NCBI RefSeq assembly: GCF_000376805.1
Contig: NZ_AQXT01000002.1
Location: forward strand, 2,480,001-2,544,000
From: Henriciella marina DSM 19595
Lineage (GTDB): Bacteria > Pseudomonadota > Alphaproteobacteria > Caulobacterales > Hyphomonadaceae
Direction of reading: 5' to 3'
Length of the DNA: 64,000 nt
Below, piece by piece: positions 1 through 64,000 of the stretch. Within the stretch, counting starts at the first letter, position 1. The number at the start of each line of letters is the position of its first letter. The notes below the pieces were generated by a model. It had not been told where the DNA came from. It did not search any database and was given only the letters and a program-made list of their open reading frames with translations. Position numbers and translations under genes: made by a program.

Positions 1-1
1 A

Positions 2-37
2 AACGAGATTGCATTCTCCGATATCGGCGTGGAATAA
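2..37 (+). CDS. C-terminal end of an upstream gene (partial)
   Basis: An open frame enters from the left edge and ends at a TAA at 35-37, giving the tail NEIAFSDIGVE. Only eleven residues are visible, so no family can be named. The spacing of about 50 bases to the next gene on the same strand would fit an operon or simple adjacency. It could also be non-coding. Confidence 0.3.
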   Translation, partial: NEIAFSDIGVE

Positions 38-89
38 GCCCGGCTGAAGGCGACCCGCTTTAGAGAGGGACAAGGAGCCCGGCCAGCCG

Positions 90-1328
90 ATGAGCGATTA
101 CCGAAATGTCTGGGCCCTGATCGCGGCCGCGGCCTTTCTCCAGCTCGGCGGCGGGATCCTGAGTGTTGTCACCCCGCTTGGCCTTGAGACGCTGGGCGTC
201 AGCCCCGGCCTGATCGGGGCGATTGCAGCGGCCTATGCCCTGGGCTTCATGATCGGCGCCTATACCGCAAGCAATGCGGTCATCCTGTTCGGCAATATCC
301 GGGTCTTCTCGGCGGCGGCGGCCACTTGCGCTGCGAGCGTCATGATCATGCAGCTGGCGCTCGACCCGTGGAGCTGGACCATCGTGCGCATCGTGCAGGG
401 CGCGGCCTTTGCCTGGATGTTCTCCAGCATCGAGGCGTGGCTCGGCGCAACGGTTTCGGTGAAGAACAGGGGCAGTGTCAGCGGCTTCTATCACCTGATT
501 GCCAAGGTCTCGCTGGTGGCGGGTCCGTTCTTTGTCGCGGGGCTCGCGCCGGTCGACTTCAGGCCATACCTCTGGTGCGCAATGTTCCTCTGCCTGTCGC
601 TGCTCCCGATCTGCCTGACGCGGCGCGGTGAGCCGCCTTCGCCAAGCGTTGAACCGCTGGCCTTCAAGCGACTTTTCGACCTGGCTCCTTCGGCCGTCAT
701 CTCTGTCTTTCTGGCAGGCGTCATCAATAGCGGGACGCTGGCGCTTCTGCCGCTCTATGCCGGGGTGGCGCTGCCCGGTGCCTCAGGCGGGGCGACGGGT
801 GCGGCAGCGATGGCTGCGGCAGCTGTCTGGACAGGCGGGCTGATCAGCCAGTGGCCGGCGGGACGGATTTCAGACCGTGTCGACCGGCGCGTCGTCATCG
901 CCGTGATGGGCGGGGTTGCGGCCCTCGCATCGCTCGTTCTGGGCCTGTTTCCCGGCTTGCCTCAAAACTGGATCCTGATCGCGCTGGCGGTCTGGGGCGC
1001 AGGGTCGCTCTCTTTCTATGGTATCGGTGTCGCGCATGCGATCGACCGGTCTGACACCGCGCAGATTTCGCGCGTGATGTCGGGGCTGCTTTTTGTCTGG
1101 GCAGTTGGATCCGTCATCGGACCGCCGCTGTCTGGCTATGCGTTCCGCCTGCCTCTGACAGAGGGCGGGCTCTTTCTTCTCAGCGCCATTATGTCATCGG
1201 TACTGACCTTTTCCATGCTCTATCGGCGCGCCCGTCGGCAAGACGTTCCCCGGGATGCGCAGGAGCCTTGGAATATTGCGCTTCCAAGTACCGCTTCCAC
1301 CGGCGAAATCGACCCCCGCACCGACTAG
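90..1328 (+). CDS. MFS transporter (12-TM, YcaD-like)
   Basis: This 412-residue protein is almost entirely hydrophobic and reads as about twelve membrane helices in two halves, the normal size for a major facilitator superfamily transporter of the inner membrane. The N-terminal half has small-residue-rich helices (SPGLIGAIAAAYALGFMIGA). The cytoplasmic loop near residues 255-270 (GRISDRVDRRVV) matches the conserved MFS loop motif G-x-x-x-D-R-x-x-R-R. The overall pattern resembles the YcaD-type group, whose substrates are mostly unknown. It lies upstream of sucC on the same strand with a 135-base gap and no obvious terminator. The substrate cannot be predicted from sequence. Confidence 0.85.
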   Translation: MSDYRNVWALIAAAAFLQLGGGILSVVTPLGLETLGVSPGLIGAIAAAYALGFMIGAYTASNAVILFGNIRVFSAAAATCAASVMIMQLALDPWSWTIVRIVQGAAFAWMFSSIEAWLGATVSVKNRGSVSGFYHLIAKVSLVAGPFFVAGLAPVDFRPYLWCAMFLCLSLLPICLTRRGEPPSPSVEPLAFKRLFDLAPSAVISVFLAGVINSGTLALLPLYAGVALPGASGGATGAAAMAAAAVWTGGLISQWPAGRISDRVDRRVVIAVMGGVAALASLVLGLFPGLPQNWILIALAVWGAGSLSFYGIGVAHAIDRSDTAQISRVMSGLLFVWAVGSVIGPPLSGYAFRLPLTEGGLFLLSAIMSSVLTFSMLYRRARRQDVPRDAQEPWNIALPSTASTGEIDPRTD

Positions 1329-1463
1329 ATCGGCCTTGATCCAGATAGCGGACCCATCCGGTTGCGCCATGAACTGTCAGTGTTATAAGGCCACGAGTTT
1401 CTGAGCGGCGGCGTCTGTCGATGCCCCGCCCCGCCGACGATTTACAAGAGGCTGAATTTCCCC

Positions 1464-2657
1464 ATGAACATCCACGAATACCAGGCCAAGGCCGTTCTGA
1501 AGACCTATGGCGCGCCCGTCGCAAACGGCGCGCCCGTGCTTTCCATCGATGAGGTCGAAAAGGCTGTCGACCAGCTTCCCGGCCCGCTCTGGGTTGTGAA
1601 GAGCCAGATCCATGCTGGCGGCCGCGGCAAGGGCAAGTTTGTGGAATCTGCTGCGGGTGAAAAGGGCGGCGTTCGCCTCGCCTTCTCCAAGCAGGAAGCG
1701 ATCGATCACGCCAAGGCGATGTTCGGCAACCACCTTGTCACCGCGCAGACCAACAAGGACGGCAAGCAGGTCAACCGCCTCTATATTGAAGACGGCGCCG
1801 ACATCGACCGTGAGCTTTACCTTTCTGTCCTGATCGACCGCGCAACCGGCAAGCCTGCTTTCGTCGTGTCGACAGAAGGCGGCATGGACATCGAGGAAGT
1901 CGCTCATTCCACGCCAGAAAAGATTCTGACGCTGCCAATCGACCCGATGGCAGGTGTCACTGACAAGGACAGCGAAACGCTTGCCGACGCGCTGAAGCTT
2001 GAGGGCGATGCCCGCAAGGACGCCATGACGCTTTTCCCGACGCTGTATAAAGCGTTCACGGAAAAGGACATGGCGATGCTCGAGATCAACCCGCTGATCG
2101 TCATGGAAGATGGCCATCTGCGCGTTCTCGACGCCAAGGTGTCTTTCGACGGCAACGCCCTGTTCCGTCATCCCGACATTGTCGAGCTGCGTGACAAGAC
2201 CGAAGAAGACGAGAAGGAAATCGAGGCGTCCGACTGGGACCTCGCCTATATCGCTCTCGACGGCACGATCGGCTGCATGGTCAACGGCGCAGGCCTTGCC
2301 ATGGCGACGATGGACATCATCAAGCTCTACGGCGAAGAGCCAGCGAACTTCTGTGACGTTGGCGGCGGTGCCAACAAGGAGAAGGTGGCAGCTGCTTTCA
2401 AGATCATCATGAAAGACCCGGCCGTCAAAGGCATCCTGGTCAACATCTTCGGCGGCATCATGAAGTGTGATGTCATCGCGGAAGGCGTCATCGCGGCGGT
2501 GAAAGAGACCAATCTTTCGGTCCCGCTGGTGGTTCGTCTCGAAGGCACGAATGTTGATGAGGGCAAGGCCATCATCAAGAATTCAGGCCTCAACGTGATC
2601 CCGGCTGACGATCTCGACGACGCAGCCAAGAAGATCACCGAAGCGGTCAAAGGCTAG
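1464..2657 (+). CDS. sucC: Succinate-CoA ligase (ADP-forming) subunit beta
   Basis: The 397-residue product is the beta subunit of succinyl-CoA synthetase, which makes ATP (or GTP) from succinyl-CoA, ADP and phosphate in the TCA cycle. The N-terminus [18 protein letters not shown] is diagnostic. It opens an ATP-grasp fold with the nucleotide-binding segment [15 protein letters not shown] near residues 45-60. The C-terminal half has the ligase/CoA-binding domain with [15 protein letters not shown]. Length matches the alphaproteobacterial family. sucD follows 61 bases downstream. The start is well placed by homology, although only a weak purine-rich RBS precedes it. Confidence 0.98.
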
Positions 2658-2673
2658 AGCTTAACGTTTTCTC

Positions 2674-2693
2674 GCGCGCCTTTCATGGCGCGC
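2674..2693. repeat. Intergenic hairpin between sucC and sucD
   Basis: A perfect 7-bp inverted repeat (GCGCGCC, six-base loop TTTCAT, GGCGCGC) lies in the short sucC-sucD spacer. It has no following U-tract, so it is unlikely to be a terminator. It may be an mRNA processing or stabilising hairpin. The role is inferred only from position. Confidence 0.4.
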
Positions 2694-2718
2694 CCCAAAG
2701 TTTTCAGGGACCCTATCC

Positions 2719-3621
2719 ATGTCCATTCTTATCGACTCCAATACCAAGATCATTGTGCAGGGGCTGACCGGCAATACCGGTTCGTTTCACACCAACCAGG
2801 CGCTTGATTATTTCGGCACCAAGATGGTTGCCGGCACGCACCCCAAGAAGGCTGGCACGAGCTGGAAAGCCGACAATGGCGCCGAGCTGCCGATCTATGC
2901 GAACGCAGGCGAGGCCAAAGAGGCCACCGGCGCAAACGCATCGGTCATCTATGTGCCACCAGCTGGCGCGGCGGCGGCTATCGAAGAAGCCATCGATGCC
3001 GGCATCGAGCTCATCACCTGCATCACCGAAGGTGTGCCGGTCATGGACATGGTGCGCGTCAAGGCGAAGCTGGAGAAGTCCAACTCCCGCCTGATCGGTC
3101 CAAACTGCCCGGGCGTCCTGACGCCAGAGCAGTGCAAGATCGGCATCATGCCAGGCAAAATCTTCCAGAAGGGCTCTGTCGGCGTTGTGTCGCGTTCGGG
3201 CACGCTGACCTATGAGGCCGTGTTCCAGACCAGCCAGGCCGGGCTTGGCCAGACGACGGCTGTCGGCATTGGCGGCGACCCGGTCAACGGCACCAACTTC
3301 ATCGACGTGCTGGAGCTGTTCCTGGCCGACGACGAGACCAAGTCGATCATCATGATCGGTGAAATCGGCGGCTCTGCCGAAGAAGAAGCTGCGCAATTCC
3401 TGATCGACGAAGCCAAGAAGGGCCGCAAAAAGCCGATGGTTGGCTTTATCGCTGGCCGCACGGCGCCTCCGGGCCGCACAATGGGCCATGCCGGCGCCAT
3501 CGTTTCGGGCGGCAAAGGCGATGCGCCGTCCAAGATTTCAGCGATGGAAGAAGCTGGCATCAAGGTGAGCCCGAGCCCTGCGCGACTCGGCGATACCATG
3601 GTAGAAGTTTTGAAAGGTTAG
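2719..3621 (+). CDS. sucD: Succinate-CoA ligase (ADP-forming) subunit alpha
   Basis: This 300-residue protein is the alpha subunit of succinyl-CoA synthetase and pairs with SucC. It binds CoA through the N-terminal Rossmann domain ([15 protein letters not shown], residues 11-25) and carries the catalytic phosphohistidine in [14 protein letters not shown], where His257 corresponds to E. coli His246. The glycine-rich [11 protein letters not shown] segment (about residues 182-192) is also intact. Length is normal. It lies between sucC and sucA in an all-plus TCA cluster. Confidence 0.98.
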
Positions 3622-3623
3622 TC

Positions 3624-3642
3624 GCAGACACTAAGTGTCCGC
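3624..3642. repeat. Palindrome between sucD and sucA
   Basis: GCAGACACT-A-AGTGTCCGC is an inverted repeat with one mismatch (8 of 9 pairs) right after the sucD stop. There is no U-run, so it is a weak terminator candidate. It could instead be a regulator site for sucA or an mRNA hairpin. The core GACACTAAGTGTC is perfect. Confidence 0.35.
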
Positions 3643-3714
3643 ATGGCGGCCAGACGAGGCCAATGATACGACCCCGCCGGGCCGTCCGATAAAAATAACA
3701 GGACGGTACAGACC

Positions 3715-6700
3715 ATGGCAGATGACGGCTCCCCGGTTACGGGCAAGCGGAGCGCGGGTAACAGCGCGATGCTGGAGACCGCCTTTCTTTATGGCGGCAG
3801 CGCGGTCTGGATCGAAAAGATGCAGGCCGCGTATGCGCGCGATCCCAATTCGGTGCCCGAAAGCTGGCGCGATTTCTTCGCGGAGCTTGGTGACGGCGAC
3901 GAAGCCGCAACGCGTAATGCGGACGGGGCAAGCTGGAAGCGCGACCGCTGGCCCAAGCCGGCGGATGCCGACCAGGTTGCCGCGTTTGACGGCAACTGGG
4001 CGCAGCTTGAGCCGAAGCTGAAGGAAAAAATCGCGGCCGGCAAACCGGCGGCGAGCGCGGACGATATTGCCAATGCCGTCAAGGATTCCATCCGGGCGCT
4101 GATGATGATCCGCGCCTATCGGGTGCGCGGTCATCTGGCGGCGAATCTGGATCCGCTGGCAATCGAGAACGATGTCGAACATCCCGAGCTGGAGCCGGAG
4201 AATTACGGCTTCACGGACGCGGATATGGGCCGCAAGGTCTATATCGACGGCTATCTTGGTCTCGACTATGCGACCATTCCGGAAATGGTCGAAATCCTGC
4301 GACGGACCTATTGCTCGACCATCGGGATCGAATTCCAGCACATATCTTCGCCTGAGGAGAAAGCCTGGCTGCAGGAGCGTATCGAGGGCCCGGACAAGGG
4401 CGTTGCGTTTACGCCGGAAGGCAAGAAGGCAATCCTTGCCAAGCTGATCGAAGCCGAAACATTCGAGCGATTTCTGCATCGGCGCTATCCCGGCACCAAG
4501 CGTTTTGGTCTTGATGGCGGCGAGGCAGCTGTGCCTGCGCTGGAGCAGATCATCAAGCGCGGCGGCGCCCTCGGCGTGAACGAGATCGTTGTTGGCATGC
4601 CGCACCGCGGACGCCTCAACATGCTGGCGGCCGTGATGGGCAAGCCATATGAAAAGATCTTCCATGAGTTTCAGGGCGGCTCGACACAGGCGGCTGAAGG
4701 CTTCGGGTCCGGCGATGTGAAATATCATCTCGGCGCGTCTTCCGACCGCGTCTTCGATGGCAATGAAGTTCACCTCACCATGAACGCCAACCCGTCCCAC
4801 CTTGAGGCGGTCAACCCGGTCGTGCTTGGCCGGACCCGCGCCAAACAGGCAATGGAAGCCGACGAGACCGGCGAGCTCGATCGTTCGCGCAAGCTGCCTC
4901 TCCTGCTTCATGGCGATGCGGCCTTTGCCGGCCAGGGCGTGGTGGCGGAATGTTTCGCACTGTCTGGCCTTGCAGGCTATCGCACGGGCGGCACGATCCA
5001 TTTCATCGTCAACAACCAGATCGGTTTCACGACGAGCCCGATGTATTCGCGCTCATCGCCATATCCGTCGGACGTCGCGCTGATGGTTCAGGCGCCGATC
5101 TTTCATGTGAATGGCGATGACCCTGAGGCTGTGACCTATGTCGCCAAAGTGGCGACCGAGTACCGGCAGAAATTTGGCAAGGACGTCGTCATCGACATGT
5201 TCTGCTATCGCCGGTTTGGCCACAATGAGGGTGACGAGCCGATGTTCACCCAGCCGGTCATGTACACCAATATCAAAGGCCATGAATCCACGCGCGAAAT
5301 CTATACAAAGCGCCTGGTCAGCGAAGGTCTTGTCGAAGAGGGCGTGGTCAAGCAGCAGATCAAGGATTTCGAGGACTTCCTCGACAAGGCGTTTGATCAA
5401 GGCAAAGAATTTGAAGCCACCAAGGCCGACTGGCTGGATGGTGAGTGGTCGGGTCTTGGTCTGCCGGAAGATGATGAGCGTCGCGGCAAAACAGGCGTTG
5501 CGGTCAAGAAGCTGAAGGAAATCGGCGAGACGATCACGGCGGTTCCGAGCAATGTGGACGTTCACAAGACGCTGCGCCGCGTGATCGATGCCCGCCGTCA
5601 GGCGATCGACAATGGCGAGGGTCTCGACTGGGCGACGGCTGAACATCTGGCCTTTGCGACGCTGCTGGAAGAAGGCTTTCCGGTCCGCCTCTCGGGGCAG
5701 GATTCCGGTCGCGGGACTTTCTCCCAGCGCCACAGCCACTTCGTCGACCAGCAAAGCGGGGCGCGCTACACGCCGCTCAACAATATCGCTGAAGGCCAGG
5801 GCCATTATGAAGTGATCGACTCGCTTCTCTCCGAGGAAGCGGTGCTTGGTTATGAGTATGGCTACTCTCTGGCCGATCCCAATTGCCTCGTTCTCTGGGA
5901 GGCGCAGTTTGGCGACTTCTCGAACGGGGCGCAGGTCTTCTTTGACCAGTTCATCTCATCGGCAGAACGCAAATGGCTGCGGATGAGCGGGCTCGTCTGT
6001 CTGCTGCCGCATGGCTATGAAGGTCAGGGGCCGGAGCACAGCTCTGCCCGCCTTGAGCGCTTCCTGCAGATGTGCGCGGAAGACAATATGCAGGTGGTGA
6101 ACATCACCACGCCAGCGAACTATTTCCACGCCCTGCGCCGTCAGATCCACCGCGATTTCCGCAAGCCACTGATCATCATGACGCCGAAATCACTTCTGCG
6201 TCACAAGCTGGCGACGTCTACGCTGGACGATTTCAACACGAAATCCTCCTTCCACCGCGTCCTCTGGGACGATGCAGAGACGCCGGGCCGCGAAGGCAAG
6301 GTGAAGCTGACCAGCGATGACAAGATCCGCCGCGTCGTCATGTGCTCCGGCAAGGTCTATTACGACCTCTTCGAGGCGCGTGAAGAGCGGGGAGACGACG
6401 ACGTCTACCTGCTGCGGGTCGAGCAATTCTATCCTGTGCCGCGCAAGTCACTGATGCAGGAACTGAAGCGCTTCCCGCAGGCCGAGATGGTCTGGTGCCA
6501 GGAAGAGCCCCGGAACATGGGCGGCTGGACCTTCATGCGCGACGAGATCGAATGGGCGTGCAATCAGGTCGGCGCCAAACATCCACGCCCGAAATATGCA
6601 GGCCGTCCGCCGTCGGCGGCGACCGCAACTGGCCTGCTTGCCCAACACAACAAGGAGAAGGATGCTCTCATCGCAGCCGCGCTGGGCGACCAGCCGGTGG

Positions 6701-6723
6701 AAGACAGCATCGTCTCCGCATGA
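3715..6723 (+). CDS. sucA: 2-oxoglutarate dehydrogenase E1 component
   Basis: The 1002-residue product is the thiamine-diphosphate-dependent E1 of the 2-oxoglutarate dehydrogenase complex, which decarboxylates 2-oxoglutarate and passes succinyl groups to the lipoyl arms of OdhB. The N-terminus contains the E1o-specific segment FLYGGSAVWIEKMQAAY used for E2 binding. The core contains VVGMPHRGRLNML, a typical E1o motif (about residues 292-304). ThDP-binding residues follow in the segment LLLHGDAAFAGQGVVAEC, and the C-terminal transketolase-like domain is complete. The gene lies 93 bases after sucD and 22 bases before odhB. Confidence 0.98.
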   Translation: MADDGSPVTGKRSAGNSAMLETAFLYGGSAVWIEKMQAAYARDPNSVPESWRDFFAELGDGDEAATRNADGASWKRDRWPKPADADQVAAFDGNWAQLEPKLKEKIAAGKPAASADDIANAVKDSIRALMMIRAYRVRGHLAANLDPLAIENDVEHPELEPENYGFTDADMGRKVYIDGYLGLDYATIPEMVEILRRTYCSTIGIEFQHISSPEEKAWLQERIEGPDKGVAFTPEGKKAILAKLIEAETFERFLHRRYPGTKRFGLDGGEAAVPALEQIIKRGGALGVNEIVVGMPHRGRLNMLAAVMGKPYEKIFHEFQGGSTQAAEGFGSGDVKYHLGASSDRVFDGNEVHLTMNANPSHLEAVNPVVLGRTRAKQAMEADETGELDRSRKLPLLLHGDAAFAGQGVVAECFALSGLAGYRTGGTIHFIVNNQIGFTTSPMYSRSSPYPSDVALMVQAPIFHVNGDDPEAVTYVAKVATEYRQKFGKDVVIDMFCYRRFGHNEGDEPMFTQPVMYTNIKGHESTREIYTKRLVSEGLVEEGVVKQQIKDFEDFLDKAFDQGKEFEATKADWLDGEWSGLGLPEDDERRGKTGVAVKKLKEIGETITAVPSNVDVHKTLRRVIDARRQAIDNGEGLDWATAEHLAFATLLEEGFPVRLSGQDSGRGTFSQRHSHFVDQQSGARYTPLNNIAEGQGHYEVIDSLLSEEAVLGYEYGYSLADPNCLVLWEAQFGDFSNGAQVFFDQFISSAERKWLRMSGLVCLLPHGYEGQGPEHSSARLERFLQMCAEDNMQVVNITTPANYFHALRRQIHRDFRKPLIIMTPKSLLRHKLATSTLDDFNTKSSFHRVLWDDAETPGREGKVKLTSDDKIRRVVMCSGKVYYDLFEAREERGDDDVYLLRVEQFYPVPRKSLMQELKRFPQAEMVWCQEEPRNMGGWTFMRDEIEWACNQVGAKHPRPKYAGRPPSAATATGLLAQHNKEKDALIAAALGDQPVEDSIVSA

Positions 6724-6745
6724 CCCCTAACGGAAACGGAAGCAT

Positions 6746-8374
6746 ATGACTGATATCGTAGTCCCTCAGCTCGGAGAGAGCGTGACGGAGGCCACAGTTG
6801 GCCAATGGCTCAAAAAAGCTGGCGACAAGGTCTCCAAGGACGAGGTTCTGGTCGAGCTCGAAACCGACAAGGTTTCAGTTGAAGTTGCCGCTACGGCAGA
6901 TGGCACGCTGAGCGAGATCGTCGCCAATGAAGGCGATACGGTCGAGATCGGCGCCGTGCTGGGCCGCCTCGGGAGTGGAAGCGGTGAAGCGCCTGCGCCT
7001 GCCTCTGAAAAGAGCGCGCCGGAAGCCGCCAAGGATGAAAGCGCCGAAGAGACCGGTGAGCACGACACTGCACCTCAGCAGGATGCAGGCGGCTCTGATG
7101 GTGGGTCCGGCGGCGGTGACCTCACCGATGTGACCGTGCCGCCAATGGGTGAAAGCGTCACCGAAGGCACCATGGGCGAGTTCCTGAAAAAGGTTGGCGA
7201 CACGGTCTCCAAGGACGAAATGATCGCCGAGATCGAGACAGACAAGGTCGCGCTCGAAGTGCCCGCATCCGCTGATGGAACGATTGCCGAACTGCTCGTG
7301 TCGCCGGGCGATACGGTGACGCCGGGATCGGTGATCGCGCGGATCAGCGGCGGTGCTGGCGGCAGTGCGTCTGCCTCGTCCGGTCAGGCCTCTGGCGGGA
7401 CTGTGGAAAAGGAAGCGCGCGTGACAGAAGGCGCCTCCACGACGCAGACGCCTGCAGAAACAGGCCAGTCGGCTTCCGGTCAGGAAGATCGTCCAGTTTC
7501 GCCATCCGTGCGCCGTGTGGCGAGCGAAGGCGGCGTCAATCCGCAGGACATTCCAGGCTCTGGCCGTGATGGCCGCGCAACCAAGGCTGATGCGGTCGAC
7601 TTCGTCAACAAGGCTGCGCAAGCCCCGAAAGCCGAGAGCAAGCCGAAGGCGCCAAGCGCACAGCGTGAGATCGGTCCACGCGAAGAACGCGTAAAAATGA
7701 CCCGTCTTCGCCAGACGATTGCCCGCCGCCTGAAAGAGGCGCAGGACACAGCCGCCATGCTGACCACGTTCAACGATGTGGACATGTCGGCCGTGATGGC
7801 GCTGCGCTCGAAGTACAAAGAGAGCTTTGCCGAGAAGCATGACGTGAAGCTCGGCTTCATGGGCTTCTTCACCAAGGCCATCGTGTCGGCCTTGCAGGAG
7901 ATCCCAGCGGTCAATGCAGAGATCGACGGCAGCGATATCATCTACAAGAATTACTATGATATCGGCATGGCTGTCGGCACCGAAAAAGGCCTGGTTGTTC
8001 CGGTCATCCGTGACTGTGACGAGCTGTCGATTGCCGGGATCGAGCGTGAGCTGGGCAATCTCGCCCGCAAGGCCCGCGACGGCGACCTGACGATCGGGGA
8101 CATGCAGGGCGGCACCTTCACCGTCACCAATGGCGGGGTTTATGGCTCGCTGATGTCGACGCCGATCCTCAACCCTCCGCAGTCTGGCGTGCTTGGCATG
8201 CACCGGATCGAGCAGCGCCCTGTCGCTATCGACGGCAAGGTCGAGATCCGCCCGATGATGTATCTGGCGCTCTCCTATGACCACCGCATCGTCGACGGCA
8301 AGGAAGCAGTGACATTCCTTGTTCGCGTGAAAGAAGCGCTGGAAGATCCAGAGCGTATGCTGCTCGACGTCTAG
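6746..8374 (+). CDS. odhB: Dihydrolipoamide succinyltransferase (E2o) with two lipoyl domains
   Basis: E2 transfers succinyl from lipoate to CoA and forms the core of the 2-oxoglutarate dehydrogenase complex. The 542-residue protein is longer than the usual E2o of about 400 residues because it has two lipoyl domains. One spans about residues 1-75 (lysine in [11 protein letters not shown]), the other about residues 126-200 (lysine in [11 protein letters not shown]). They are joined by an acidic, Gly/Ser/Ala-rich linker. A peripheral-subunit-binding domain follows ([17 protein letters not shown], about residues 252-288). The catalytic domain ends with [11 protein letters not shown], which carries the active-site His and Asp. 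No lpd gene is present in the window. Confidence 0.96.
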
Positions 8375-8400
8375 GCGGTCTTGATAGCTTAAGAATTAGA

Positions 8401-8430
8401 AACGCCCGGGCAGAGATGGCCGGGCGTTTT
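8401..8430 (+). terminator. Rho-independent terminator of the suc operon
   Basis: A 9-bp GC-rich stem (AACGCCCGG / CCGGGCGTT) with a short loop ends in TTTT, 26 bases after the odhB stop. pyk converges from the other side and begins its stop at 8453, so the structure may serve mainly the plus strand. Confidence 0.85.
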
Positions 8431-8452
8431 CCGTTGGAGCGGACTTTCTTCT

Positions 8453-9886
8453 CTACCGCCTAATCCCCATTTCCCATGCGGTGTCGTCGCCGCCGCCTTT
8501 CCAGGCGGCGTAGGCCACAGCGCCTTCGAGACCTGCCGCATCCATCAGGGTGCGCGGCCAGTCGTTTTCCTCGATGTTTTTGACATGGATGGGATGCACG
8601 CCCCAGAGGAGCTGGGCGCGGCGAAGGCGCGCGTCGTCCGCTGAGCCGTAGAGAATGAAATAGCGCCCGCGATGCTTGGCAAACTGTGCCAGGCGGCGGG
8701 CAGAGCCTGTGCGGAGCGCGAGCGCCTCGGCCTTGACCGCGAAGGCAAGAGACTGGGCGGCGCGGGCGACAATGTCGATGACGCGCTCATCATCGCGGTC
8801 GCCCATGAACTGGCGCAGAGAGTCGCGATAATCGGCCGCTTCCTCTGTCGCCTTTATGATCCGGTCCATGATGGCGACGGCGGTGGGCGGATGGCGGCCG
8901 ACGGCGGTTTCGGCGGACAGCATGACGGCATCGACACCCTGATAGATGGCGGTCGCGACATCGCCTGCCTCTGCGCGTGTCGGGGCGGCGTTCTCGATCA
9001 TCGATTCCAGCATCTGCGTCGCGACAATGACGGGGCGGCCCACCTCCCGCGCCTCGCGGACGATGCGCCGCTGGATGATCGGGACCTGTTCGAGCGGGAA
9101 TTCGACGCCAAGGTCGCCGCGCGCAATCATGACGCCGTCCGAAGCGCGGATGATCGCGTCGAGATCATCGAGGGCGCCGGGTTTTTCGATCTTGGAAATA
9201 AGCGGTGCGCGTGCGCCGATCGCGGCCTTCGCCTCTTTCACATCCTCTACGGACTGAACGAAGCTCAGCGCGACCAGATCGACGCCAAGATCGAGCGCGA
9301 AGGCGAGGTCTTCGCGGTCCTTGTCGGTCATGGCTTTCAGCGGCAGGGTCTTGCCGCGAACGGTGAAGCCCTTGCGGTCAGAAAGCGTCGCGTGAAAGGC
9401 GGGCGTGACGCGTGGGTGGTCTCCTGCCTCGCTGACGGTGAGAAGAACCTTGCCGTCGTCGCATAGGATCTCGTCACCTTCTTCCAGTTCGGTGAGGATT
9501 TCCGGATGGGGGACAGGAATGGTGTCCTTCTGGTCGGTCGTTTCATCGCCGATAAGCTTGTAGTTCTGACCATAAGAGAGCTTCAGTTCGCCGCCCGGAA
9601 ACGCGCCAACGCGAATTTTCGGGCCCTGCAGGTCTGCAAGGATTGCGAGCGGTCGGCCCATCGCTGCTTCTGTGGCCCTGATGGCATGGAAAGTCGCGGC
9701 GTGGGTCTCATGATCTCCATGGCTGAAATTCAGGCGGAAGAGATCGGCGCCGGCTTCGGCGAGGAGGCGGATCGATTTCGGGCTGGAGCTTTTTGGACCG
9801 ATCGTCGCCAGAATTTTCGCATTCCGCCCGCGCAGGCGGGGGAGTGTCATGGTGAAGTCTTCCAGATCGGGCGCGGCAAATCGCAT
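8453..9886 (-). CDS. pyk: Pyruvate kinase
   Basis: The enzyme converts phosphoenolpyruvate and ADP to pyruvate and ATP, the last step of glycolysis. The TIM-barrel signatures are all present: NAKILATIGPKSSS near the N-terminus, FRLNFSHGDHE, the active-site lysine region LISKIEKPGALDDLD, and the metal/substrate segment MIARGDLGVEFPLEQVP. Length is 477 residues from the first ATG. A second ATG at 9850 (465 residues, beginning MTLPRLRGRN) fits family N-termini better, and a GGAAGA box precedes it, so 9850 may be the true start. It converges on the suc terminator. Confidence 0.96.
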   Translation of the reverse strand: MRFAAPDLEDFTMTLPRLRGRNAKILATIGPKSSSPKSIRLLAEAGADLFRLNFSHGDHETHAATFHAIRATEAAMGRPLAILADLQGPKIRVGAFPGGELKLSYGQNYKLIGDETTDQKDTIPVPHPEILTELEEGDEILCDDGKVLLTVSEAGDHPRVTPAFHATLSDRKGFTVRGKTLPLKAMTDKDREDLAFALDLGVDLVALSFVQSVEDVKEAKAAIGARAPLISKIEKPGALDDLDAIIRASDGVMIARGDLGVEFPLEQVPIIQRRIVREAREVGRPVIVATQMLESMIENAAPTRAEAGDVATAIYQGVDAVMLSAETAVGRHPPTAVAIMDRIIKATEEAADYRDSLRQFMGDRDDERVIDIVARAAQSLAFAVKAEALALRTGSARRLAQFAKHRGRYFILYGSADDARLRRAQLLWGVHPIHVKNIEENDWPRTLMDAAGLEGAVAYAAWKGGGDDTAWEMGIRR

Positions 9887-9994
9887 TTGAACCTTTTACC
9901 AGTCTGGCGCGACTATCCTTATAGAACAAGTTGAAAACGGGCCCGGATAAACCGGCCAGGTGAGCGGCTGGCTGCGCGCTGGCAGCCCCGGCTT

Positions 9995-10171
9995 ATGCTG
10001 ACGGCGCGGCGGCTGCTGCTGATGAGGAATGAGGCGACCGAAGCGGTCCAGGAAAGCTGGGCGGCGATCTGCAGGGGGTGGTTCGGTCTCCGGGATCCGT
10101 CGCGCTTTCCGGCCTGGTGCTGCGAGATCAAGCTTCTGGAGCTGCAGCTTTCAAAGCTGGACGCGAATTAA
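9995..10171 (+). CDS. Possible small Arg/Trp/Cys-rich protein (58 aa)
   Basis: This short frame lies in the 357-base gap between the divergent pyk and the acidic protein gene. It begins MLTARRLLLMRNEATEAVQE and ends KLLELQLSKLDAN, with a central tryptophan-rich stretch (SWAAICRGWFGLRDPSRF). I do not recognise the family and see no convincing RBS. The alternative is simply the pyk promoter region with a chance frame. The remaining gap sequence shows no other structure. Confidence 0.3.
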   Translation: MLTARRLLLMRNEATEAVQESWAAICRGWFGLRDPSRFPAWCCEIKLLELQLSKLDAN

Positions 10172-10243
10172 CCTCGGGGACGGAACGGCGGTTTAGCGTG
10201 TCCGTTGTTCAGGTCCAAGCAGAATGCTGAAAAGGAAACCGCT

Positions 10244-10984
10244 ATGAAACGCACATTGCTCACAGCTACCGCAGCTATTGCCCTGATGGCGACACCTGCA
10301 ATTGCGCAGGCCGCAGACGCAGACGTGAACGCGCAGACCGAAGCCGAGATCACGACCGATGTCCCGGACGTGCAGATCGAAGGTGGAACCGAGATGGACA
10401 CCATGCTCGAGACGGAAACGCCGAGCGCCACCACCCCGAGTTGGGACGGCGATTCCGAGCTCGATACCCAGCCTGGTGTGGATGATGGCATGGGCGGCGA
10501 GTATTACGAAAGCGAAGAAGACGCGATCGCCGACTCTGATCTGGAAACCGGAACTGACGTCGAAATAGATACGCCGGCCCTGGATGCCGAGACGGACACT
10601 CAAACCGAGCTGGATGTCGAGACCAAGACCGAGACGAATGAGGATTTCGGTCAGGGCGGCAATTACTATGAGAACAAGGAAGCGGCCGAAGCCGATGCCG
10701 ATCTCTATTCAGATGAAGTCGATGCACTGAAAGACGAGAAAGATGTCGAAATGGATGTCGAGACCGACGTCGAGGCCGAAGCTACCACCGATGACGGCAT
10801 GGGCGGCCCAGAAGCGGCCAACCGCGACGATGCGGCCACGCGTTACAGCGATATCAATGAGGTCAGCAATCCCGACGTCGATGTCGATGGTCTGACTGAA
10901 TACGAAGAAGAGCAGATCGAAGAAGCCGGTGAAGATGCCGCGCAGGATATCGATAAGCTCGAAAAGGATAGCCTGAACTACTAA
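10244..10984 (+). CDS. Secreted highly acidic repeat protein, unknown function
   Basis: The 246-residue product begins with a clear Sec signal peptide (MKRTLLTATAAIALMATPAIAQA, cleavage after about residue 23), which fixes the start at an ATG preceded by AAAAGGAAA. The mature part is extremely rich in Asp and Glu with Thr-rich runs. A motif recurs: DDGMGGEYYESEEDAIADSDL (81-100 region), then FGQGGNYYENKEAAEADADL (135-154), and a degenerate third DDGMGGPEAANRDDA (183-197). I know no family for it. Possible roles are cation binding or an unstructured periplasmic protein, but these are speculation. It is monocistronic, closed by a strong terminator. Confidence 0.8.
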   Translation: MKRTLLTATAAIALMATPAIAQAADADVNAQTEAEITTDVPDVQIEGGTEMDTMLETETPSATTPSWDGDSELDTQPGVDDGMGGEYYESEEDAIADSDLETGTDVEIDTPALDAETDTQTELDVETKTETNEDFGQGGNYYENKEAAEADADLYSDEVDALKDEKDVEMDVETDVEAEATTDDGMGGPEAANRDDAATRYSDINEVSNPDVDVDGLTEYEEEQIEEAGEDAAQDIDKLEKDSLNY

Positions 10985-11006
10985 TCAGGTGTCTGCAAAA
11001 AGACCA

Positions 11007-11038
11007 AAGCCCCGCAGTCTGAAAGCTGCGGGGCTTTT
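11007..11038 (+). terminator. Rho-independent terminator, probably bidirectional
   Basis: A perfect 11-bp stem (AAGCCCCGCAG / CTGCGGGGCTT) with an 8-base loop and a TTTT tail follows the acidic protein gene. It sits between that gene and the converging HNH gene, whose stop is at 11059, so it may serve both. Confidence 0.9.
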
Positions 11039-11058
11039 CTTGTTGGTTGCGCGCCCGG

Positions 11059-11622
11059 TCAGGCTTCGAGTTCGACATCCCAGTAAAGGTAATCCATCCA
11101 GGTGGCGTGAAGATGGTTTGGCGGGAAACGACGGCCGATTTCCTGAAGCTGGTAGTTCGTGGGGCGGACAGGTTTTCGATGCGGCACCATGCCCGCATCC
11201 TTGGGCATGCGGCCGCCCTTTTTCAGATTGCAGGGCGAGCAGGCGGCGACGATGTTTGTCCAGCTGGTCCGGCCACCGCGCGATCGCGGGACGACGTGAT
11301 CAAAGGTCAGCTCATTGCCAGCGCCGCAATAGACGCACTGGAAGCTGTCGCGCAGAAAAACGTTGAACCGGGTAAAGGCGGGTGAGCGGTCCTGGCGGAC
11401 GAATTCGCGCAGCGCGATAACTGACGGCAGGCGCATCTCGAAGCTCGGGCTGCGCACCACGGTGTCGTATTCGGCGATGATATCCACGCGATCGAGGAAG
11501 ACCGCCTTTACCACATCCTGCCAGGGCCAGAGCGAGAGCGGATAATAGGAAAGTGGCCGGAAGTCGGCGTTCAATACAAGAGCGGGCCGCCCATTTGGTG
11601 GGTTCGTCAGGACTTCAGGCAC
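11059..11622 (-). CDS. HNH endonuclease family protein
   Basis: The 187-residue protein has a classic HNH/zinc module in its middle. Cys96 and Cys99 (FQCVYCG) pair with Cys128 and Cys131 (CSPCN) to bind structural zinc. The active-site Asp108-His109 lies in LTFDHVVPRSRGG, with Asn123 downstream. The N-terminal segment (ALVLNADFRPLSYYPLSLWPW) is the conserved extension of a widespread stand-alone bacterial family whose substrate is not known. It is unrelated to any visible restriction system here. It lies downstream of the AlkA-type glycosylase on the same strand with a 171-base gap. Confidence 0.88.
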   Translation of the reverse strand: MPEVLTNPPNGRPALVLNADFRPLSYYPLSLWPWQDVVKAVFLDRVDIIAEYDTVVRSPSFEMRLPSVIALREFVRQDRSPAFTRFNVFLRDSFQCVYCGAGNELTFDHVVPRSRGGRTSWTNIVAACSPCNLKKGGRMPKDAGMVPHRKPVRPTNYQLQEIGRRFPPNHLHATWMDYLYWDVELEA

Positions 11623-11793
11623 TGCGGCCTCCTTCCTGTCCCTTTGTAGCGGCTGACTGGATGTCAGTGAACACGCGCCTCCATCGGTTGTGACGGGAGA
11701 ATTACTGATTCCCGACTACGAGTTTATGACAGTTTCGCCCTTTGGCCAGCGTCAATGCGCAATTTTGCCCGGTCCTGTTGTAAATGCTGCAGG

Positions 11794-12444
11794 TCATGCG
11801 TCCCCGCCGCCGCTTGCTGAATAGGCTTTTGCGCGCGCGGCATTGATCCAGCCCCAGAGAAGATGGGCGGCGACGCCGCGCCACGGCCGCCATGATTCGG
11901 CAAGTTCGGTGAAGGCCTTTGAGGCGTAGCGGTCCTCGTGGCCGCTGAGCTGGCGGTAGGCCTCCATCAGGCCGACATCTGCGATCGGAAACGCATCGAG
12001 CCGGCCGCAATAGAGAAGGAAGAGGTCGGCGGTCCATGGACCGATGCCTTTGACGGCGAGGAGTTCGGTGCGCGCCTCATCGATGTCGGCATGGTAGACA
12101 CGTTCAAGGTCCAGCGTGCCTGTCTGGACCGCTTCAGCAATGGATTTGAGATGCCGGATCTTCGGGCGCGAGAGACCGCAGCCGCGCAGCGTGTCTTCAC
12201 TGGCGGCCAGCATGGAGGCGGGCGTGATGTCTCCAAGCTCCGCCTCGACACGCCCCCAGATGGAGGCGGCTGCCTTTGTCGTGATCTGCTGGAAAGCAAT
12301 CATGCGGGCAATGGTGTGGTAGCCGGGCGGGCTGTAGCGCCAGTCGGGCAGGCCGGTCACCGCGAAGGCCGCCTTGAAGGCCGGGTCCCGTGCCATCAGC
12401 GTGTCGCAGGCCTCTTTGAGGGTGGCATCGCTCGGTTTTGTCAT
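11794..12444 (-). CDS. DNA-3-methyladenine glycosylase II family (AlkA-like)
   Basis: This base-excision repair glycosylase removes alkylated purines from DNA. The 216-residue protein has the helix-hairpin-helix signature LLAVKGIGPWTAD (about 128-140), followed by the HhH-GPD catalytic aspartate Asp156 in AFPIADVGL. The N-terminal helical half carries IARMIAFQQITTKAA, the family's typical first conserved helix. It lacks the extra N-terminal domain of E. coli AlkA, as do many alphaproteobacterial homologues. No ada gene is nearby. Confidence 0.9.
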   Translation of the reverse strand: MTKPSDATLKEACDTLMARDPAFKAAFAVTGLPDWRYSPPGYHTIARMIAFQQITTKAAASIWGRVEAELGDITPASMLAASEDTLRGCGLSRPKIRHLKSIAEAVQTGTLDLERVYHADIDEARTELLAVKGIGPWTADLFLLYCGRLDAFPIADVGLMEAYRQLSGHEDRYASKAFTELAESWRPWRGVAAHLLWGWINAARAKAYSASGGGDA

Positions 12445-12589
12445 GCGGTTTGACCTCGTCGGCTGGCAAAGGGCTTTTCTACCGCATTAAAGCCAGCACC
12501 GCGACTGTCTGAGCTTGCCGGGGCGTGAAGGCTTTGACGTTCGCCGTACAAGGCGTATCCTGCGCGCAGAAAAGACAGGGAGAGACGAC

Positions 12590-13204
12590 ATGGCAGACGG
12601 ACACGGCGCGGGCGGACAGGCCCAGTTTCGCGAAATGATGGAAGGCACGAAGGAAGACTGGGAGATCATCTCCGAGCATTCGCGTATCTTCAACAAGGGC
12701 CTCGCCAAGCGCGTTCTCGACCATCTCCGCCTGCTCGACGGTGACTATGGCGGCTTCCCGGTCGACCGGCTGGAGCATTCACTGCAGACCGCGACCCGAG
12801 CCCACCGCGATGGGCGGGATGAGGAATATGTCGTCTGCGCCCTGCTCCATGATATCGGCGATACGCTGGGCAGCATGAACCACCCGGACGTGGCGGCTGC
12901 GATCCTCAAACCCTTCGTGTCAGAAGAAAACCTCTGGATGGTCGCCAATCACGGTGTTTTCCAGGGCTATTACTTCTTCGAGCATCTCGGTCTGGACAAG
13001 AATATGCGCGACCAGTTCCGGGACAACCCGCACTTCCAGCGCTGCGCCGAGTTCTGCCACAAATATGATCAGGCCGCGTTTGATCCCGAATACGAGAGTG
13101 AGACGCTCGACTTCTTTGAGCCGATGGTTGAGCGCGTCTTCTCCAAGCCAAAAAACTCGATCTATCTGCGCAAGAAGGCAGAAGCCGAGGGGGCCAGCGC
13201 CTGA
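12590..13204 (+). CDS. HD-domain protein, MIOX/PhnZ-like fold
   Basis: The start is taken at ATG 12590, behind AGGGAGA, giving 204 residues. The HD metal ligands read His63 (DRLEHSLQTA), His87-Asp88 (CALLHDIGD), His98 (MNHPDVAA) and His121 (VANHGVFQG), with Asp160 (HKYDQAAFDP) a candidate last ligand. The layout resembles the HD oxygenase/phosphohydrolase group that includes PhnZ and myo-inositol oxygenase. Tyr53 sits ten residues before His63, as PhnZ's lid tyrosine does, but the glutamate expected three residues after it is Phe here. The substrate is unknown, and no phosphonate genes are nearby. Confidence 0.8.
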   Translation: MADGHGAGGQAQFREMMEGTKEDWEIISEHSRIFNKGLAKRVLDHLRLLDGDYGGFPVDRLEHSLQTATRAHRDGRDEEYVVCALLHDIGDTLGSMNHPDVAAAILKPFVSEENLWMVANHGVFQGYYFFEHLGLDKNMRDQFRDNPHFQRCAEFCHKYDQAAFDPEYESETLDFFEPMVERVFSKPKNSIYLRKKAEAEGASA

Positions 13205-13224
13205 AGCCTGATCGTTGTTTGAGG

Positions 13225-13254
13225 CCCCGGTCTTTCGCTGCGCGAAAACCGGGG
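13225..13254. terminator. Imperfect inverted repeat between convergent genes
   Basis: CCCCGGTCTTTCGC and GCGAAAACCGGGG can pair with one bulge across a three-base loop, in the 56-base space between the HD gene and the converging plsC gene. There is no real U-run, so terminator function is only suggested by its position. Confidence 0.4.
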
Positions 13255-13260
13255 TGACGC

Positions 13261-14025
13261 CTATACCGGGTCGCTTGGTTTGAGATCAGCGCGGGTGCGA
13301 CGCTGCGCGGCGAGACCTTCATCGAGCAGACGGTCCGAGGCGGCCTCAAGCTCATCCTTCATGCGGGCGAACATATCCTTGCGGCCAAGGCCGGCAGGGA
13401 CCGGGGGCAGGACTTCATAGACGACGAGACCTGAGCGCCGAACCATGCCGCGCGGCTTCCAGCACAGGCCGGAATTGGTGGCCAGCGGCACGACCGGCAC
13501 GCCGAGCTGGCTGTAGAGCGCGGTGATGCCGGCTGATTTGTAGTCGAGCGTGGCGCCGGCGGGTTGGCGCGTGCCTTCCGGATAGATGACGATCTGACGG
13601 TCTTTGTCGCGGCGGGCCTTGGCCTCGCGCATCATTTTTTTCAGTGTCCTCGTGGTGCCTGCCCGGTCGATGGGGATCATCTTCGCTTTCAGCGCGTACC
13701 AGCCGAGCCCCGGATACCAGAGAAGTTCGCGCTTGAGGATGATTGCAGGGTCGGAGAAGAGAATGAAGGGGATGAAGATGTCCAGCATGGACTGGTGCTT
13801 TCCGGCGATGAGAGCAGCGCCCGGCTGGATGTGCTCGCGGCCTCGCAACTCAACCCGGATCCCACAGATAAGGCGCAGCCCGACCCGTATGTACTGCGCG
13901 TAGTAGCGGATGGCCGTCATGGCGATGCGCCGCGGCAGGAGCAGGGTCGGCAGGCAGGAAATGGCAACCACGGCCATGCCGCCATAGAGCCAGATCACGA
14001 AGAAGATCGAGCGGATTGTGTTCAA
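13261..14025 (-). CDS. plsC: 1-acyl-sn-glycerol-3-phosphate acyltransferase
   Basis: This inner-membrane enzyme acylates lysophosphatidic acid to phosphatidic acid in phospholipid synthesis. The protein (254 residues from the chosen start) has an N-terminal membrane segment. The acyltransferase motifs are present: KHQSMLD (HX4D, catalytic) and IVIYPEGTRQPAG (FPEGTR-like). The start is a TTG at 14023-14025 whose bases overlap the ftsX stop as TTGA, with GAGGAG upstream. The longer frame to 14124 would run deep into ftsX and is Arg/Pro-rich junk. The overlap implies translational coupling to ftsEX. Confidence 0.92.
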   Translation of the reverse strand: MNTIRSIFFVIWLYGGMAVVAISCLPTLLLPRRIAMTAIRYYAQYIRVGLRLICGIRVELRGREHIQPGAALIAGKHQSMLDIFIPFILFSDPAIILKRELLWYPGLGWYALKAKMIPIDRAGTTRTLKKMMREAKARRDKDRQIVIYPEGTRQPAGATLDYKSAGITALYSQLGVPVVPLATNSGLCWKPRGMVRRSGLVVYEVLPPVPAGLGRKDMFARMKDELEAASDRLLDEGLAAQRRTRADLKPSDPV

Positions 14026-14894
14026 AGCGAACTCCTCAGCGAATGGCGGACCGTCAGGCGGGCCGCGATTCGGGCGGCCAGCGCGCCAGCAATGGGCGCG
14101 ACGGCGAGGATGGTGATGTCCCAATAATCGAGCGAGAGCTTGGGCAGAAGCTCGCTAGGCACGCTTGAGCTTTGAGCTGAAAAGACAATCATCGCGGTGA
14201 CCGCGAGCGCGGCGAGCGAGCCTGCCGCGCCAGCCTTAAGCCCGAGCAGCCAGAACCGGCGCTCAAAAAGGCGCGCAATGAACCGGTCCTCTGCGCCCGC
14301 GAGATGCAGGACGTCGACAATGTCCTTGCGGGCCAGAAGCGCAGCATGTGTGGCAAAGGCGATAACGGAGATCGCGGTCATGGTGAGCAGGAGCACCATG
14401 CCGATGGCGGCGACCCGCAGCGTGGCAAGGGCGCGGCGGACCTCAGCGGCATAGGCCGAGTGGGCTTCGGCGCGGCCCTCTATGCCCGCGGCGGCCAGCC
14501 TTTCGTTAATCAGATCAGCCAGCGCAATCGCGTCGCCGGACGTGTCCACGGCAATGAGGAGGGGCAGCGGAATACCGTCAGGTATGCCGCCCGGGCCGAA
14601 ACTCGGCGAAAGGAGGTCATCAAGCTCATCTTCGGTCAGGACGTGCGCGCGATCGACATCCGGCAGGTCAGCGATGAGTGTGGCGGCCGCTTCGGCGCCG
14701 CGCCTGTCGGTGTCGCTGACACGTACCGTCATTTCTCCTTCGACCTGCGCGGTCCAGGCTTCTGCGGCCGTATAGGTCCCGCGTGCGGTCAGCGTGGCGA
14801 GCACGGCCAGAAAGCAGAGCGCCGCCACCACGAAAAAGAGCGCAGCTTCGCGCGCATCGCTTTCGGGCAGGAGGGGATTCATCCGGAGCGTCAT
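14022..14894 (-). CDS. ftsX: Cell division protein FtsX
   Basis: FtsX is the membrane partner of FtsE and couples septation to activation of cell-wall hydrolases. The 290-residue protein shows the expected topology: one membrane helix near residues 18-38, a periplasmic loop with the FtsX N-terminal domain (about 45-150), and three further helices (about 163-187, 210-235 and 250-275). KDIVDVLHLAGAEDRFIARLFE is the conserved cytoplasmic stretch contacting FtsE (quoted in part: DVLHLAGAEDRFIA). Its ATG overlaps the ftsE stop (ATGA). Confidence 0.93.
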   Translation of the reverse strand: MTLRMNPLLPESDAREAALFFVVAALCFLAVLATLTARGTYTAAEAWTAQVEGEMTVRVSDTDRRGAEAAATLIADLPDVDRAHVLTEDELDDLLSPSFGPGGIPDGIPLPLLIAVDTSGDAIALADLINERLAAAGIEGRAEAHSAYAAEVRRALATLRVAAIGMVLLLTMTAISVIAFATHAALLARKDIVDVLHLAGAEDRFIARLFERRFWLLGLKAGAAGSLAALAVTAMIVFSAQSSSVPSELLPKLSLDYWDITILAVAPIAGALAARIAARLTVRHSLRSSL

Positions 14895-15604
14895 GCCTTC
14901 TCATAGGCGGTGTCTGCAAAGAGCAGCCCGTCCTGAAGCTTGAGCACGGGCGAATTGAACTCGCGGATGATGTGCATGTCGTGGGTGGCGATGATCACGG
15001 TGGTGTTGAGGCGGCGATTAAGCTCGATGAAAAGGCGGAAGATACGACGCGCCATGTCCGGATCGACGTTGCCTGTCGGTTCGTCGGCGATGAGGAGGTC
15101 CGGCTTGTTGATCAGTGCGCGGGCGATGGCAAGGCGTTGCTGCTCGCCCCCGGACAGCGCAGGCGGGAAAGCGTGGATGCGCTCTCCCAGACCGACCCAC
15201 CGGACAAGGTCGACCACCTCATCGGTATAGTCTTCGGGCTTTTCGCCGCTGACCCGGAGAGGCAGGGCGACGTTCTCGAAGGCGGTCAGATGATCGAGCA
15301 GCCGGAAATCCTGAAAGACGACTCCGATGCGCCGGCGGATGGCCGATAGCTGTTTGCGGGAGAGGTCAGAGGTGCGCTGGCCGAAGAGACGGACTTCTCC
15401 CGACGTCGGCGCATGAGCGAGATAGAGCAGTTTCAGCAATGAGGATTTGCCCGCGCCCGATGGGCCCGTCAGAAAGGTGAAGGTGCCGGGCTTCAGACGA
15501 GTATCGATATCGGTCAGGATGTCGTCAGCTGTATCATAGCGCAGGGTAACGCCATTCAGCTCGACGGCCGTTTCACCGGTCAGAGGCGGTGCCGCACGTG
15601 TCAT
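14891..15604 (-). CDS. ftsE: Cell division ATP-binding protein FtsE
   Basis: FtsE is the ATPase of the FtsEX complex at the division septum. From ATG 15604, which has AAAGGAAA upstream, it is 237 residues. Walker A is FLTGPSGAGKSSLL, the ABC signature is LSGGEQQR, Walker B is LLIADEPTGNVDP, and the switch histidine lies in IIATHDMHI. LLKLLYLAHAPTSGEV is typical of FtsE. The longer frame upstream to 15715 overlaps the divergent zinc-ribbon gene and is rejected. It heads the coupled ftsE-ftsX-plsC operon. Confidence 0.95.
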   Translation of the reverse strand: MTRAAPPLTGETAVELNGVTLRYDTADDILTDIDTRLKPGTFTFLTGPSGAGKSSLLKLLYLAHAPTSGEVRLFGQRTSDLSRKQLSAIRRRIGVVFQDFRLLDHLTAFENVALPLRVSGEKPEDYTDEVVDLVRWVGLGERIHAFPPALSGGEQQRLAIARALINKPDLLIADEPTGNVDPDMARRIFRLFIELNRRLNTTVIIATHDMHIIREFNSPVLKLQDGLLFADTAYEKA

Positions 15605-15670
15605 CAGTTTCCTTTCGAATCCGCAGCGGTCCAATCGACTATTCCAGAGAATTGGGCGAAACTCCAAGCC

Positions 15671-16366
15671 ATGATTCTCACCTGTCCGAATTGCGAGACC
15701 CAGTATTTCGCTCAAGACTCAACGATCGGTGAGTCCGGGCGGACGGTGAAATGCGCCGCCTGTGAGCATTCCTGGTTCGTCGGTCAGGCCGAGGAGGCCG
15801 CGATGGGCGGGCTGCGGGCGGGCGGGGCCCATGAAGCCTATCGCAAGCGGGTGCGCGCGCGCCGCGAAAAAGCCAGCCGGACAATCGCCATGATCAGCTG
15901 GGCGGCGGCGGCCTGCCTTCTGGTCGCTGTATTTGGCGGCGCCATCATCATGCGCAATCAGGTAGTGGAGGCCTGGCCCCAGTCAGCGTCTGCCTTCAGC
16001 GCACTTGGCCTCAAGGTGAACCGCTTCGGCATGGAGTTCGCCAATGAGAATGCCGAGCGGTATCTGAATGGAACCGTGCCTGTGCTGGAGATCACCGGAG
16101 AGGTGCGAAACTTCACCCGTAAAGTGCGAACGGCCCCGCTGGTCGAGGTGCGCCTTATGGATGATGAGGGTATCCCCATTGCGACTTATTATGCTGACGT
16201 GGCCCCGGGAGAGATCGGCGCTGGCGAGACCGGCGCATTCGTCAAACGGATCGAAGACCCGCCTTTCGAGGCGTTCGAGCTGGAGCTTGGACTTGCAAGT
16301 GGGCGTGAGGTGCCAGAAGGCGAGGTTCAGGCCATCGCTGAGACCCGCGCCGAGGAGAGACAATGA
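15671..16366 (+). CDS. Zinc-ribbon membrane protein (MJ0042/DUF3426 type)
   Basis: The 231-residue protein opens with a four-cysteine zinc ribbon (Cys5, Cys8, Cys28, Cys31; CPNC and CAAC). An Arg/Lys-rich stretch follows, then one membrane helix (about residues 73-95), and a C-terminal domain resembling DUF3426 (GTVPVLEITGEVRNFTRKV). This architecture is common next to ftsEX in alphaproteobacteria, but the function is unknown. It is divergent from ftsE across 66 bases that must hold both promoters, and its stop overlaps the next start (ATGA). Confidence 0.85.
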   Translation: MILTCPNCETQYFAQDSTIGESGRTVKCAACEHSWFVGQAEEAAMGGLRAGGAHEAYRKRVRARREKASRTIAMISWAAAACLLVAVFGGAIIMRNQVVEAWPQSASAFSALGLKVNRFGMEFANENAERYLNGTVPVLEITGEVRNFTRKVRTAPLVEVRLMDDEGIPIATYYADVAPGEIGAGETGAFVKRIEDPPFEAFELELGLASGREVPEGEVQAIAETRAEERQ

Positions 16367-16896
16367 CCCACGCCAGACAGGATATCGACGTCGTCCTTGG
16401 CGAAGCCGAGCTCATGGAGATGGTCGACCGGCTGGCCGAGACGCTGGCGCCGCGTCTGACGGGGGACTGGTCTGCGATCAACATCCTGATCGGGGCGACA
16501 CCCTTTACCAGCGATCTCATGAAAGCTCTGGCACGCCGGGGCATTCATCCGGTCCTTGATGCGCTGTGGCTGGAGAGCTACCGCGATGCGCGCGAAAGCT
16601 CGGGCCGCGTCAATGTGCGCGCCGACATTACGCGGCCTGTCACGGGGCGCGGCGTCCTCCTGATTGATGATGTCTTCGATACAGGCCGCACGCTGTCCTT
16701 TGCGCGCAAGCATCTTCTGACCAAGGGCGCGCGGGAGGTGATTACAGTGGCCCTCGCACGCAAGCCATCGGCGCCGGCCGGGGCGGATGATGTCGACTTT
16801 CACGCCTTCGATGCGCCGGAGCGGTTTCTTGTCGGCTATGGCATGGACGATGCCGGCCTCTATCGCGGCCTGCCCTATATCGGCGCGCTCGACTGA
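16363..16896 (+). CDS. hpt: Hypoxanthine phosphoribosyltransferase-like protein
   Basis: This is a purine-salvage type I phosphoribosyltransferase of 177 residues. The PRPP-binding loop is VLLIDDVFDTGRTLSFA (about residues 103-119), with two acidic residues followed by DTGRT as in Hpt. INILIGATPFTSDLM is the N-terminal pyrophosphate loop region. The substrate hood is less conserved, so the base preference (hypoxanthine or guanine) is inferred. The gene overlaps the zinc-ribbon gene by four bases and ends one base before the converging hydrolase. Confidence 0.82.
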   Translation: MTHARQDIDVVLGEAELMEMVDRLAETLAPRLTGDWSAINILIGATPFTSDLMKALARRGIHPVLDALWLESYRDARESSGRVNVRADITRPVTGRGVLLIDDVFDTGRTLSFARKHLLTKGAREVITVALARKPSAPAGADDVDFHAFDAPERFLVGYGMDDAGLYRGLPYIGALD

Positions 16897-17703
16897 CTAC
16901 ATGACCGGTTGAGGTGTTGTGGCTGCGTTAGTGGGCACTTTGCGGTCCAGCCATGACATTATGTCGGCGACGACGCTTCCGGTGCCAGGCTCATCGACAA
17001 TCCAGTGCGCGTGGCCAGGATATTCCAGATAGTCACCCGGCGTTGCGGCCTCTCTATACTTCTGTCCGACACGGCGAACCGCCTTGATCGGAGTGGCACG
17101 GTCCTTGGCGGCACCGATTGTCAGCGTTGGGATCGACACGGCTTTTTCGTCGATGGGGGCGGGCTCTGAGAGGTCACGATAGACCTTGCCGGAATCGAAG
17201 CGGGCCCGCGCATAGATCGCGTCGTGGCGCGCTGAGGGGACCTCATTCAGGACGCCCCATTTGAAGCCGAACTTGCCGACCTTGTAGCTGTTCTCCGGAA
17301 TTTTCTTGCTGCCGGATTTCAGCACACTCCAGAAAGTGATCATCAGGCGGAGATCCTGCACCTGGCAGTCCGGTGTCTGGGCGGGTGTCAGGAAGATCGC
17401 CGCAGAGGCATCGCCGCGCGCCGCAAGATTCTGCGCAATCAGCCCACCCATGGAATGCCCCATGATAACGGGCTTTTTGCCTGTCTCGGCCGTGAGCGTC
17501 TTCGCCTGCTCCGACATCGCCTCAATATAATCGTCTAGCGTGAGATCTTTCAGGGTTTCTGGCGGGTCTTCGATGGTTCGCTGATCGGCAAAAAGGGTCG
17601 GCGCTTCGACGCGCCAGCCTGCGGCTTCAAAGTCGTGGCGCATCGTGTCCCAGGCCTCGCCGCCGCAGCCGACGCCGTGGATCATCAGGATTGTCCTCGT
17701 CAT
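16897..17703 (-). CDS. Alpha/beta hydrolase
   Basis: The 268-residue protein has the alpha/beta-hydrolase fold: an oxyanion segment MIHGVGCGGEAWDTM, the nucleophile elbow MGHSMGGLIAQ (Ser in GHSMG) and the terminal histidine in YPGHAHWIVDEPG. The acid is probably the Asp in GAAKDRATP. No signal peptide is visible, so it is probably cytoplasmic. The substrate is unknown. Its ATG overlaps the rppH stop (ATGA), so it is the last gene of the envC-ctpA-deacetylase-rppH run. Confidence 0.85.
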   Translation of the reverse strand: MTRTILMIHGVGCGGEAWDTMRHDFEAAGWRVEAPTLFADQRTIEDPPETLKDLTLDDYIEAMSEQAKTLTAETGKKPVIMGHSMGGLIAQNLAARGDASAAIFLTPAQTPDCQVQDLRLMITFWSVLKSGSKKIPENSYKVGKFGFKWGVLNEVPSARHDAIYARARFDSGKVYRDLSEPAPIDEKAVSIPTLTIGAAKDRATPIKAVRRVGQKYREAATPGDYLEYPGHAHWIVDEPGTGSVVADIMSWLDRKVPTNAATTPQPVM

Positions 17704-18221
17704 TCTCGCCGGCCTTTCTGGGTTTCGATGGAGTGGTTCTCGCCTGCCCAGTGGCGAAAGCGTTCTGCCACGGCCTGATAGACCGGGCGCTTGAAGGGCA
17801 CGATGGCAGCGGGTGCTTCGCTGAGACGGGCCCAGCGCCAGGCGTCGAACTCAGGCGTGTGCCTGTCGAGCCTTATATCGCTGTCGGAGCCTTTGAATTT
17901 CAGCGCAAACCATTTCTGACGCTGGCCGATAAAAGCGCCGGGCATGCGCCGGCGCACTTCGGCAGGAAAATCATAGTGGAGCCAATCGGTTGTCTCTTCC
18001 AGCACATCGACAAGCTTGCCGGAGACGCCCACTTCTTCTTCCAGCTCCCGGAGGGCTGCGTCTTGCGGGCTTTCGCCCTCATCGATCCCGCCCTGAGGCA
18101 TCTGCCACTGAAAGGCGCCGCGGCCATTTATGCGGCGACCAAGGAAAATGTATCCGCTGGCCGAGAAGAGGACGAGCCCGACATTCGGGCGGTAAAGACT
18201 TGGATCGGGCTGACTGGTCAC
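17700..18221 (-). CDS. rppH: RNA pyrophosphohydrolase
   Basis: RppH removes pyrophosphate from the 5' end of mRNAs and so starts RNase E-dependent decay. The 173-residue protein begins YRPNVGLVLFSASGYIFLGRR, the usual RppH N-terminus (quoted in part: RPNVGLVLF). It contains a full Nudix box, GGIDEGESPQDAALRELEEE. WQMPQGGI and FIGQRQKWF are also family hallmarks. The start is a GTG overlapping the upstream deacetylase stop (GTGA), so translation is probably coupled. Gene order with ctpA is typical of alphaproteobacteria. Confidence 0.95.
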   Translation of the reverse strand: MTSQPDPSLYRPNVGLVLFSASGYIFLGRRINGRGAFQWQMPQGGIDEGESPQDAALRELEEEVGVSGKLVDVLEETTDWLHYDFPAEVRRRMPGAFIGQRQKWFALKFKGSDSDIRLDRHTPEFDAWRWARLSEAPAAIVPFKRPVYQAVAERFRHWAGENHSIETQKGRRE

Positions 18222-19564
18222 CCGGTCGTGTCTAATGCCTCGCGGCGCAATTGCCCACCCGGTTCGGCGTCTGCAGACGCAGTTTCGGTCACGCGTGGCT
18301 GGTCTGGCGACAGATGCGTCGCGGCAGACGCGGGTGCCAGCACGACGCCCTTGCCCGACAGCTGTTCGGTCCAGGCTTTCAGGATGTCGATGGTGACGGG
18401 ATAGGCAAAGCCCGCCCCGACCGCTGCCCCATTTTCAAGCGCGAGGGTTTCAAGTTCCAGCAGCTTTTCCTGGATTTCGCCACCATCCGGACGGGTATCG
18501 ATCTGTGTGTCGGCGCTGCGATATCTGAGCTTTGCAGGACCCGCTGCGGCCGAGATGGCAGACTGGCTGAGACTGCCGTCTTCAACGAAAGCCAGACCGC
18601 GCGCTGAAAGGAGGCGGGCGATGGTGCTTGAGGCGCGGTCATCGCGGGCGAACCGTCCGCCCTGATAATTGGTGATCCCGAAATAACCGGTGGCGCTCGC
18701 CAGAACGGTGTTGAGGCGGCCCTCCAGCGCGGTGTCGTCCATCGCAACCATGAGCGTGTTCGGAGCAGGGCGCTGCGCGGCAATTTCATAGGTTTCCATC
18801 GGCACTTCCAGCAGGACTTCATGTCCAGCTGCGCGCGCCCGGTCGATCCAGCCCTGAAGGTCGTAGGTCGTCGGCGCAAAGGAGAGCGTCACTTCCGGGG
18901 GCAGTTCTTCGATAGCGGAGCGGGTATGCGTGCGATTTATACCCAGGCCACCGAGGATGATGGAGACGGTCGGGCGGCCTTCCGGATTTGCGAATGGCCG
19001 GGCATAGACGCCAGCGGGCGTGCGGCCATCATCGGCGATCTTGGGCAGCTGTCCGCCTAGGGCCGGTTCGCTGACGGCAGAGACGGGGGCCGGTGGCAGG
19101 GCGATGGCGCTTCGCGTGTCCTGCCAGGACTGGCCGGTCGAGACACTGACGCCATTGATGCGGACGGTTGGCGCTGATTGAGACGCCTCGCCCGAGCTGC
19201 CGACGCTGACGATGCGCGATGTCCCATTGGTATACTCGACCCCGAGATCAGGGCCACTGGCGGCCATCTCGTCCGTCACGAATGGCGGCGGGGGGGCATC
19301 TTCAGTGAAAGATTGAGGCGAGGGTCTGGCTGGCGGCGGGTTCGCAGCGGCAAGACGTGTCTTGAGCTGTGGAGAGACAGTGGTCGGCGCTTCAGGCTCG
19401 AAGAGGGCGATCTGTCGGACGGGACTTGCGGACGCGTCGTCGCCCCAGAGATGAATCGCTGTGCCCGTACCCGCCACGATGAGCGCAAAGGCGCAGCAAC
19501 TCATGATTCCATGCACGACACCGCTGCGAAGCGGAGAAGGGTCGTGCGTCACCCGTTGCTGCAT
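18218..19564 (-). CDS. Divergent polysaccharide deacetylase (YibQ-like)
   Basis: From ATG 19564 (GGAGA upstream) the protein is 448 residues. A GTG at 19621 would add 19 residues with a poorer context. It has an N-terminal membrane anchor (about residues 17-38), a long Pro/Ala/Ser-rich periplasmic linker, and a C-terminal polysaccharide-deacetylase-2 domain. That domain begins near RPTVSIILGGLGINRT, with ITNYQGGRFARDDRA and FVEDGSLSQSA further on. Family members are periplasmic and linked to peptidoglycan remodelling, but their activity is mostly unproven. Partner genes are ctpA and envC. Confidence 0.88.
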   Translation of the reverse strand: MQQRVTHDPSPLRSGVVHGIMSCCAFALIVAGTGTAIHLWGDDASASPVRQIALFEPEAPTTVSPQLKTRLAAANPPPARPSPQSFTEDAPPPPFVTDEMAASGPDLGVEYTNGTSRIVSVGSSGEASQSAPTVRINGVSVSTGQSWQDTRSAIALPPAPVSAVSEPALGGQLPKIADDGRTPAGVYARPFANPEGRPTVSIILGGLGINRTHTRSAIEELPPEVTLSFAPTTYDLQGWIDRARAAGHEVLLEVPMETYEIAAQRPAPNTLMVAMDDTALEGRLNTVLASATGYFGITNYQGGRFARDDRASSTIARLLSARGLAFVEDGSLSQSAISAAAGPAKLRYRSADTQIDTRPDGGEIQEKLLELETLALENGAAVGAGFAYPVTIDILKAWTEQLSGKGVVLAPASAATHLSPDQPRVTETASADAEPGGQLRREALDTTG

Positions 19565-19645
19565 AAAGCGGGTCTCCGGTGGTCTGCCAGTATCCAGTCT
19601 GAGCTGGATACTGGCAGTCACACGTTAAGACATCGCAAACCTGCG

Positions 19646-20977
19646 TTAACCCGCCTGCGGTGTGTCGGTCGCGCTCATCTGTCCGCCGCGCAGCACTTCG
19701 AGGGCCCGGTCAAGCTGGTAGTCATCGCCCTCATAATCTTCCGGAGGCTGTTCGCTCGGAAGATGCGGAATCTCTCGCTCGACGCCATCTTCATTGATGA
19801 GGGCGTTTGGCAGGTCGGCTTCGGAGAAGCGGCGGATACGGGCGAGTTCTTCTTCGGAAACGCGGGTCTGGGCGACTTCCATGTCCGGCACGATCCCCGT
19901 TGCCTGGATCGAGCGGCCTGACGGCGTGTAATAGCGTGACGTCGTGAGGCGGATGGCGCCGCGATCGGTGCCAAGCGGAATAACGGTCTGGACAGAGCCC
20001 TTGCCGAAGCTTGTCATGCCAAGCACCGTCGCGCGGCCGCGGTCCTGAAGGGCGCCAGCGACGATTTCAGAGGCCGACGCAGTGCCATTATTGATCAGGA
20101 TGACGATCGGCACGTTCTGGAAAACTTCTCCGGACCGGGCATTGTAGCGGGCAATATCACTTGGACGCCGGCCGATCGTGGAGACAACTTCGCCGCCGGA
20201 CAGGAATTTGTCCGTGACCGAAATTGCCTGGTCGAGCAGGCCGCCGCCATTGTTGCGAAGATCGAGAACGATGCCCTCAGGACGTCCGCCGATCTCCTTG
20301 GAAGCCGCTGCAAACGCGTCTTCGAGCAGGTCGGTCGTGCGCTCATTGAAGGTCGAGATGCGGAAATAGGCGATCTCGTCGTCGACCATCTTCCAGTCGA
20401 CCGATTTCGGGCGAATGACTTCGCGCTCCATGGTGACGTCAAACGGGTCTTCGCCGTCGCGCATCACCGTGACAATAATTTCAGAGCCCGGCGGGCCGCG
20501 CATGTCAGCGACAGCGTCGTCAATGTTGAGGCCGACGATCGGCTTGCCATTGATCGCGGTCAGCAGATCGCCGCTTTCAAGACCGGCGCGGCTTGCTGGC
20601 GTGTCGTCCATTGGTGTGATGACTTTTATGAAGCCATCTTCCATCTGGACCTCGATGCCGAGACCGCCATACTCGCCGGAGGCCTGGACCTGCATGGCTG
20701 AGAAATCTTCTGCTGAAAGATACGTGGAATGTGGATCCAATGACCCGAGCATGCCGTTTATGGCCGCTTCCATTGCCTCTGGCTCATTAATTTCGGTGAC
20801 ATAGTCGGCGCGGGCGCGGGCGAGCACTTCTGCGAAGAGGTCAAGCTGGCGGTAGGTTTCCGCGCGGCTGTCGGACATGCCCGGTTCCGGCCAGGCGACG
20901 GCGGACACGCCAACGGCGACCCCGCCCATCACGACACCGATTGCAGCCCCTGTCAGCATTGCTCTCATGGTCATCAT
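19646..20977 (-). CDS. ctpA: Carboxy-terminal processing protease (S41)
   Basis: This periplasmic serine protease of 443 residues trims C-termini of exported and cell-wall enzymes. An N-terminal hydrophobic segment (residues 5-30) acts as signal or anchor. A PDZ domain spans about 97-185 (GEYGGLGIEV, SRAGLESGDLLTAINGK). The S41 catalytic core carries the Ser in NGTASASEIVAG (about 301-303) and Lys326 in TSFGKGSVQT. The last 60 residues are acidic and low in complexity. It is 15 bases downstream of envC, so the two are co-transcribed. Confidence 0.95.
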   Translation of the reverse strand: MMTMRAMLTGAAIGVVMGGVAVGVSAVAWPEPGMSDSRAETYRQLDLFAEVLARARADYVTEINEPEAMEAAINGMLGSLDPHSTYLSAEDFSAMQVQASGEYGGLGIEVQMEDGFIKVITPMDDTPASRAGLESGDLLTAINGKPIVGLNIDDAVADMRGPPGSEIIVTVMRDGEDPFDVTMEREVIRPKSVDWKMVDDEIAYFRISTFNERTTDLLEDAFAAASKEIGGRPEGIVLDLRNNGGGLLDQAISVTDKFLSGGEVVSTIGRRPSDIARYNARSGEVFQNVPIVILINNGTASASEIVAGALQDRGRATVLGMTSFGKGSVQTVIPLGTDRGAIRLTTSRYYTPSGRSIQATGIVPDMEVAQTRVSEEELARIRRFSEADLPNALINEDGVEREIPHLPSEQPPEDYEGDDYQLDRALEVLRGGQMSATDTPQAG

Positions 20978-20992
20978 TTCTCCTGTGGCGGC

Positions 20993-22219
20993 TTATCCGC
21001 CCTGCATCCAACGTGCCGGATTCATCGGCACGCCTTTCCGCCTGACTTCAAGATAGAGTTCAGGCGGCGGATTTTCACGTTCGGACATGCGTCCGACCGG
21101 TTCTCCGGCGCGTACCGTCTGTCCGGGGGTGCCGTAAATACGGCCCATTCCGCTCAGAAGAATATGGTATCCATCACTTGTGGAAATGATCAAGAGCTGA
21201 CCGTAGCTTCTAAATGCCTCAGCATATTCAATTGTGCCGTCCACGGGGGCCACGATATCGGCATTCGAGCGTGGCTGAATATAGAGACCCTTGGCTGTTT
21301 CCCCGCCCGGAAGGTCATCGCCCCAGGTGCGCGAGACAAGGCCCGACACGGGCTGGATCAGCCCGCCAAGCGCTTCGCGGCCAAGCGGTCGCAGGTTGGC
21401 AACGGCCGGGCTGCGGGCCGGGTTTCTCGGGGCATCGCTGACAGTCGGCGACGTGCGCGTGGCGGCGAGCTGTATCTGGGCGCGCGGCTTGATCGCGGGG
21501 GCGCGGGGGGCTTGCGTCTCCAGCGCGGCGAGTAGATCGCGCAGGGTTTCTGCCTCCCCGGCGATCTGGCGCACACGGGCGCGCAAGGCCTCTGCCTCTC
21601 CGGATACGCTTTCATACTGGGCGCGTTTGGAGGCAACCAGCGTTTCGATCTCGGCCTGCTTGGCGGCAAGACGGTCTTCGGCGGCGGCGAGGCGTTCCTG
21701 TTCCTCGAGGACTGATTCCTCAAGCGCCTTCAGCTCCGTAATCTCTGCTGCCAGCTCATCGGTGCGTTGATTGATACGCGGTGCGGTCGCGCTCATCACG
21801 ATGGCCGCGCGGATGGCGGCGTTTGCTTCATTGGGTGAGGCGATCAGGGCCGGCGGGCGGTGACGGCCGGAGACGGCGAGGTTCGCCATGATGTCTTCGA
21901 GGTTCTCATTCCCCTCGATCAGCGCTTCACGGGCAGCGGTCAGCCGGGTCTCGAGGTCGATGAGCTTGAGCTCGGACGCGGCGGCCTGCTCTTCGCGCCG
22001 CCGGCTCTCCAGCGCTGCGGAAATAAGCTGGCGTTCAAGATCGGTGACATCGCGGCTGCTGGCGGACTCTGCGTTTTCGAGCGCTTCGAGCTGGCGGATG
22101 GCAGACTGGCGCTGGCTCTCAAGGGCAGAGAGTTCCTCGCGCGTAAATTCGCGGGGCGCCGCGGCCATGAGGCAGCCAGCGAGCGGGATGATAAGAAGGC
22201 GTAGCAGGCGATGGCGCAT
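20993..22219 (-). CDS. envC: EnvC-type murein hydrolase activator (degenerate M23/LytM)
   Basis: The 408-residue protein has an N-terminal export signal containing a possible lipobox (PLAGC, Cys16). A long coiled coil follows (about 25-240, Ala/Glu/Leu/Arg-rich), then a C-terminal LytM domain (about 285-405). The zinc ligands of active M23 peptidases are missing: GLYIQP stands where HxGxD is expected, and LYLEVRRKG replaces the LHFEIR-type histidine motif. This is the EnvC pattern, which activates amidases rather than cutting peptidoglycan, classically under FtsEX control. ftsEX lies 5 kb away. Confidence 0.88.
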   Translation of the reverse strand: MRHRLLRLLIIPLAGCLMAAAPREFTREELSALESQRQSAIRQLEALENAESASSRDVTDLERQLISAALESRRREEQAAASELKLIDLETRLTAAREALIEGNENLEDIMANLAVSGRHRPPALIASPNEANAAIRAAIVMSATAPRINQRTDELAAEITELKALEESVLEEQERLAAAEDRLAAKQAEIETLVASKRAQYESVSGEAEALRARVRQIAGEAETLRDLLAALETQAPRAPAIKPRAQIQLAATRTSPTVSDAPRNPARSPAVANLRPLGREALGGLIQPVSGLVSRTWGDDLPGGETAKGLYIQPRSNADIVAPVDGTIEYAEAFRSYGQLLIISTSDGYHILLSGMGRIYGTPGQTVRAGEPVGRMSERENPPPELYLEVRRKGVPMNPARWMQGG

Positions 22220-22339
22220 GGGCCCTCAATGCCATGGCGAGGGTCACCGTATCCTTAACAAAAGGCCAGGCGGCAGAAAGGATTGCAGGTCGGGGTGCTG
22301 GCGAAAGCGAGGTCGCTTGCGATGCGCGAGATGCGCAAC

Positions 22340-22924
22340 CTAGAGGGCTGGCTCGAAAACGACCGACTGCACCAGAATGGCCCGCTGCTTTTCCGGCACG
22401 ACGGGACGTATGCCGAGATAATCGTAGCCCGCATCGGTGCCCGGCGTGCGCTCGGGCGGGGTCCAGGTAAAGACGCTGTCAGCAAATTCACGCGTGATGG
22501 TGAATTTTTCCCAACCGGACTCGATTGCGCTGCCGACCGAGTAATTCACCCGCATCTGCTCAGCGCCGTACTGATCGGCCGCGCGGGCCCGGATGGTTAT
22601 CCGAACTTCCCGCCCAGCGAAGACGGTTTCCAGATCCCGGTCGAGGATGAAATGGGGCCCGCGAATCGGATCATCAGCGAGCGTGGCAGCGGCGACTTCG
22701 ATACGAAGGGCGGCTTCGCCGTCAGCGCGCACCAGCGAAATGTCTGCATCGCCGCCAGCAACGAAGCGGTTGAGCTGCGCCCCGCTGACCTCAATGCGCC
22801 GGTAATCGGTGTTCCCGCCGCTGACCGGACCTGTCGGCCTGGTGTTAAAGCCGGGCAGGACAGCAATAGCGACCATGACAGCCGCAGCCAGAAAAGCGCA
22901 CAGGAAGAAAATTCTATCGGTCAT
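22340..22924 (-). CDS. Single-pass membrane protein, unknown function
   Basis: I take ATG 22924 as start, giving 194 residues. The protein has one N-terminal hydrophobic helix (DRIFFLCAFLAAAVMVAIAV, about 3-22) and an extracytoplasmic beta-rich domain. That domain contains LETVFAGREVRITIRARAAD and a C-terminal VQSVVFEPAL, a jelly-roll-like look reminiscent of carbohydrate-binding modules. No family is recognised. It sits upstream of envC on the same strand with a 120-base gap and is divergent from the AGE epimerase gene. Confidence 0.65.
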   Translation of the reverse strand: MTDRIFFLCAFLAAAVMVAIAVLPGFNTRPTGPVSGGNTDYRRIEVSGAQLNRFVAGGDADISLVRADGEAALRIEVAAATLADDPIRGPHFILDRDLETVFAGREVRITIRARAADQYGAEQMRVNYSVGSAIESGWEKFTITREFADSVFTWTPPERTPGTDAGYDYLGIRPVVPEKQRAILVQSVVFEPAL

Positions 22925-23056
22925 GCTGTCGGTGGCTGGTCCCGGCGATGAGGGGGAAATATTGGTCTCTAGACGCTGGAAAACACGTTGGCCAGTTGAT
23001 AGCAAGCAGGCACCGTTCTTGCGAAGCGGAAGTGTAGACTGCGCGGAGCCTTTGAG

Positions 23057-24193
23057 ATGACATCAACTGCATTGGGCAGGCGGGCGCGTGAAGCTCGCGA
23101 CTGGATGCTATATAATTGTTTTCCGCTCTGGAGCCGCGAAGGCGTCCTGGCGAGCAATCTGTTTCGCGAGGCGCTGGATATCACGCACCGGCCCATCGAC
23201 AGCGATGCGCTGCGCGTCCGTGTGCAGGCGCGTCAGGTCTATATGTTTGCGGAGGCCAAGCGTCTTGGCTGGGATGAAGGACGTGCCGACAGGCTGATTG
23301 CCTATGGTGTTGAGGCGCTGGCGGGGCCTGCCTTGCGGCCTGACGGGCTGATCGGAAGAAAGATTGCCGCCGATGGACGTGGCCTGACCGACGACACCGC
23401 CGATCTCTATGATACGGCCTTCGCGCTGTTCGCCTTCGCCCATGCTGCGCGTCAGGGTCATGAAATGGCGTCGGCGCATGCGCGCCAGCTGCTCGCCAAC
23501 GTCGATGCCAAGCTTGAAGACGTAAAGCATGGGGGCTTCGCAGAGAGCCTGCCAAAGGGCGACTACCGGCTTCAGAACCCGCACATGCATCTTCTGGAGG
23601 CAAGCCTTGCCCTCTATGAAAGCGAAGACAAGCGCGATCACCTGAACCGGGCAAATGACCTGGTCGCATTGCTCGACGAGAAGATGTTCGATCATGAGAC
23701 CGGCACGATCGGTGAGACGTTTGGTCCGGACTGGTCAAAGGAGACGGCGCCGGACAGGCTCTATGTCGAGCCGGGGCACCAATTCGAGTGGGTCTGGCTG
23801 CTGAAGACGCATGCGGATGCGGCCGGCGGGGAACTCAACCCCGCCATCAACAGGCTATACGATATCGGCCTTAGAACCCTCGATGCTGATGGCCGGGTCT
23901 TCGCAAAGGCGACCCGCGAAGGTCAGATCGTCGATGGCTCCCGGCGCACCTGGATGCAGACCGAAGCGCTGAAAGCGCATCTGGCAATGCTGGAGCTTGG
24001 GGCCGATGAGCAGTGCGATGCGCGGGCGGTCGAATGCTTTGATGTGCTGATGGATGAGTATCTGACGCCTGAGGGCGGGTGGATCGATAGCTACCATGCC
24101 GACGGACAGGTCGCATCGGACGAAATGCCTGCCTCGACAGGCTATCATGTCGTGCTGGCGTTTTCGGAGCTGTTGCGCGTGACGGGCGTCTGA
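23057..24193 (+). CDS. AGE-family epimerase/isomerase
   Basis: The 378-residue protein belongs to the N-acylglucosamine 2-epimerase / mannose isomerase (alpha6/alpha6 barrel) family. Supporting stretches are RVQARQVYMFAEAKRLGW near the N-terminus, HMHLLEASLALYE (about 176-188) and the active-site histidine region EPGHQFEWVWLLKTH (about 237-251). TWMQTEALKAHLAM closes the barrel. It probably isomerises a hexose or phosphohexose, but the exact sugar is not predictable. It has a GGAG box and starts divergently from the minus-strand membrane protein. Confidence 0.88.
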   Translation: MTSTALGRRAREARDWMLYNCFPLWSREGVLASNLFREALDITHRPIDSDALRVRVQARQVYMFAEAKRLGWDEGRADRLIAYGVEALAGPALRPDGLIGRKIAADGRGLTDDTADLYDTAFALFAFAHAARQGHEMASAHARQLLANVDAKLEDVKHGGFAESLPKGDYRLQNPHMHLLEASLALYESEDKRDHLNRANDLVALLDEKMFDHETGTIGETFGPDWSKETAPDRLYVEPGHQFEWVWLLKTHADAAGGELNPAINRLYDIGLRTLDADGRVFAKATREGQIVDGSRRTWMQTEALKAHLAMLELGADEQCDARAVECFDVLMDEYLTPEGGWIDSYHADGQVASDEMPASTGYHVVLAFSELLRVTGV

Positions 24194-24242
24194 GCTTAAA
24201 CCGCGCGGATACATTCAAGACTTTCTCGATCAGGAGACACAG

Positions 24243-24956
24243 ATGCCCAAACTCGCCCTCGTCCGGCACGGCCAGAGCCAGTGGAACCTCGAGAACCGGT
24301 TTACCGGGTGGTGGGATGCCGACCTGACGGCAAAGGGCGAGGCTGAAGCAAAGCAGGCTGGCGAGCTTCTCAAGGAGGCCGGGTTTGAACCACAACTCGC
24401 TTTCTCAAGCATGCAGACCCGTGCCATCCGTACGCTCTGGATTGCGCTGACCGAAATGGACCGTGTCTGGCTTCCTGTCGAAAAGAGCTGGCGGCTGAAT
24501 GAGCGCCATTATGGCGGGCTGACCGGGCTCGACAAGAAAGAGACCGCCGAGAAGCATGGCGAGGATCAGGTCCAGATCTGGCGCCGGTCCTATGACATAC
24601 CGCCGCCGCCAATGGAGGCAGGCAGCGAATATGACATGTCTGGTGATGCGAGATATGCCGGGATCGACATCCCGGCCACAGAAAGTCTGAAGCTCACGCT
24701 GGAGCGCGTCCTGCCTTACTGGCACGAGACGATCGCCGCGCGCCTGCGCCATGGCACGGACATCGTGATCGCCGCGCACGGCAATTCGCTGCGCGCGCTG
24801 GTCAAACACCTCTTCCAGGTCGAAGATGACAAGATCACGGGCGTGGAGATACCGACAGGCAATCCGCTGCTGATTGAGCTTGGCAGCGGCCTGCAGCCCG
24901 TATCGGCGCGCTACCTAGACGCGGCGCGCGCGACCGGCCTTCCAGAGCTTCCCTGA
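24243..24956 (+). CDS. gpmA: 2,3-bisphosphoglycerate-dependent phosphoglycerate mutase
   Basis: The enzyme interconverts 3- and 2-phosphoglycerate in glycolysis. The phosphohistidine is His9 in LVRHGQSQWNLENRFTGW. NERHYGGLTGLDK and IAAHGNSLRALVKHL (second catalytic His) complete the dPGM signature. Length is 237 residues, as expected. It is an AGGAGA-led gene followed after five bases by the deaminase gene. Confidence 0.96.
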   Translation: MPKLALVRHGQSQWNLENRFTGWWDADLTAKGEAEAKQAGELLKEAGFEPQLAFSSMQTRAIRTLWIALTEMDRVWLPVEKSWRLNERHYGGLTGLDKKETAEKHGEDQVQIWRRSYDIPPPPMEAGSEYDMSGDARYAGIDIPATESLKLTLERVLPYWHETIAARLRHGTDIVIAAHGNSLRALVKHLFQVEDDKITGVEIPTGNPLLIELGSGLQPVSARYLDAARATGLPELP

Positions 24957-24961
24957 CCGAG

Positions 24962-25405
24962 ATGCCTTGCAGCGATGAAAGCATGATGCGCCGGGCGATC
25001 GCGCTTGCGCGTGTCCAGCATGGCCGCACGGGCGAGAACCCGGCCGTCGGGTGCGTGATCATGGGCGCCGATGGACGCAAGATCTCTGAAGGGGCAACCG
25101 GCGATGGCGGACGCCCGCATGCCGAGCAGCTGGCGCTGAGCAACCTTGCCGGGAAGCTTCCGGTTGGCAGCACCGCCTATGTAACGCTGGAGCCCTGCCG
25201 TGAACGCTCGACCGGTGAAACCGCCTGCTCGGGCCGCCTTATCGCTGCGGGGGTTGCGCGTGTGGTCATCTCTGTCATGGACCGCCATCCAAAAGGGGCG
25301 GGCGGCAAGGCGGCGATGGAGGCAGCAGGCATCAAGGTCGAGCTGGGCCTTCTGCAGGAAGAGGCCGCGCAGCTCTATGAAGACTTCTTCGCCTCGCTCG
25401 ACTGA
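24962..25405 (+). CDS. Stand-alone RibD-type deaminase domain
   Basis: This 147-residue protein matches the N-terminal pyrimidine deaminase half of RibD (riboflavin synthesis) but has no reductase domain. The zinc site is complete: PHAEQLAL (His and catalytic Glu), TLEPCRERSTGETACSG (two cysteines). ENPAVGCVIM is also typical. The spacing in the second motif is close to RibD, though less canonical than EPC-CHHGRTPPC. It could act on the riboflavin intermediate or another aminated heterocycle. An alternative start at residue 8 or 9 is possible. The last 31 bases overlap the converging glycosyltransferase. Confidence 0.8.
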   Translation: MPCSDESMMRRAIALARVQHGRTGENPAVGCVIMGADGRKISEGATGDGGRPHAEQLALSNLAGKLPVGSTAYVTLEPCRERSTGETACSGRLIAAGVARVVISVMDRHPKGAGGKAAMEAAGIKVELGLLQEEAAQLYEDFFASLD

Positions 25406-26154
25406 ACGTTCGCACGCGGATCATTCCATTCCTTCGCAATGCCCGGCTGTCCCCGGCGAACCAGCCAGAACATGCCTATGAGATCGGCAATCCCTGCACC
25501 AAGGCGTCCGAAGAAGCCGTATTTCGAGCTGCCATGCCAGCGGCGGCGGTCATTGACGCGCTCTTCGCGTACTTCCCATCCGGCGCGCTTGAAGAGGGCC
25601 GGAAGAAAGCGGTGCATGGACGCGAAATAGGGAAGCTCGCGGAAGGCATCGGTGCGCATCAGCTTCCAGCCGCAGCCTGTATCGGTCGCGTCATCGCGCA
25701 GCAGGAAGCGGCGCACACCGTTTGCGACCCGCGACTGCAGCCATTTGAAACCGGAATCATTGCGGCTTTTACGCTTGCCTGCAATGAGGCCAAGGCGGCC
25801 TGTATTGCCAGGCGCCACGATGGCGTCCCAGAGGCGGCGCGTATCAGCGATATCGTTCTGGCCATCGCCGTCCAGAAGCTGTGTCCAGGTGCCGTTCACC
25901 TCGCGCAGGCCCGTCATAAGCGCCGCGGACTTGCCCGCGCGCCGCACATGGGTGCGCACGATTATGCGGTCCGGCATTTCGAGGCGGGCGGCTTCAAGCT
26001 CCTCGCCGGTCGTGTCGTCAGAGCAATCGTTTACGCAGACGATTTCGTAATCGATCCCATCGAGAGCCGTCCTGATTTCGGCGATGAGCGGCGCGGCGTT
26101 CCCGGCTTCATTATAGAAAGGAATGAGGACGCTGAGTTCACGGCTTGGCGTCAC
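25375..26154 (-). CDS. Family 2 glycosyltransferase (DPM1-like)
   Basis: The 259-residue GT-A enzyme begins ELSVLIPFYNEAGNAAPL, the typical polyprenyl-phosphate glycosyltransferase start. The nucleotide-sugar DxD-like site lies in TQLLDGDGQND, and ATDTGCGWKLMR and RRWHGSSKYGF are acceptor-side motifs. A hydrophobic C-terminal segment (about 215-235) suggests membrane association. It probably transfers a sugar to a lipid carrier for envelope glycans. Its GTG start overlaps the zapA stop (GTGA), so it is translated with zapA. The 3' end overlaps the deaminase gene. Confidence 0.88.
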   Translation of the reverse strand: MTPSRELSVLIPFYNEAGNAAPLIAEIRTALDGIDYEIVCVNDCSDDTTGEELEAARLEMPDRIIVRTHVRRAGKSAALMTGLREVNGTWTQLLDGDGQNDIADTRRLWDAIVAPGNTGRLGLIAGKRKSRNDSGFKWLQSRVANGVRRFLLRDDATDTGCGWKLMRTDAFRELPYFASMHRFLPALFKRAGWEVREERVNDRRRWHGSSKYGFFGRLGAGIADLIGMFWLVRRGQPGIAKEWNDPRANVQSSEAKKSS

Positions 26155-26465
26155 TGCCCCGCCTCTATGCGTTCGGTAAGCGCGCGGATACGGGCGGCAG
26201 CATCACCGATTGCGTCGACCGTCCGCTCTTGTGTGCCGCCAGCAGCGGGGACGGGCCGGGCACGCTTGGCATCGTCTAGCTCATCGAGCAGGGCGAGCGC
26301 GGCTACCAGCAACAGCTTTTCCTCGCCAAGATCGCCGACAGCTTCAGCGATCTGACGGATGCGGGCATCAAGGTCGGTGGAAAGCTCCACCAGCCGGTCT
26401 TCCTGGCCGGGCGCGCAGGCGACAGAATAATGCTTTCCACGAATGGTGATATCAGCCTTGGCCAT
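26151..26465 (-). CDS. zapA: Cell division protein ZapA
   Basis: ZapA (104 residues) bundles FtsZ filaments at midcell. The N-terminal globular part reads ADITIRGKHYSVACAPGQE, followed by VELSTDLDARIRQIAEAVG and the start of a coiled coil (KLLLVAALALLDELDDAK), all typical. The C-terminal tail is short and disordered. The gene starts one base inside the stop of the upstream coiled-coil gene (TGATG) and is followed by a coupled glycosyltransferase. Confidence 0.92.
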   Translation of the reverse strand: MAKADITIRGKHYSVACAPGQEDRLVELSTDLDARIRQIAEAVGDLGEEKLLLVAALALLDELDDAKRARPVPAAGGTQERTVDAIGDAAARIRALTERIEAGQ

Positions 26466-26740
26466 CAGGCCTCCTGTTCGCGATTAAGAGCGGCGCGGAC
26501 TTCTTCAATGGCAGAGCCCAGGGCGGCCGAGGCTTCGTCGGCGAGGGCCTGTAACTTTTTCTCGCGCGCCATGGAGGCATCAAGTTCTTCTGCGAGGCGT
26601 GCGCGATCCGACACCATGGCGGCGAGTTCACGCCGCGCCAGACCGGGGTCGCCGGTCTTCTCGAAGAGACCTTCCAACGCCTCTTCGAGGCGCGCGAGAG
26701 CGGTGTCGAGCTCTTGTGTTGCCGAGTTGAATTTGTCCAT
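26465..26740 (-). CDS. zauP: DUF4164 coiled-coil protein, ZauP-like
   Basis: The start is ATG 26740, giving 91 residues. The upstream extension to 26887 runs across the tkt start and is spurious. The sequence is a continuous heptad-like coiled coil (LDTALARLEEALEGLFEK through ALGSAIEEVRAALN) of the DUF4164 family. In Caulobacter a coiled-coil partner of ZapA, ZauP, is encoded next to zapA, and position and size here fit that role. Assignment as ZauP is inference from context. Confidence 0.75.
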   Translation of the reverse strand: MDKFNSATQELDTALARLEEALEGLFEKTGDPGLARRELAAMVSDRARLAEELDASMAREKKLQALADEASAALGSAIEEVRAALNREQEA

Positions 26741-26837
26741 CACTATTCCGATAGCAGGATGCAGCCCCACGTGCCAAGCTGGTTGACAGCCGAGCGCCGC
26801 TCCGTCCAAAGCGAAATAAAACTCAACAGGGTGAATT

Positions 26838-28808
26838 ATGGCGGTTGAACACAAGGATATGGCGAATGCCATCCGTGCGCTCTCCATGGATGCTGTGGAA
26901 GAGGCAAAGTCTGGTCATGTGGGCCTCCCCCTTGGGATGGCCGATGTCGCAACGGTCCTCTGGACGCGCTATCTGAAGCATGATCCGGCCGATCCGTTCT
27001 GGCCGGACCGCGACAGGTTTGTTCTCTCGGCCGGGCATGGCTCCATGCTTATCTATTCGCTGCTGCACCTGACCGGCTATGACAGTGTCAGCCGTGATGA
27101 CATCCGCAATTTCCGCCAGCTGGGCGGAAAAACGCCGGGCCATCCGGAAAACTTCATCACAGCCGGGGTCGAGACGACGACTGGCCCGCTCGGCCAAGGG
27201 ATCGCCACTGCCGTCGGCATGGCGATCGCTGAGCGCCACCTCAATGCGCGCTTCGGGGATGATCTTGTCGACCACAAAACCTGGGTCGTTGCGGGTGATG
27301 GCTGCCTCATGGAAGGTGTCAGCCAGGAAGCGATCACGCTGGCCGGGCATATGAATCTGAACAAGCTGATTGTTCTTTTCGACGACAACTCTGTCACCAT
27401 TGATGGCGGAACCGAGCTTTCTGATTCGACCAATCAGTGCGCCCGTTTCGAGGCTGCTGGTTGGGCGACGAAGGCCATTGACGGACACAATACCGAAGAA
27501 ATCCATGAGGCGCTGAGCTGGGCGCAGGACCAGGACAAGCCGGTCATGATCGCGTGCAAGACGATCATCGGCTATGGCGCGCCGACTATCGCAGGCACCG
27601 GCAAGGCCCATGGCGGCCCCTATGGCGCCGAAGAGATTGCCGGCATCCGCAAGAATATCGGCTGGGACCATGCGCCGTTCGTGGTGCCGGATGAAATCGC
27701 TGACGCATGGAAGCGCGAAGGCGCGCATGCGGCCGGTCAGCATGGCGAGTGGCAGAAGCGCCACGGCGCCGCTGGCGAGAAGGCGGCGTTCGATGCGGCG
27801 CTGGCAGGCGAGCTAGGCGACATCGAAGCCATCGTGCGGGCCCACAAGCAGGACGTTGTCGATAGCGACAAGGATGATGCGACGCGCAAATGGTCTGGCG
27901 CCGTTCTTGAAAAGCTGGCCGCCGCTATTCCGGAAATGGTGGGCGGGTCGGCTGACCTTTCGGGTTCGAACAATACCAAGGCGAAATGCCAGGCCCCCAT
28001 GACGCCGGATAATTGGGCCGGTCGCTATATCCATTATGGCGTGCGCGAGCATGGCATGGCGGCGGCGATGAACGGTATGGCGCTGCACAAGGGGATCATT
28101 CCCTACTCAGGGACTTTCCTCGTTTTTGCAGATTATTCCCGCCCCGCAATCCGCCTTGGCGCGTTGATGGGTGAGCGGGTCATCCATGTGATGACGCACG
28201 ACTCCATCGGGCTTGGCGAAGACGGCCCGACCCACCAGCCGGTTGAACATGTCGCCAGCCTTCGGGCGATGCCGAACATGCATGTTTTCCGACCCGCTGA
28301 CGGGGTCGAAACCGCCGAATGCTGGGAGCTGGCGCTAAAGAAAACCGATGGCCCGTCCACGATGGCGCTGACCCGCCAGACGGTCGGCAGTGTGCGTAAG
28401 GCGCATACGGACGAAAACCTGTCGGCCAGGGGCGGTTACGTTCTGTCGTCCGGGGATGGCCAGGAGCAGATCGTCCTTATTGCGACCGGCTCAGAGGTCG
28501 ATATCGCGGTGCGGGCGCAGGAAATGCTGCGCGAGGGCGGCATCAGCGCTCGTGTCGTTTCGATGCCATGTGTTGAACTCTTCGCTGAGCAATCTGCCGC
28601 TTACCAGACCGAGACGCTGGGGGGTGACCTGCCGCGTATCGTGATCGAGGCAGGTGTGCGCTTTGGCTGGGACCGCTGGATCGGCGCCCGCGGCGGCTTT
28701 GTCGGAATGGACAGCTTCGGGGCCAGCGCACCCTATCAGGACCTCTATGAGCGGTTCGGCATCACGCCAGAAGCCATTGATGAACTGGCGCGCACGCTGG
28801 TCTCATAA
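26838..28808 (+). CDS. tkt: Transketolase
   Basis: The 656-residue ThDP enzyme moves two-carbon units in the pentose-phosphate pathway. The markers are SGHVGLPLGMADVATVLW near the start, VLSAGHGSMLIYSLLHLTGY, the ThDP/metal motif VVAGDGCLMEGVSQEA through DDNSVTIDG, and the C-terminal YHYGVREHGMAAAMNG-like segment (IHYGVREHGMAAAMNGM). It is divergent from zauP across 97 bases. It starts a run of carbon-metabolism genes. Confidence 0.97.
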   Translation: MAVEHKDMANAIRALSMDAVEEAKSGHVGLPLGMADVATVLWTRYLKHDPADPFWPDRDRFVLSAGHGSMLIYSLLHLTGYDSVSRDDIRNFRQLGGKTPGHPENFITAGVETTTGPLGQGIATAVGMAIAERHLNARFGDDLVDHKTWVVAGDGCLMEGVSQEAITLAGHMNLNKLIVLFDDNSVTIDGGTELSDSTNQCARFEAAGWATKAIDGHNTEEIHEALSWAQDQDKPVMIACKTIIGYGAPTIAGTGKAHGGPYGAEEIAGIRKNIGWDHAPFVVPDEIADAWKREGAHAAGQHGEWQKRHGAAGEKAAFDAALAGELGDIEAIVRAHKQDVVDSDKDDATRKWSGAVLEKLAAAIPEMVGGSADLSGSNNTKAKCQAPMTPDNWAGRYIHYGVREHGMAAAMNGMALHKGIIPYSGTFLVFADYSRPAIRLGALMGERVIHVMTHDSIGLGEDGPTHQPVEHVASLRAMPNMHVFRPADGVETAECWELALKKTDGPSTMALTRQTVGSVRKAHTDENLSARGGYVLSSGDGQEQIVLIATGSEVDIAVRAQEMLREGGISARVVSMPCVELFAEQSAAYQTETLGGDLPRIVIEAGVRFGWDRWIGARGGFVGMDSFGASAPYQDLYERFGITPEAIDELARTLVS

Positions 28809-28888
28809 AGTCGGGGCGGCCCGTTTTCGGGTAGAGCGCGTCATCGAACTGATCTAGGCCTGTCTTCCAAGGTTTGAGGGAGGCCGAG

Positions 28889-29350
28889 ATGAACTGGAAT
28901 TTGCTTTACACGCTGATCAACGCGCTGGTGATCCCGGCCTGGCTACTGCTTCTGCTGGTGCCGCGCTGGCGGACGACGGGGCTGGTGGTCCATTCGGGCA
29001 TTTATCCGCTGGCCTATGGCTCGCTCTATACGATCTGTTTGTTTGCCTCGATGTTCTTTGGCCAGTCGGCAGAGGGCGTTGGCATGGGGTCGGTCGCGGC
29101 GGTCGCTGCCCTTTTCGACCATCCCAATGGCGTAATCGTTGGCTGGACGCATTACCTTGTATTCGACCTTTTTGTTGGCGCCTGGATCGGGCGGGATGCC
29201 CTCCGACGTGGTCTGCCGCATCTCGCTGTCGCGCCTTGTATCCTGGCGAGCTTCCTGTTCGGCCCGGTCGGCTTGCTGGCCTATATGCTGGTGCGGATTT
29301 CGCGCGGCGAGGGGATCAGCCTTTTCGAGACACCCGACGCGCCGCGCTGA
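28889..29350 (+). CDS. ABA4-like membrane protein
   Basis: The chosen ATG has GGGAGG six bases upstream; an in-frame TTG 15 bases earlier is less likely. The 153-residue protein has four membrane helices and resembles the ABA4-like (DUF4281) family. Recognisable pieces are NALVIPAWLLLLLVPRW near the start and WTHYLVFDLFVGAWIGRDA (about 94-112), with FLFGPVGLLAYMLVR at the end. Plant ABA4 takes part in neoxanthin formation, while bacterial members have no assigned role. Confidence 0.8.
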   Translation: MNWNLLYTLINALVIPAWLLLLLVPRWRTTGLVVHSGIYPLAYGSLYTICLFASMFFGQSAEGVGMGSVAAVAALFDHPNGVIVGWTHYLVFDLFVGAWIGRDALRRGLPHLAVAPCILASFLFGPVGLLAYMLVRISRGEGISLFETPDAPR

Positions 29351-29599
29351 AGGTCTGAAGACGAATCGTGGCCTCGTCAGTCAATACCGAGGGCGGTCGT
29401 GGTTGATGAGAATCTGTCACGCGAACGCCTCTCTGTGGGCTGACCAAGCGGAAACTGGCCGGAATCCTGCAATTCAGTGCGCTAGATCGTACCTTCACGG
29501 CCCTGTCGTGCTGGACGGCGCCGATGGAGCCAGCTAAACCCCGGCGTCAAGAAGACGAGGTTTTCAGCCTCAAAAATTTGCCGGAATGGAGAAGACAAT

Positions 29600-30607
<1,008 letters not shown>

Positions 30608-30634
30608 AGAAAACTCCGAACAAGGAGCGTCTCC

Positions 30635-31837
30635 ATGTCTGATTTCGAACGGATTGAGGATATCGAGGACCTGTCACTGAAGACGGCGCTTGTGCGCGTC
30701 GACTTCAATGTGCCGGTCAACGATGCCGGTAAGGTCACCGACGACACACGGCTCCGCGCCGCGCTGCCGACGATCGAGTACCTGACGAACAAGGGCGCGA
30801 AAGTTGCGCTACTGGCGCATTTCGGCCGTCCGAAAGGTGAGGTCAAACCGGAGCTCACCCTGAAGCCTGTTGCCGAAGCGTTCGGCCGGGTCCTGGGCGC
30901 GCCTGTGGCCTTTGCCGGTGATTGTGTGGGCGAAGCTGCGCAGAACGCGATCGCGTCCATCCAGGCAGGCGGCGTTGTCCTTCTCGAAAACACCCGTTTC
31001 AAGCCGGGCGAGACGAAGAATGACGACACACTGGCCGATGAGATGGCGAAGCTTGGCGACATCTATGTCAACGACGCCTTCTCTGCGGCGCACCGCGCGC
31101 ATGTTTCGACCGAAGGGCTCGCCCGCCGTCTTCCGGCCTATGCCGGCAAGTCGATGGAACGTGAGCTCGACGCGCTGGAAGCTGCCCTTGGCAACCCGCA
31201 GCGCCCGGTGCTGGCCGTCGTTGGCGGGGCCAAGGTGTCTTCCAAGATCGACCTTCTGAAGAATCTCGTCTCAAAGGTGGACGCCCTCGCCATTGGCGGT
31301 GGTATGGCGAACACGTTCCTGGCGGCGCGCGGCCATTCGGTCGGCAAGTCGCTCTGTGAGCATGACCTCACCGATACGTGCCGTGAGATCGAGAAGAATG
31401 CTGCCGCTGCCGGATGCGACATTATCCTGCCGCAGGACGTGGTCGTGGCGAAGGAATTTGTCGCGAACGCCGACCACCGTATCTGCTCGACGGGCGAAGT
31501 CGCGGACAATGAGATGATCCTCGATGCCGGGCCACAATCGGTCGGCATTCTTGCGATCGCCATGGATGCAGCCAAGACGCTGGTCTGGAACGGCCCGCTT
31601 GGGGCGTTCGAAACGACCCCCTTCGACAAGGCGACGGTCGAGGCTGCACGCGCGGCAGCAAGTCGTTGCCGGGATGGCAATCTGATTGCTGTTGCAGGCG
31701 GCGGCGATACGGTTGCCGCGCTCAACCATGCAGGCGTTGCCGGGGATTTCACCTTTGTCTCGACCGCTGGCGGGGCCTTCCTTGAATGGATGGAAGGCAA
31801 GCCGCTGCCGGGCGTCGAGGCCCTTAAGAAAAACTAG
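30635..31837 (+). CDS. pgk: Phosphoglycerate kinase
   Basis: This 400-residue enzyme makes ATP from 1,3-bisphosphoglycerate. The signature [15 protein letters not shown] (about residues 21-35), the substrate loop [11 protein letters not shown], and the C-terminal nucleotide region [12 protein letters not shown] are all present. It starts 27 bases after gap, with AAGGAG before the ATG. fba follows after 40 bases. Confidence 0.98.
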
Positions 31838-31877
31838 AACTGACAAGATTGCACGACGGGGAAGAGGACCGCACCAA

Positions 31878-32771
31878 ATGGCAAACGCAGAGATGAGACA
31901 GCAGGCCGCGACGAAAGACGGCTTTATCGCAGCACTGGACCAGTCGGGCGGCTCTACGCCGAAGGCGCTGCGTCTCTATGGCGTTGAGGAAAGCGCCTAC
32001 ACCAATGACGACGAGATGTTTGCGCTCGTCCACGACATGCGCGCCCGCATCATCACCGCGCCAGCCTTCAATGGCGACAAGGTGATGGGCGCCATCCTGT
32101 TCGAAAAGACGATGGACGGCGAAATCGAAGGCAAGCCAACTGCCCAGTATCTCTGGGAAGACTGCAGCGTCGTTCCGTTCCTGAAGGTCGACAAGGGCCT
32201 TGCCGACGAGAAAGACGGCGTGCAGGTCATGAAGCCGATGCCGGGTCTCGAGGAGCTTCTCAAGCGCGCCGTGAACAAGGGCATTTTCGGCACCAAGATG
32301 CGCTCTGTCATCAATGCCGCAAACCGTGAGGGCATCGCGGCCGTGGTGCAGCAGCAGTTCGAAGTCGGCAAGCAGATCCTCAGCCACGGCCTCGTGCCGA
32401 TCATTGAGCCGGAAGTCACGATCACCATCGCTGACAAGGCAGAAGCAGAACAGATCCTTCTCGAAGAGATCACCAAGCAGCTGGACGCCCTGCCGGACGG
32501 CGAGGAAGTCATGCTGAAGCTGACGCTTCCGGAAGAAACCAACCTTTACAAGCCGCTGGTCGACCACCCGAAAGTCATGCGCGTTGTCGCCCTGTCAGGC
32601 GGTTATTCACGCGAAGAGGCCTGCGCGCGCTTGGCAAAGAATACCGGCATGATTGCAAGCTTCTCGCGCGCGCTCACCGAAGGCCTGTCGATTGCCCAGT
32701 CGGACGAGGACTTCAATGCGAAGCTCGGCGACTCGATCAAGAATATATGCGAGGCTTCGCGGGCAGGCTGA
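31878..32771 (+). CDS. fba: Class I fructose-bisphosphate aldolase
   Basis: The enzyme cleaves fructose 1,6-bisphosphate by a Schiff base. The 297-residue protein starts [20 protein letters not shown]. It has [18 protein letters not shown] near the N-terminus, and the likely Schiff-base lysine Lys214 lies in [10 protein letters not shown]. It is the metal-independent bacterial/staphylococcal type (FdaA-like), not the zinc class II enzyme more usual in proteobacteria. Start ATG 31878 was chosen over a longer upstream frame inside pgk. Confidence 0.94.
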
Positions 32772-32772
32772 G

Positions 32773-33114
32773 ATGACAGGCTTCAGGATTCTTCTGGTGG
32801 GTCTCTGGGTCTGCCTTTTTCTCTATACGGGCGCCGTTATCCTTCAGCATGGCTGGGGATTGCTGCCGATTTTCTTTGGCGACATTGGCCGGGTTGTATG
32901 GCCCGGCCAGTTCAATCTCGACTTCCTCTGTTTCCTGATCCTGTCAGCGCTCTGGACCGCTTGGCGGGATGCGTTCTCGGCGCGCGGGCTGTTGCTCGCA
33001 GTGCCTGCGCTCTTTGGCGGGGCCGGGTTTCTATTGCCGTACCTGTTCTTCCTCACAGTGCGTGAGAAGGGTGATATCAAAGCAGTGCTTCTGGGGCGCC
33101 AGCGAGCCGTCTGA
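32773..33114 (+). CDS. Small polytopic membrane protein, unknown
   Basis: The 113-residue protein has three to four hydrophobic stretches (about 5-24, 29-46, 50-66 and 73-94), ending with a short basic tail. The ATG lies one base after the fba stop and is set in a GAGATGA context, so expression with fba is likely. No family is recognised. Confidence 0.7.
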   Translation: MTGFRILLVGLWVCLFLYTGAVILQHGWGLLPIFFGDIGRVVWPGQFNLDFLCFLILSALWTAWRDAFSARGLLLAVPALFGGAGFLLPYLFFLTVREKGDIKAVLLGRQRAV

Positions 33115-33219
33115 GGTCCACTCGACGTCAACGCGTATCTCACACCGAAAGAGGCTTGCCTTCCGCTAGGCCATAGACGGTGAGTGGGTGTCTCCGGACC
33201 TTCAGGAGACCGCCGCCAC

Positions 33220-34005
33220 ATGCTTATCGTCTATGAACACCCGCTATCGCCCTATGCCCAGAAAGTGAAAATCTCTCTTCGTGAGAAGGGCATAGATTTC
33301 GAGACGCGCCTGCCAGCCGGGATCGGCACGGGCACGACGCCGGATGATTTCATGACCGGGAATCCGCGCGGCGAGGTGCCCTTCCTGCGCGACGGCGATG
33401 CGGCGATCTTCGATTCCACGATCATTCTCGAATATATCGAGGACAAATGGCCGACCCCGCCCATGTTGCCAGCCGCGCCGCTGGAGCGCGCCCGCGTGCG
33501 CCTCATCGAGGACGTGATGGATTGCCATTATGAGCCGATCAACTGGGGCCTTGGTGAGCTCAACAATTTCAAGCGCGCCACCGGAGCGTTGAAAGACAGG
33601 ATCATGACGCGCGCAGGCGAGCAGATCGCGGGCCTGCATCAGTGGCTGGAGCGGGAGCTGGGCGACCGCGACTGGTTCACTGGTGACAATTTCGGTTGGG
33701 GCGATCTTTCCGTGGTGCCTTACATCAATGGCTCTGCAGGCATGGGGTTTGCGCCGGCTGAAGGCAGCAAGCTTGCCGCTTGGCATAAGCGGGCCATGGC
33801 GCGGAGCAGCGTCTCGAAAAGTGCTGAGGAGGCCATCGCCTCGGTGGCTGGCATGCAGGACGTTAGCGGTGCGGTCGAGGCGGGCCTGTTCAAGCGCGAA
33901 TACCGCGACCACCGGCTTGAATGGATGATCAAGTCAGGCGGCCTCGATGTGGTTCTCAAGGGGATTGAGAAGGACAATATCCGCTTTACGCCCGACTTCA
34001 GCTAG
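33220..34005 (+). CDS. Glutathione S-transferase family protein
   Basis: The 261-residue protein starts MLIVYEHPLSPYAQKVKISL, a thioredoxin-like GST N-domain with the Ser/Tyr region typical for glutathione binding. GEVPFLRDGDAAIFDSTII is the conserved cis-Pro and Ser/Glu glutathione site. The C-domain contains FGWGDLSVVPYINGSAG. About 40 residues beyond the usual GST end are present. AGGAGA precedes the ATG, and the longer GTG-type start at 33184 is weaker. The substrate is unknown. Confidence 0.85.
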   Translation: MLIVYEHPLSPYAQKVKISLREKGIDFETRLPAGIGTGTTPDDFMTGNPRGEVPFLRDGDAAIFDSTIILEYIEDKWPTPPMLPAAPLERARVRLIEDVMDCHYEPINWGLGELNNFKRATGALKDRIMTRAGEQIAGLHQWLERELGDRDWFTGDNFGWGDLSVVPYINGSAGMGFAPAEGSKLAAWHKRAMARSSVSKSAEEAIASVAGMQDVSGAVEAGLFKREYRDHRLEWMIKSGGLDVVLKGIEKDNIRFTPDFS

Positions 34006-34046
34006 GTGGGCTTTGCGGCGGCGAGGCAACGCGCTACCTAGGCGCC

Positions 34047-34712
34047 ATGACCGAACCGACCCGCGAACGTACCCGCCTTTACCTCATCACCCCGGCCAGC
34101 GTGCCGGACGTCGCTGCCTTTGCGAAGACGTTCGAAAGCGCGCTCGCGGGCGGCGATGTTGCCAGTCTGCAGGTGCGGATAAAGCCGGATGGCCTGATCG
34201 ACGAGGCCACGACCGAGGCTGTGGCGCGGGCTCTCCTGCCGCTCTGCCGGGAGCGCGAGATTGCGCTGATCATCAATGACAGCGTCGATGTCTGCGAGAA
34301 GGTCGGCGCCGACGGTGTGCATCTTGGCGCGCTGGATATGCAGGTGAAAGCGGCGCGCGCGCGTCTCGGCAAGCAGCCGATCATCGGGGCGACTGCCAAG
34401 GATTCGCGCCATATCGCCATGGAAGCCGGCGAGCAGGGCGCCGATTATGTGGCGTTCGGTGCATTTTTCCCAAGCGAGACAAAGGCCGACACGGTGCCTG
34501 CCGATACCGAGCTGCTGACCTGGTGGCAAAGCGTGATGGAGCTGCCCTGCGCCGCGATTGGCGGCATCACGCCTGAGCGTGCCAAGGCGCTGTCACTGGC
34601 GGGCGCAGACTTCCTGGCGGTGAGCGCAAGCGTCTGGGCGCACAAGGATGGACCTGCAGCGGCCGTGCGGGCTTTCAATGCCGCGCTCGATGAGGCGGCT
34701 ACGGCGTTTTGA
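34047..34712 (+). CDS. thiE: Thiamine phosphate synthase (ThiE family)
   Basis: This TIM-barrel enzyme joins HMP-PP and THZ-P to thiamine phosphate. The 221-residue protein has LYLITPASVPDVAAF at the N-terminus, LQVRIK (the ThiE xQxRxK box), IINDSVDVCEKVGADGVHLG, and a late AIGGITPERAKAL. No other thiamine gene is adjacent, and spacing to the GST gene is 41 bases. A paralogue with another role is possible but less likely. Confidence 0.88.
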   Translation: MTEPTRERTRLYLITPASVPDVAAFAKTFESALAGGDVASLQVRIKPDGLIDEATTEAVARALLPLCREREIALIINDSVDVCEKVGADGVHLGALDMQVKAARARLGKQPIIGATAKDSRHIAMEAGEQGADYVAFGAFFPSETKADTVPADTELLTWWQSVMELPCAAIGGITPERAKALSLAGADFLAVSASVWAHKDGPAAAVRAFNAALDEAATAF

Positions 34713-34732
34713 TTTTTGCCTGCGCAAGCACG

Positions 34733-34815
34733 CTCGCCCTTCGACTTCGCTCAGGATGAGCGTGCCCCAAAGCGTTTGGAAAAAAGGCTCATCCTGAGCG
34801 AAGTCGAAGGACGAG
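34733..34815. repeat. 29-bp near-perfect inverted repeat, REP-like
   Basis: The left arm 34733-34761 (CTCGCCCTTCGACTTCGCTC plus nine bases) and right arm 34787-34815 pair at 28 of 29 positions around a 25-base AT-richer loop. Each arm contains the core CTTCGACTTCGCTCAGGATGAG. It separates thiE (plus) from a converging small gene (minus). The arms would form a very stable hairpin, possibly a bidirectional transcription block or a dispersed repeat copy. Only one copy is visible in the window. Confidence 0.85.
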
Positions 34816-34829
34816 CCGGGGGCCAGCGA

Positions 34830-35096
34830 TCACTCGTGCGTTTTGTCGAGGCGCAGGACTGAGAGCACGAATTCGGTAAAAACGCGCAGGATGAGCAGCT
34901 GCACGATCACGAGGACCGGCGTCTTCAGAATGCCCCATAGCGCCATGCCGAAATTCTCGCCGAAATAGGTGAGATAGAAGACCAGCGATTCCACGCCGCG
35001 CCACAGGATGAAGATGATGAAGAGATAGAAAAGGAGCCGTGTGAGCATCTCGCCCATCGGCTTTTCGAAGCTCAGAAAATTCGACAGCCAGTTCAT
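34830..35096 (-). CDS. DUF4282-like small membrane protein
   Basis: The 88-residue protein starts MNWLSNFLSFEKPMGEML and has two membrane helices (about 19-41 and 52-75), ending LILRVFTEFVLSVLRLDKT. This matches the shape of the DUF4282 family, whose function is unknown. It converges on the inverted repeat and is divergent from efp. Confidence 0.7.
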   Translation of the reverse strand: MNWLSNFLSFEKPMGEMLTRLLFYLFIIFILWRGVESLVFYLTYFGENFGMALWGILKTPVLVIVQLLILRVFTEFVLSVLRLDKTHE

Positions 35097-35243
35097 AAAA
35101 ATATACCCTTTTTGCGTGTGCGCAGCGGTGCGGAGAAAACCCGATACGCTGCCTCGTGTCCAGCGTAGCCGTGTCTGTCAGCTTGACCATGGCCGCTGCC
35201 ACGGCTACCTCGCGCCCATCATCGACTTACAGGAAATTCGCGC

Positions 35244-35810
35244 ATGGCCAAGATCAATGGCAATGAAATCAAGCCCGGAAATGTTATCGAACATCAAGGC
35301 AGCGTCTGGCGCGCGGTTAAGACCAATTCCGTCAAACCCGGCAAAGGCGGCGCTTTCAACCAGGTCGAGCTGCGCAATCTGCTCAACGGCTCAAAGCTGA
35401 ATGAGCGTTTCCGCTCCTCGGAGACTGTCGAGAAGATCCGTCTCGAGCAGAAGGACTATCAATACCTGTTCGACGCCGGCGAAGCGCATGCCTTCATGGA
35501 CCAGGAAACCTATGAGCAGATCGAGATCCAGAAGGATTTCATCGGCGAGCAGGAAGCCTTCCTTCAGAGCGAAATGGTCGTCGTCATCGAATTCTATGAC
35601 GAAAAGCCGATCGGCATCTCGCTTCCAGACCAAGTTATCCTGACCATTCAGGAAACCGAGCCGGTGGTTAAAGGCCAGACGGCTGCCAACAGCTTCAAGC
35701 CTGCGATTTGCGAGAATGGCATCCGTGTCATGGTCCCGCCTTTCGTTGGCCAGGATGAGCGCATCGTCGTTCAGACCTCTGACACGACCTATCTGAAACG
35801 CGCCGACTAA
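35244..35810 (+). CDS. efp: Elongation factor P
   Basis: EF-P helps the ribosome past polyproline stretches. The 188-residue product has Lys34 in KPGKGGAF, the residue modified by EpmA in many bacteria (no epm genes are visible in the window). It has the three beta domains expected, with [20 protein letters not shown] and a terminal [18 protein letters not shown]. It is followed 13 bases later by suhB. Confidence 0.97.
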
Positions 35811-35823
35811 ACAGGCCCCCTAA

Positions 35824-36630
35824 ATGTCCAAACCGTCCCCCGTCGGAACCGTAATGATCAATGCCGCCCGCCAGGCGGGCCGCTCACTTGCGCGCGATTT
35901 TGGTGAAGTGGAAAACCTTCAGGTCTCCAAAAAGGGCCCTGGAGACTTTGTTTCCAACGCCGATCACCGCGCCGAAGAGATCATCTATGAGAGCCTTGCC
36001 AAGGCGCGGCCGGGCTATGGCTTCCTGATGGAAGAACGCGGCGTGGTCGAGGGGTCTGACAAGTCCAACCGGTTCATCGTTGATCCGCTGGATGGCACGC
36101 TGAATTTCCTGCATGGCCAGCCGCACTATGCGGTTTCGATCGGGCTGGAGCGCGAAGGCAAGCTGCTGGCCGGTGTCGTCTATGACGTCGCCAAGAATGA
36201 GATCTTCTGGGCCGAGACGGGCCGCGGCGCATGGCTCGACCAGCGCAAGCTGATTGTCGCCAACCGCAAGAACCTCGAAGACTCCGTCTTTGGCACAGGG
36301 ACGCCATGGATCGGCAAAGGCGAGGCATCGCATTTCCGCTTTTCGCAAGAGATGGCGGCGCTGACGCCCGTGACTGCTGGCATCCGCCGCTACGGTTCTG
36401 CCGCGCTGGATCTTGCCTACGTCGCAGCCGGGCGTTTTGACGGCTTCTGGGAATGGGGTCTCAAACCCTGGGACATTGCGGCTGGCATCGTGCTGGTGCG
36501 CGAGGCAGGCGGTTTCGTCGATGAGATCGAAGGCGGCGACGTGCTGACGACCGGCAATATCGTTGCTGCGAACGAGCCGCTGCTGCCGAAACTGACCGAG
36601 CGCCTGCGCAAGTCAAAAGCCTTCCGCTAG
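35824..36630 (+). CDS. suhB: Inositol monophosphatase family protein
   Basis: The 268-residue phosphatase has the metal/substrate motifs GDFVSNADHRAEEIIYESL (about 40-58), GFLMEERGVVEG, FIVDPLDGTLNFLHG and the late KPWDIAAGIVLVREAGG. SuhB both hydrolyses inositol phosphates and acts in rRNA antitermination in other proteobacteria, and which role dominates here is unknown. Its stop is four bases from that of the converging ABC transporter. Confidence 0.93.
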   Translation: MSKPSPVGTVMINAARQAGRSLARDFGEVENLQVSKKGPGDFVSNADHRAEEIIYESLAKARPGYGFLMEERGVVEGSDKSNRFIVDPLDGTLNFLHGQPHYAVSIGLEREGKLLAGVVYDVAKNEIFWAETGRGAWLDQRKLIVANRKNLEDSVFGTGTPWIGKGEASHFRFSQEMAALTPVTAGIRRYGSAALDLAYVAAGRFDGFWEWGLKPWDIAAGIVLVREAGGFVDEIEGGDVLTTGNIVAANEPLLPKLTERLRKSKAFR

Positions 36631-36634
36631 CCGA

Positions 36635-38482
36635 CTAAGCCGTCTCGCTGGCGAATTGCATCTCTGCGAGCCGTGCATAGAGCCCGCCTTTCTTGACCAG
36701 CGACTCGTGGCTGCCTTCTTCCACGATCTTTCCCTTATCCATCACAATGATGCGGTTCGCGCGCCGGATCGTCGACAGGCGGTGCGCGATGACAAGTGTC
36801 GTGCGGCCCTCTGCGGCGCTTGCGATCGCTTTCTGGACAAGTCCTTCACTTTCACTGTCGAGCGCGGACGTCGCCTCATCGAGCAGCAGGACGGGGGCCT
36901 GCCTCACCAGCGCGCGGGCAAGGGCAACGCGCTGGCGCTGTCCGCCCGACAGGCTGCGGCCCTTCTGACCAAGCTCTGCCTCAAGCCCGCCCTTGTCCTG
37001 CAGGAACTGCCAGGCCTCTGCCATGCGGGCGGCCTCGATCAGGTCCGCGTCAGGGGCGGTGCCATCGCGCGCGCCGAACGCGATATTCTCACGCGCTGTG
37101 CCGGTAAAGAGAGCCGATTCCTGCGGGGCATAGGCAAACTGGCTGCGCCAGATGGCCGGATCTGTTTCAGGTGCGTCGATGCCGTCGACACTGATATGGC
37201 CCGATTGCGGATCAAACAGGCGAAGCGCGAGCCGAAAAACGGTTGATTTGCCGGCGCCAGACGGGCCGACAAGTGCCACGAATTCCCCCGGCTGCACATC
37301 GAGACTGAAGCTGTGCAGAGCCGGGCTATCTTCTGTGCCGTAGGAGAAGTCGACGGCGTCGAAAATCAGGTGACCTTGAGTGGGGACGGGAAGGGCGCGC
37401 GCTGTTTTGGGAGGCAGGATCTCAGGCGTTTCGCCGAGGATCTCACTGGCCCGGTCACTGGCCCCGGCGGCGCGCATGACTTCGCCCCAGACCTCTGCCA
37501 GCATGCCGAAGCCGGAGCCTGCATAGAAGGCGTAGAGGATCATCTGTGTCAGCTCACCGGGCGACATCTGCCCGGTCGCGACGGCCCGCGCCCCGAGCCA
37601 GAGGATACCGACCATGCCGCCGAGCAACATGACGGAGACCGCAAGGATCATGAAGGCGCGGGCCGTGATGCGTCTCAGCGCGGCCTTGAAGACAGCCTCT
37701 GCGGCGCCGGAAAAGCTGATCCGGCGGCGTTCTTCCTGGCCATAGGCCTGGACCAGCTCGATGGCGTCCAGTGCTTCGGAGGCCTGTGCCCCTGCATCGG
37801 CGAGGCGCGCCTGAGCACGGTTGGATGCGCCGCGAATGATCCGGCCGATGATCAGCACAGGCAGCATGGCCAGCGGGATCATTAGCAAGAGCGTACCGCC
37901 AAGCTTCCAGTTGGTAATGAGCATCATGGCGATCGCGCCAGTCGTGGAGAGAATGGTCCGGGTGGCAAGCGACGCTGTCGTGCCGAGGAATTGCTCGATC
38001 AGCGTGACGTCGGCTGTGAGACGTGAAACGCTCTCGCCAGAGCGCATCCCGGCATGAAAGCGCGGGCCGAGATGCAGCAGCTTGGCATAGAGGTCCGTGC
38101 GCAGGTCGGCGGCCACGCGCTCACCAAAGCGCGAGACGAAATAGAACCGCAGCGCGCTCAGAATCCCCATCAGGATGGCGGCGAGCAGCACGTATAGGAA
38201 ATACTGGTCGATCGTCTCAAGCAGCGCTGCACCATTTGCGCCGCCTGCGCCGCCTGCGCCGGCATCAACGGCTTGGCCGAACAGCCACGGAATGGAGAGC
38301 GCCGCGATTGTCGAGACAACGAGGAAAAAGAGCGCGACGAAAACGAGGGTCAGGTGCTTGCGCACATAAGGCCAGAGCAGGGCGAGCGGCTTTATGGTCC
38401 GCGCCTTCGGCCGGTCGCTGCCACCCTGGTCGGGCAGCGTTTCGCGGCGGTCGTCGCTGATCTGGCTTGTCGCCTCGCTCAT
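36635..38482 (-). CDS. ABC exporter, MsbA/LmrA-type half-transporter
   Basis: The 615-residue protein fuses a six-helix membrane domain (about 40-325) to an ATPase domain (about 365-600). The ATPase has Walker A LVGPSGAGKSTVFRL, signature LSGGQRQRVALARALV, and Walker B VLLLDEATSALDSE. It would act as a homodimeric lipid or drug exporter. ATG 38482 has an AAGGAAGG box; a GTG at 38503 would add seven residues. The exported substrate is unknown. It is divergent from rpmE. Confidence 0.93.
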   Translation of the reverse strand: MSEATSQISDDRRETLPDQGGSDRPKARTIKPLALLWPYVRKHLTLVFVALFFLVVSTIAALSIPWLFGQAVDAGAGGAGGANGAALLETIDQYFLYVLLAAILMGILSALRFYFVSRFGERVAADLRTDLYAKLLHLGPRFHAGMRSGESVSRLTADVTLIEQFLGTTASLATRTILSTTGAIAMMLITNWKLGGTLLLMIPLAMLPVLIIGRIIRGASNRAQARLADAGAQASEALDAIELVQAYGQEERRRISFSGAAEAVFKAALRRITARAFMILAVSVMLLGGMVGILWLGARAVATGQMSPGELTQMILYAFYAGSGFGMLAEVWGEVMRAAGASDRASEILGETPEILPPKTARALPVPTQGHLIFDAVDFSYGTEDSPALHSFSLDVQPGEFVALVGPSGAGKSTVFRLALRLFDPQSGHISVDGIDAPETDPAIWRSQFAYAPQESALFTGTARENIAFGARDGTAPDADLIEAARMAEAWQFLQDKGGLEAELGQKGRSLSGGQRQRVALARALVRQAPVLLLDEATSALDSESEGLVQKAIASAAEGRTTLVIAHRLSTIRRANRIIVMDKGKIVEEGSHESLVKKGGLYARLAEMQFASETA

Positions 38483-38606
38483 CTCTTGCACCTTCCTTGG
38501 CACTCGGCCCCTTGCGGGCTGGGCCTCAATCTACTAAGACCCCGCTTTCCGATTTTCACAGAGGCCAAACCGCGCAGGTAGGCCGCTGACGCGAGGACTA
38601 GAGACG

Positions 38607-38825
38607 ATGAAAGCCGAAGGCCATCCCGATTATCACTTCATCACCGTCGTCATGACCGACGGGACGGAGTATCAAACCCGTTCGACATTTGGAAACGAAG
38701 GCGACCGCCTGACGCTGGATATCGATTCCAGCTCGCACCCGGCCTGGACCGGTGGCAACCAGCAGCTTGACCGCGGTGGCCGCGTGTCGCGCTTCAAGGA
38801 CAAGTTCAAGGGTTTCGGCGTCTAG
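38607..38825 (+). CDS. rpmE: 50S ribosomal protein L31
   Basis: This 72-residue protein starts [19 protein letters not shown], as alphaproteobacterial L31 does. Zinc-binding cysteines are absent, so it is the zinc-independent form. A terminator follows 26 bases later. Confidence 0.95.
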
Positions 38826-38851
38826 GCCGCCCCCGAACAGACGATTTCAGA

Positions 38852-38880
38852 AAATCCCCGCCAGGTGCGGGGATTTTTTA
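38852..38880 (+). terminator. Rho-independent terminator after rpmE
   Basis: A perfect 10-bp stem (AAATCCCCGC / GCGGGGATTT) with loop CAGGT and a T-run. Its last three bases are also the zapE stop codon on the minus strand, so one structure probably ends both genes. Confidence 0.9.
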
Positions 38881-40056
38881 TGCCTCGCTGTTGGGTGCGG
38901 ACTCCATGCTCTCTTGATCGGCGCTGATATCTTCTGCGCGCGGAGGTGTGCGGTGCTCGAGGGCGAGATACTCGCGTGAGCGCATCTCGAACAGACGGCT
39001 TGCCGTGCGTTGAAATTCAAAACTTCCATCGCCTGACGGGTAGAGGTCTTCCGGCTCTGCGGTAGATGTCGCGACCAGTTTGACGCGGGCTTCGTAGAGG
39101 GCGTCGATCAGCGCCACAAAGCGGGCGGCTTCGTTGCGTTTGTCTCGTGAGAGCTGAGGTATGTCGTCGAGGAGCACCGTGTGAAAGGTCGCCGCGATGG
39201 CGAGGTAATCGCGTGCGCCAAGCGGCCGGGCACAGAGCTCCGGGAAGGAAAAGCGCGCAACACCTGCGGCCTCCCGCGTGACCTGGAGCTTCCGGCCTTT
39301 CACATGCAGCACGCACTGATTGGGCCGCGCGCCGAGCGTCAGCCGGTCAAATGCCTCGTCCAGCGTCTTTTCACGTGCGATCGGATCATTGGAGACGTGC
39401 CAGACGGGGGCGGCCGTCAGCCGCTCAAGGCGGTAGTCGCGCTCGGCGGCAAGTTCGAAGATATCGCATTCGTCCTTGATGCGCTCAATGAAGGGCAGGA
39501 AGAGCTGACGGTTGAGGCCGTCCTTATAGAGCTCGTCGGGATGGCGGTTAGAGGTTGCGACGACCGTCACACGGTCCTCGAAAAGGTTTTCGAATAGGCG
39601 CCCAAGGATCATCGCATCTGCGATCTGCGAAACCTGGAACTCATCGAAGCAGAGCAGCTTGGCTTCGGACGCGATGAGCTTGGCGACAGGCGGGATCGGG
39701 TCACTGCCAGCGCCTTTGACGCGGTGGTCCGCGCGCTTGCGTTCGTCTTCACTCATTCCGCGCCAGGCATTCATCTCATCGTGCACACGCCCCATGAATT
39801 CATGAAAGTGGACGCGTTTCGCCTTCACTGGGGAAAGGTCGTGGAACAGGTCCATCAGCATGGACTTGCCGCGCCCGACGCCGCCCCAGAGGTAAAGCCC
39901 CTTTACCTTGGTTTCCTTGCGGAACAGGCCAGCTGGCTTTGCCTCGGCGAGGCGTTCGAGCACGCTGTCGAGCTTGCGGGCAGCTTCGCGCTGGGCGCTG
40001 TCCTCGGTGAGCTGGCCCGCCTCGATGCGCTTGTCGTATTCCTGCTCAACGCTCAT
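38878..40056 (-). CDS. zapE: ZapE/AFG1-family ATPase
   Basis: ZapE is a Z-ring associated ATPase. The 392-residue product has Walker A LWGGVGRGKSMLMDLF, HFHEFMGRVH, Walker B LLCFDEFQVSQIADAM and sensor-like TSNRHPDELYKDGLNRQLF. All are diagnostic of the AFG1/ZapE family. The last 35 residues are polar and disordered. It starts six bases after the rhomboid gene stop, so the two form a transcriptional pair. Confidence 0.94.
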   Translation of the reverse strand: MSVEQEYDKRIEAGQLTEDSAQREAARKLDSVLERLAEAKPAGLFRKETKVKGLYLWGGVGRGKSMLMDLFHDLSPVKAKRVHFHEFMGRVHDEMNAWRGMSEDERKRADHRVKGAGSDPIPPVAKLIASEAKLLCFDEFQVSQIADAMILGRLFENLFEDRVTVVATSNRHPDELYKDGLNRQLFLPFIERIKDECDIFELAAERDYRLERLTAAPVWHVSNDPIAREKTLDEAFDRLTLGARPNQCVLHVKGRKLQVTREAAGVARFSFPELCARPLGARDYLAIAATFHTVLLDDIPQLSRDKRNEAARFVALIDALYEARVKLVATSTAEPEDLYPSGDGSFEFQRTASRLFEMRSREYLALEHRTPPRAEDISADQESMESAPNSEA

Positions 40057-40062
40057 TCAGGA

Positions 40063-40680
40063 TCAGCCTCCACCAAGCACGCGAGCGACCTGGTCTGAAA
40101 AGATCGACAACGATCGCGGCGCCACAACGATTGTCGCGATGAGCCCCGCAATCGCGCCGCCAAGATGCGCCTCATGGCCAATGATGCGGTTCTCCCGCTG
40201 GGCCAGCACGGTGCTGATCCCGATAAAAAGGATACCGAAAACGATCGCAGGCATCGGGATGATGAAGAAAAGCAGCATCGCGAAAGGCTGGAACAGGCAG
40301 AAGGAGAGGATCATGCCCGATGTCGCCCCGGATGCACCCAATGCGCGATAGTCTGGCGCGCGGAAGTTCTCAAGCAACGCCCAGAGATTGCCGCCTAGAA
40401 GCGCAGCAAAATAGACGAAGAGGAAAGAGAGCGTGCCCAGCTGGTATTCGATGAAGCGTCCAAACTGAAAGAGGACGAACATGTTGATTAGAAGGTGGAA
40501 GACGCCGCCATGCAGGAACCCTGACGTGATCAGGCGGTGGTACTCATTCTTTTCCCGGATCGGCTCTATGTGAAAGAGGTTTGCGAGCAGGAATTTCTGA
40601 TTGAGCCAGCCATAGATGCTGGCGGCAACATTGATCGCGATCAGCGTCAGCGTGGCCGGAAAGACGGAAAGTTGGTCCAT
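40063..40680 (-). CDS. Rhomboid family intramembrane serine protease
   Basis: The 205-residue protein is polytopic (about six helices). The catalytic Ser lies in ALGASGATSGMI (about 117-125), and the catalytic His in IGHEAHLGGAIAGL near the C-terminus. The HLLINMFVLFQFG helix is also typical of the fold. The substrate is unknown. It is encoded just upstream of zapE. Confidence 0.93.
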   Translation of the reverse strand: MDQLSVFPATLTLIAINVAASIYGWLNQKFLLANLFHIEPIREKNEYHRLITSGFLHGGVFHLLINMFVLFQFGRFIEYQLGTLSFLFVYFAALLGGNLWALLENFRAPDYRALGASGATSGMILSFCLFQPFAMLLFFIIPMPAIVFGILFIGISTVLAQRENRIIGHEAHLGGAIAGLIATIVVAPRSLSIFSDQVARVLGGG

Positions 40681-40789
40681 CAGCGCTGCCTATCGCAAGG
40701 CGGGCCGGAAAAACACTGGAAATATCGTCCCGATGCGGTGTTGTGGCAGGTGACCAGACAACAGGCACCGGCCAGCGGGTCTCTGCTGG

Positions 40790-43072
40790 TCAGGCGATGT
40801 TCTTCAGCGGGGCAATCCCTTCATCGCCTTCGGGGATGACAAGGTCTTCAAGACTGGCTGGCCGACCAAGAAGATAGCCTTGAACTTTCGCAAATCCGGC
40901 GAGCCTGACAAGCGTCAACTGTTCCTCGGTCTCGATGCCCTCGGCGACGATGTCGACGTCCAGAACATCTCCCATCCGGGACATCAGGGCGACGAGTTTC
41001 TGCGCTCTGCTGCTCTGGGCGGCTTGCGCAAAGAAGGACCGGTCGATCTTGATCCGGTCGACCGGCAGGCTTTCAAGGCGGCTGAGGGAGGAGTGACCCG
41101 TTCCGAAATCGTCTAGCGACACCGTCACCCCGCGCGCCCGTATGGAATTGAGCTGGTCCCGGGAGGCGTTCATGTCCTCGAGAATTCCGCGCTCCGTAAT
41201 CTCCAGCTCGAGTAGATCTGGTGGAAACCTGGTTTCCTCGAGGATGTCGAAAAGCGAGCCGACGAAACCATCGCTCATGATTTCAGCCGGCGATACGTTG
41301 ACGTTCAGCCTGAGGGGCCGGCCGTTTGTCTTCATCCATTGAAGCGTTTCTGTGCAGGCTCGCCGCAATGTGTACTGGCCGAGCGCGATGATCGTCCGAC
41401 TGCTTTCGGCGATGGAAATGAACTCATCGGGAGAGATGTTTCCGTAGTCAGGGTGGCTCCACCGCGCGAGAGCCTCAACGCCGCTGAGTTTGCCTGACCG
41501 GACCTCGAAGATTGGCTGATATTGAAAGTGAATCTGGCTTGAGGTGATTGCCTGGGTCAGGTCTCGCCGGATGGCAAGGCGCCGGTCGAGGCGTGTCTCC
41601 ACATCTCCGTCGCAGATCACGACACGCCCACCGCCCAGTGATTTGGCTTCGTAGACGGCGGCATCGGCACGTTCAAGCGCCCCGGCGAGGGGCGTCGTCT
41701 CACTGGTGGAGGCGATGCCGATGGAGGCCGCAAGATCGATGAGCCGGTCATCGATCTCGACAGGTCGTGATATCGCGTCAACAAACCGGGCCGCCAGCCG
41801 GTTGCCCCCCTCAGCGTCCCACCGGACTTGCAGGAGCGCACAGAATTCATCGCCGCCCAGCCTGAAGACCTCAAGGCCCGGAATATCTTCCTCCAGACCG
41901 CGGAAGCGGGCGCCAAGCTCGCACAAGGCGATGTCGCCAGCCTCATGGCCCTGTCGATCATTGATATGTTTGAAGTTGTCGAGGTCGACGCAGATGACGG
42001 CTGTCGGCTCACTGGACAGCCTGTTCTGGCCAGCTTCGATCGAGGCATTGAACGCATGACGGTTGCCAAGTCCGGTCAGCCGGTCGCGAAGGGCGAGGGC
42101 CTTCAATTTTTCTTCGGCTTCTGCTTTCTCGGTGATGTCGTGCGCGATGACCCGGTATCCGGCAAATGCGCCATCCTCATGAAACACCGGCTCGCCCGTG
42201 CATTCGACCCGGCGGCTTTGGCCTTCAAGGTTAAGGGTGGCTCTGATTTTTTCATAAGGGGTGCGTGTTTGCAGCGCCTGGTGAAATGTGTCGGCCTGCG
42301 CTTCCCAGTCGAAGAGAATCGTTCGCCAGTGCCGGCCAACCGCATCGCCAGTTCCGAAGAAGTCGGTGACCGTGCCATGTTCATCGATTTCGAGATGCCA
42401 GTCGGAGGCGAGCGTTGCATAGTGCGCAAAGCGCTGCTTCAGGATCGTTTCCTGGCGGGCGGCCTTGTTGAGCGAGGCGTAGGCGGCCCCTGTGATCTTT
42501 CTCGGCAAGATAGCGGCAAGCGCGCTGGCCATCGCCACGATGCTGAGCGCGATGGCCGTCAGGAAGGTCTCGTCGCGACCATAAAAAATGATCGCCGCTT
42601 CCGGATTGGTGGAGAGATAGATGTTGAAGAACGCGATCAGTCCGACCGTATAGAGTATCGCCACCCATACAGGCGCGAGAAGCCCCCACATGAATGCGCT
42701 AAGCCCCAGCAGCATCAACCCAATCCAGGCGGCTGCGCCTTGCAGCATGATCTCCGCAACAAGATTGACCGGTACGCATATGCAGATCAGCAGGATCTGG
42801 AGTGTCGGCGCCTGCCGCCTGAAGGCGAGCACAATTGCGAGGCAAAGCACAAGCGCCGTCGCGGCATCGACAATCGCCATCACTCCAAGCGGATAATTGC
42901 CCGCCGCGATCATGGATGCGATGACGAATCCCACTGTGAGGAGAATGGCGCCCGCGCTGAATATGACGAGATATTGGTGGACGCGCGCCTGATCCATCGT
43001 GCGCAGCGACCAGCTGGATGGCCAGAAGGCGGCACTGGTCTTCGCTCCGTAGCTATCGCCCTGATTGCTCAT
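40790..43072 (-). CDS. Membrane GGDEF-EAL protein with PAS domain
   Basis: From ATG 43072 (GAGGAAGAGGG upstream) the protein is 760 residues. It contains five to six membrane helices (about 33-200), a PAS domain (about 220-330), GGDEF (about 335-500) and EAL (about 510-755). The diguanylate cyclase site FRLGGDEFCALL is intact, and no RxxD inhibitory site is seen before it. The EAL site SGVEALARWSHP, the loop SLDDFGTGHSSLS and the last motif GYLLGRPAS are also intact, so both synthesis and breakdown of c-di-GMP are possible. The receiver gene lies upstream on the same strand. Confidence 0.92.
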   Translation of the reverse strand: MSNQGDSYGAKTSAAFWPSSWSLRTMDQARVHQYLVIFSAGAILLTVGFVIASMIAAGNYPLGVMAIVDAATALVLCLAIVLAFRRQAPTLQILLICICVPVNLVAEIMLQGAAAWIGLMLLGLSAFMWGLLAPVWVAILYTVGLIAFFNIYLSTNPEAAIIFYGRDETFLTAIALSIVAMASALAAILPRKITGAAYASLNKAARQETILKQRFAHYATLASDWHLEIDEHGTVTDFFGTGDAVGRHWRTILFDWEAQADTFHQALQTRTPYEKIRATLNLEGQSRRVECTGEPVFHEDGAFAGYRVIAHDITEKAEAEEKLKALALRDRLTGLGNRHAFNASIEAGQNRLSSEPTAVICVDLDNFKHINDRQGHEAGDIALCELGARFRGLEEDIPGLEVFRLGGDEFCALLQVRWDAEGGNRLAARFVDAISRPVEIDDRLIDLAASIGIASTSETTPLAGALERADAAVYEAKSLGGGRVVICDGDVETRLDRRLAIRRDLTQAITSSQIHFQYQPIFEVRSGKLSGVEALARWSHPDYGNISPDEFISIAESSRTIIALGQYTLRRACTETLQWMKTNGRPLRLNVNVSPAEIMSDGFVGSLFDILEETRFPPDLLELEITERGILEDMNASRDQLNSIRARGVTVSLDDFGTGHSSLSRLESLPVDRIKIDRSFFAQAAQSSRAQKLVALMSRMGDVLDVDIVAEGIETEEQLTLVRLAGFAKVQGYLLGRPASLEDLVIPEGDEGIAPLKNIA

Positions 43073-43225
43073 AGACACCCTCTTCCTCAAGTACAGATTA
43101 AGCAGAGGATAGTTTCGGGTCTGACCAAGAACGGCTAATAAATTCCGGCTATCGCGGAAAGCTTTGATTAAGTCTTGTGGCATTGCCAGTTTCTGGCGCA
43201 AAAGCTTGTGCAGTGCCGCTGTCGA

Positions 43226-43663
43226 TCAGGCTGCCGCGATGCGGCCTGTCTGTTCCGGCGCAGGCATCTGCTCAAAGAAGAAGTCGAGCATGGCCTCTGG
43301 GCGCTGAATGAAGCGGTTATAGGGCAGGCTCGCCTTGAAGACCGGGGTCTTCGCAATATTGCAGCCGCACCGAAGCGCGGTGCCGACGATTGAATCGCGG
43401 TCTGGGTTGATCGAGGCAACGGCGATCCGGTGTGAGCCCATATTTGCAAGGCGCGCAATCGTCATGTCGCCATCATAGCTGTCGGGCAGGGTCAGTTCCG
43501 TGATCACCAGATCGAAGCGTTCAAGGCGCAGACGCCGCTCGGCTTCCATCAGCGTGTGGGCCAGGACCAGGTCGACCTGCACGCGCGCCCGCGCTGCCTT
43601 GTCGGCAGCAACCGCCAGCATGTCGCGCACCGGCTCATGATCCTCGATCCACAGTACTTTCAT
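43226..43663 (-). CDS. Receiver-like protein with Glu at the phosphoacceptor
   Basis: The 145-residue protein has a single response-regulator receiver fold. The acidic pocket is LWIEDHEPVRD (Glu7-Asp8). The position of the phosphoacceptor Asp is Glu56 in LVITELTLPDSYDG. The conserved Lys is in NIAKTPVF. Glu at this site usually mimics the phosphorylated form, or removes phosphorelay. No output domain follows, but a Phe-rich C-terminal tail is present. The gene lies 153 bases upstream of the GGDEF-EAL gene on the same strand. Confidence 0.8.
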   Translation of the reverse strand: MKVLWIEDHEPVRDMLAVAADKAARARVQVDLVLAHTLMEAERRLRLERFDLVITELTLPDSYDGDMTIARLANMGSHRIAVASINPDRDSIVGTALRCGCNIAKTPVFKASLPYNRFIQRPEAMLDFFFEQMPAPEQTGRIAAA

Positions 43664-43894
43664 AAAGCTCTACCCTGTATGTGAATGCGTCCGAAATGAA
43701 ACGGAGCGTTCTTCCTCAATGAAGGCACTCTGACACCGCCGCCTTTAAGCTTGGTAAAGCGAACCTTGCTGAAGTGTTTACAGGTCCACCTATCTGGTTA
43801 CCGCTTGAGCCCGTCGCAAAGCGCCGATTTTATATGCTACCGTCAACACTGACCGCTGATGTAGGGCGGCCGGGATGCTTCAAAGGGAGTTGAG

Positions 43895-44791
43895 ATGCCT
43901 GATGGCACTGTAAACGAAGCAAAAAACAGGTCGGCCTTTCTTCAGGATATCGAGGAGAGCGACCAGCACATCGTTGACACGCTCATTGCCGAGCGCTGTC
44001 CAAGCTTTGTCGCCCACTGGTCCTGGCCGGTTACACGGCGCGTGCTTTACGCGCTGCTAGGCTATGGCAAGGCGCGCAACATGGCCGATACGCTGATGAC
44101 GCTGAACGGGCGTCAGTCGTTCGAGTATCTGTCGGACGTCCTCAAAGTCGAGCTGAGCATCGCCCATCTGGGCAGGCTTCCCGAAAAGGGCCGCGTCGTC
44201 GTCGCTGCCAACCATCCGACAGGACTGGCAGACGGGGTGGCCGTCTGGGATGCGCTGATCAAGCGTCGGCAGGATGTTGTCTTTTTCGCCAACGCCGATG
44301 CCATTCGGGTCAATCCGCAATTCCAGGATGTGATTATCCCAATTGAGTGGGTGCCCGGAAAGCGTAGCCCGGCCAAAACACGCGAAACTCTGAAACGCGC
44401 GTCGGAGGCGTTCGAGGCGGAAAAGTGCGTCGTGATTTTTCCGTCTGGAAAGCTTGCGAAGAAAGTTGAGGGCACCCTGACCGAGCAGGCCTGGTTCTCG
44501 ACAGTGGTCAGCCTGGCGCGCAAGCAGGGCGCACCCATCGTGCCGCTCCATGTCGGGGCAGAAAACTCAAAGCTCTTCTACAGGCTCAGCCAGATAAATG
44601 GCGAGCTGCGCGACATTACGCTGTTCAATGAACTGCTTAACAAGACGCACGCCAAATTCGAGCTGACGTTTGGACAGCCAATCCCGACCTATTCGCTTCT
44701 TGGGGATGCGGCAGAGGTGACAGAGGCCTTGAAGGACCACGTTGCCTATACATTGGCAGACGATCCCGGCGCTTTATTTGGAACTGGCTAG
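43895..44791 (+). CDS. Lysophospholipid acyltransferase-like protein
   Basis: The 298-residue protein resembles the hemolysin-like/OlsA branch of the PlsC superfamily. VAANHPTGLADGVAVWDAL has the NH-x-D type active site with a His and a downstream Asp. VVIFPSGKLAKK replaces the usual FPEGTR motif, and PIVPLHVGAENSKL is another family block. It has no clear membrane helix beyond a short hydrophobic segment near residue 50. GGGAG precedes the start. It may acylate a lipid such as an ornithine lipid, which is inference. The 231-base gap upstream holds no gene. Confidence 0.8.
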   Translation: MPDGTVNEAKNRSAFLQDIEESDQHIVDTLIAERCPSFVAHWSWPVTRRVLYALLGYGKARNMADTLMTLNGRQSFEYLSDVLKVELSIAHLGRLPEKGRVVVAANHPTGLADGVAVWDALIKRRQDVVFFANADAIRVNPQFQDVIIPIEWVPGKRSPAKTRETLKRASEAFEAEKCVVIFPSGKLAKKVEGTLTEQAWFSTVVSLARKQGAPIVPLHVGAENSKLFYRLSQINGELRDITLFNELLNKTHAKFELTFGQPIPTYSLLGDAAEVTEALKDHVAYTLADDPGALFGTG

Positions 44792-44865
44792 CTCGGCCCT
44801 AGTTCCCTTTGCAGTGTACAACTCGGAATCAGGGTTGGCATTCGTTGAAAACGAAAGGGCTGAGC

Positions 44866-46071
44866 ATGGAAGAATTCTGGAACAATACAGTCGCGCAAGT
44901 GCAGGATTACGGACCGAATATACTATTCGCGATTCTTATCCTCATTGGCGCATACTTCGTCGCGCTTCTGCTGAAGTGGGCGATTTCGACAGCCGTCAAC
45001 AAGACCGGTTTCGGCAAGGGCGAAACCGATCCGGACGGCAAGGCAACCAAGTCGCTAGGCGACAGTCTCGGCATAGCGGCCTTCTGGATCGTGATGCTGA
45101 TCGGCGTCATCCAGGCGCTGACGCGGCTCTCTCTGACGCAGGTCGTCCAGCCGCTGAATGGCATGCTCAGCGATGTGCTCAATTATCTGCCGAACATCTT
45201 CGGCGCCATCCTGATCTTTATTGTCTTCATGATCGTCGCAAACGTCGTTCAGAAGACGGCCAAGGCGGTCTTCGTCTTTGCTGATCCGGTGCCAGCGCGC
45301 CTCGGCCTGACCAGCGGCCCGGTCAATATTTCCGGTGTCACCGCAACCGTACTTGCCGCGATCATTGGCATTTTCGGTGCGATTGCCGCTTTCGACGTTC
45401 TTGCAATCGAAGCGATTTCCGAGCCAGCGACAGAGATGCTGAATGAGATTATCGGGGCGATCCCGAACATCCTCATCGCGGCGATCCTGCTGACGGTCTT
45501 CGTGCTGATCGGGCGGTTCGTGCACAATCTCATCCTGCGCACGCTGCCGAATTTCGGTGTCGATTCCGCTGTGGCCGAGCTTGGTATCCTGAAGGGTGCC
45601 GATTCCGGCATGACCGCGTCCAATGTGATCGCAAAGGGTGCGCTGTTCTTCATCGTGCTGCTTGGTCTGGTACAGGCCATGCGTGCGCTTGAGTTCGAAG
45701 TGCTGACTAATGCGACCTACACGGTGCTCGATCTTGCCGCCTCGATCGTCTTCGGTGCAATCATCATCTTTGCTGGCGTGGTCATCGCCCGCATCGTGAG
45801 TGGTGCCATGGCATCGACAGGTGATGGCGCGAGCGACACGGTGGCCAAGGTCACGAAATGGGCGATCATCATCCTCGCAACCATCCTTGGTATTTCGCGG
45901 ATGGAGCTGGACCCGACCGGCGGTGAGTTTGTGCTCAATGTCGCCGAAATGCTTGTGATGGGCGCGGCTGTTGGCCTCGCCATCGCAGTCGGCATCGGCT
46001 TTGGCTGGGGTGGCCGCGACTGGTTCGCCAAGCAGCTTGAGAAGTGGAGCCGCAAGGACGGCACGCCGTAA
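44866..46071 (+). CDS. Mechanosensitive-channel-like membrane protein (CmpX type)
   Basis: From ATG 44866 (AAAGGG upstream) this 401-residue protein has around ten hydrophobic segments. Two related conserved-helix repeats of the PF05552 type can be seen: NYLPNIFGAILIFIVFMIVAN (first part: NYLPNIFGAILIF) and AIPNILIAAILLTVFVLIGRF. The pattern and the glycine-rich end GLAIAVGIGFGWGGRDWF resemble small MscS-related CmpX proteins, but there is no full MscS domain. It would sit in the inner membrane and may respond to osmotic or surface stress. Confidence 0.8.
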   Translation: MEEFWNNTVAQVQDYGPNILFAILILIGAYFVALLLKWAISTAVNKTGFGKGETDPDGKATKSLGDSLGIAAFWIVMLIGVIQALTRLSLTQVVQPLNGMLSDVLNYLPNIFGAILIFIVFMIVANVVQKTAKAVFVFADPVPARLGLTSGPVNISGVTATVLAAIIGIFGAIAAFDVLAIEAISEPATEMLNEIIGAIPNILIAAILLTVFVLIGRFVHNLILRTLPNFGVDSAVAELGILKGADSGMTASNVIAKGALFFIVLLGLVQAMRALEFEVLTNATYTVLDLAASIVFGAIIIFAGVVIARIVSGAMASTGDGASDTVAKVTKWAIIILATILGISRMELDPTGGEFVLNVAEMLVMGAAVGLAIAVGIGFGWGGRDWFAKQLEKWSRKDGTP

Positions 46072-46098
46072 AGGCGCAAGCTGACTTCGCTCAAAAAG

Positions 46099-46128
46099 AA
46101 AGGCCGCTCCATCCGGGGCGGCCTTTTT
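46099..46128 (+). terminator. Rho-independent terminator
   Basis: A 12-bp stem (AAAGGCCGCTCC / GGGGCGGCCTTT, one G-U type pair) with a four-base loop ATCC ends in TTTTT, 27 bases after the channel-like gene. It faces the converging secA gene. Confidence 0.85.
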
Positions 46129-46164
46129 CATTGTTCGTTTGAAATGTGAAAGCAGAAGCGCGTC

Positions 46165-48963
46165 TTAAGCGCGTTGTGTGCCTGCCGGGCTAAGGGAGCC
46201 GTGGCAATGCTTGTACTTCTTGCCGGAGCCACAGGGGCAGGCGGCATTGCGCGGCGTCTGTGACCAGTCATCTTCAGCCTGGTGAAGCGGCGGGCCGTCA
46301 TGCGGCTCGTTCGGGCCTTCGACGACGTTCTTGGTCATCTCATTGTCGCCGGTGTCCGGGTTGAGATGGGTCTCACGCAGATTTTCGCGCGACAGGATCG
46401 ATTCCCGCGCTGCTGCGAGCGCCTGTTCATCGCGCGCCCGGTCGGCTGCGCGCTGGTCCTGCGAGGCAGGCGGCGTAATGCGGATATTCATCAGGATGCG
46501 CGTCACTTCGTGGCGAAGCGTGCTGAGCAGTTCGTTGAAGAGCTTGAAGGCCTCTTCCTTGAACTCATTCAGTGGGTCGCGCTGGCCGTATGAGCGCAGG
46601 TGAATGACAGAGCGTAGCTGGTCGATCTGCTGGAGGTGATTGCGCCACTTGCTGTCCAGCACCTGGAGCAGGACCTGTTTCTCAACCGATTTGATCTGGT
46701 CGGCCCCGGCCAGTTTGACCTTCTGCTCGAACGCCTCGTCCGAGGCCTTCCGCACGCGTTCTGCGATCTCCGCATTGGCAACGCCTTCTTCAGACGCCCA
46801 ATCGGCTATCGGCAGGTCGAGGCCGAGTTCGTTCTTCAGCGTCTCGGTCAGGCCCTCGACGTCCCACTGTTCGGCGAACGCCTTCTCAGGCATCGCTTCT
46901 GAGACATATTCATCGATGATGTCGTGGCGCATGTCGGTCACTTCTTCGGTGACGTTCTCTGCGTGCATGAACTCGCGGCGCTGCTCGAAGATCGCCTTGC
47001 GCTGGTCATTGATGACGTCGTCATATTTCAGGACGTTCTTGCGGATCTCGAAATTGCGTTCCTCGATCTTCTTCTGCGAGGTTTCGATCGCCTTGTTCAT
47101 CCAGGGGTGAGTGATGCCCTCGTCTTCCTTGATGCCAAGGCTCTTCATGATCGAGTTGAGCCGGTCGGCGGCGAAGACGCGCATAAGGTCATCTTCAACC
47201 GAGATGAAGAATTTCGACTTGCCGGGATCGCCCTGACGCCCCGTCCGGCCGCGCAGCTGGTTATCGATGCGGCGGCTTTCGTGGCGTTCGGTGCCGAGAA
47301 CGAAGAGGCCGCCCGCGTCGAGCGCTTCCTTCTTGCCGACCTCGATATCCGCCTTGATCTCGGCTTCCATCGCCTTTTCTTCCTCTTCGGAAGGCTCACG
47401 GCCGTTCTTTTCGATAAACTCGTCAGTGGCTTTCCAGAGACGCATTTCGAGGTTGCCGCCAAGCTGGATATCGGTACCGCGTCCAGCCATGTTGGTCGCG
47501 ACCGTTACGGCGCCCGGCAGGCCGGCATCAGCAATGATCTCGGCTTCTTTTTCGTGGTGGCGGGCGTTCAGCACCTTGTGCGGGACCTTGGCCTGCGTCA
47601 GCAGCGTCGAAATGATTTCTGACTTCTCGATAGAGGCCGTGCCGAGAAGGACAGGCTGACCCTTGGCGCGCGCGTCCTTCACCTCAGTGATAATTTCCTG
47701 ATACTTCGCAGACGCGACCCGGTAGACGACATCGTCATCATCGACACGCTGGATCGGCTTGTTGGTCGGCAGCTGAAAGACTTCCAGCTTGTAGATATCG
47801 GCGAACTCGGCCGCCTCTGTGATGGCCGTACCGGTCATGCCGGCGAGTTTCTTGTAGAGGCGGAAATAGTTCTGGAACGTGATCGACGCCAGCGTCTGGT
47901 TCTCAGGCTTGATGTCGACGCCTTCCTTGGCCTCGATTGCCTGGTGGAGACCTTCCGACAGGCGGCGGCCTTCCATCATCCGGCCGGTGAACTCGTCGAC
48001 CAGCATGACCTGATCGTCTTTCATCAGATACTGCTTGTCGCGGTGAAACAGCTTGTGCGCGCGCAGGGCCTGATTGGAGTGGTGGACAATCGAGACGTTC
48101 TGCGGATCCCACAGATTGCCCTCGATCATGCCTGCCTCATCCAGCAGGCGTTCCAGCTTTTCCATGCCTTCTTCCGTAAAGATGACAGAGCGCTGCTTCT
48201 CGTCGAGCTCGATATCGGTTTCTTCGTCGAGCTCAGGGATCAGCTTGTCGATCGTGATATAGAGCTCTGAACGGTCGTCGGTCGGGCCTGAGATGATCAG
48301 GGGTGTGCGCGCTTCGTCGATCAGGATGGAGTCGACCTCATCGACGATGGCATAGGCGTGACCGCGCTGCGCCATCTGGTCGAGCGAGTATTTCATATTG
48401 TCGCGCAGATAGTCGAAGCCGAACTCATTGTTCGTGCCATAGGTGATGTCGCAGGCATAAGCGGCCTTGCGCTCATTATCATTCAGCCCGTGGACGATCG
48501 TACCGGTGGTCATGCCGAGGAAGCCGTACAGCTTGCCCATCCATTCGGCGTCGCGCTTGGCGAGATAGTCGTTCACCGTGATGACGTGGACGCCCTTGCC
48601 GGCGAGCGCGTTAAGATAGACGGCCAGCGTCGCCACAAGCGTCTTGCCTTCACCGGTGCGCATTTCGGCGATCGCGCCGCGGTGCAGGACCATGCCGCCG
48701 ATCATCTGAACGTCGAAATGGCGCATGCCGAGGGCGCGGACAGAGCCTTCGCGAACAACGGCAAAAGCTTCCTCAAGGAGGTCATCGAGACTTTCGCCAT
48801 CATCGAGGCGGCCTCGAAATTCCTCTGTCTTTGTCTTCAGTTCGCTGTCAGAGAGCGCCTGCATCTTGGGCTCCAGCGCGTTGATCCGCTCGACGCTCTT
48901 GCGCATCGGCTTGATCTGTCTGTCATTCGCGGAACCGAACATTTTGCGGGCTAGGGAGAGCAT
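46165..48963 (-). CDS. secA: Protein translocase subunit SecA
   Basis: This 932-residue ATPase drives Sec export. The helicase Walker A lies in [34 protein letters not shown] and [13 protein letters not shown] are classic SecA motifs. The end has the zinc module [20 protein letters not shown] 48963 is supported by homology ([18 protein letters not shown]); the longer frame to 49038 is not. The downstream end carries an acidic linker before the zinc module. Confidence 0.98.
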
Positions 48964-49155
48964 GGAAACAAGCACCAATCTGCGCTGTTGACTTGAAGGA
49001 TAGCTCCTGACCAGAAACGGTATGTACAGGAGGCGCACGTAGAGCTTGCGCGCGGCGGGTGACTAAACCTCTCGACCAGTCCCCGCGGGAGACTTAAGAA
49101 CGCCGCCAAATGGTGTCAATGCGAACGGCTGTAGCGCGAACACAAGGACTTAGGC

Positions 49156-50142
49156 ATGCATAGGCAGAGGTTCTCATTCATTGTACTTGCGCTTGCCTCG
49201 GCATTTGCCATTGGCGCTTGCGACCAGAGCGACGGCCCCAGCGATGTGCGCCGTCCCGTCGGGTTCGATGCGTCGGCTGCCGCGCTCGTCAATGGCGACC
49301 CGATCTACCTCTCCGATGTAGAGCTGGAAGCGGTTGCCCAGGGCCGGATCGAGCCCGGCGACGCCTTCGGACCAGAGCATGACGACTACGAGCTTGTCCT
49401 CGACCAGCTGATCGACCAACGCCTCCTGGCGCAGGAAGCCGTTCGCCGCGGCCTCGACCGGACACCGGCCGCCCAGCGCAGGCTGGAAACGGCGCGCGAG
49501 CGCCTGCTTGGCAACTTCCTGATGGAAGACCTCGTCGCCACGCAGGTGAATGAAGCGGCGATCGACCGTATGTATGAAGAACAGGTGCGCCTCCAGCAGC
49601 TCGATGACGAGGTTCGCATCCGGCATATCCTGCTGGAAACGCAGGAGGAGGCGCAGACTGTGCTCGAACAGGCGCGCGCAGGCGAAGATTTCACAGCGCT
49701 TGCCTTTGAAAATTCGGAAGACACCCGCACCCGGCTTGATGGCGGCTCATTCGGCTGGGTTTCGCCCAACGACATGATCGAGCCATTTCCAGCCGTGATC
49801 GCAGATACACCAGCTGGCGAAATCTCCGAACCATTCCAGTCCGAACAAGGCTGGCACATTGTGAAGGTCGAGCAGCGCCGCACGCGTCCGCCAAAGACAC
49901 GCGAAGAGATGCGGCCTGAAATCGTTACCTATCTGACCTTCACGCAGATCAGCCAGATCCTCCAGGACCTGCGCGCCAGCGCCGAGATCGAGCAGCGCGA
50001 TGGCGACCTCGTCGCGCGAAGGCTTGCCGAAGATGCGGGCGATGCAGACGAGGAAAGTACAGAACAGGCGCTTCCTGCCGATGCGGATGAGGGCGCCAAT
50101 GCAGATGAAACGTCTGAAGACGGCATGGAGACGCCAGAGTGA
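49156..50142 (+). CDS. Parvulin-type peptidyl-prolyl isomerase lipoprotein
   Basis: The 328-residue protein has a lipoprotein signal (FAIGAC, Cys22), a SurA-like N-domain, and a parvulin domain at about 150-245. The isomerase core contains VRIRHILLETQEEAQTVL and GGSFGWVSPNDMIEPF, followed by GEISEPFQSEQGWHIVKVE. The acidic C-terminal tail (about 285-328) is unusual and low in complexity. It would help fold exported proteins in the periplasm. It is divergent from secA and overlaps argJ (GTGA), an arrangement common in alphaproteobacteria. Confidence 0.9.
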   Translation: MHRQRFSFIVLALASAFAIGACDQSDGPSDVRRPVGFDASAAALVNGDPIYLSDVELEAVAQGRIEPGDAFGPEHDDYELVLDQLIDQRLLAQEAVRRGLDRTPAAQRRLETARERLLGNFLMEDLVATQVNEAAIDRMYEEQVRLQQLDDEVRIRHILLETQEEAQTVLEQARAGEDFTALAFENSEDTRTRLDGGSFGWVSPNDMIEPFPAVIADTPAGEISEPFQSEQGWHIVKVEQRRTRPPKTREEMRPEIVTYLTFTQISQILQDLRASAEIEQRDGDLVARRLAEDAGDADEESTEQALPADADEGANADETSEDGMETPE

Positions 50143-51389
50143 AGCTGACCCCGTCTCCGTTCGCACCTGCCTCCTTTCCAGAGCTGCCGGTGGTCAAAGG
50201 CGTGCGCGCCGCAACAGCCTCGCGCGGTTTCTATGCCCGGCGCGGCGTGGAGCGCGAGGACGTCTTCCTCTTTGTCATGCCGCAAGGCACCTCAGCGGCT
50301 GGCGTCTTCACGCGCTCACACACCGCCTCGGCGGATGTCGACTGGTGCCGCGAGGCGCTGAAGCTCGGCAAGGGCGTCGGCCGCGCGCTGGTGGTCAATG
50401 CGGGCAATTCGAATGCTTTCACGGGCAAGGCGGGCATCCTGAAGAATGAAGCCACGCTGAAAGCGATGGCGCAGACGCTCGAAGTGGACCGCGCGCAATG
50501 CTTCATCGGCGCGACCGGGGTCATCGGTGAGCCGCTGCCCAATCCGGACTATGTCGGCGAGATGCTGCCGCAGCTTGAAGACAAGCTCGGCGCGCCAGAC
50601 TGGGAGGCCTGCGCAAGGGCCTTCATGACTACCGATACCTATCCAAAGGGCGCCGGCGCCACGGCGGAGATTGATGGCACAGACGCCTCCATAGCGGGCA
50701 TCCTCAAGGGCTCCGGCATGATCATGCCGAACATGGCGACGATGCTCTGCTACCTCTTTACCGATGCTGCGATCAGCCCAGCCGTGCTCGACCAGCTGCT
50801 GCGTGAAACCGTCGACCGGACGCTCAACTCAGTCACCGTCGATGGTGACACTTCGACATCGGATAGCTGCATGCTGTTCGCGACCGGGCAATCCGGCGCG
50901 CCGATGATCAACGCGGCGGACGATCCGCGTCTGGACGGCTTCAGAGGGGCGCTCAGCGATGTGCTGGGCGATCTTGCTCATCAGCTGGTCAAGGATGGCG
51001 AGGGCGCGTCGAAATTCGTCGAGATCCGCGTCGAGGGAGCCGTGTCAGAGCCGTCCGCCAAGACGATCGGAATGCACATTGCCAACTCGCCGCTTATTAA
51101 GACGGCGATGGCGGCGGGCGATGCCAATTGGGGCCGGATCGTCATGGCGGTCGGCAAATCCCTGGAGCCGATCTTCAAGGACGAAATGCGCATCTGGTTC
51201 GGCGATCACCTTGTCGCCGAGGGCGGAATGCGCGCGCCGGGCTATGATGAGGCGACCGCCAGCGCACATTTCGCGGGCGATGAGCTTGCTATCCGCGTCG
51301 ATGTGGCTGCGGGCAAGGCGGCCTGGACCGTGTGGACCTGCGACCTGACGCATGGCTATGTCGACATCAATGGCGCCTACCGCACATGA
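50139..51389 (+). CDS. argJ: Bifunctional ornithine acetyltransferase / N-acetylglutamate synthase
   Basis: ArgJ transfers acetyl groups in arginine synthesis. The 416-residue precursor autocleaves before Thr201 in MIMPNMATMLCY, the conserved processing site. NPVALNT-type blocks include CFIGATGVIGEPL and KGAGATAEIDGT. The start is a GTG that overlaps the upstream stop. Its own stop overlaps mutT (ATGA), so three genes are coupled. Confidence 0.96.
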   Translation: MKLTPSPFAPASFPELPVVKGVRAATASRGFYARRGVEREDVFLFVMPQGTSAAGVFTRSHTASADVDWCREALKLGKGVGRALVVNAGNSNAFTGKAGILKNEATLKAMAQTLEVDRAQCFIGATGVIGEPLPNPDYVGEMLPQLEDKLGAPDWEACARAFMTTDTYPKGAGATAEIDGTDASIAGILKGSGMIMPNMATMLCYLFTDAAISPAVLDQLLRETVDRTLNSVTVDGDTSTSDSCMLFATGQSGAPMINAADDPRLDGFRGALSDVLGDLAHQLVKDGEGASKFVEIRVEGAVSEPSAKTIGMHIANSPLIKTAMAAGDANWGRIVMAVGKSLEPIFKDEMRIWFGDHLVAEGGMRAPGYDEATASAHFAGDELAIRVDVAAGKAAWTVWTCDLTHGYVDINGAYRT

Positions 51390-51790
51390 GCGGACCTGTC
51401 CTGCTGGTGGTTGCCGCTGCGATCTTCGATAAGGCGGGCAACATCCTTCTGGCACAGCGCCCTGAGGGAAAATCCATGGCGGGCCTCTGGGAATTTCCCG
51501 GCGGCAAGCTCGAAGCCGGCGAAGCGCCAGAGGCCGCGCTCTGCCGCGAGCTGAAGGAAGAATTGAAGCTCACCGTCGAGCCGTCGGCGTTAAAGCCGAT
51601 TAGTTTCGCCAGTTTTAATTATCCCGATTTTCACCTTTTAATGCCACTTTATGAGGTGCGGGACTGGCAGGGGACACCCACCGGTCTCGAAGGACAGTCA
51701 CTGGCCTGGGTCAAACCGGCAGAGCTTGGCATTTATGAGGCCCCGCCTGCCGATATTCCTCTCTTCGAGGAGTTGGCGCGGCGGTATTGA
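51386..51790 (+). CDS. mutT: 8-oxo-dGTP diphosphatase, MutT family
   Basis: This Nudix hydrolase of 134 residues cleans the nucleotide pool. The Nudix box GGKLEAGEAPEAALCRELKE (with EELKL) is complete, and WEFPGGKL is typical of MutT. The start at 51386 is fixed by an ATGA overlap with argJ, and the 18 extra residues of the longer frame are not needed. The Flp pilin gene follows after nine bases. Confidence 0.92.
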   Translation: MSGPVLLVVAAAIFDKAGNILLAQRPEGKSMAGLWEFPGGKLEAGEAPEAALCRELKEELKLTVEPSALKPISFASFNYPDFHLLMPLYEVRDWQGTPTGLEGQSLAWVKPAELGIYEAPPADIPLFEELARRY

Positions 51791-51799
51791 GAGGACGGC

Positions 51800-51970
51800 A
51801 TGGTCGCCACTTTTCTGAAGCGCCTGAAAACCGATATGATCGGTGCCAGCTCCGTTGAATACGGCCTGCTGATCGGCCTGATGACCATTCTCCTCATCGC
51901 CGGGATCAGTGCCCTTGGCGTTGAGACAACCAATCATTTCGATAATGCCCAGGCTGGCTTTGAAAGCTAG
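51800..51970 (+). CDS. flp: Flp/Fap-type type IVb pilin, orphan
   Basis: This 56-residue product is too short for routine gene calling. It reads KTDMIGASSVEYGLLIGLM in the mature N-terminal region, where cleavage after Gly15 and the conserved Glu20-Tyr21 are Flp hallmarks. A hydrophobic helix of about 20 residues follows (GLLIGLMTILLIAGISALG). The upstream basic leader fits a prepilin. GAGAGGA lies five bases before the ATG. No tad or cpa assembly genes surround it. Confidence 0.85.
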   Translation: MVATFLKRLKTDMIGASSVEYGLLIGLMTILLIAGISALGVETTNHFDNAQAGFES

Positions 51971-51985
51971 TCACACCTCGTGTGA
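51971..51985. repeat. Small inverted repeat after flp
   Basis: TCACAC-CTC-GTGTGA forms a perfect 6-bp stem immediately after the flp stop. There is no U-run, so it may be a weak processing or stabilising hairpin. Confidence 0.3.
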
Positions 51986-52064
51986 CCTGACCCCATGTGA
52001 GCCTTGACCCTGCGGTGCGCACGGCGCTTCATCCTGTCTGATCTAAACGAACAGGATATCGGTC

Positions 52065-53282
52065 ATGAGCGCCATCAAACCCTTCACGGTCGACATCAGC
52101 GACGAGACGCTGTCGCGTATCCGCCAGCGGGTGGAAGCCTTTCGCTGGTTTCCGGCCCCGGCGGCAGGCGGCGACTGGGCGTTTGGGATCTCGACCCCAT
52201 TTCTCAAAGATATTCAGGCCTACTGGCTGGAGACATATGACTGGCGCAAAGCTGAGAAAGAGCTGAATGCCTGGCCGCAATTTACGACAGAGATAGACGG
52301 GCTCGACATTCACTTCCTGCATGTCGTCGGCGAGGCAGGTGGCAAGCGGCCTCTGCTGCTTACCCATGGCTGGCCGGGTTCGGTCTATGAATTCTATCAG
52401 GCTATCGGCCCGCTCGCCTGGCCAAGCAAGCATGGCGGGAAGTCTGAAGACGCCTTCGATCTCGTTATTCCTTCGCTGCCGGGCTACGCGTTTTCCGGCA
52501 AACCTGCGATGCCAACGGGCCAGCAGGCGACGGCGCGCATGTGGGACACGCTCATGCGAGAGCGTCTCGAATATGACACCTATCTGGCGCAGGGCGGCGA
52601 CTGGGGCGGGCTCGTGACGTCGCTGCTTGGTCTCAATCACGCAAATGGAAAGACCGGGGGCTGCAAGGCAATCCACCTCAACATGATCGGTCACCGGCCG
52701 GCCGACAGCACGCCTAAAACCGACGAGGAGAAAGCCTGGGCGGCTAACTCACAGTCCAAGATGCAGGCTGAGGGCGCCTACCTCATGGAGCAGGCGACCA
52801 AGCCGCAGACGCTCGCCATGGCGCTGATGGACAGCCCGATGGGGACGGCGGCGTGGATTCTGGAGAAGTTTCACGGCTGGAGTGACCTTGGCGAAGGCGA
52901 TCTCCTCAGCGTCTATACACGCGACCAGCTCCTCACCAATGTGATGATCTATCTGGTGAACGACGCGATCGCGACGTCGGTCTGGTATTATGCCGCCCTG
53001 TTCCTTGAGGGCGGGGCGCAACTGAAATCCGATCAGAAGGTCGATGTGCCCACAGGCATTGCCAACTATCCGGGCGAGGACATCTTCATGACACCGCCGC
53101 GCAGCTGGTGCGAGCGCATCTATAATGTTGCTTACTGGTCGGACGTGGAAAAGGGTGGGCACTTCGCCGCGATGGAAGTGCCTGACCTATATGTCGAGGA
53201 TGTGAGGGCGTGGGCCCGAAGTGTCGAGCGCGAGCGCTGGGCTACATCGCGAGAGAGAAAAGGGCCACCAGCAGCTGGATGA
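52065..53282 (+). CDS. Epoxide hydrolase (EHN-type alpha/beta hydrolase)
   Basis: The 405-residue enzyme has the EHN N-terminal segment (KPFTVDISDETLSRIRQRVE) and an alpha/beta-hydrolase core. HGWPGSVYEFYQ carries the oxyanion motif HGWPG. The nucleophile Asp is in QGGDWGGLVTS, and the histidine is in KGGHFAAMEVPDL. Such enzymes convert epoxides to diols, often in detoxification. The last 41 bases overlap the converging small membrane gene, and the C-terminal 25 residues are unusually Arg/Glu-rich. Confidence 0.9.
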   Translation: MSAIKPFTVDISDETLSRIRQRVEAFRWFPAPAAGGDWAFGISTPFLKDIQAYWLETYDWRKAEKELNAWPQFTTEIDGLDIHFLHVVGEAGGKRPLLLTHGWPGSVYEFYQAIGPLAWPSKHGGKSEDAFDLVIPSLPGYAFSGKPAMPTGQQATARMWDTLMRERLEYDTYLAQGGDWGGLVTSLLGLNHANGKTGGCKAIHLNMIGHRPADSTPKTDEEKAWAANSQSKMQAEGAYLMEQATKPQTLAMALMDSPMGTAAWILEKFHGWSDLGEGDLLSVYTRDQLLTNVMIYLVNDAIATSVWYYAALFLEGGAQLKSDQKVDVPTGIANYPGEDIFMTPPRSWCERIYNVAYWSDVEKGGHFAAMEVPDLYVEDVRAWARSVERERWATSRERKGPPAAG

Positions 53283-53544
53283 TCAGAGCGAGGCCGGCGA
53301 GCCCGATCACCGTTGCGATCCAGGCACCGCCAAAGCCTGCGCCAACGCCGATTGCGATACCCGCGCCTGCACAGAGAATGAGGGCAACGAGCCAGTTCAT
53401 GCCAACCGACAGGGTGAAGACCATATAGCCAACGGAGATGAGCAGGGCGAGCGCGCCCCAGGCACTGGCCTTCATGAAGCCGGAATACATTTTCGATTGC
53501 GATTCGATTTTCATTTCGCCGCGGGTGTATTCACTGGACGCCAT
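53242..53544 (-). CDS. Small membrane protein like aa3-type oxidase subunit IV
   Basis: The 100-residue protein starts with a polar segment, then SGFMKASAWGALALLISVG, resembling the start of bacterial aa3-type cytochrome c oxidase subunit IV. Three hydrophobic stretches (about 28-48, 50-70 and 73-95) include small-residue-rich helices. The rest of the cox operon is absent. It overlaps the epoxide hydrolase 3' end by 41 bases. Confidence 0.6.
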   Translation of the reverse strand: MASSEYTRGEMKIESQSKMYSGFMKASAWGALALLISVGYMVFTLSVGMNWLVALILCAGAGIAIGVGAGFGGAWIATVIGLAGLALIIQLLVALFSLAM

Positions 53545-53645
53545 TGATCAACTCCGTTCATGGGTCTTGGTTCATGCGTTTTATCGCTGCTGCACCGTCG
53601 GTCAAGCATCCAGGCGGTCGCAGGTGCAGCGCAAGCGGTCCGCGC

Positions 53646-54083
53646 CTAGTTCAGCTTGGTCTTGTCGGACTTCTTTGGCGGCACGAAAGCGGGGGGCAGG
53701 GGCGCAGCTGGCACGCCTTCTTCTTTGAGGCTGTCGCGCTCTTCTGAGGTTGTTTCACCCCATATAGGCCGGTGGTCGCGCTCGCCATAATACATGGAGC
53801 GGGCCTCTTCTGCGAAGCCATCGCCGACATAGTCGTAATTTTCTGAGATGTGCTGGCGGGCCTGAGCCGCGAGTTTGCCGAAAACCTTTTCAGGGTCCTT
53901 GGCGCCTGACTTCTCGCTGGGGCGGACAGACGGCGCCATCATCTGCTTGCGGATATCGTGTCCGGCGCATTGCGGGCAGTCGATCTGGCCACTGCCCGAT
54001 TGCGTTTCGAACGCGTCAGAGGACGCAAACCAGCCTTCAAAGCCGGTGTCGCAATCCCTGCATTCAAGCGCGTATCGGATCAT
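53646..54083 (-). CDS. DUF1178 zinc-ribbon protein
   Basis: The 145-residue protein opens MIRYALECRDCDTGFEGWF and has two cysteine pairs (Cys8, Cys11, Cys36, Cys39), suggesting zinc. FEGWFASSDAF and YDYVGDGFAEEARSMYYGE are conserved in DUF1178 of alphaproteobacteria. The function is unknown. It lies downstream of grxC and comF on the same strand. Confidence 0.88.
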   Translation of the reverse strand: MIRYALECRDCDTGFEGWFASSDAFETQSGSGQIDCPQCAGHDIRKQMMAPSVRPSEKSGAKDPEKVFGKLAAQARQHISENYDYVGDGFAEEARSMYYGERDHRPIWGETTSEERDSLKEEGVPAAPLPPAFVPPKKSDKTKLN

Positions 54084-54102
54084 CTGCCTTGGCCGTGCGT
54101 GC

Positions 54103-54363
54103 TCAGGCCGCGGCCAGCTTGTCGTCGAGCTTTCCGGAGCGTTCCAGCGCCATCATTTCGTCGCAGCCGCCAATATGCTCTTCGCCAATGAAGATTTGCG
54201 GAAAGGTCCGCCCGCCATTCGAGCGCTGCACCATCTCGGCTTTCTTGTCAGGGTCCATGCCAGCGTCGATTTCAGTGAAGTCGGCATTCTTCTGCTTCAG
54301 CAGCGACACTGCGCGCGTACAGAAAGGACAGAAGGCACGCGTATAGATTGTTACAGCAGACAT
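54103..54363 (-). CDS. grxC: Glutaredoxin 3
   Basis: The 86-residue redox protein has the CPFC active site (Cys12, Cys15) in YTRAFCPFCTRAV. FPQIFIGEEHIGGCDEM gives the cis-Pro and glutathione-binding motif. It uses glutathione to reduce disulfides in the cytoplasm. It sits between comF and DUF1178 with short gaps, probably one operon. Confidence 0.95.
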   Translation of the reverse strand: MSAVTIYTRAFCPFCTRAVSLLKQKNADFTEIDAGMDPDKKAEMVQRSNGGRTFPQIFIGEEHIGGCDEMMALERSGKLDDKLAAA

Positions 54364-54398
54364 GGGCGGGTCCTCGTCAGAATGAATAGGATCAAGCC

Positions 54399-55169
54399 TT
54401 ATATGGTCACGTCAGACGGCCTGACAACGCGTGCGAGCACCACGACCGCGATATGGGCCGCGCCTGCCCGCTTCAGGGCAAGACTGCAGGCAGAGAGCGT
54501 CGCGCCCGTCGTGAAAACATCATCGACCAGAATGATCCGTGCGCCATCTACCTCCGCGCGTCGTTCTGGGCGCACAGCAAATGCGGCGCGCACATTGCGC
54601 CAGCGCTCGCGTGCCGAGAGACCGCCCTGGGTTGGGGTCGGCTTTCTGCGCACCAGCGTGTCGACCCGGGTTGGCACGCCAGAGCGGCGAGACAGACCCT
54701 GCGCCAGCCAGCCGGACTGGTTGAAACCGCGATGCACGAGCCGCCTGTAGTGGAGCGGTACCGGAACGATGAGGTCGGCGTCGTTCAGTACATCGTGCGC
54801 GGCCAGGTTCATCCAGCTTGCGAATGTGCCAAGACCATCGCGGCGCCCGGCGTGTTTGAGGTCCAGCACAAGTTTTCGAGAGACATCATCATAGGCGAGC
54901 GCCGCGCGGGCAGCGTCCCATCTTGGCGGTTTGGCGGCGCACTGGCCGCAAAGGCTCGCCTCGCCAAGATCGGTCTCTACCGGCAGGGCACATTGCCTGC
55001 AGCCACTGGCGCCAAGAAAGGTCAGCTGGGCGAAGTCTTCAGGGGCGATGAGGCCGTCGCCGCCATGATGACGGCCCGACACAAGCGAGCGCGACGGCCA
55101 GACGAAATGCGCCGCTGCGCGCAGTCCGCCCTTTGCCCTTCGCTGCGCAAGGTGCATATCCAGCCCCAT
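54399..55169 (-). CDS. comF: ComF-family phosphoribosyltransferase-like protein
   Basis: The 256-residue protein has a Cys-rich N-terminal part (CRQCALPVETDLGEASLC) and a PRTase-like C-domain. The PRPP-loop-like motif is IILVDDVFTTGATLSACS (about 216-233). HRGFNQSGWLAQGLSRRSG is another ComF block. In naturally transformable bacteria ComF helps handle internalised DNA, but most homologues are uncharacterised. ATG 55169 shares a CATG with the divergent methyltransferase start, and GGGGGGAG lies upstream. Confidence 0.85.
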   Translation of the reverse strand: MGLDMHLAQRRAKGGLRAAAHFVWPSRSLVSGRHHGGDGLIAPEDFAQLTFLGASGCRQCALPVETDLGEASLCGQCAAKPPRWDAARAALAYDDVSRKLVLDLKHAGRRDGLGTFASWMNLAAHDVLNDADLIVPVPLHYRRLVHRGFNQSGWLAQGLSRRSGVPTRVDTLVRRKPTPTQGGLSARERWRNVRAAFAVRPERRAEVDGARIILVDDVFTTGATLSACSLALKRAGAAHIAVVVLARVVRPSDVTI

Positions 55170-56079
55170 GGCACCTGCTCCCCCCAAGCTCTTTGATCGC
55201 CGTCTGCATCGCCGCAACCGGGACCGCGCGGCGGCCCATTATGGCGACTATGCCTTCCTGAAAGAGCGGGAGTCGAGTCACCTGATCGAACGGCTGGAGG
55301 ATGTCAGCCGGCAATTTGACCGCGTGCTGGACCTTGGTGCGCATGACGGGACGCTGGCGCGGATGCTGGCGGGCCATCCACAGACCGGCGCGGTGGAAGC
55401 CGGTGAGTCTTCCCCGATTTTCCGGGACGCTGCGGCGCGGGATGGCCTTGATGTGCGTGCGATTGATGAGGAAGATGTGGACGTTGAGCGCGCCGCCTAT
55501 GACCTTGTTACATCAGTGCTTTCGCTTCACTGGGTCAATGACCTGCCGGGCGTGCTGATCCAGATTCGCCACGCGCTAAAGCCGGACGGATTGTTTCTCG
55601 GCTGCCTGTTTGGCGCTGGAACGCTCAGCGAATTGCGCACGGCTTTCCTCGAAGCAGAATCCGAGATCACGGGCGGCGCGGCCCCGCGTATCTCGCCGCT
55701 TCCGGGGCTTCAGGACATGGCCGGGCTGATGCAGCGGGCCGGATTTGCCTTGCCGGTCGTCGATGTCGAGCATGTCACCGTGCGCTATGACGACCCGTTT
55801 GCGCTGATGCGGGACCTCAAGGGGATGGGGGAACAGGCCGCTTTTGCCGTCAGTGAGAAAAGCCCGAGACGCCCGTTGTCACGGCGTATCCTGGCGCGGA
55901 TGGCAGAGATATATGCCGAGCGCTTTGCTGACCCCGATGGCCGATTGAGGGCGACGTTCAACGTTGTCTGGTTGTCAGGCTGGGCCCCCGATGAGAGCCA
56001 GCCCAAACCACTCCGGCCGGGAAGCGCGCGTCATTCCATGGCAGATGCCGTTAAAAAGGCGCGCGGGAAAGACGACTGA
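55168..56079 (+). CDS. SAM-dependent methyltransferase, NDUFAF5/BioC-like
   Basis: The 303-residue protein opens PKLFDRRLHRRNRDRAAA, typical of the alphaproteobacterial NDUFAF5-type family. The SAM site is RVLDLGAHDGTLARML (about residues 52-67). The later VTSVLSLHWVNDLPGVLIQI matches a class I methyltransferase. Mitochondrial NDUFAF5 hydroxylates a complex I subunit, and bacterial members are unproven. Its ATG overlaps the comF start on the other strand, so its promoter must lie inside comF. Confidence 0.87.
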   Translation: MAPAPPKLFDRRLHRRNRDRAAAHYGDYAFLKERESSHLIERLEDVSRQFDRVLDLGAHDGTLARMLAGHPQTGAVEAGESSPIFRDAAARDGLDVRAIDEEDVDVERAAYDLVTSVLSLHWVNDLPGVLIQIRHALKPDGLFLGCLFGAGTLSELRTAFLEAESEITGGAAPRISPLPGLQDMAGLMQRAGFALPVVDVEHVTVRYDDPFALMRDLKGMGEQAAFAVSEKSPRRPLSRRILARMAEIYAERFADPDGRLRATFNVVWLSGWAPDESQPKPLRPGSARHSMADAVKKARGKDD

Positions 56080-56146
56080 GTTTCCGCGTGTTTGGACGGT
56101 GCAGTGATGGTGCACCCACGGTGTCTGGGCGGTGTCTCCAGACAAG

Positions 56147-56180
56147 AAAAGGCGCCATGGCCAAACCACAGCGCCTTTTC
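56147..56180. terminator. Terminator between convergent genes
   Basis: A 9-bp stem (AAAAGGCGC / GCGCCTTTT) spans a 15-base loop, with A-run and T-run on opposite strands so that it could serve both. It sits between the methyltransferase (plus) and trcR (minus) stops. Confidence 0.8.
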
Positions 56181-56199
56181 CAGTTCGTGAAAAGCTGAT

Positions 56200-56877
56200 C
56201 TAGCCTTTGAAGTTCGAGAAAATGTCGTCGGCGTTCGGCTCTGCGCCGTCGCGGGAGTCTGGATCGACAGCTTCACTTGCCGCATCGGTGTCGGCGGCAG
56301 GTTTGAGGCCGGGGCCATCTTCCTGCTTGCCAGCTTGGGCGTCCATCTTCCGGCGCTTGTCGACCGCCTTGTTGACGACCTCATCAAGCTCGATCTGCGA
56401 ACAGAGGCCGAGGGTCACAGGGTCGACCGGCTTGATGTTCTGCGAGTTCCAGTGGCTCTTGTCGCGCACATTGGTGATCGTCGCCTTGGTCGTGCCGATC
56501 AGTTTGGAGATCTGCGCATCTGAGACTTCAGGGTGGTTGCGGATGAACCAGGCGATCGCGTCCGGCTTGTCCTGGCGGCGAGCGACAGGCGTGTAGCGGG
56601 CGCCCTTGCGCTTTGGCTGCGGGATGTGCGCGATCTTGGATTCGGCCTTTCTGAGGCGATACTCGGCATCCTTCTCACCCTTGAGGATTTCGTCACGTGT
56701 GAGCTCACCGCCAGAGATCGGATCGACGCCGCGCATGTTTTCGGCCACGTCGCCGTCGGCAATGCCCTTTACCTCAAGCTTGTGGAGACCGCAGAACTCG
56801 GCGACCTGCTCAAACGAAAGCGTGGTGTTGTCGATCAGCCAGACGGCGGTTGCCTTCGGCATCAGAATATCGGCCAT
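56200..56877 (-). CDS. trcR: Cell cycle transcriptional regulator TrcR (DUF1013)
   Basis: From ATG 56877 (GGAG upstream) the protein is 225 residues. It begins MADILMPKATAVWLIDNTTL, the DUF1013 start. The HTH-like core carries PEVSDAQISKLIGTTKATIT, with KSHWNSQNIKPVDPVTLGLC (partial: DPVTLGLC) next. In Caulobacter relatives this protein is linked to the cell-cycle network. The C-terminal third is acidic and disordered. A long GC-rich hairpin lies 35 bases upstream of the ATG. Confidence 0.92.
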   Translation of the reverse strand: MADILMPKATAVWLIDNTTLSFEQVAEFCGLHKLEVKGIADGDVAENMRGVDPISGGELTRDEILKGEKDAEYRLRKAESKIAHIPQPKRKGARYTPVARRQDKPDAIAWFIRNHPEVSDAQISKLIGTTKATITNVRDKSHWNSQNIKPVDPVTLGLCSQIELDEVVNKAVDKRRKMDAQAGKQEDGPGLKPAADTDAASEAVDPDSRDGAEPNADDIFSNFKG

Positions 56878-56911
56878 TGCGGGCTCCATCATGCTGGTCC
56901 CAGAAACGCAG

Positions 56912-56936
56912 CCGCCCGGCCTTTCGGGCCGGGCGG
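56912..56936 (-). promoter_or_regulatory. GC-rich stem-loop in the trcR leader
   Basis: CCGCCCGGCC and GGCCGGGCGG form a perfect 10-bp stem around a five-base loop, 35 bases upstream of the trcR start. It would sit in the trcR 5' leader or form part of its promoter. No U-run makes it a normal terminator in either direction. Confidence 0.55.
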
Positions 56937-57094
56937 TCAGGTTCCAGAACGGGAAAAATTCCTAACAGCCCCCAGTATAGGCCGCCTCACTTCTTTTGAA
57001 AAGTCAGGCTTTGTAGTGAGAAAAACCTGTTTACGATGCGCCGACCCCATCCCATCATCTCCGTTAGGAGATTTCAGCGCCGAGCGGAGCTTTG

Positions 57095-58027
57095 ATGCGA
57101 AAGATATTCTTTTATGGAAACTGCCAGTTGCTGGCGCTTCACGACCTTTTGACGCCGGTTCTCAAGGCGCACGGCTTTACGCCCGTCCATGTCGAGGAAG
57201 TCTACAAGATGACCCCGGCCGATGAGGAGGCCTCCCTTAAGGCGGCGGCCGAGGCTGAGCTGATGATCTGCCAGCCGGTCATAGAAAAGCCGAACAGGCC
57301 GTCGACCCCGGCGCTTCAGACGCTGTCGGCGTCCTCGCTGGTGATCCCCAGCATTCACTTTACCGGTTACCATCCAAACTTGCAGCTTCTCTGGAGTCCG
57401 CAAAAGCGCGGGACTGGGTGCCTGTCGACCTGGGCGCTTGTGCGCGCAGGGTTCGGCCCCAAAGCCTGTGAGGCGGCCCTTCTGGACCCCGGTGCCTTCG
57501 ACGCAGAAGACGTGCGCACCTATGCGGCCGGGTCCATGGCCGAACTCAAGCGCCGCGAGCGCAAAGACGGCATCGATATTCCAATGAGCGATGTTCTGGA
57601 GACCAGCAGCGCGCGGGCGCTTTACACGATCAATCATCCGACACGGGACGTCATGGTCATCCTCTGCGATCGCATTCTGGATGAGTTGACCACGCGTGGA
57701 CTGCTCCCAAAGGGGCTGCCCGGTCTGGCGCGGGACGCGCATTTCGAGCAGGCGATGAGTTCTCTCGATTTTATCGATCACCGGCCGCTGCCGACGGTCG
57801 CAAAGGCGCTCGGTGTCGATGGACCGGTCGCTTCCCGTAATGGAATGATCGTCAGCCGCGAGCGTTTCACCCTCGAGGGCGCATCGCCGCTTCAGGCGCT
57901 GACAATACCGAAGCTCGCAAGGCAGTACGCCAGAGAGCTGGAGCAAACAGGTTGGGATGACCGCATCGCCGAGAATGACAGGCTGGCGGACGCGATTCCA
58001 CGGCCAAAGGTGCTGGCGACGGCTTAG
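57095..58027 (+). CDS. WcbI-like polysaccharide biosynthesis protein
   Basis: This 310-residue protein begins MRKIFFYGNCQLLALHDLL, the WcbI hallmark in which Gly8-Asn9-Cys10 forms a putative acyl/CoA site. VIPSIHFTGYHPNLQLLW and YTINHPTRDVMVILCDRIL (quoted in part: TINHPTRDV) are other family blocks. WcbI acts in capsule biosynthesis as a possible acetyltransferase. No capsule cluster is nearby. An in-frame TTG just before the ATG is an alternative. It is divergent from trcR across 217 bases. Confidence 0.85.
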   Translation: MRKIFFYGNCQLLALHDLLTPVLKAHGFTPVHVEEVYKMTPADEEASLKAAAEAELMICQPVIEKPNRPSTPALQTLSASSLVIPSIHFTGYHPNLQLLWSPQKRGTGCLSTWALVRAGFGPKACEAALLDPGAFDAEDVRTYAAGSMAELKRRERKDGIDIPMSDVLETSSARALYTINHPTRDVMVILCDRILDELTTRGLLPKGLPGLARDAHFEQAMSSLDFIDHRPLPTVAKALGVDGPVASRNGMIVSRERFTLEGASPLQALTIPKLARQYARELEQTGWDDRIAENDRLADAIPRPKVLATA

Positions 58028-58192
58028 GACTATGTAAGGGGGGGGATGGCCGCGGGTCGCGCTTCGCGGTCAGGCTCAAGAGCGGAAAGTCCCTAAAAAT
58101 CGCTAGTATTGTACGAAGCGGGCGGGCTGGAAAGGTCGGCTTTGTGGTGTCGGGCGCGATCCGAAGTTTGTTGCGGCAAATAAGCCCGGAAC

Positions 58193-58205
58193 AGGTGATT
58201 CACCT
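58193..58205. promoter_or_regulatory. Palindrome, candidate operator of the TA-like module
   Basis: AGGTGATTCACCT is a perfect 13-base palindrome 55 bases before the first gene of the module. A second half-site TTCACCT lies at 58229-58235, close to a possible -10 (TATCAT at 58235-58240) with TTCATA at 58211 as a weak -35. This fits autorepression by the downstream HTH protein, but it is inference. The rest of the 233-base upstream gap shows no gene. Confidence 0.5.
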
Positions 58206-58260
58206 AGACGTTCATACCGCATTAATGCTTCACCTATCATATTGACAGGAGCGGCATATC

Positions 58261-58611
58261 ATGATGATAGGAGGAATGGCTGATGATTTGAAACGCGTTA
58301 CCCAGTTTCTGCCTAGAGTGGATAGGATCGAGTCTCGTATTAGAGAGCTCGCTCAAGACTCATTTAACGTGCTGATTAAGACGCAGCATGCGGCGGAGAG
58401 GCAGGATGAGCGCGGTATCACAGACAAAATGATCTTCGATGTCCTGAGAAAGGGATTCATCGACGGTGATATTCGTTCCGGTTCAGAGCCGGGCGAATGG
58501 AAGTGTAAAATGACACGTAAAGTAAACGGGAGTCGGGAAGTCGGAGTTGTCTCGGTGCTTATTCGGGACCAACGAATTCTCGTCATTACAGCGGAATGGG
58601 AAGATTTATAA
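58261..58611 (+). CDS. DUF4258-like putative toxin
   Basis: The 116-residue protein (AGGAG nine bases upstream) resembles the DUF4258 family. LIKTQHAAERQDERGITDKM (His43, Glu46-Arg47, Arg51) is the typical conserved block, and QRILVITAEWEDL ends the fold. Such proteins are often encoded in front of an HTH antitoxin. Composition differs from neighbours: lower GC, many AGA/AGG codons. The start at 58261 or 58264 is equally possible. Its stop overlaps the next start by one base. Toxicity is inferred, not shown. Confidence 0.75.
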   Translation: MMIGGMADDLKRVTQFLPRVDRIESRIRELAQDSFNVLIKTQHAAERQDERGITDKMIFDVLRKGFIDGDIRSGSEPGEWKCKMTRKVNGSREVGVVSVLIRDQRILVITAEWEDL

Positions 58612-59150
58612 TGGAGGACGTGAACAGGCACTATTCTTTCGGCAAACCAGCCGAAAGGGAGCCTTACCACTACGTACAATGCGGATTGGACAATGTTTTC
58701 CTCTACGACGGCTATGAGCTGGAATGCATTGATGAAGAAGAATACGTCCGCGTCAGGAATGTTGAGGAGCTATGGAAAGGTATTGGTATTTCCGTGGCTA
58801 CCGAAGCGCGAGAGCTTCAGCCAAAGGAAATTAGATTCCTGAGGAATCATATGGAGTTAACTCAAGACGACTTGGCTAAGAAGTTGGGAGTTGAGCCCCA
58901 AACGTTAGCTCGTTGGGAGAAAAGCCAAACCAAGCTCCCCGGGCCGGCAGACTTGGCTATACGCACACTTTTTCTTACGTCCCCGGCTGCCCAGCCCGAG
59001 GGAAGCGAAATCATCGGACGGCTCTTCAAAGTAATTGAAGACCGCGAAAACAATATACCACGAGACTTCAGTGCTATAAATTTTATCCGGTGTATGGAGG
59101 GATGGAAAAGGAAAAATGATGATAACCAGTTGGAATTGACTGGAGTCTAA
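58611..59150 (+). CDS. XRE-family putative antitoxin (YgiT/MqsA-like)
   Basis: The 179-residue protein has an N-terminal part with YVQCGLDNVFLYDGYELE, as in MqsA/YgiT-like antitoxins, and an HTH domain at about 70-106 (MELTQDDLAKKLGVEPQTLA, then RWEKSQTKLPGPADLAIR). The 60 residues after the HTH are polar and of unknown role, longer than usual. The start overlaps the toxin stop (TAATG). Low GC and rare codons continue here. It probably binds the upstream palindrome. Confidence 0.82.
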   Translation: MEDVNRHYSFGKPAEREPYHYVQCGLDNVFLYDGYELECIDEEEYVRVRNVEELWKGIGISVATEARELQPKEIRFLRNHMELTQDDLAKKLGVEPQTLARWEKSQTKLPGPADLAIRTLFLTSPAAQPEGSEIIGRLFKVIEDRENNIPRDFSAINFIRCMEGWKRKNDDNQLELTGV

Positions 59151-59194
59151 GAACGCAAAGAAGGGGTGGATGCCGTGACTGCGGCATCTGCTTC

Positions 59195-59917
59195 TCACAA
59201 GCTCAGCCTGTGACCCTCATCTTTCATCACGACGATGTCGGCATGGTCGCGGAGGGGAAGGATGTGGTTTTCGAGGTTGGGGAGGTTGATCTTCTGCCAG
59301 ACTTCGGTGCGCGCGAACTCCCGGGCTTCGGTTTCGCTCATGCCGCGAAAGCGCCGGTAGAAAGAGGCCGGGTCATCTGCAGCGGCATGCCAGAAGCGCA
59401 TGAAGCGGTCGAGGAACCAGGTTTCGATATGTTCTGTCCTGGCATCCAGGTAGACGAACAGGTCGGGCTCTCCGGAGCAACGATCACCCGAAGACGGCGG
59501 GGTAAAGCCGAGCCCTTCCAGAACCAGGATGTCGGGCGGGCCGACAGTCCGCGACAGGGCCGGGTCGATGTCATAGGTTTCGTGGCTGTGGGCGGGAAAC
59601 TCTGTCGGCAAAAGCCTGATCCGCGCGATCGCAGCGGCCATCGCGGCACTGTGATAGCTCTCCGGGAAACCCTTGCGCATCATCAGGCTGCGCTCTTCCA
59701 GAACGGCATTCGGATAGAGAAACCCGTCCGTCGAGATCGTTTCAACGGTCAGCGTTCCGGAAAGCTCATCGAGCAATTGGGCGGCGAGGGTCGTTTTTCC
59801 ACATGCGACCGATCCGGTCAGGGCCACAATAAGCGGGCAGTTTTCAGTGCGCTCGCGCCTTATCCTGTCTGCAAGCTGGAGATGGCTGGCGTCCGGGGAT
59901 GAGGCGAGGGGCGGCAT
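59195..59917 (-). CDS. coaA: Type I pantothenate kinase
   Basis: The enzyme phosphorylates pantothenate, the first step of CoA synthesis. The 240-residue protein has the P-loop LTGSVACGKTTLA, and TDGFLYPNAVLEERSLMMRK and KGFPESYHS are CoaA-specific. The C-terminal NLPNLENHILPLRDHADIV is close to the family's NLPNL-NI block. It is about 75 residues shorter than E. coli CoaA, mostly at the N-terminus, but all catalytic blocks remain. It may be a divergent CoaA or a related kinase. Confidence 0.85.
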   Translation of the reverse strand: MPPLASSPDASHLQLADRIRRERTENCPLIVALTGSVACGKTTLAAQLLDELSGTLTVETISTDGFLYPNAVLEERSLMMRKGFPESYHSAAMAAAIARIRLLPTEFPAHSHETYDIDPALSRTVGPPDILVLEGLGFTPPSSGDRCSGEPDLFVYLDARTEHIETWFLDRFMRFWHAAADDPASFYRRFRGMSETEAREFARTEVWQKINLPNLENHILPLRDHADIVVMKDEGHRLSL

Positions 59918-60069
59918 CAGCGGCGCAATCCAAGGCCTGGCGCGGTCTGTCCGGCATCACGGTCCAGGGTCTGAACGGTTTGCAGCTGAGTGTTCATTGG
60001 GCGGCTCCACCTAGGGGGCGCATCGTATTCCGGGGGGGCAGAGGGAAATTAACGGTCGAAAACGGCGCC

Positions 60070-60966
60070 TCAGGCCTCAACTCTTCTGCTGGCGGCCGTA
60101 ATGGACGCCATGAGAACAGAGTCGCGAAACGGTTTTGAGACCACGGGACATTTGCTCAGACGGTCTGGCAGGTCTTCGAGCTCTTCATAGCCGGTGCAGA
60201 AAACGACCGGCACGCCCTGATCCACCAGCTTCTCAGCCAGATCATATGATTTCGTTCCGCCTAAATTGGTATCGAGCAGCGCGATATCGGGAAGGCCATG
60301 CTGAAGCTCACGTTCGGCGCTGGCAATTGTCATGGCCGGGCCGATGACATCATAGCCTGCATCGGAAAGACGCATCTCCAGATCGAGCGCCGTCATCGGC
60401 TCATCTTCAACGACGAGAATTCGGGTCCGCCGCGTCGAGCGCAGGGGAGATTGTTGAGAAGACGACACCGAATTCGCCAATTCAGTTTCCAGAGTTGCGC
60501 CCGGCTTGATTTCTATCTTCGTGGGAAGCGTGGGTGAAGACCAGTCCCAATCAGAATCGATAATCTCATCGATCTGATCTGTGACATCCATATTGGTGCC
60601 GAACCAGAAGCGGATGGTTCCTGTCTCATCGCGGACAGGCTGAGCCTCTGACAGGAACCAGCTATAGCGGCCATCCTTGGCGCGGAGCGGAAACAGGTCT
60701 TCCCAGGGGTTGCCGGCGGCGAATGCCTTGTTGATCCGGTCGACAACGCGATCAACGTGATCGGGGTGATGAACGCTTTGCCAGCCCCAGCCATGCACCT
60801 CGTCCAGCGTGGTGCCGGTATAGTCGAACCAGCGCTTATTGTACCAGTAGATAGCCCCGTCAGCGTCTGCGACCCAGGCAAGCCTTGGCATGCGTTCGGC
60901 CCGCTGCCTGAAATCGGTTTCGAGGTCAGTCGGGTCATCCCCGAAGTTTTGCATTCTCTGTCCCAT
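60070..60966 (-). CDS. PAS domain-receiver protein without output domain
   Basis: From ATG 60966 (GGAG upstream) the protein is 298 residues. The PAS domain (about 20-135) has WYNKRWFDYTGTTLDEVHGW and a C-terminal RFWFGTNMDVTDQ (PAS_3-like). After a linker, the receiver (about 180-298) has ILVVEDEPMTALDLE, phosphoacceptor Asp232 in IALLDTNLGG, and VVSKPFRD. The receiver resembles those linked to HWE/HisKA_2 kinases. No kinase or DNA-binding domain is fused, so a partner must be elsewhere. A GTG start at 61032 is an alternative. Confidence 0.87.
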   Translation of the reverse strand: MGQRMQNFGDDPTDLETDFRQRAERMPRLAWVADADGAIYWYNKRWFDYTGTTLDEVHGWGWQSVHHPDHVDRVVDRINKAFAAGNPWEDLFPLRAKDGRYSWFLSEAQPVRDETGTIRFWFGTNMDVTDQIDEIIDSDWDWSSPTLPTKIEIKPGATLETELANSVSSSQQSPLRSTRRTRILVVEDEPMTALDLEMRLSDAGYDVIGPAMTIASAERELQHGLPDIALLDTNLGGTKSYDLAEKLVDQGVPVVFCTGYEELEDLPDRLSKCPVVSKPFRDSVLMASITAASRRVEA

Positions 60967-61133
60967 GAAAGGCTCCGGTCGCGTCAGGGAGGTGAATGTC
61001 TTGGCCCAGCGAAGATCTACACTATCGCACACTTATGACGTGTATTGAAGCCTTCCGCACCAGTCTGAGAAAGGAATTTTCAAATTTTAATTTTTAGCCG
61101 GTGGAGCAAGAGTTTGCCGCCTAATGCAGGGCC

Positions 61134-62111
61134 TCAGCCGACTTCGAGCAATAATTTGCCGATGTGGCCCCCTTTTTCCATTGCCGCCTGCGCGGCTTCA
61201 GCTTCGGCGATGGGGTAGACCTTCTCAATGACCGGCTTGATCTCGCCACTGGCGACCTTGGGCCAGAACCGTTCCTCGATGGCGGCGCGGATCTCAGCCT
61301 TCTCTTCGGCAGAACGGGCCCGCAACGTCGTGCCCGTCAGGATCAGGCGTTTGACCATGAGATAGATGAGGTCGAGCTCGACCTTTGAGCCATTAAGATA
61401 GGCGATGTTGCAGATGCGCCCGTTCACGCGCGCCGCCGAAATGTTTTTCTGGACATACTCGCCGCCAACCATGTCGAGGATGACATCCGCGCCGCCGCCT
61501 TCCTTGACGACTGTCTCGAAGTCCTCGGTCTTGTAATTGATCGTGTGTGTTGCGCCGAGCGCCTTTGCGGCGGCGCACTTTTCGTCCGATCCGGCGGTCG
61601 TCCAGATCTTGGCGGCGCCAGCTTCCTTCAGCATCTGGATGGCCATCGACCCGATACCGGATGTGCCGCCATGGACAAGGACGCTTTCGCCTTCCTTAAA
61701 GGCCGAGCGCATGAAGACGTTGGCGTAGACGGTCATCATCGCTTCGGGCAGGGCGGCTGCCTCTGTCAGGGACAGGTTTTCCGGCACAGGCAGGAGCGAG
61801 CCTTCATCGACGGCGCAAAACTCCGCATAGCCGCCGCCTGCGAGCAGGGCGCAGGCCCGGTCGCCTTCTTTCCAGCGGGTGACCTTCTCGCCAACCGCGA
61901 CGATCGTGCCAGCACATTCAAGGCCCATGATCTGCGACGCGCCGGGCGGCGGGGGATATTTGCCAGCGCGCTGGACAAGGTCTGCGCGGTTAAGCCCGGC
62001 CGCGGCAACTTTCACCAGAACGTCATGCGCGCCAATCTCCGGGCGGTCCACATCAGCGAGTTTGAGGGCTTCGCCTTCTTTGGCCACGATGGCCTTCATC
62101 TGGTCGGTCAT
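61134..62111 (-). CDS. NAD(P)H quinone oxidoreductase (MDR family)
   Basis: The 325-residue protein is a zinc-free medium-chain reductase of the quinone oxidoreductase type. GLNRADLVQRAGKYPPPPGA (quoted in part: RADLVQRAGKYPPPPGA) marks the substrate side. VLVHGGTSGIGSMAIQML (about 147-164) is the NAD(P) site. Typical substrates are quinones or enones. ATG 62111 fits family starts; the long upstream frame to 62390 is antisense to DUF1192 and is rejected. The divergent DUF1192 neighbour is common in alphaproteobacteria. Confidence 0.92.
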   Translation of the reverse strand: MTDQMKAIVAKEGEALKLADVDRPEIGAHDVLVKVAAAGLNRADLVQRAGKYPPPPGASQIMGLECAGTIVAVGEKVTRWKEGDRACALLAGGGYAEFCAVDEGSLLPVPENLSLTEAAALPEAMMTVYANVFMRSAFKEGESVLVHGGTSGIGSMAIQMLKEAGAAKIWTTAGSDEKCAAAKALGATHTINYKTEDFETVVKEGGGADVILDMVGGEYVQKNISAARVNGRICNIAYLNGSKVELDLIYLMVKRLILTGTTLRARSAEEKAEIRAAIEERFWPKVASGEIKPVIEKVYPIAEAEAAQAAMEKGGHIGKLLLEVG

Positions 62112-62226
62112 ATCATCATCCCGTCTCTGGTGCTTTGCGGTGCGCGGCGGATTTCCGCTTGATTTCAGGACGTGTCTGTCCTTGCCTTGAGGGGGGAAGA
62201 CGTAAGCGCGCATGGAGGCCCGATCA

Positions 62227-62397
62227 ATGTTTGAAGAAGAACAGGCCAGTAACCCAAAGCTGGACCTTGAAAGATTGTCAGTCGATGAGCTGAAAGAGCG
62301 GATCGAGGTGCTGAAGGCCGATATCGCGGCGTGTGAAGCGGAAATCGAGAAGAAGCAGGCGCACAAATCGGCAGCCGATGACATCTTCAAGAGCTGA
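62227..62397 (+). CDS. DUF1192 small protein
   Basis: The 56-residue protein reads LDLERLSVDELKERIEVLKA, the DUF1192 block, and continues as a helical Lys/Glu-rich stretch. ATG 62227 has GGAGG eight bases upstream. The earlier ATG at 62212 would put the RBS inside the gene. The function is unknown. It is divergent from the quinone oxidoreductase gene. Confidence 0.9.
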   Translation: MFEEEQASNPKLDLERLSVDELKERIEVLKADIAACEAEIEKKQAHKSAADDIFKS

Positions 62398-62412
62398 ATG
62401 AGAAGCCCGATC

Positions 62413-62426
62413 TTAAGACCCCTTAA
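62413..62426 (+). promoter_or_regulatory. TTAA-N6-TTAA motif upstream of rcdA
   Basis: Two TTAA boxes are separated by six bases (GACCCC). CtrA sites normally have seven, so this is a near-match only. It lies about 65 bases before the rcdA ATG. It also forms part of ACCCCTTAAAGGGGT, a small palindrome that could be a hairpin instead. Confidence 0.35.
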
Positions 62427-62489
62427 AGGGGTGGAGACCTAGGTTCGAAGAGACGCCGGCCTGCCGGATGATGACGCTGAGGGGTAAGA

Positions 62490-63035
62490 ATGGCTGCCAT
62501 TTCCAGTCAACAGACCGACATTGATGCGCAACCGGACTTTGCCGGCAGCCGGGTGTTCGACAAGGTGTTTGCCGAAGGCATGGCGCTGGTTGAGCGCACC
62601 GCGACCTATCTCGATGGCCCCGGCCGCGACATGTCACGCAGGCTGCCGCGCGAAGCGGGTCTGACCTATGCGGCCTGGAGCATGGAGCTGACCGCGCGCC
62701 TGATGCAGGCGGCAAGCTGGCTGGTCATGCAGCGGGCGGTTCGCGATGGCGACATGTCGCGTGATGATGCCCTGTCGCCAAAATACAGGATCAGCCGGGA
62801 TGGCCCGGCTCTGGAAGCGGCGGCGCAGCGTGGCAGCGGGCTGCCGGACAGTTTCCTCGATCTCGTCGAGAATGCCGAGGCGCTGTACAGCCGGATCTGC
62901 CGGCTGGATGAAGCGATCTATCTCGGTGAGGCAGGCCATGTCGAAGGCCCGGTCAACCGGCAGCTGGAAGAACTGGAACATGCTGCCCAGCAAGGCGCTT
63001 TTGATCCTCTGCGCGTCTGGGGCCGAGCCCGGTAA
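62490..63035 (+). CDS. rcdA: RcdA-like protein (DUF1465)
   Basis: The 181-residue protein matches DUF1465, the family of Caulobacter RcdA, an adaptor for ClpXP-dependent CtrA degradation at the cell pole. DKVFAEGMALVERTATYLD (about 24-42) and YAAWSMELTARLMQAASWL (about 60-78) are family helices, with VMQRAVRDGDMS following. The C-terminal part is helical and ends in a disordered Arg-rich tail. Assignment of the CtrA role is by homology. Confidence 0.88.
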   Translation: MAAISSQQTDIDAQPDFAGSRVFDKVFAEGMALVERTATYLDGPGRDMSRRLPREAGLTYAAWSMELTARLMQAASWLVMQRAVRDGDMSRDDALSPKYRISRDGPALEAAAQRGSGLPDSFLDLVENAEALYSRICRLDEAIYLGEAGHVEGPVNRQLEELEHAAQQGAFDPLRVWGRAR

Positions 63036-63140
63036 AAGCCCGTTTCCGTGCGGTAATTTCCGCATTCAGATGAAATTTTACACATTAGTAGAACGCGATT
63101 TTGACCGACCGGGCAGATAAGGACGTCTGGAGGGCGCCTT

Positions 63141-64000
63141 ATGAGCTTCTGGCACGACCAGCGCGGCAATACCGCGATGATATTTGCGATCTGTCTCATC
63201 CCGCTTCTGGCGATTGCCGGGGGCGCGATGGATATGACGCGTCACCGGACCGCGTCGGTCGAGACGCAAGCCGCCCTTGATGCGGCCCTTCTTCATGTCG
63301 CGCACGGGATGGGGGAACGCAGCATCGAGGAGCTTAAACTCGATGCGCGGCAGATCTTCGATCAGCAGATGGTCGAGCGGGGTTTTACGCTTGAAGATTT
63401 CGACATCGTTCAAAACGGCGATGACATCACCGCAACGGTGGATGGCGAGATCCAGACCACGCTGCTGGGCCTGATCGGGATCGGCACGCTCAATGTCTCG
63501 CGCATATCGCAGGTTCGCTATAGCGAGCGGCAATTCGAGATCGCTCTGGCGCTCGACACGACCGGCTCGATGGCAGGCGACAAGATCGTTCAGTTGCGCG
63601 CGGCGGCCAAGCTGCTGGTCGACAAGATCGACGCCGGCACGAGCAAGACAGCGAACCGGCGCTTTGCGCTGGTGCCGTTCACGACCTGGGTGAATGTCGG
63701 GCCGGAGAACTGGAACGAGGACTGGATTGACCAGGATGGCCGCTCCGATGTCAGCGCCACCAATCTTCTGCCGCGCACAAGCCGGACCGCGCTTTACGAA
63801 GCGCTGGGCGAGGCCTGGCCGGGCTGTGTCGAGGCGCGCGAATATCCGCTGGATGTGGACGATACGCTGCCCGAGCGGCGCAAGCCTGAAACGCTTTTCG
63901 CGCCGAGCTTCTATCCAGATGAGCCCGATGACCGGCGCCGGTATGCCAATGACTATCTCGATGATGGCCTGCTGTCCTGGAACGCGATGAACGTCATCTC
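63141..64000 (+). CDS. TadG-like pilus assembly protein (partial, runs off the window)
   Basis: The frame has no stop before the window edge, so about 286 residues are visible. The TadE/G-type N-terminus HDQRGNTAMIFAICLIPLLAI gives one membrane helix (about 12-33) that anchors the protein. A VWA domain with a MIDAS-like ALDTTGSMAGDKI starts near Asp139. GGAGG precedes the ATG. It is probably a periplasmic part of the Tad pilus machinery. The rest of the tad locus would be beyond the window. Confidence 0.88.
   Translation, partial: MSFWHDQRGNTAMIFAICLIPLLAIAGGAMDMTRHRTASVETQAALDAALLHVAHGMGERSIEELKLDARQIFDQQMVERGFTLEDFDIVQNGDDITATVDGEIQTTLLGLIGIGTLNVSRISQVRYSERQFEIALALDTTGSMAGDKIVQLRAAAKLLVDKIDAGTSKTANRRFALVPFTTWVNVGPENWNEDWIDQDGRSDVSATNLLPRTSRTALYEALGEAWPGCVEAREYPLDVDDTLPERRKPETLFAPSFYPDEPDDRRRYANDYLDDGLLSWNAMNVI

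Follow-up and report, generated by a model that had tools for sequence, protein, structure and literature searches.

How does a receiver domain work when a glutamate stands at the site of its phosphoacceptor aspartate? The question is raised by a stand-alone receiver gene in a stretch of Henriciella marina DNA, the whole 64,000 nucleotides of which are called the window here; its features are collected in Table 1. An earlier note had suggested that the protein could be a constitutively active or phosphorylation-independent partner of the GGDEF-EAL enzyme encoded downstream. The comparison of orthologues shows a real, clade-fixed Asp-to-Glu conversion; its product is most likely a phosphate-independent binding protein controlled by its amount.

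Table 1. Positions of the receiver gene, its sites, and its neighbours in the window
Feature	Position	Strand	Remark
AFG1-like ATPase (ZapE type) gene, after the rhomboid gene	38878..40056	-	
Rhomboid gene	40063..40680	-	Next downstream neighbour in 50/87 other loci
PAS-GGDEF-EAL protein	40790..43072	-	Lineage-specific neighbour; adjoins the receiver here and in 6/87 other loci
Stand-alone receiver, 145 aa, single copy	43226..43663	-	Throughout most of Hyphomonadaceae; AlphaFold2 model and PDB receiver fold matches
C-terminal Ala-Ala, likely ClpXP-type degron	43229..43234	-	Tail residues 138-145
Pocket Lys110	43334..43336	-	Invariant in 95/95 rows
Codon 56, GAA, Glu replacing the phosphoacceptor Asp	43496..43498	-	TTC on the + strand
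Conserved 26-nt element GCAAGGTTCGCTTTACCAAGCTTAAA	43744..43769	-	106 nt before the receiver start, divergent intergenic region
Divergent acyltransferase gene (PF19576/PF01553)	43895..44791	+	Most constant neighbour; Pfam

Receiver fold and phosphoacceptor site

The sole Pfam match of the protein at E ≤ 0.1 is Response_reg (PF00072), which bears out the earlier statement that it has no output domain; the score of 24.6 bits is under the curated Pfam cut-off of 30.2. The AlphaFold2 model (mean pLDDT 92.4, pTM 0.86) shows the five-fold β/α receiver fold, and its top PDB match by VIA-align is 9of4_A (Z 14.5, rmsd 2.6, 118 positions aligned). ComE D58E (4mld), a solved Asp-to-Glu receiver, is found at rank 46 among the Foldseek matches to the model; because the match lists mix active and inactive structures, the signalling state is not readable from them. 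In alignments with solved receivers, position 56 falls on their phosphoacceptor Asp and is occupied by Glu (GAA), and the acidic pocket and the Lys are retained (E7, D8, S84, and K110 are all present), both as the earlier note had read them. With Glu at this site, the protein has the fold of a receiver but not its chemistry, and it is strongly implied to be non-phosphorylatable.

A receiver fold that lacks the phosphoacceptor Asp places the protein with the Asp-less receivers, or pseudo-receivers, in which Glu most often takes the place of the Asp (26%) and can serve as a phosphomimetic, according to the available text of two papers (PMC4395418, PMC12632262). In the same partial texts, Asp-to-Glu alone is stated often to fail to activate a receiver, and the residue at the Asp site of ChxR is not the cause of its activity (PMC4395418), whereas the accessible part of a 2025 perspective calls Glu as a built-in phosphomimetic an attractive hypothesis and regards the mechanisms that activate or inactivate bacterial pseudo-receivers as still a mystery (PMC12632262). 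Lineage-wide Glu in place of the Asp has precedents, as far as that perspective was available, in the fungal Rim15p receivers and the plant pseudo-response regulators (PMC12632262), but these are eukaryotic, carry other domains, and are not stand-alone bacterial receivers. The window protein differs from Asp-less receivers and pseudo-receivers in that it keeps the acidic pair and the Lys and has no output domain. In addition, orthologues that retain the Asp are known, so that, unlike in those groups, the change is assignable to a single branch. To our knowledge, close Asp-bearing orthologues for comparison with pseudo-receivers are seldom at hand.

One Asp-to-Glu change in a Henriciella clade

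The genus search yielded one receiver match per genome in 28 of 29 genomes, and with a single match in each, no additional copy bearing Asp was detected there. Across the family, the receiver was matched in 99 of 105 genomes (86 of 89 among good assemblies); three of the six family genomes without a match are less than 90% complete, and the receiver may be truly absent from G029 (97% complete, 520 contigs), G093, and G100 (99%). In a sample of 249 genomes of the order, matches at E ≤ 1e-15 came from 50, every one of them a member of Hyphomonadaceae. At E ≤ 1e-5, distant matches (1.4e-11 to 8.8e-6) were obtained in 21 of 150 genomes, all 21 outside Hyphomonadaceae; they are treated as a separate group, and the 18 of these loci that were inspected keep the Asp and have no acyltransferase, rhomboid, AFG1-type, or SecA neighbours. 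Loci L240-L257, from other genomes of the order, have stand-alone receivers of similar size, of the VLHVEDDFADAM...LDKN type, which are distant relatives in other surroundings.

Residue 56 was read in 95 distinct orthologous coding sequences of Hyphomonadaceae. By handle, this set is without 11 matched genomes (G039, G043, G051, G054 with a weak match of 7.8e-4, G059, G068, G076, G097, G101, G102, and G104); seven extra distinct coding sequences from named contigs were added (L150, L157, L159, L168, L177, L188, and L195), which may derive from those 11 genomes. Glu is found in 14 sequences (GAA in 11, GAG in 3) and Asp in 81 (GAC in 54, GAT in 27). Besides the window, the Glu rows come from 13 further Henriciella genomes, with named loci that include H. 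marina, H. algicola, H. barbarensis, H. mobilis, H. aquimarina, and H. pelagia; the remaining 14 matched genomes of the genus have Asp, as do Hyphomonas, Ponticaulis, and Hirschia with their relatives. By count, Asp is thus the state of most orthologues (81/95), but the meaning that the earlier note had attached to such a majority, a sequence error or a local change, fails because Glu is common to a 14-member clade.

In the maximum-likelihood receiver tree, the 14 Glu rows fall on one side of one branch (100/100, bootstrap/SH-aLRT), and one Asp/Glu change accounts for them, versus a mean of 13.3 after shuffling; a single change is still obtained when columns 55, 56, 63, 107, 115, and 125 are omitted (SH-aLRT 98). 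The independent acyltransferase tree (40 loci, unrooted) also unites the Glu genomes in one clade (97.7/99, SH-aLRT/bootstrap) and sets it beside Hyphomonas, not beside the Asp-bearing Henriciella. Asp56 was therefore changed to Glu once, in a single-copy gene of one Henriciella clade, and Glu has been retained since.

The pocket is kept almost without exception. E7 and K110 are invariant in 95/95 sequences, D8 is present in 94/95, and Ser or Thr occupies position 84 in 95/95. The one deviating sequence in the acidic pair, L059:5948-6382 (Hyphomonas sp. TMED17 in L170), is an Asp56 member with Gly8 and the longest end branch, possibly a second route away from phosphorylation. Six residues are exclusive to the Glu clade (14/14 rows, versus 0/81 of the others): T55, E56, Y63, P107, Y115, and M125, where all 81 Asp rows have Ala at 107 and Phe at 125. 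Position 107, three residues before Lys110, corresponds to Tyr106 in CheY. Besides E56, the clade-exclusive residues show no significant clustering at the pocket (2 of 5, P 0.27).

Loss of the Asp, taken alone, would speak for a receiver that is losing its function or for an error in the sequence. We reject this explanation and give it a negligible probability, given that Glu occurs in 14 genomes with two codons and that constraint is kept, with 30 positions invariant across all 95 rows. The crown ratio of receiver to acyltransferase branch lengths is 0.82 in the Glu clade, 0.66 in the Asp-bearing Henriciella, and 0.85 in the whole tree, so the receiver is about as constrained after the change as before; between the window and its close relative L040, receiver and SecA are both 93% identical. 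In the receiver tree, the Glu clade has a long stem (0.37, versus 0.13 for the acyltransferase), but so do the Asp-bearing Henriciella (0.31 versus 0.12), and no Glu-specific burst of rate is claimed.

A more serious alternative is that the family was never driven by phosphorylation and binds its partner in any state, in the manner of the stand-alone receivers Osp and FixT, which would make Glu56 a conservative swap that is tolerated and leaves function unaffected. In 22/22 aligned rows, Lys110 is not followed by Pro, and the family may therefore make no use of the canonical switch; the Ala of all Asp rows at the CheY Tyr106 site points in the same direction. Osp and FixT are, moreover, reported to inhibit kinases unphosphorylated in the text available to us (PMC9430884). 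However, these two proteins have lost the acidic pair, whereas the present family retains E7, D8, D56, S84, and K110 nearly throughout, and the presence of Asp56 in 81/81 rows outside one clade argues that it matters there. We hold this alternative to be possible but rather doubtful. Clade-fixed Glu56 together with an otherwise kept pocket makes a phosphorylation-independent, possibly phosphomimetic receiver a fair reading.

The GGDEF-EAL gene and other neighbours

The partnership with the enzyme, the other half of the earlier proposal, did not hold. As described earlier, the GGDEF-EAL gene is located downstream on the same strand as the receiver gene, with its ATG at 43072 and a gap of 153 bases; its GGDEF and EAL-type motifs are kept (by eye), and its scores are far above the Pfam cut-offs. 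This arrangement, shared by seven genomes (the window and L040-L045), would suit a receiver that serves as the dedicated, constitutively active partner of the enzyme. These seven are, however, only half of the 14 Glu genomes; in them the enzyme gene sits between the receiver and rhomboid genes, whereas in the other seven the rhomboid gene directly adjoins the receiver. With the enzyme missing from the site in 7/14 Glu genomes, Glu56 neither needs nor tracks it, and the partnership is rejected as the reason for Glu56. One of the seven genomes without the enzyme at the site has a relative of its N-terminal part elsewhere; in the genus, this part is found (E ≤ 1e-8) in 8 of 29 genomes, in one of them at another place. 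Other genes also take the downstream place, such as the rhomboid gene (Table 1) or serC/serA-like genes, and identity between the window and L040 is about 93% for the receiver but 67% for the enzyme. We therefore consider the dedicated partnership very improbable.

In the acyltransferase tree, the seven enzyme-bearing genomes form a clade inside the Glu clade (93.9/97), so that, on the simplest reading, the enzyme entered the locus after Glu56 had arisen; the link between the two genes would then be positional. Among the seven enzyme-bearing genomes, the 153-base gap shows hardly any conservation. A promoter scan found no sigma-70-like site within it, and it contains one weak terminator-like hairpin of 5 pairs (43159-43143, - strand); over the whole window, there are 8 terminator-like sites, versus 2.5 in shuffles. 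The enzyme itself diverges faster than its neighbours, the copies of L040-L045 being 67-68% identical to that of the window, versus 80-96% for the neighbours.

Neighbours were counted at 87 loci, the window itself excluded. The acyltransferase gene is divergent and within 600 bp of the receiver in 83 of them, and the downstream neighbours vary across the family; at the five Asp-bearing Henriciella loci (of 14) that were inspected by eye, serC/serA-like genes come next, three times with other open reading frames in between. At 44866-46068, the window encodes a protein with three transmembrane repeats of a mechanosensitive channel (PF05552), its sole Pfam match at E ≤ 0.001.

Upstream element, Ala-Ala tail, and possible mode of action

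The element upstream of the receiver gene, with a TTTAC core, is found at -97 to -117 in 71 of 95 upstream regions, including 14/14 of the Glu clade. A region counts when it has at most 9 substitutions over the 26 positions, and 69 of the 71 stay at or below 7; of 1,420 shuffled versions of these regions, 0.6% come within 9 and none within 7. The 24 regions without the element at that place are 22 of the Ponticaulis-Hirschia side plus L066 and L067. The element, in the divergent intergenic region, may have a promoter role. The pattern CGCTTTACCAAGC has one exact copy and two one-mismatch places in the genome, versus nine for the reversed control pattern, and no regulon is thus readable from it. 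CtrA of H. neptunium binds TTAA-N7-TTAAC according to the available part of a study (PMC7200025); the closest reading of the element in the window is TTTA-N7-TAAA, and we therefore claim no CtrA box.

At the other end of the gene, the protein terminates in Ala-Ala, as do 82 of 95 family proteins and 14/14 in the Glu clade. Nearby open reading frames of at least 200 codons end in this way in 0/48 (window), 1/100, 0/46, and 11/463 cases (0-2.4%), counts that are not independent, as the loci share genes, and that may include the receiver frame read from stop to stop. Residues 138-145 are the sole stretch of the model with pLDDT below 50. In ssrA and CtrA, an Ala-Ala end is known to serve as a ClpXP signal, and on a flexible tail it makes proteolytic control a natural guess; the tail is likely a ClpXP-type degron, although such an ending is no proof of degradation. 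Being common to most Asp rows, the tail is older than the switch at residue 56 and no marker of it.

These features can be joined into a mechanism. As a stand-alone receiver, the protein would act through a partner protein that it binds, in a role such as kinase modulator or adaptor. The ancestor and most living relatives would be switchable by phosphate on Asp56. Asp56 became Glu once, on the stem of a single Henriciella clade, and T55, Y63, P107, Y115, and M125 fall on this stem as well; the product would no longer enter normal phosphotransfer. Glu56 would face the retained S/T84 and K110, and the protein would most likely be held in a phosphorylated-like, constitutively binding state, and we infer that it may be permanently on. 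Its activity would then be set by its amount, through synthesis from the conserved divergent promoter region and removal by ClpXP via the Ala-Ala degron. In its general form (an ancestor switched by phosphate, and in the Glu clade a protein-binding receiver locked without phosphate and set by synthesis and proteolysis), we give this account an even chance. The more specific version is unlikely as a whole, though worth stating: Glu56, stabilised by the five co-substitutions, including one at a coupling site near Lys110, would have made the receiver permanently on-like, and control would have moved from a kinase to abundance, by way of the divergent promoter element and of ClpXP acting on the tail.

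If true, this would be a natural swap of phospho-signalling for proteolytic timing, placed on one branch. The locus offers a natural test of whether a one-letter change can lock a protein switch, in that its Asp-bearing and Glu-bearing versions are closely related orthologues of a single-copy gene with the same divergent neighbour and an otherwise identical pocket. An allele swap would be a direct test of whether Glu stands in for phosphate, of which co-substitutions it requires, and of whether control is exerted by proteolysis.

Stand-alone receivers of alphaproteobacteria can act unphosphorylated, as the partial texts on Osp and FixT indicate (PMC9430884, PMC7078487). Osp of Rhodobacter sphaeroides is likewise a stand-alone receiver-like protein that works unphosphorylated (D51N is functional) and whose level is also under complex control, but it has the Asp and is without the acidic pair and Lys, as far as its description was available (PMC9430884). 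The window receiver keeps both, and identity with Osp is rejected on this ground; the same source, in the part available, reports Osp in no alphaproteobacteria outside Rhodobacterales (PMC9430884). FixT of Caulobacter and Sinorhizobium, again from partial texts (PMC7078487, PMC9430884), is similarly stand-alone, works unphosphorylated, and is cleared by proteolysis; it has an Fe-S cluster with a four-Cys motif, depends on Lon, and lacks the acidic pair, whereas the window protein has two Cys and the Ala-Ala end. Among the papers listed for Henriciella, Hyphomonadaceae, and Hyphomonas neptunium, judged by titles and abstract beginnings, we recognised none as concerning this protein. CpdR is another small stand-alone alphaproteobacterial receiver, linked to ClpXP; identity with it is rejected because the window protein scores 17.1 against an NCBIfam NF046022 cut-off of 180. 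A CpdR that does exceed this cut-off (181.7 bits) is located elsewhere in the genome, at G000:C2:2730347.
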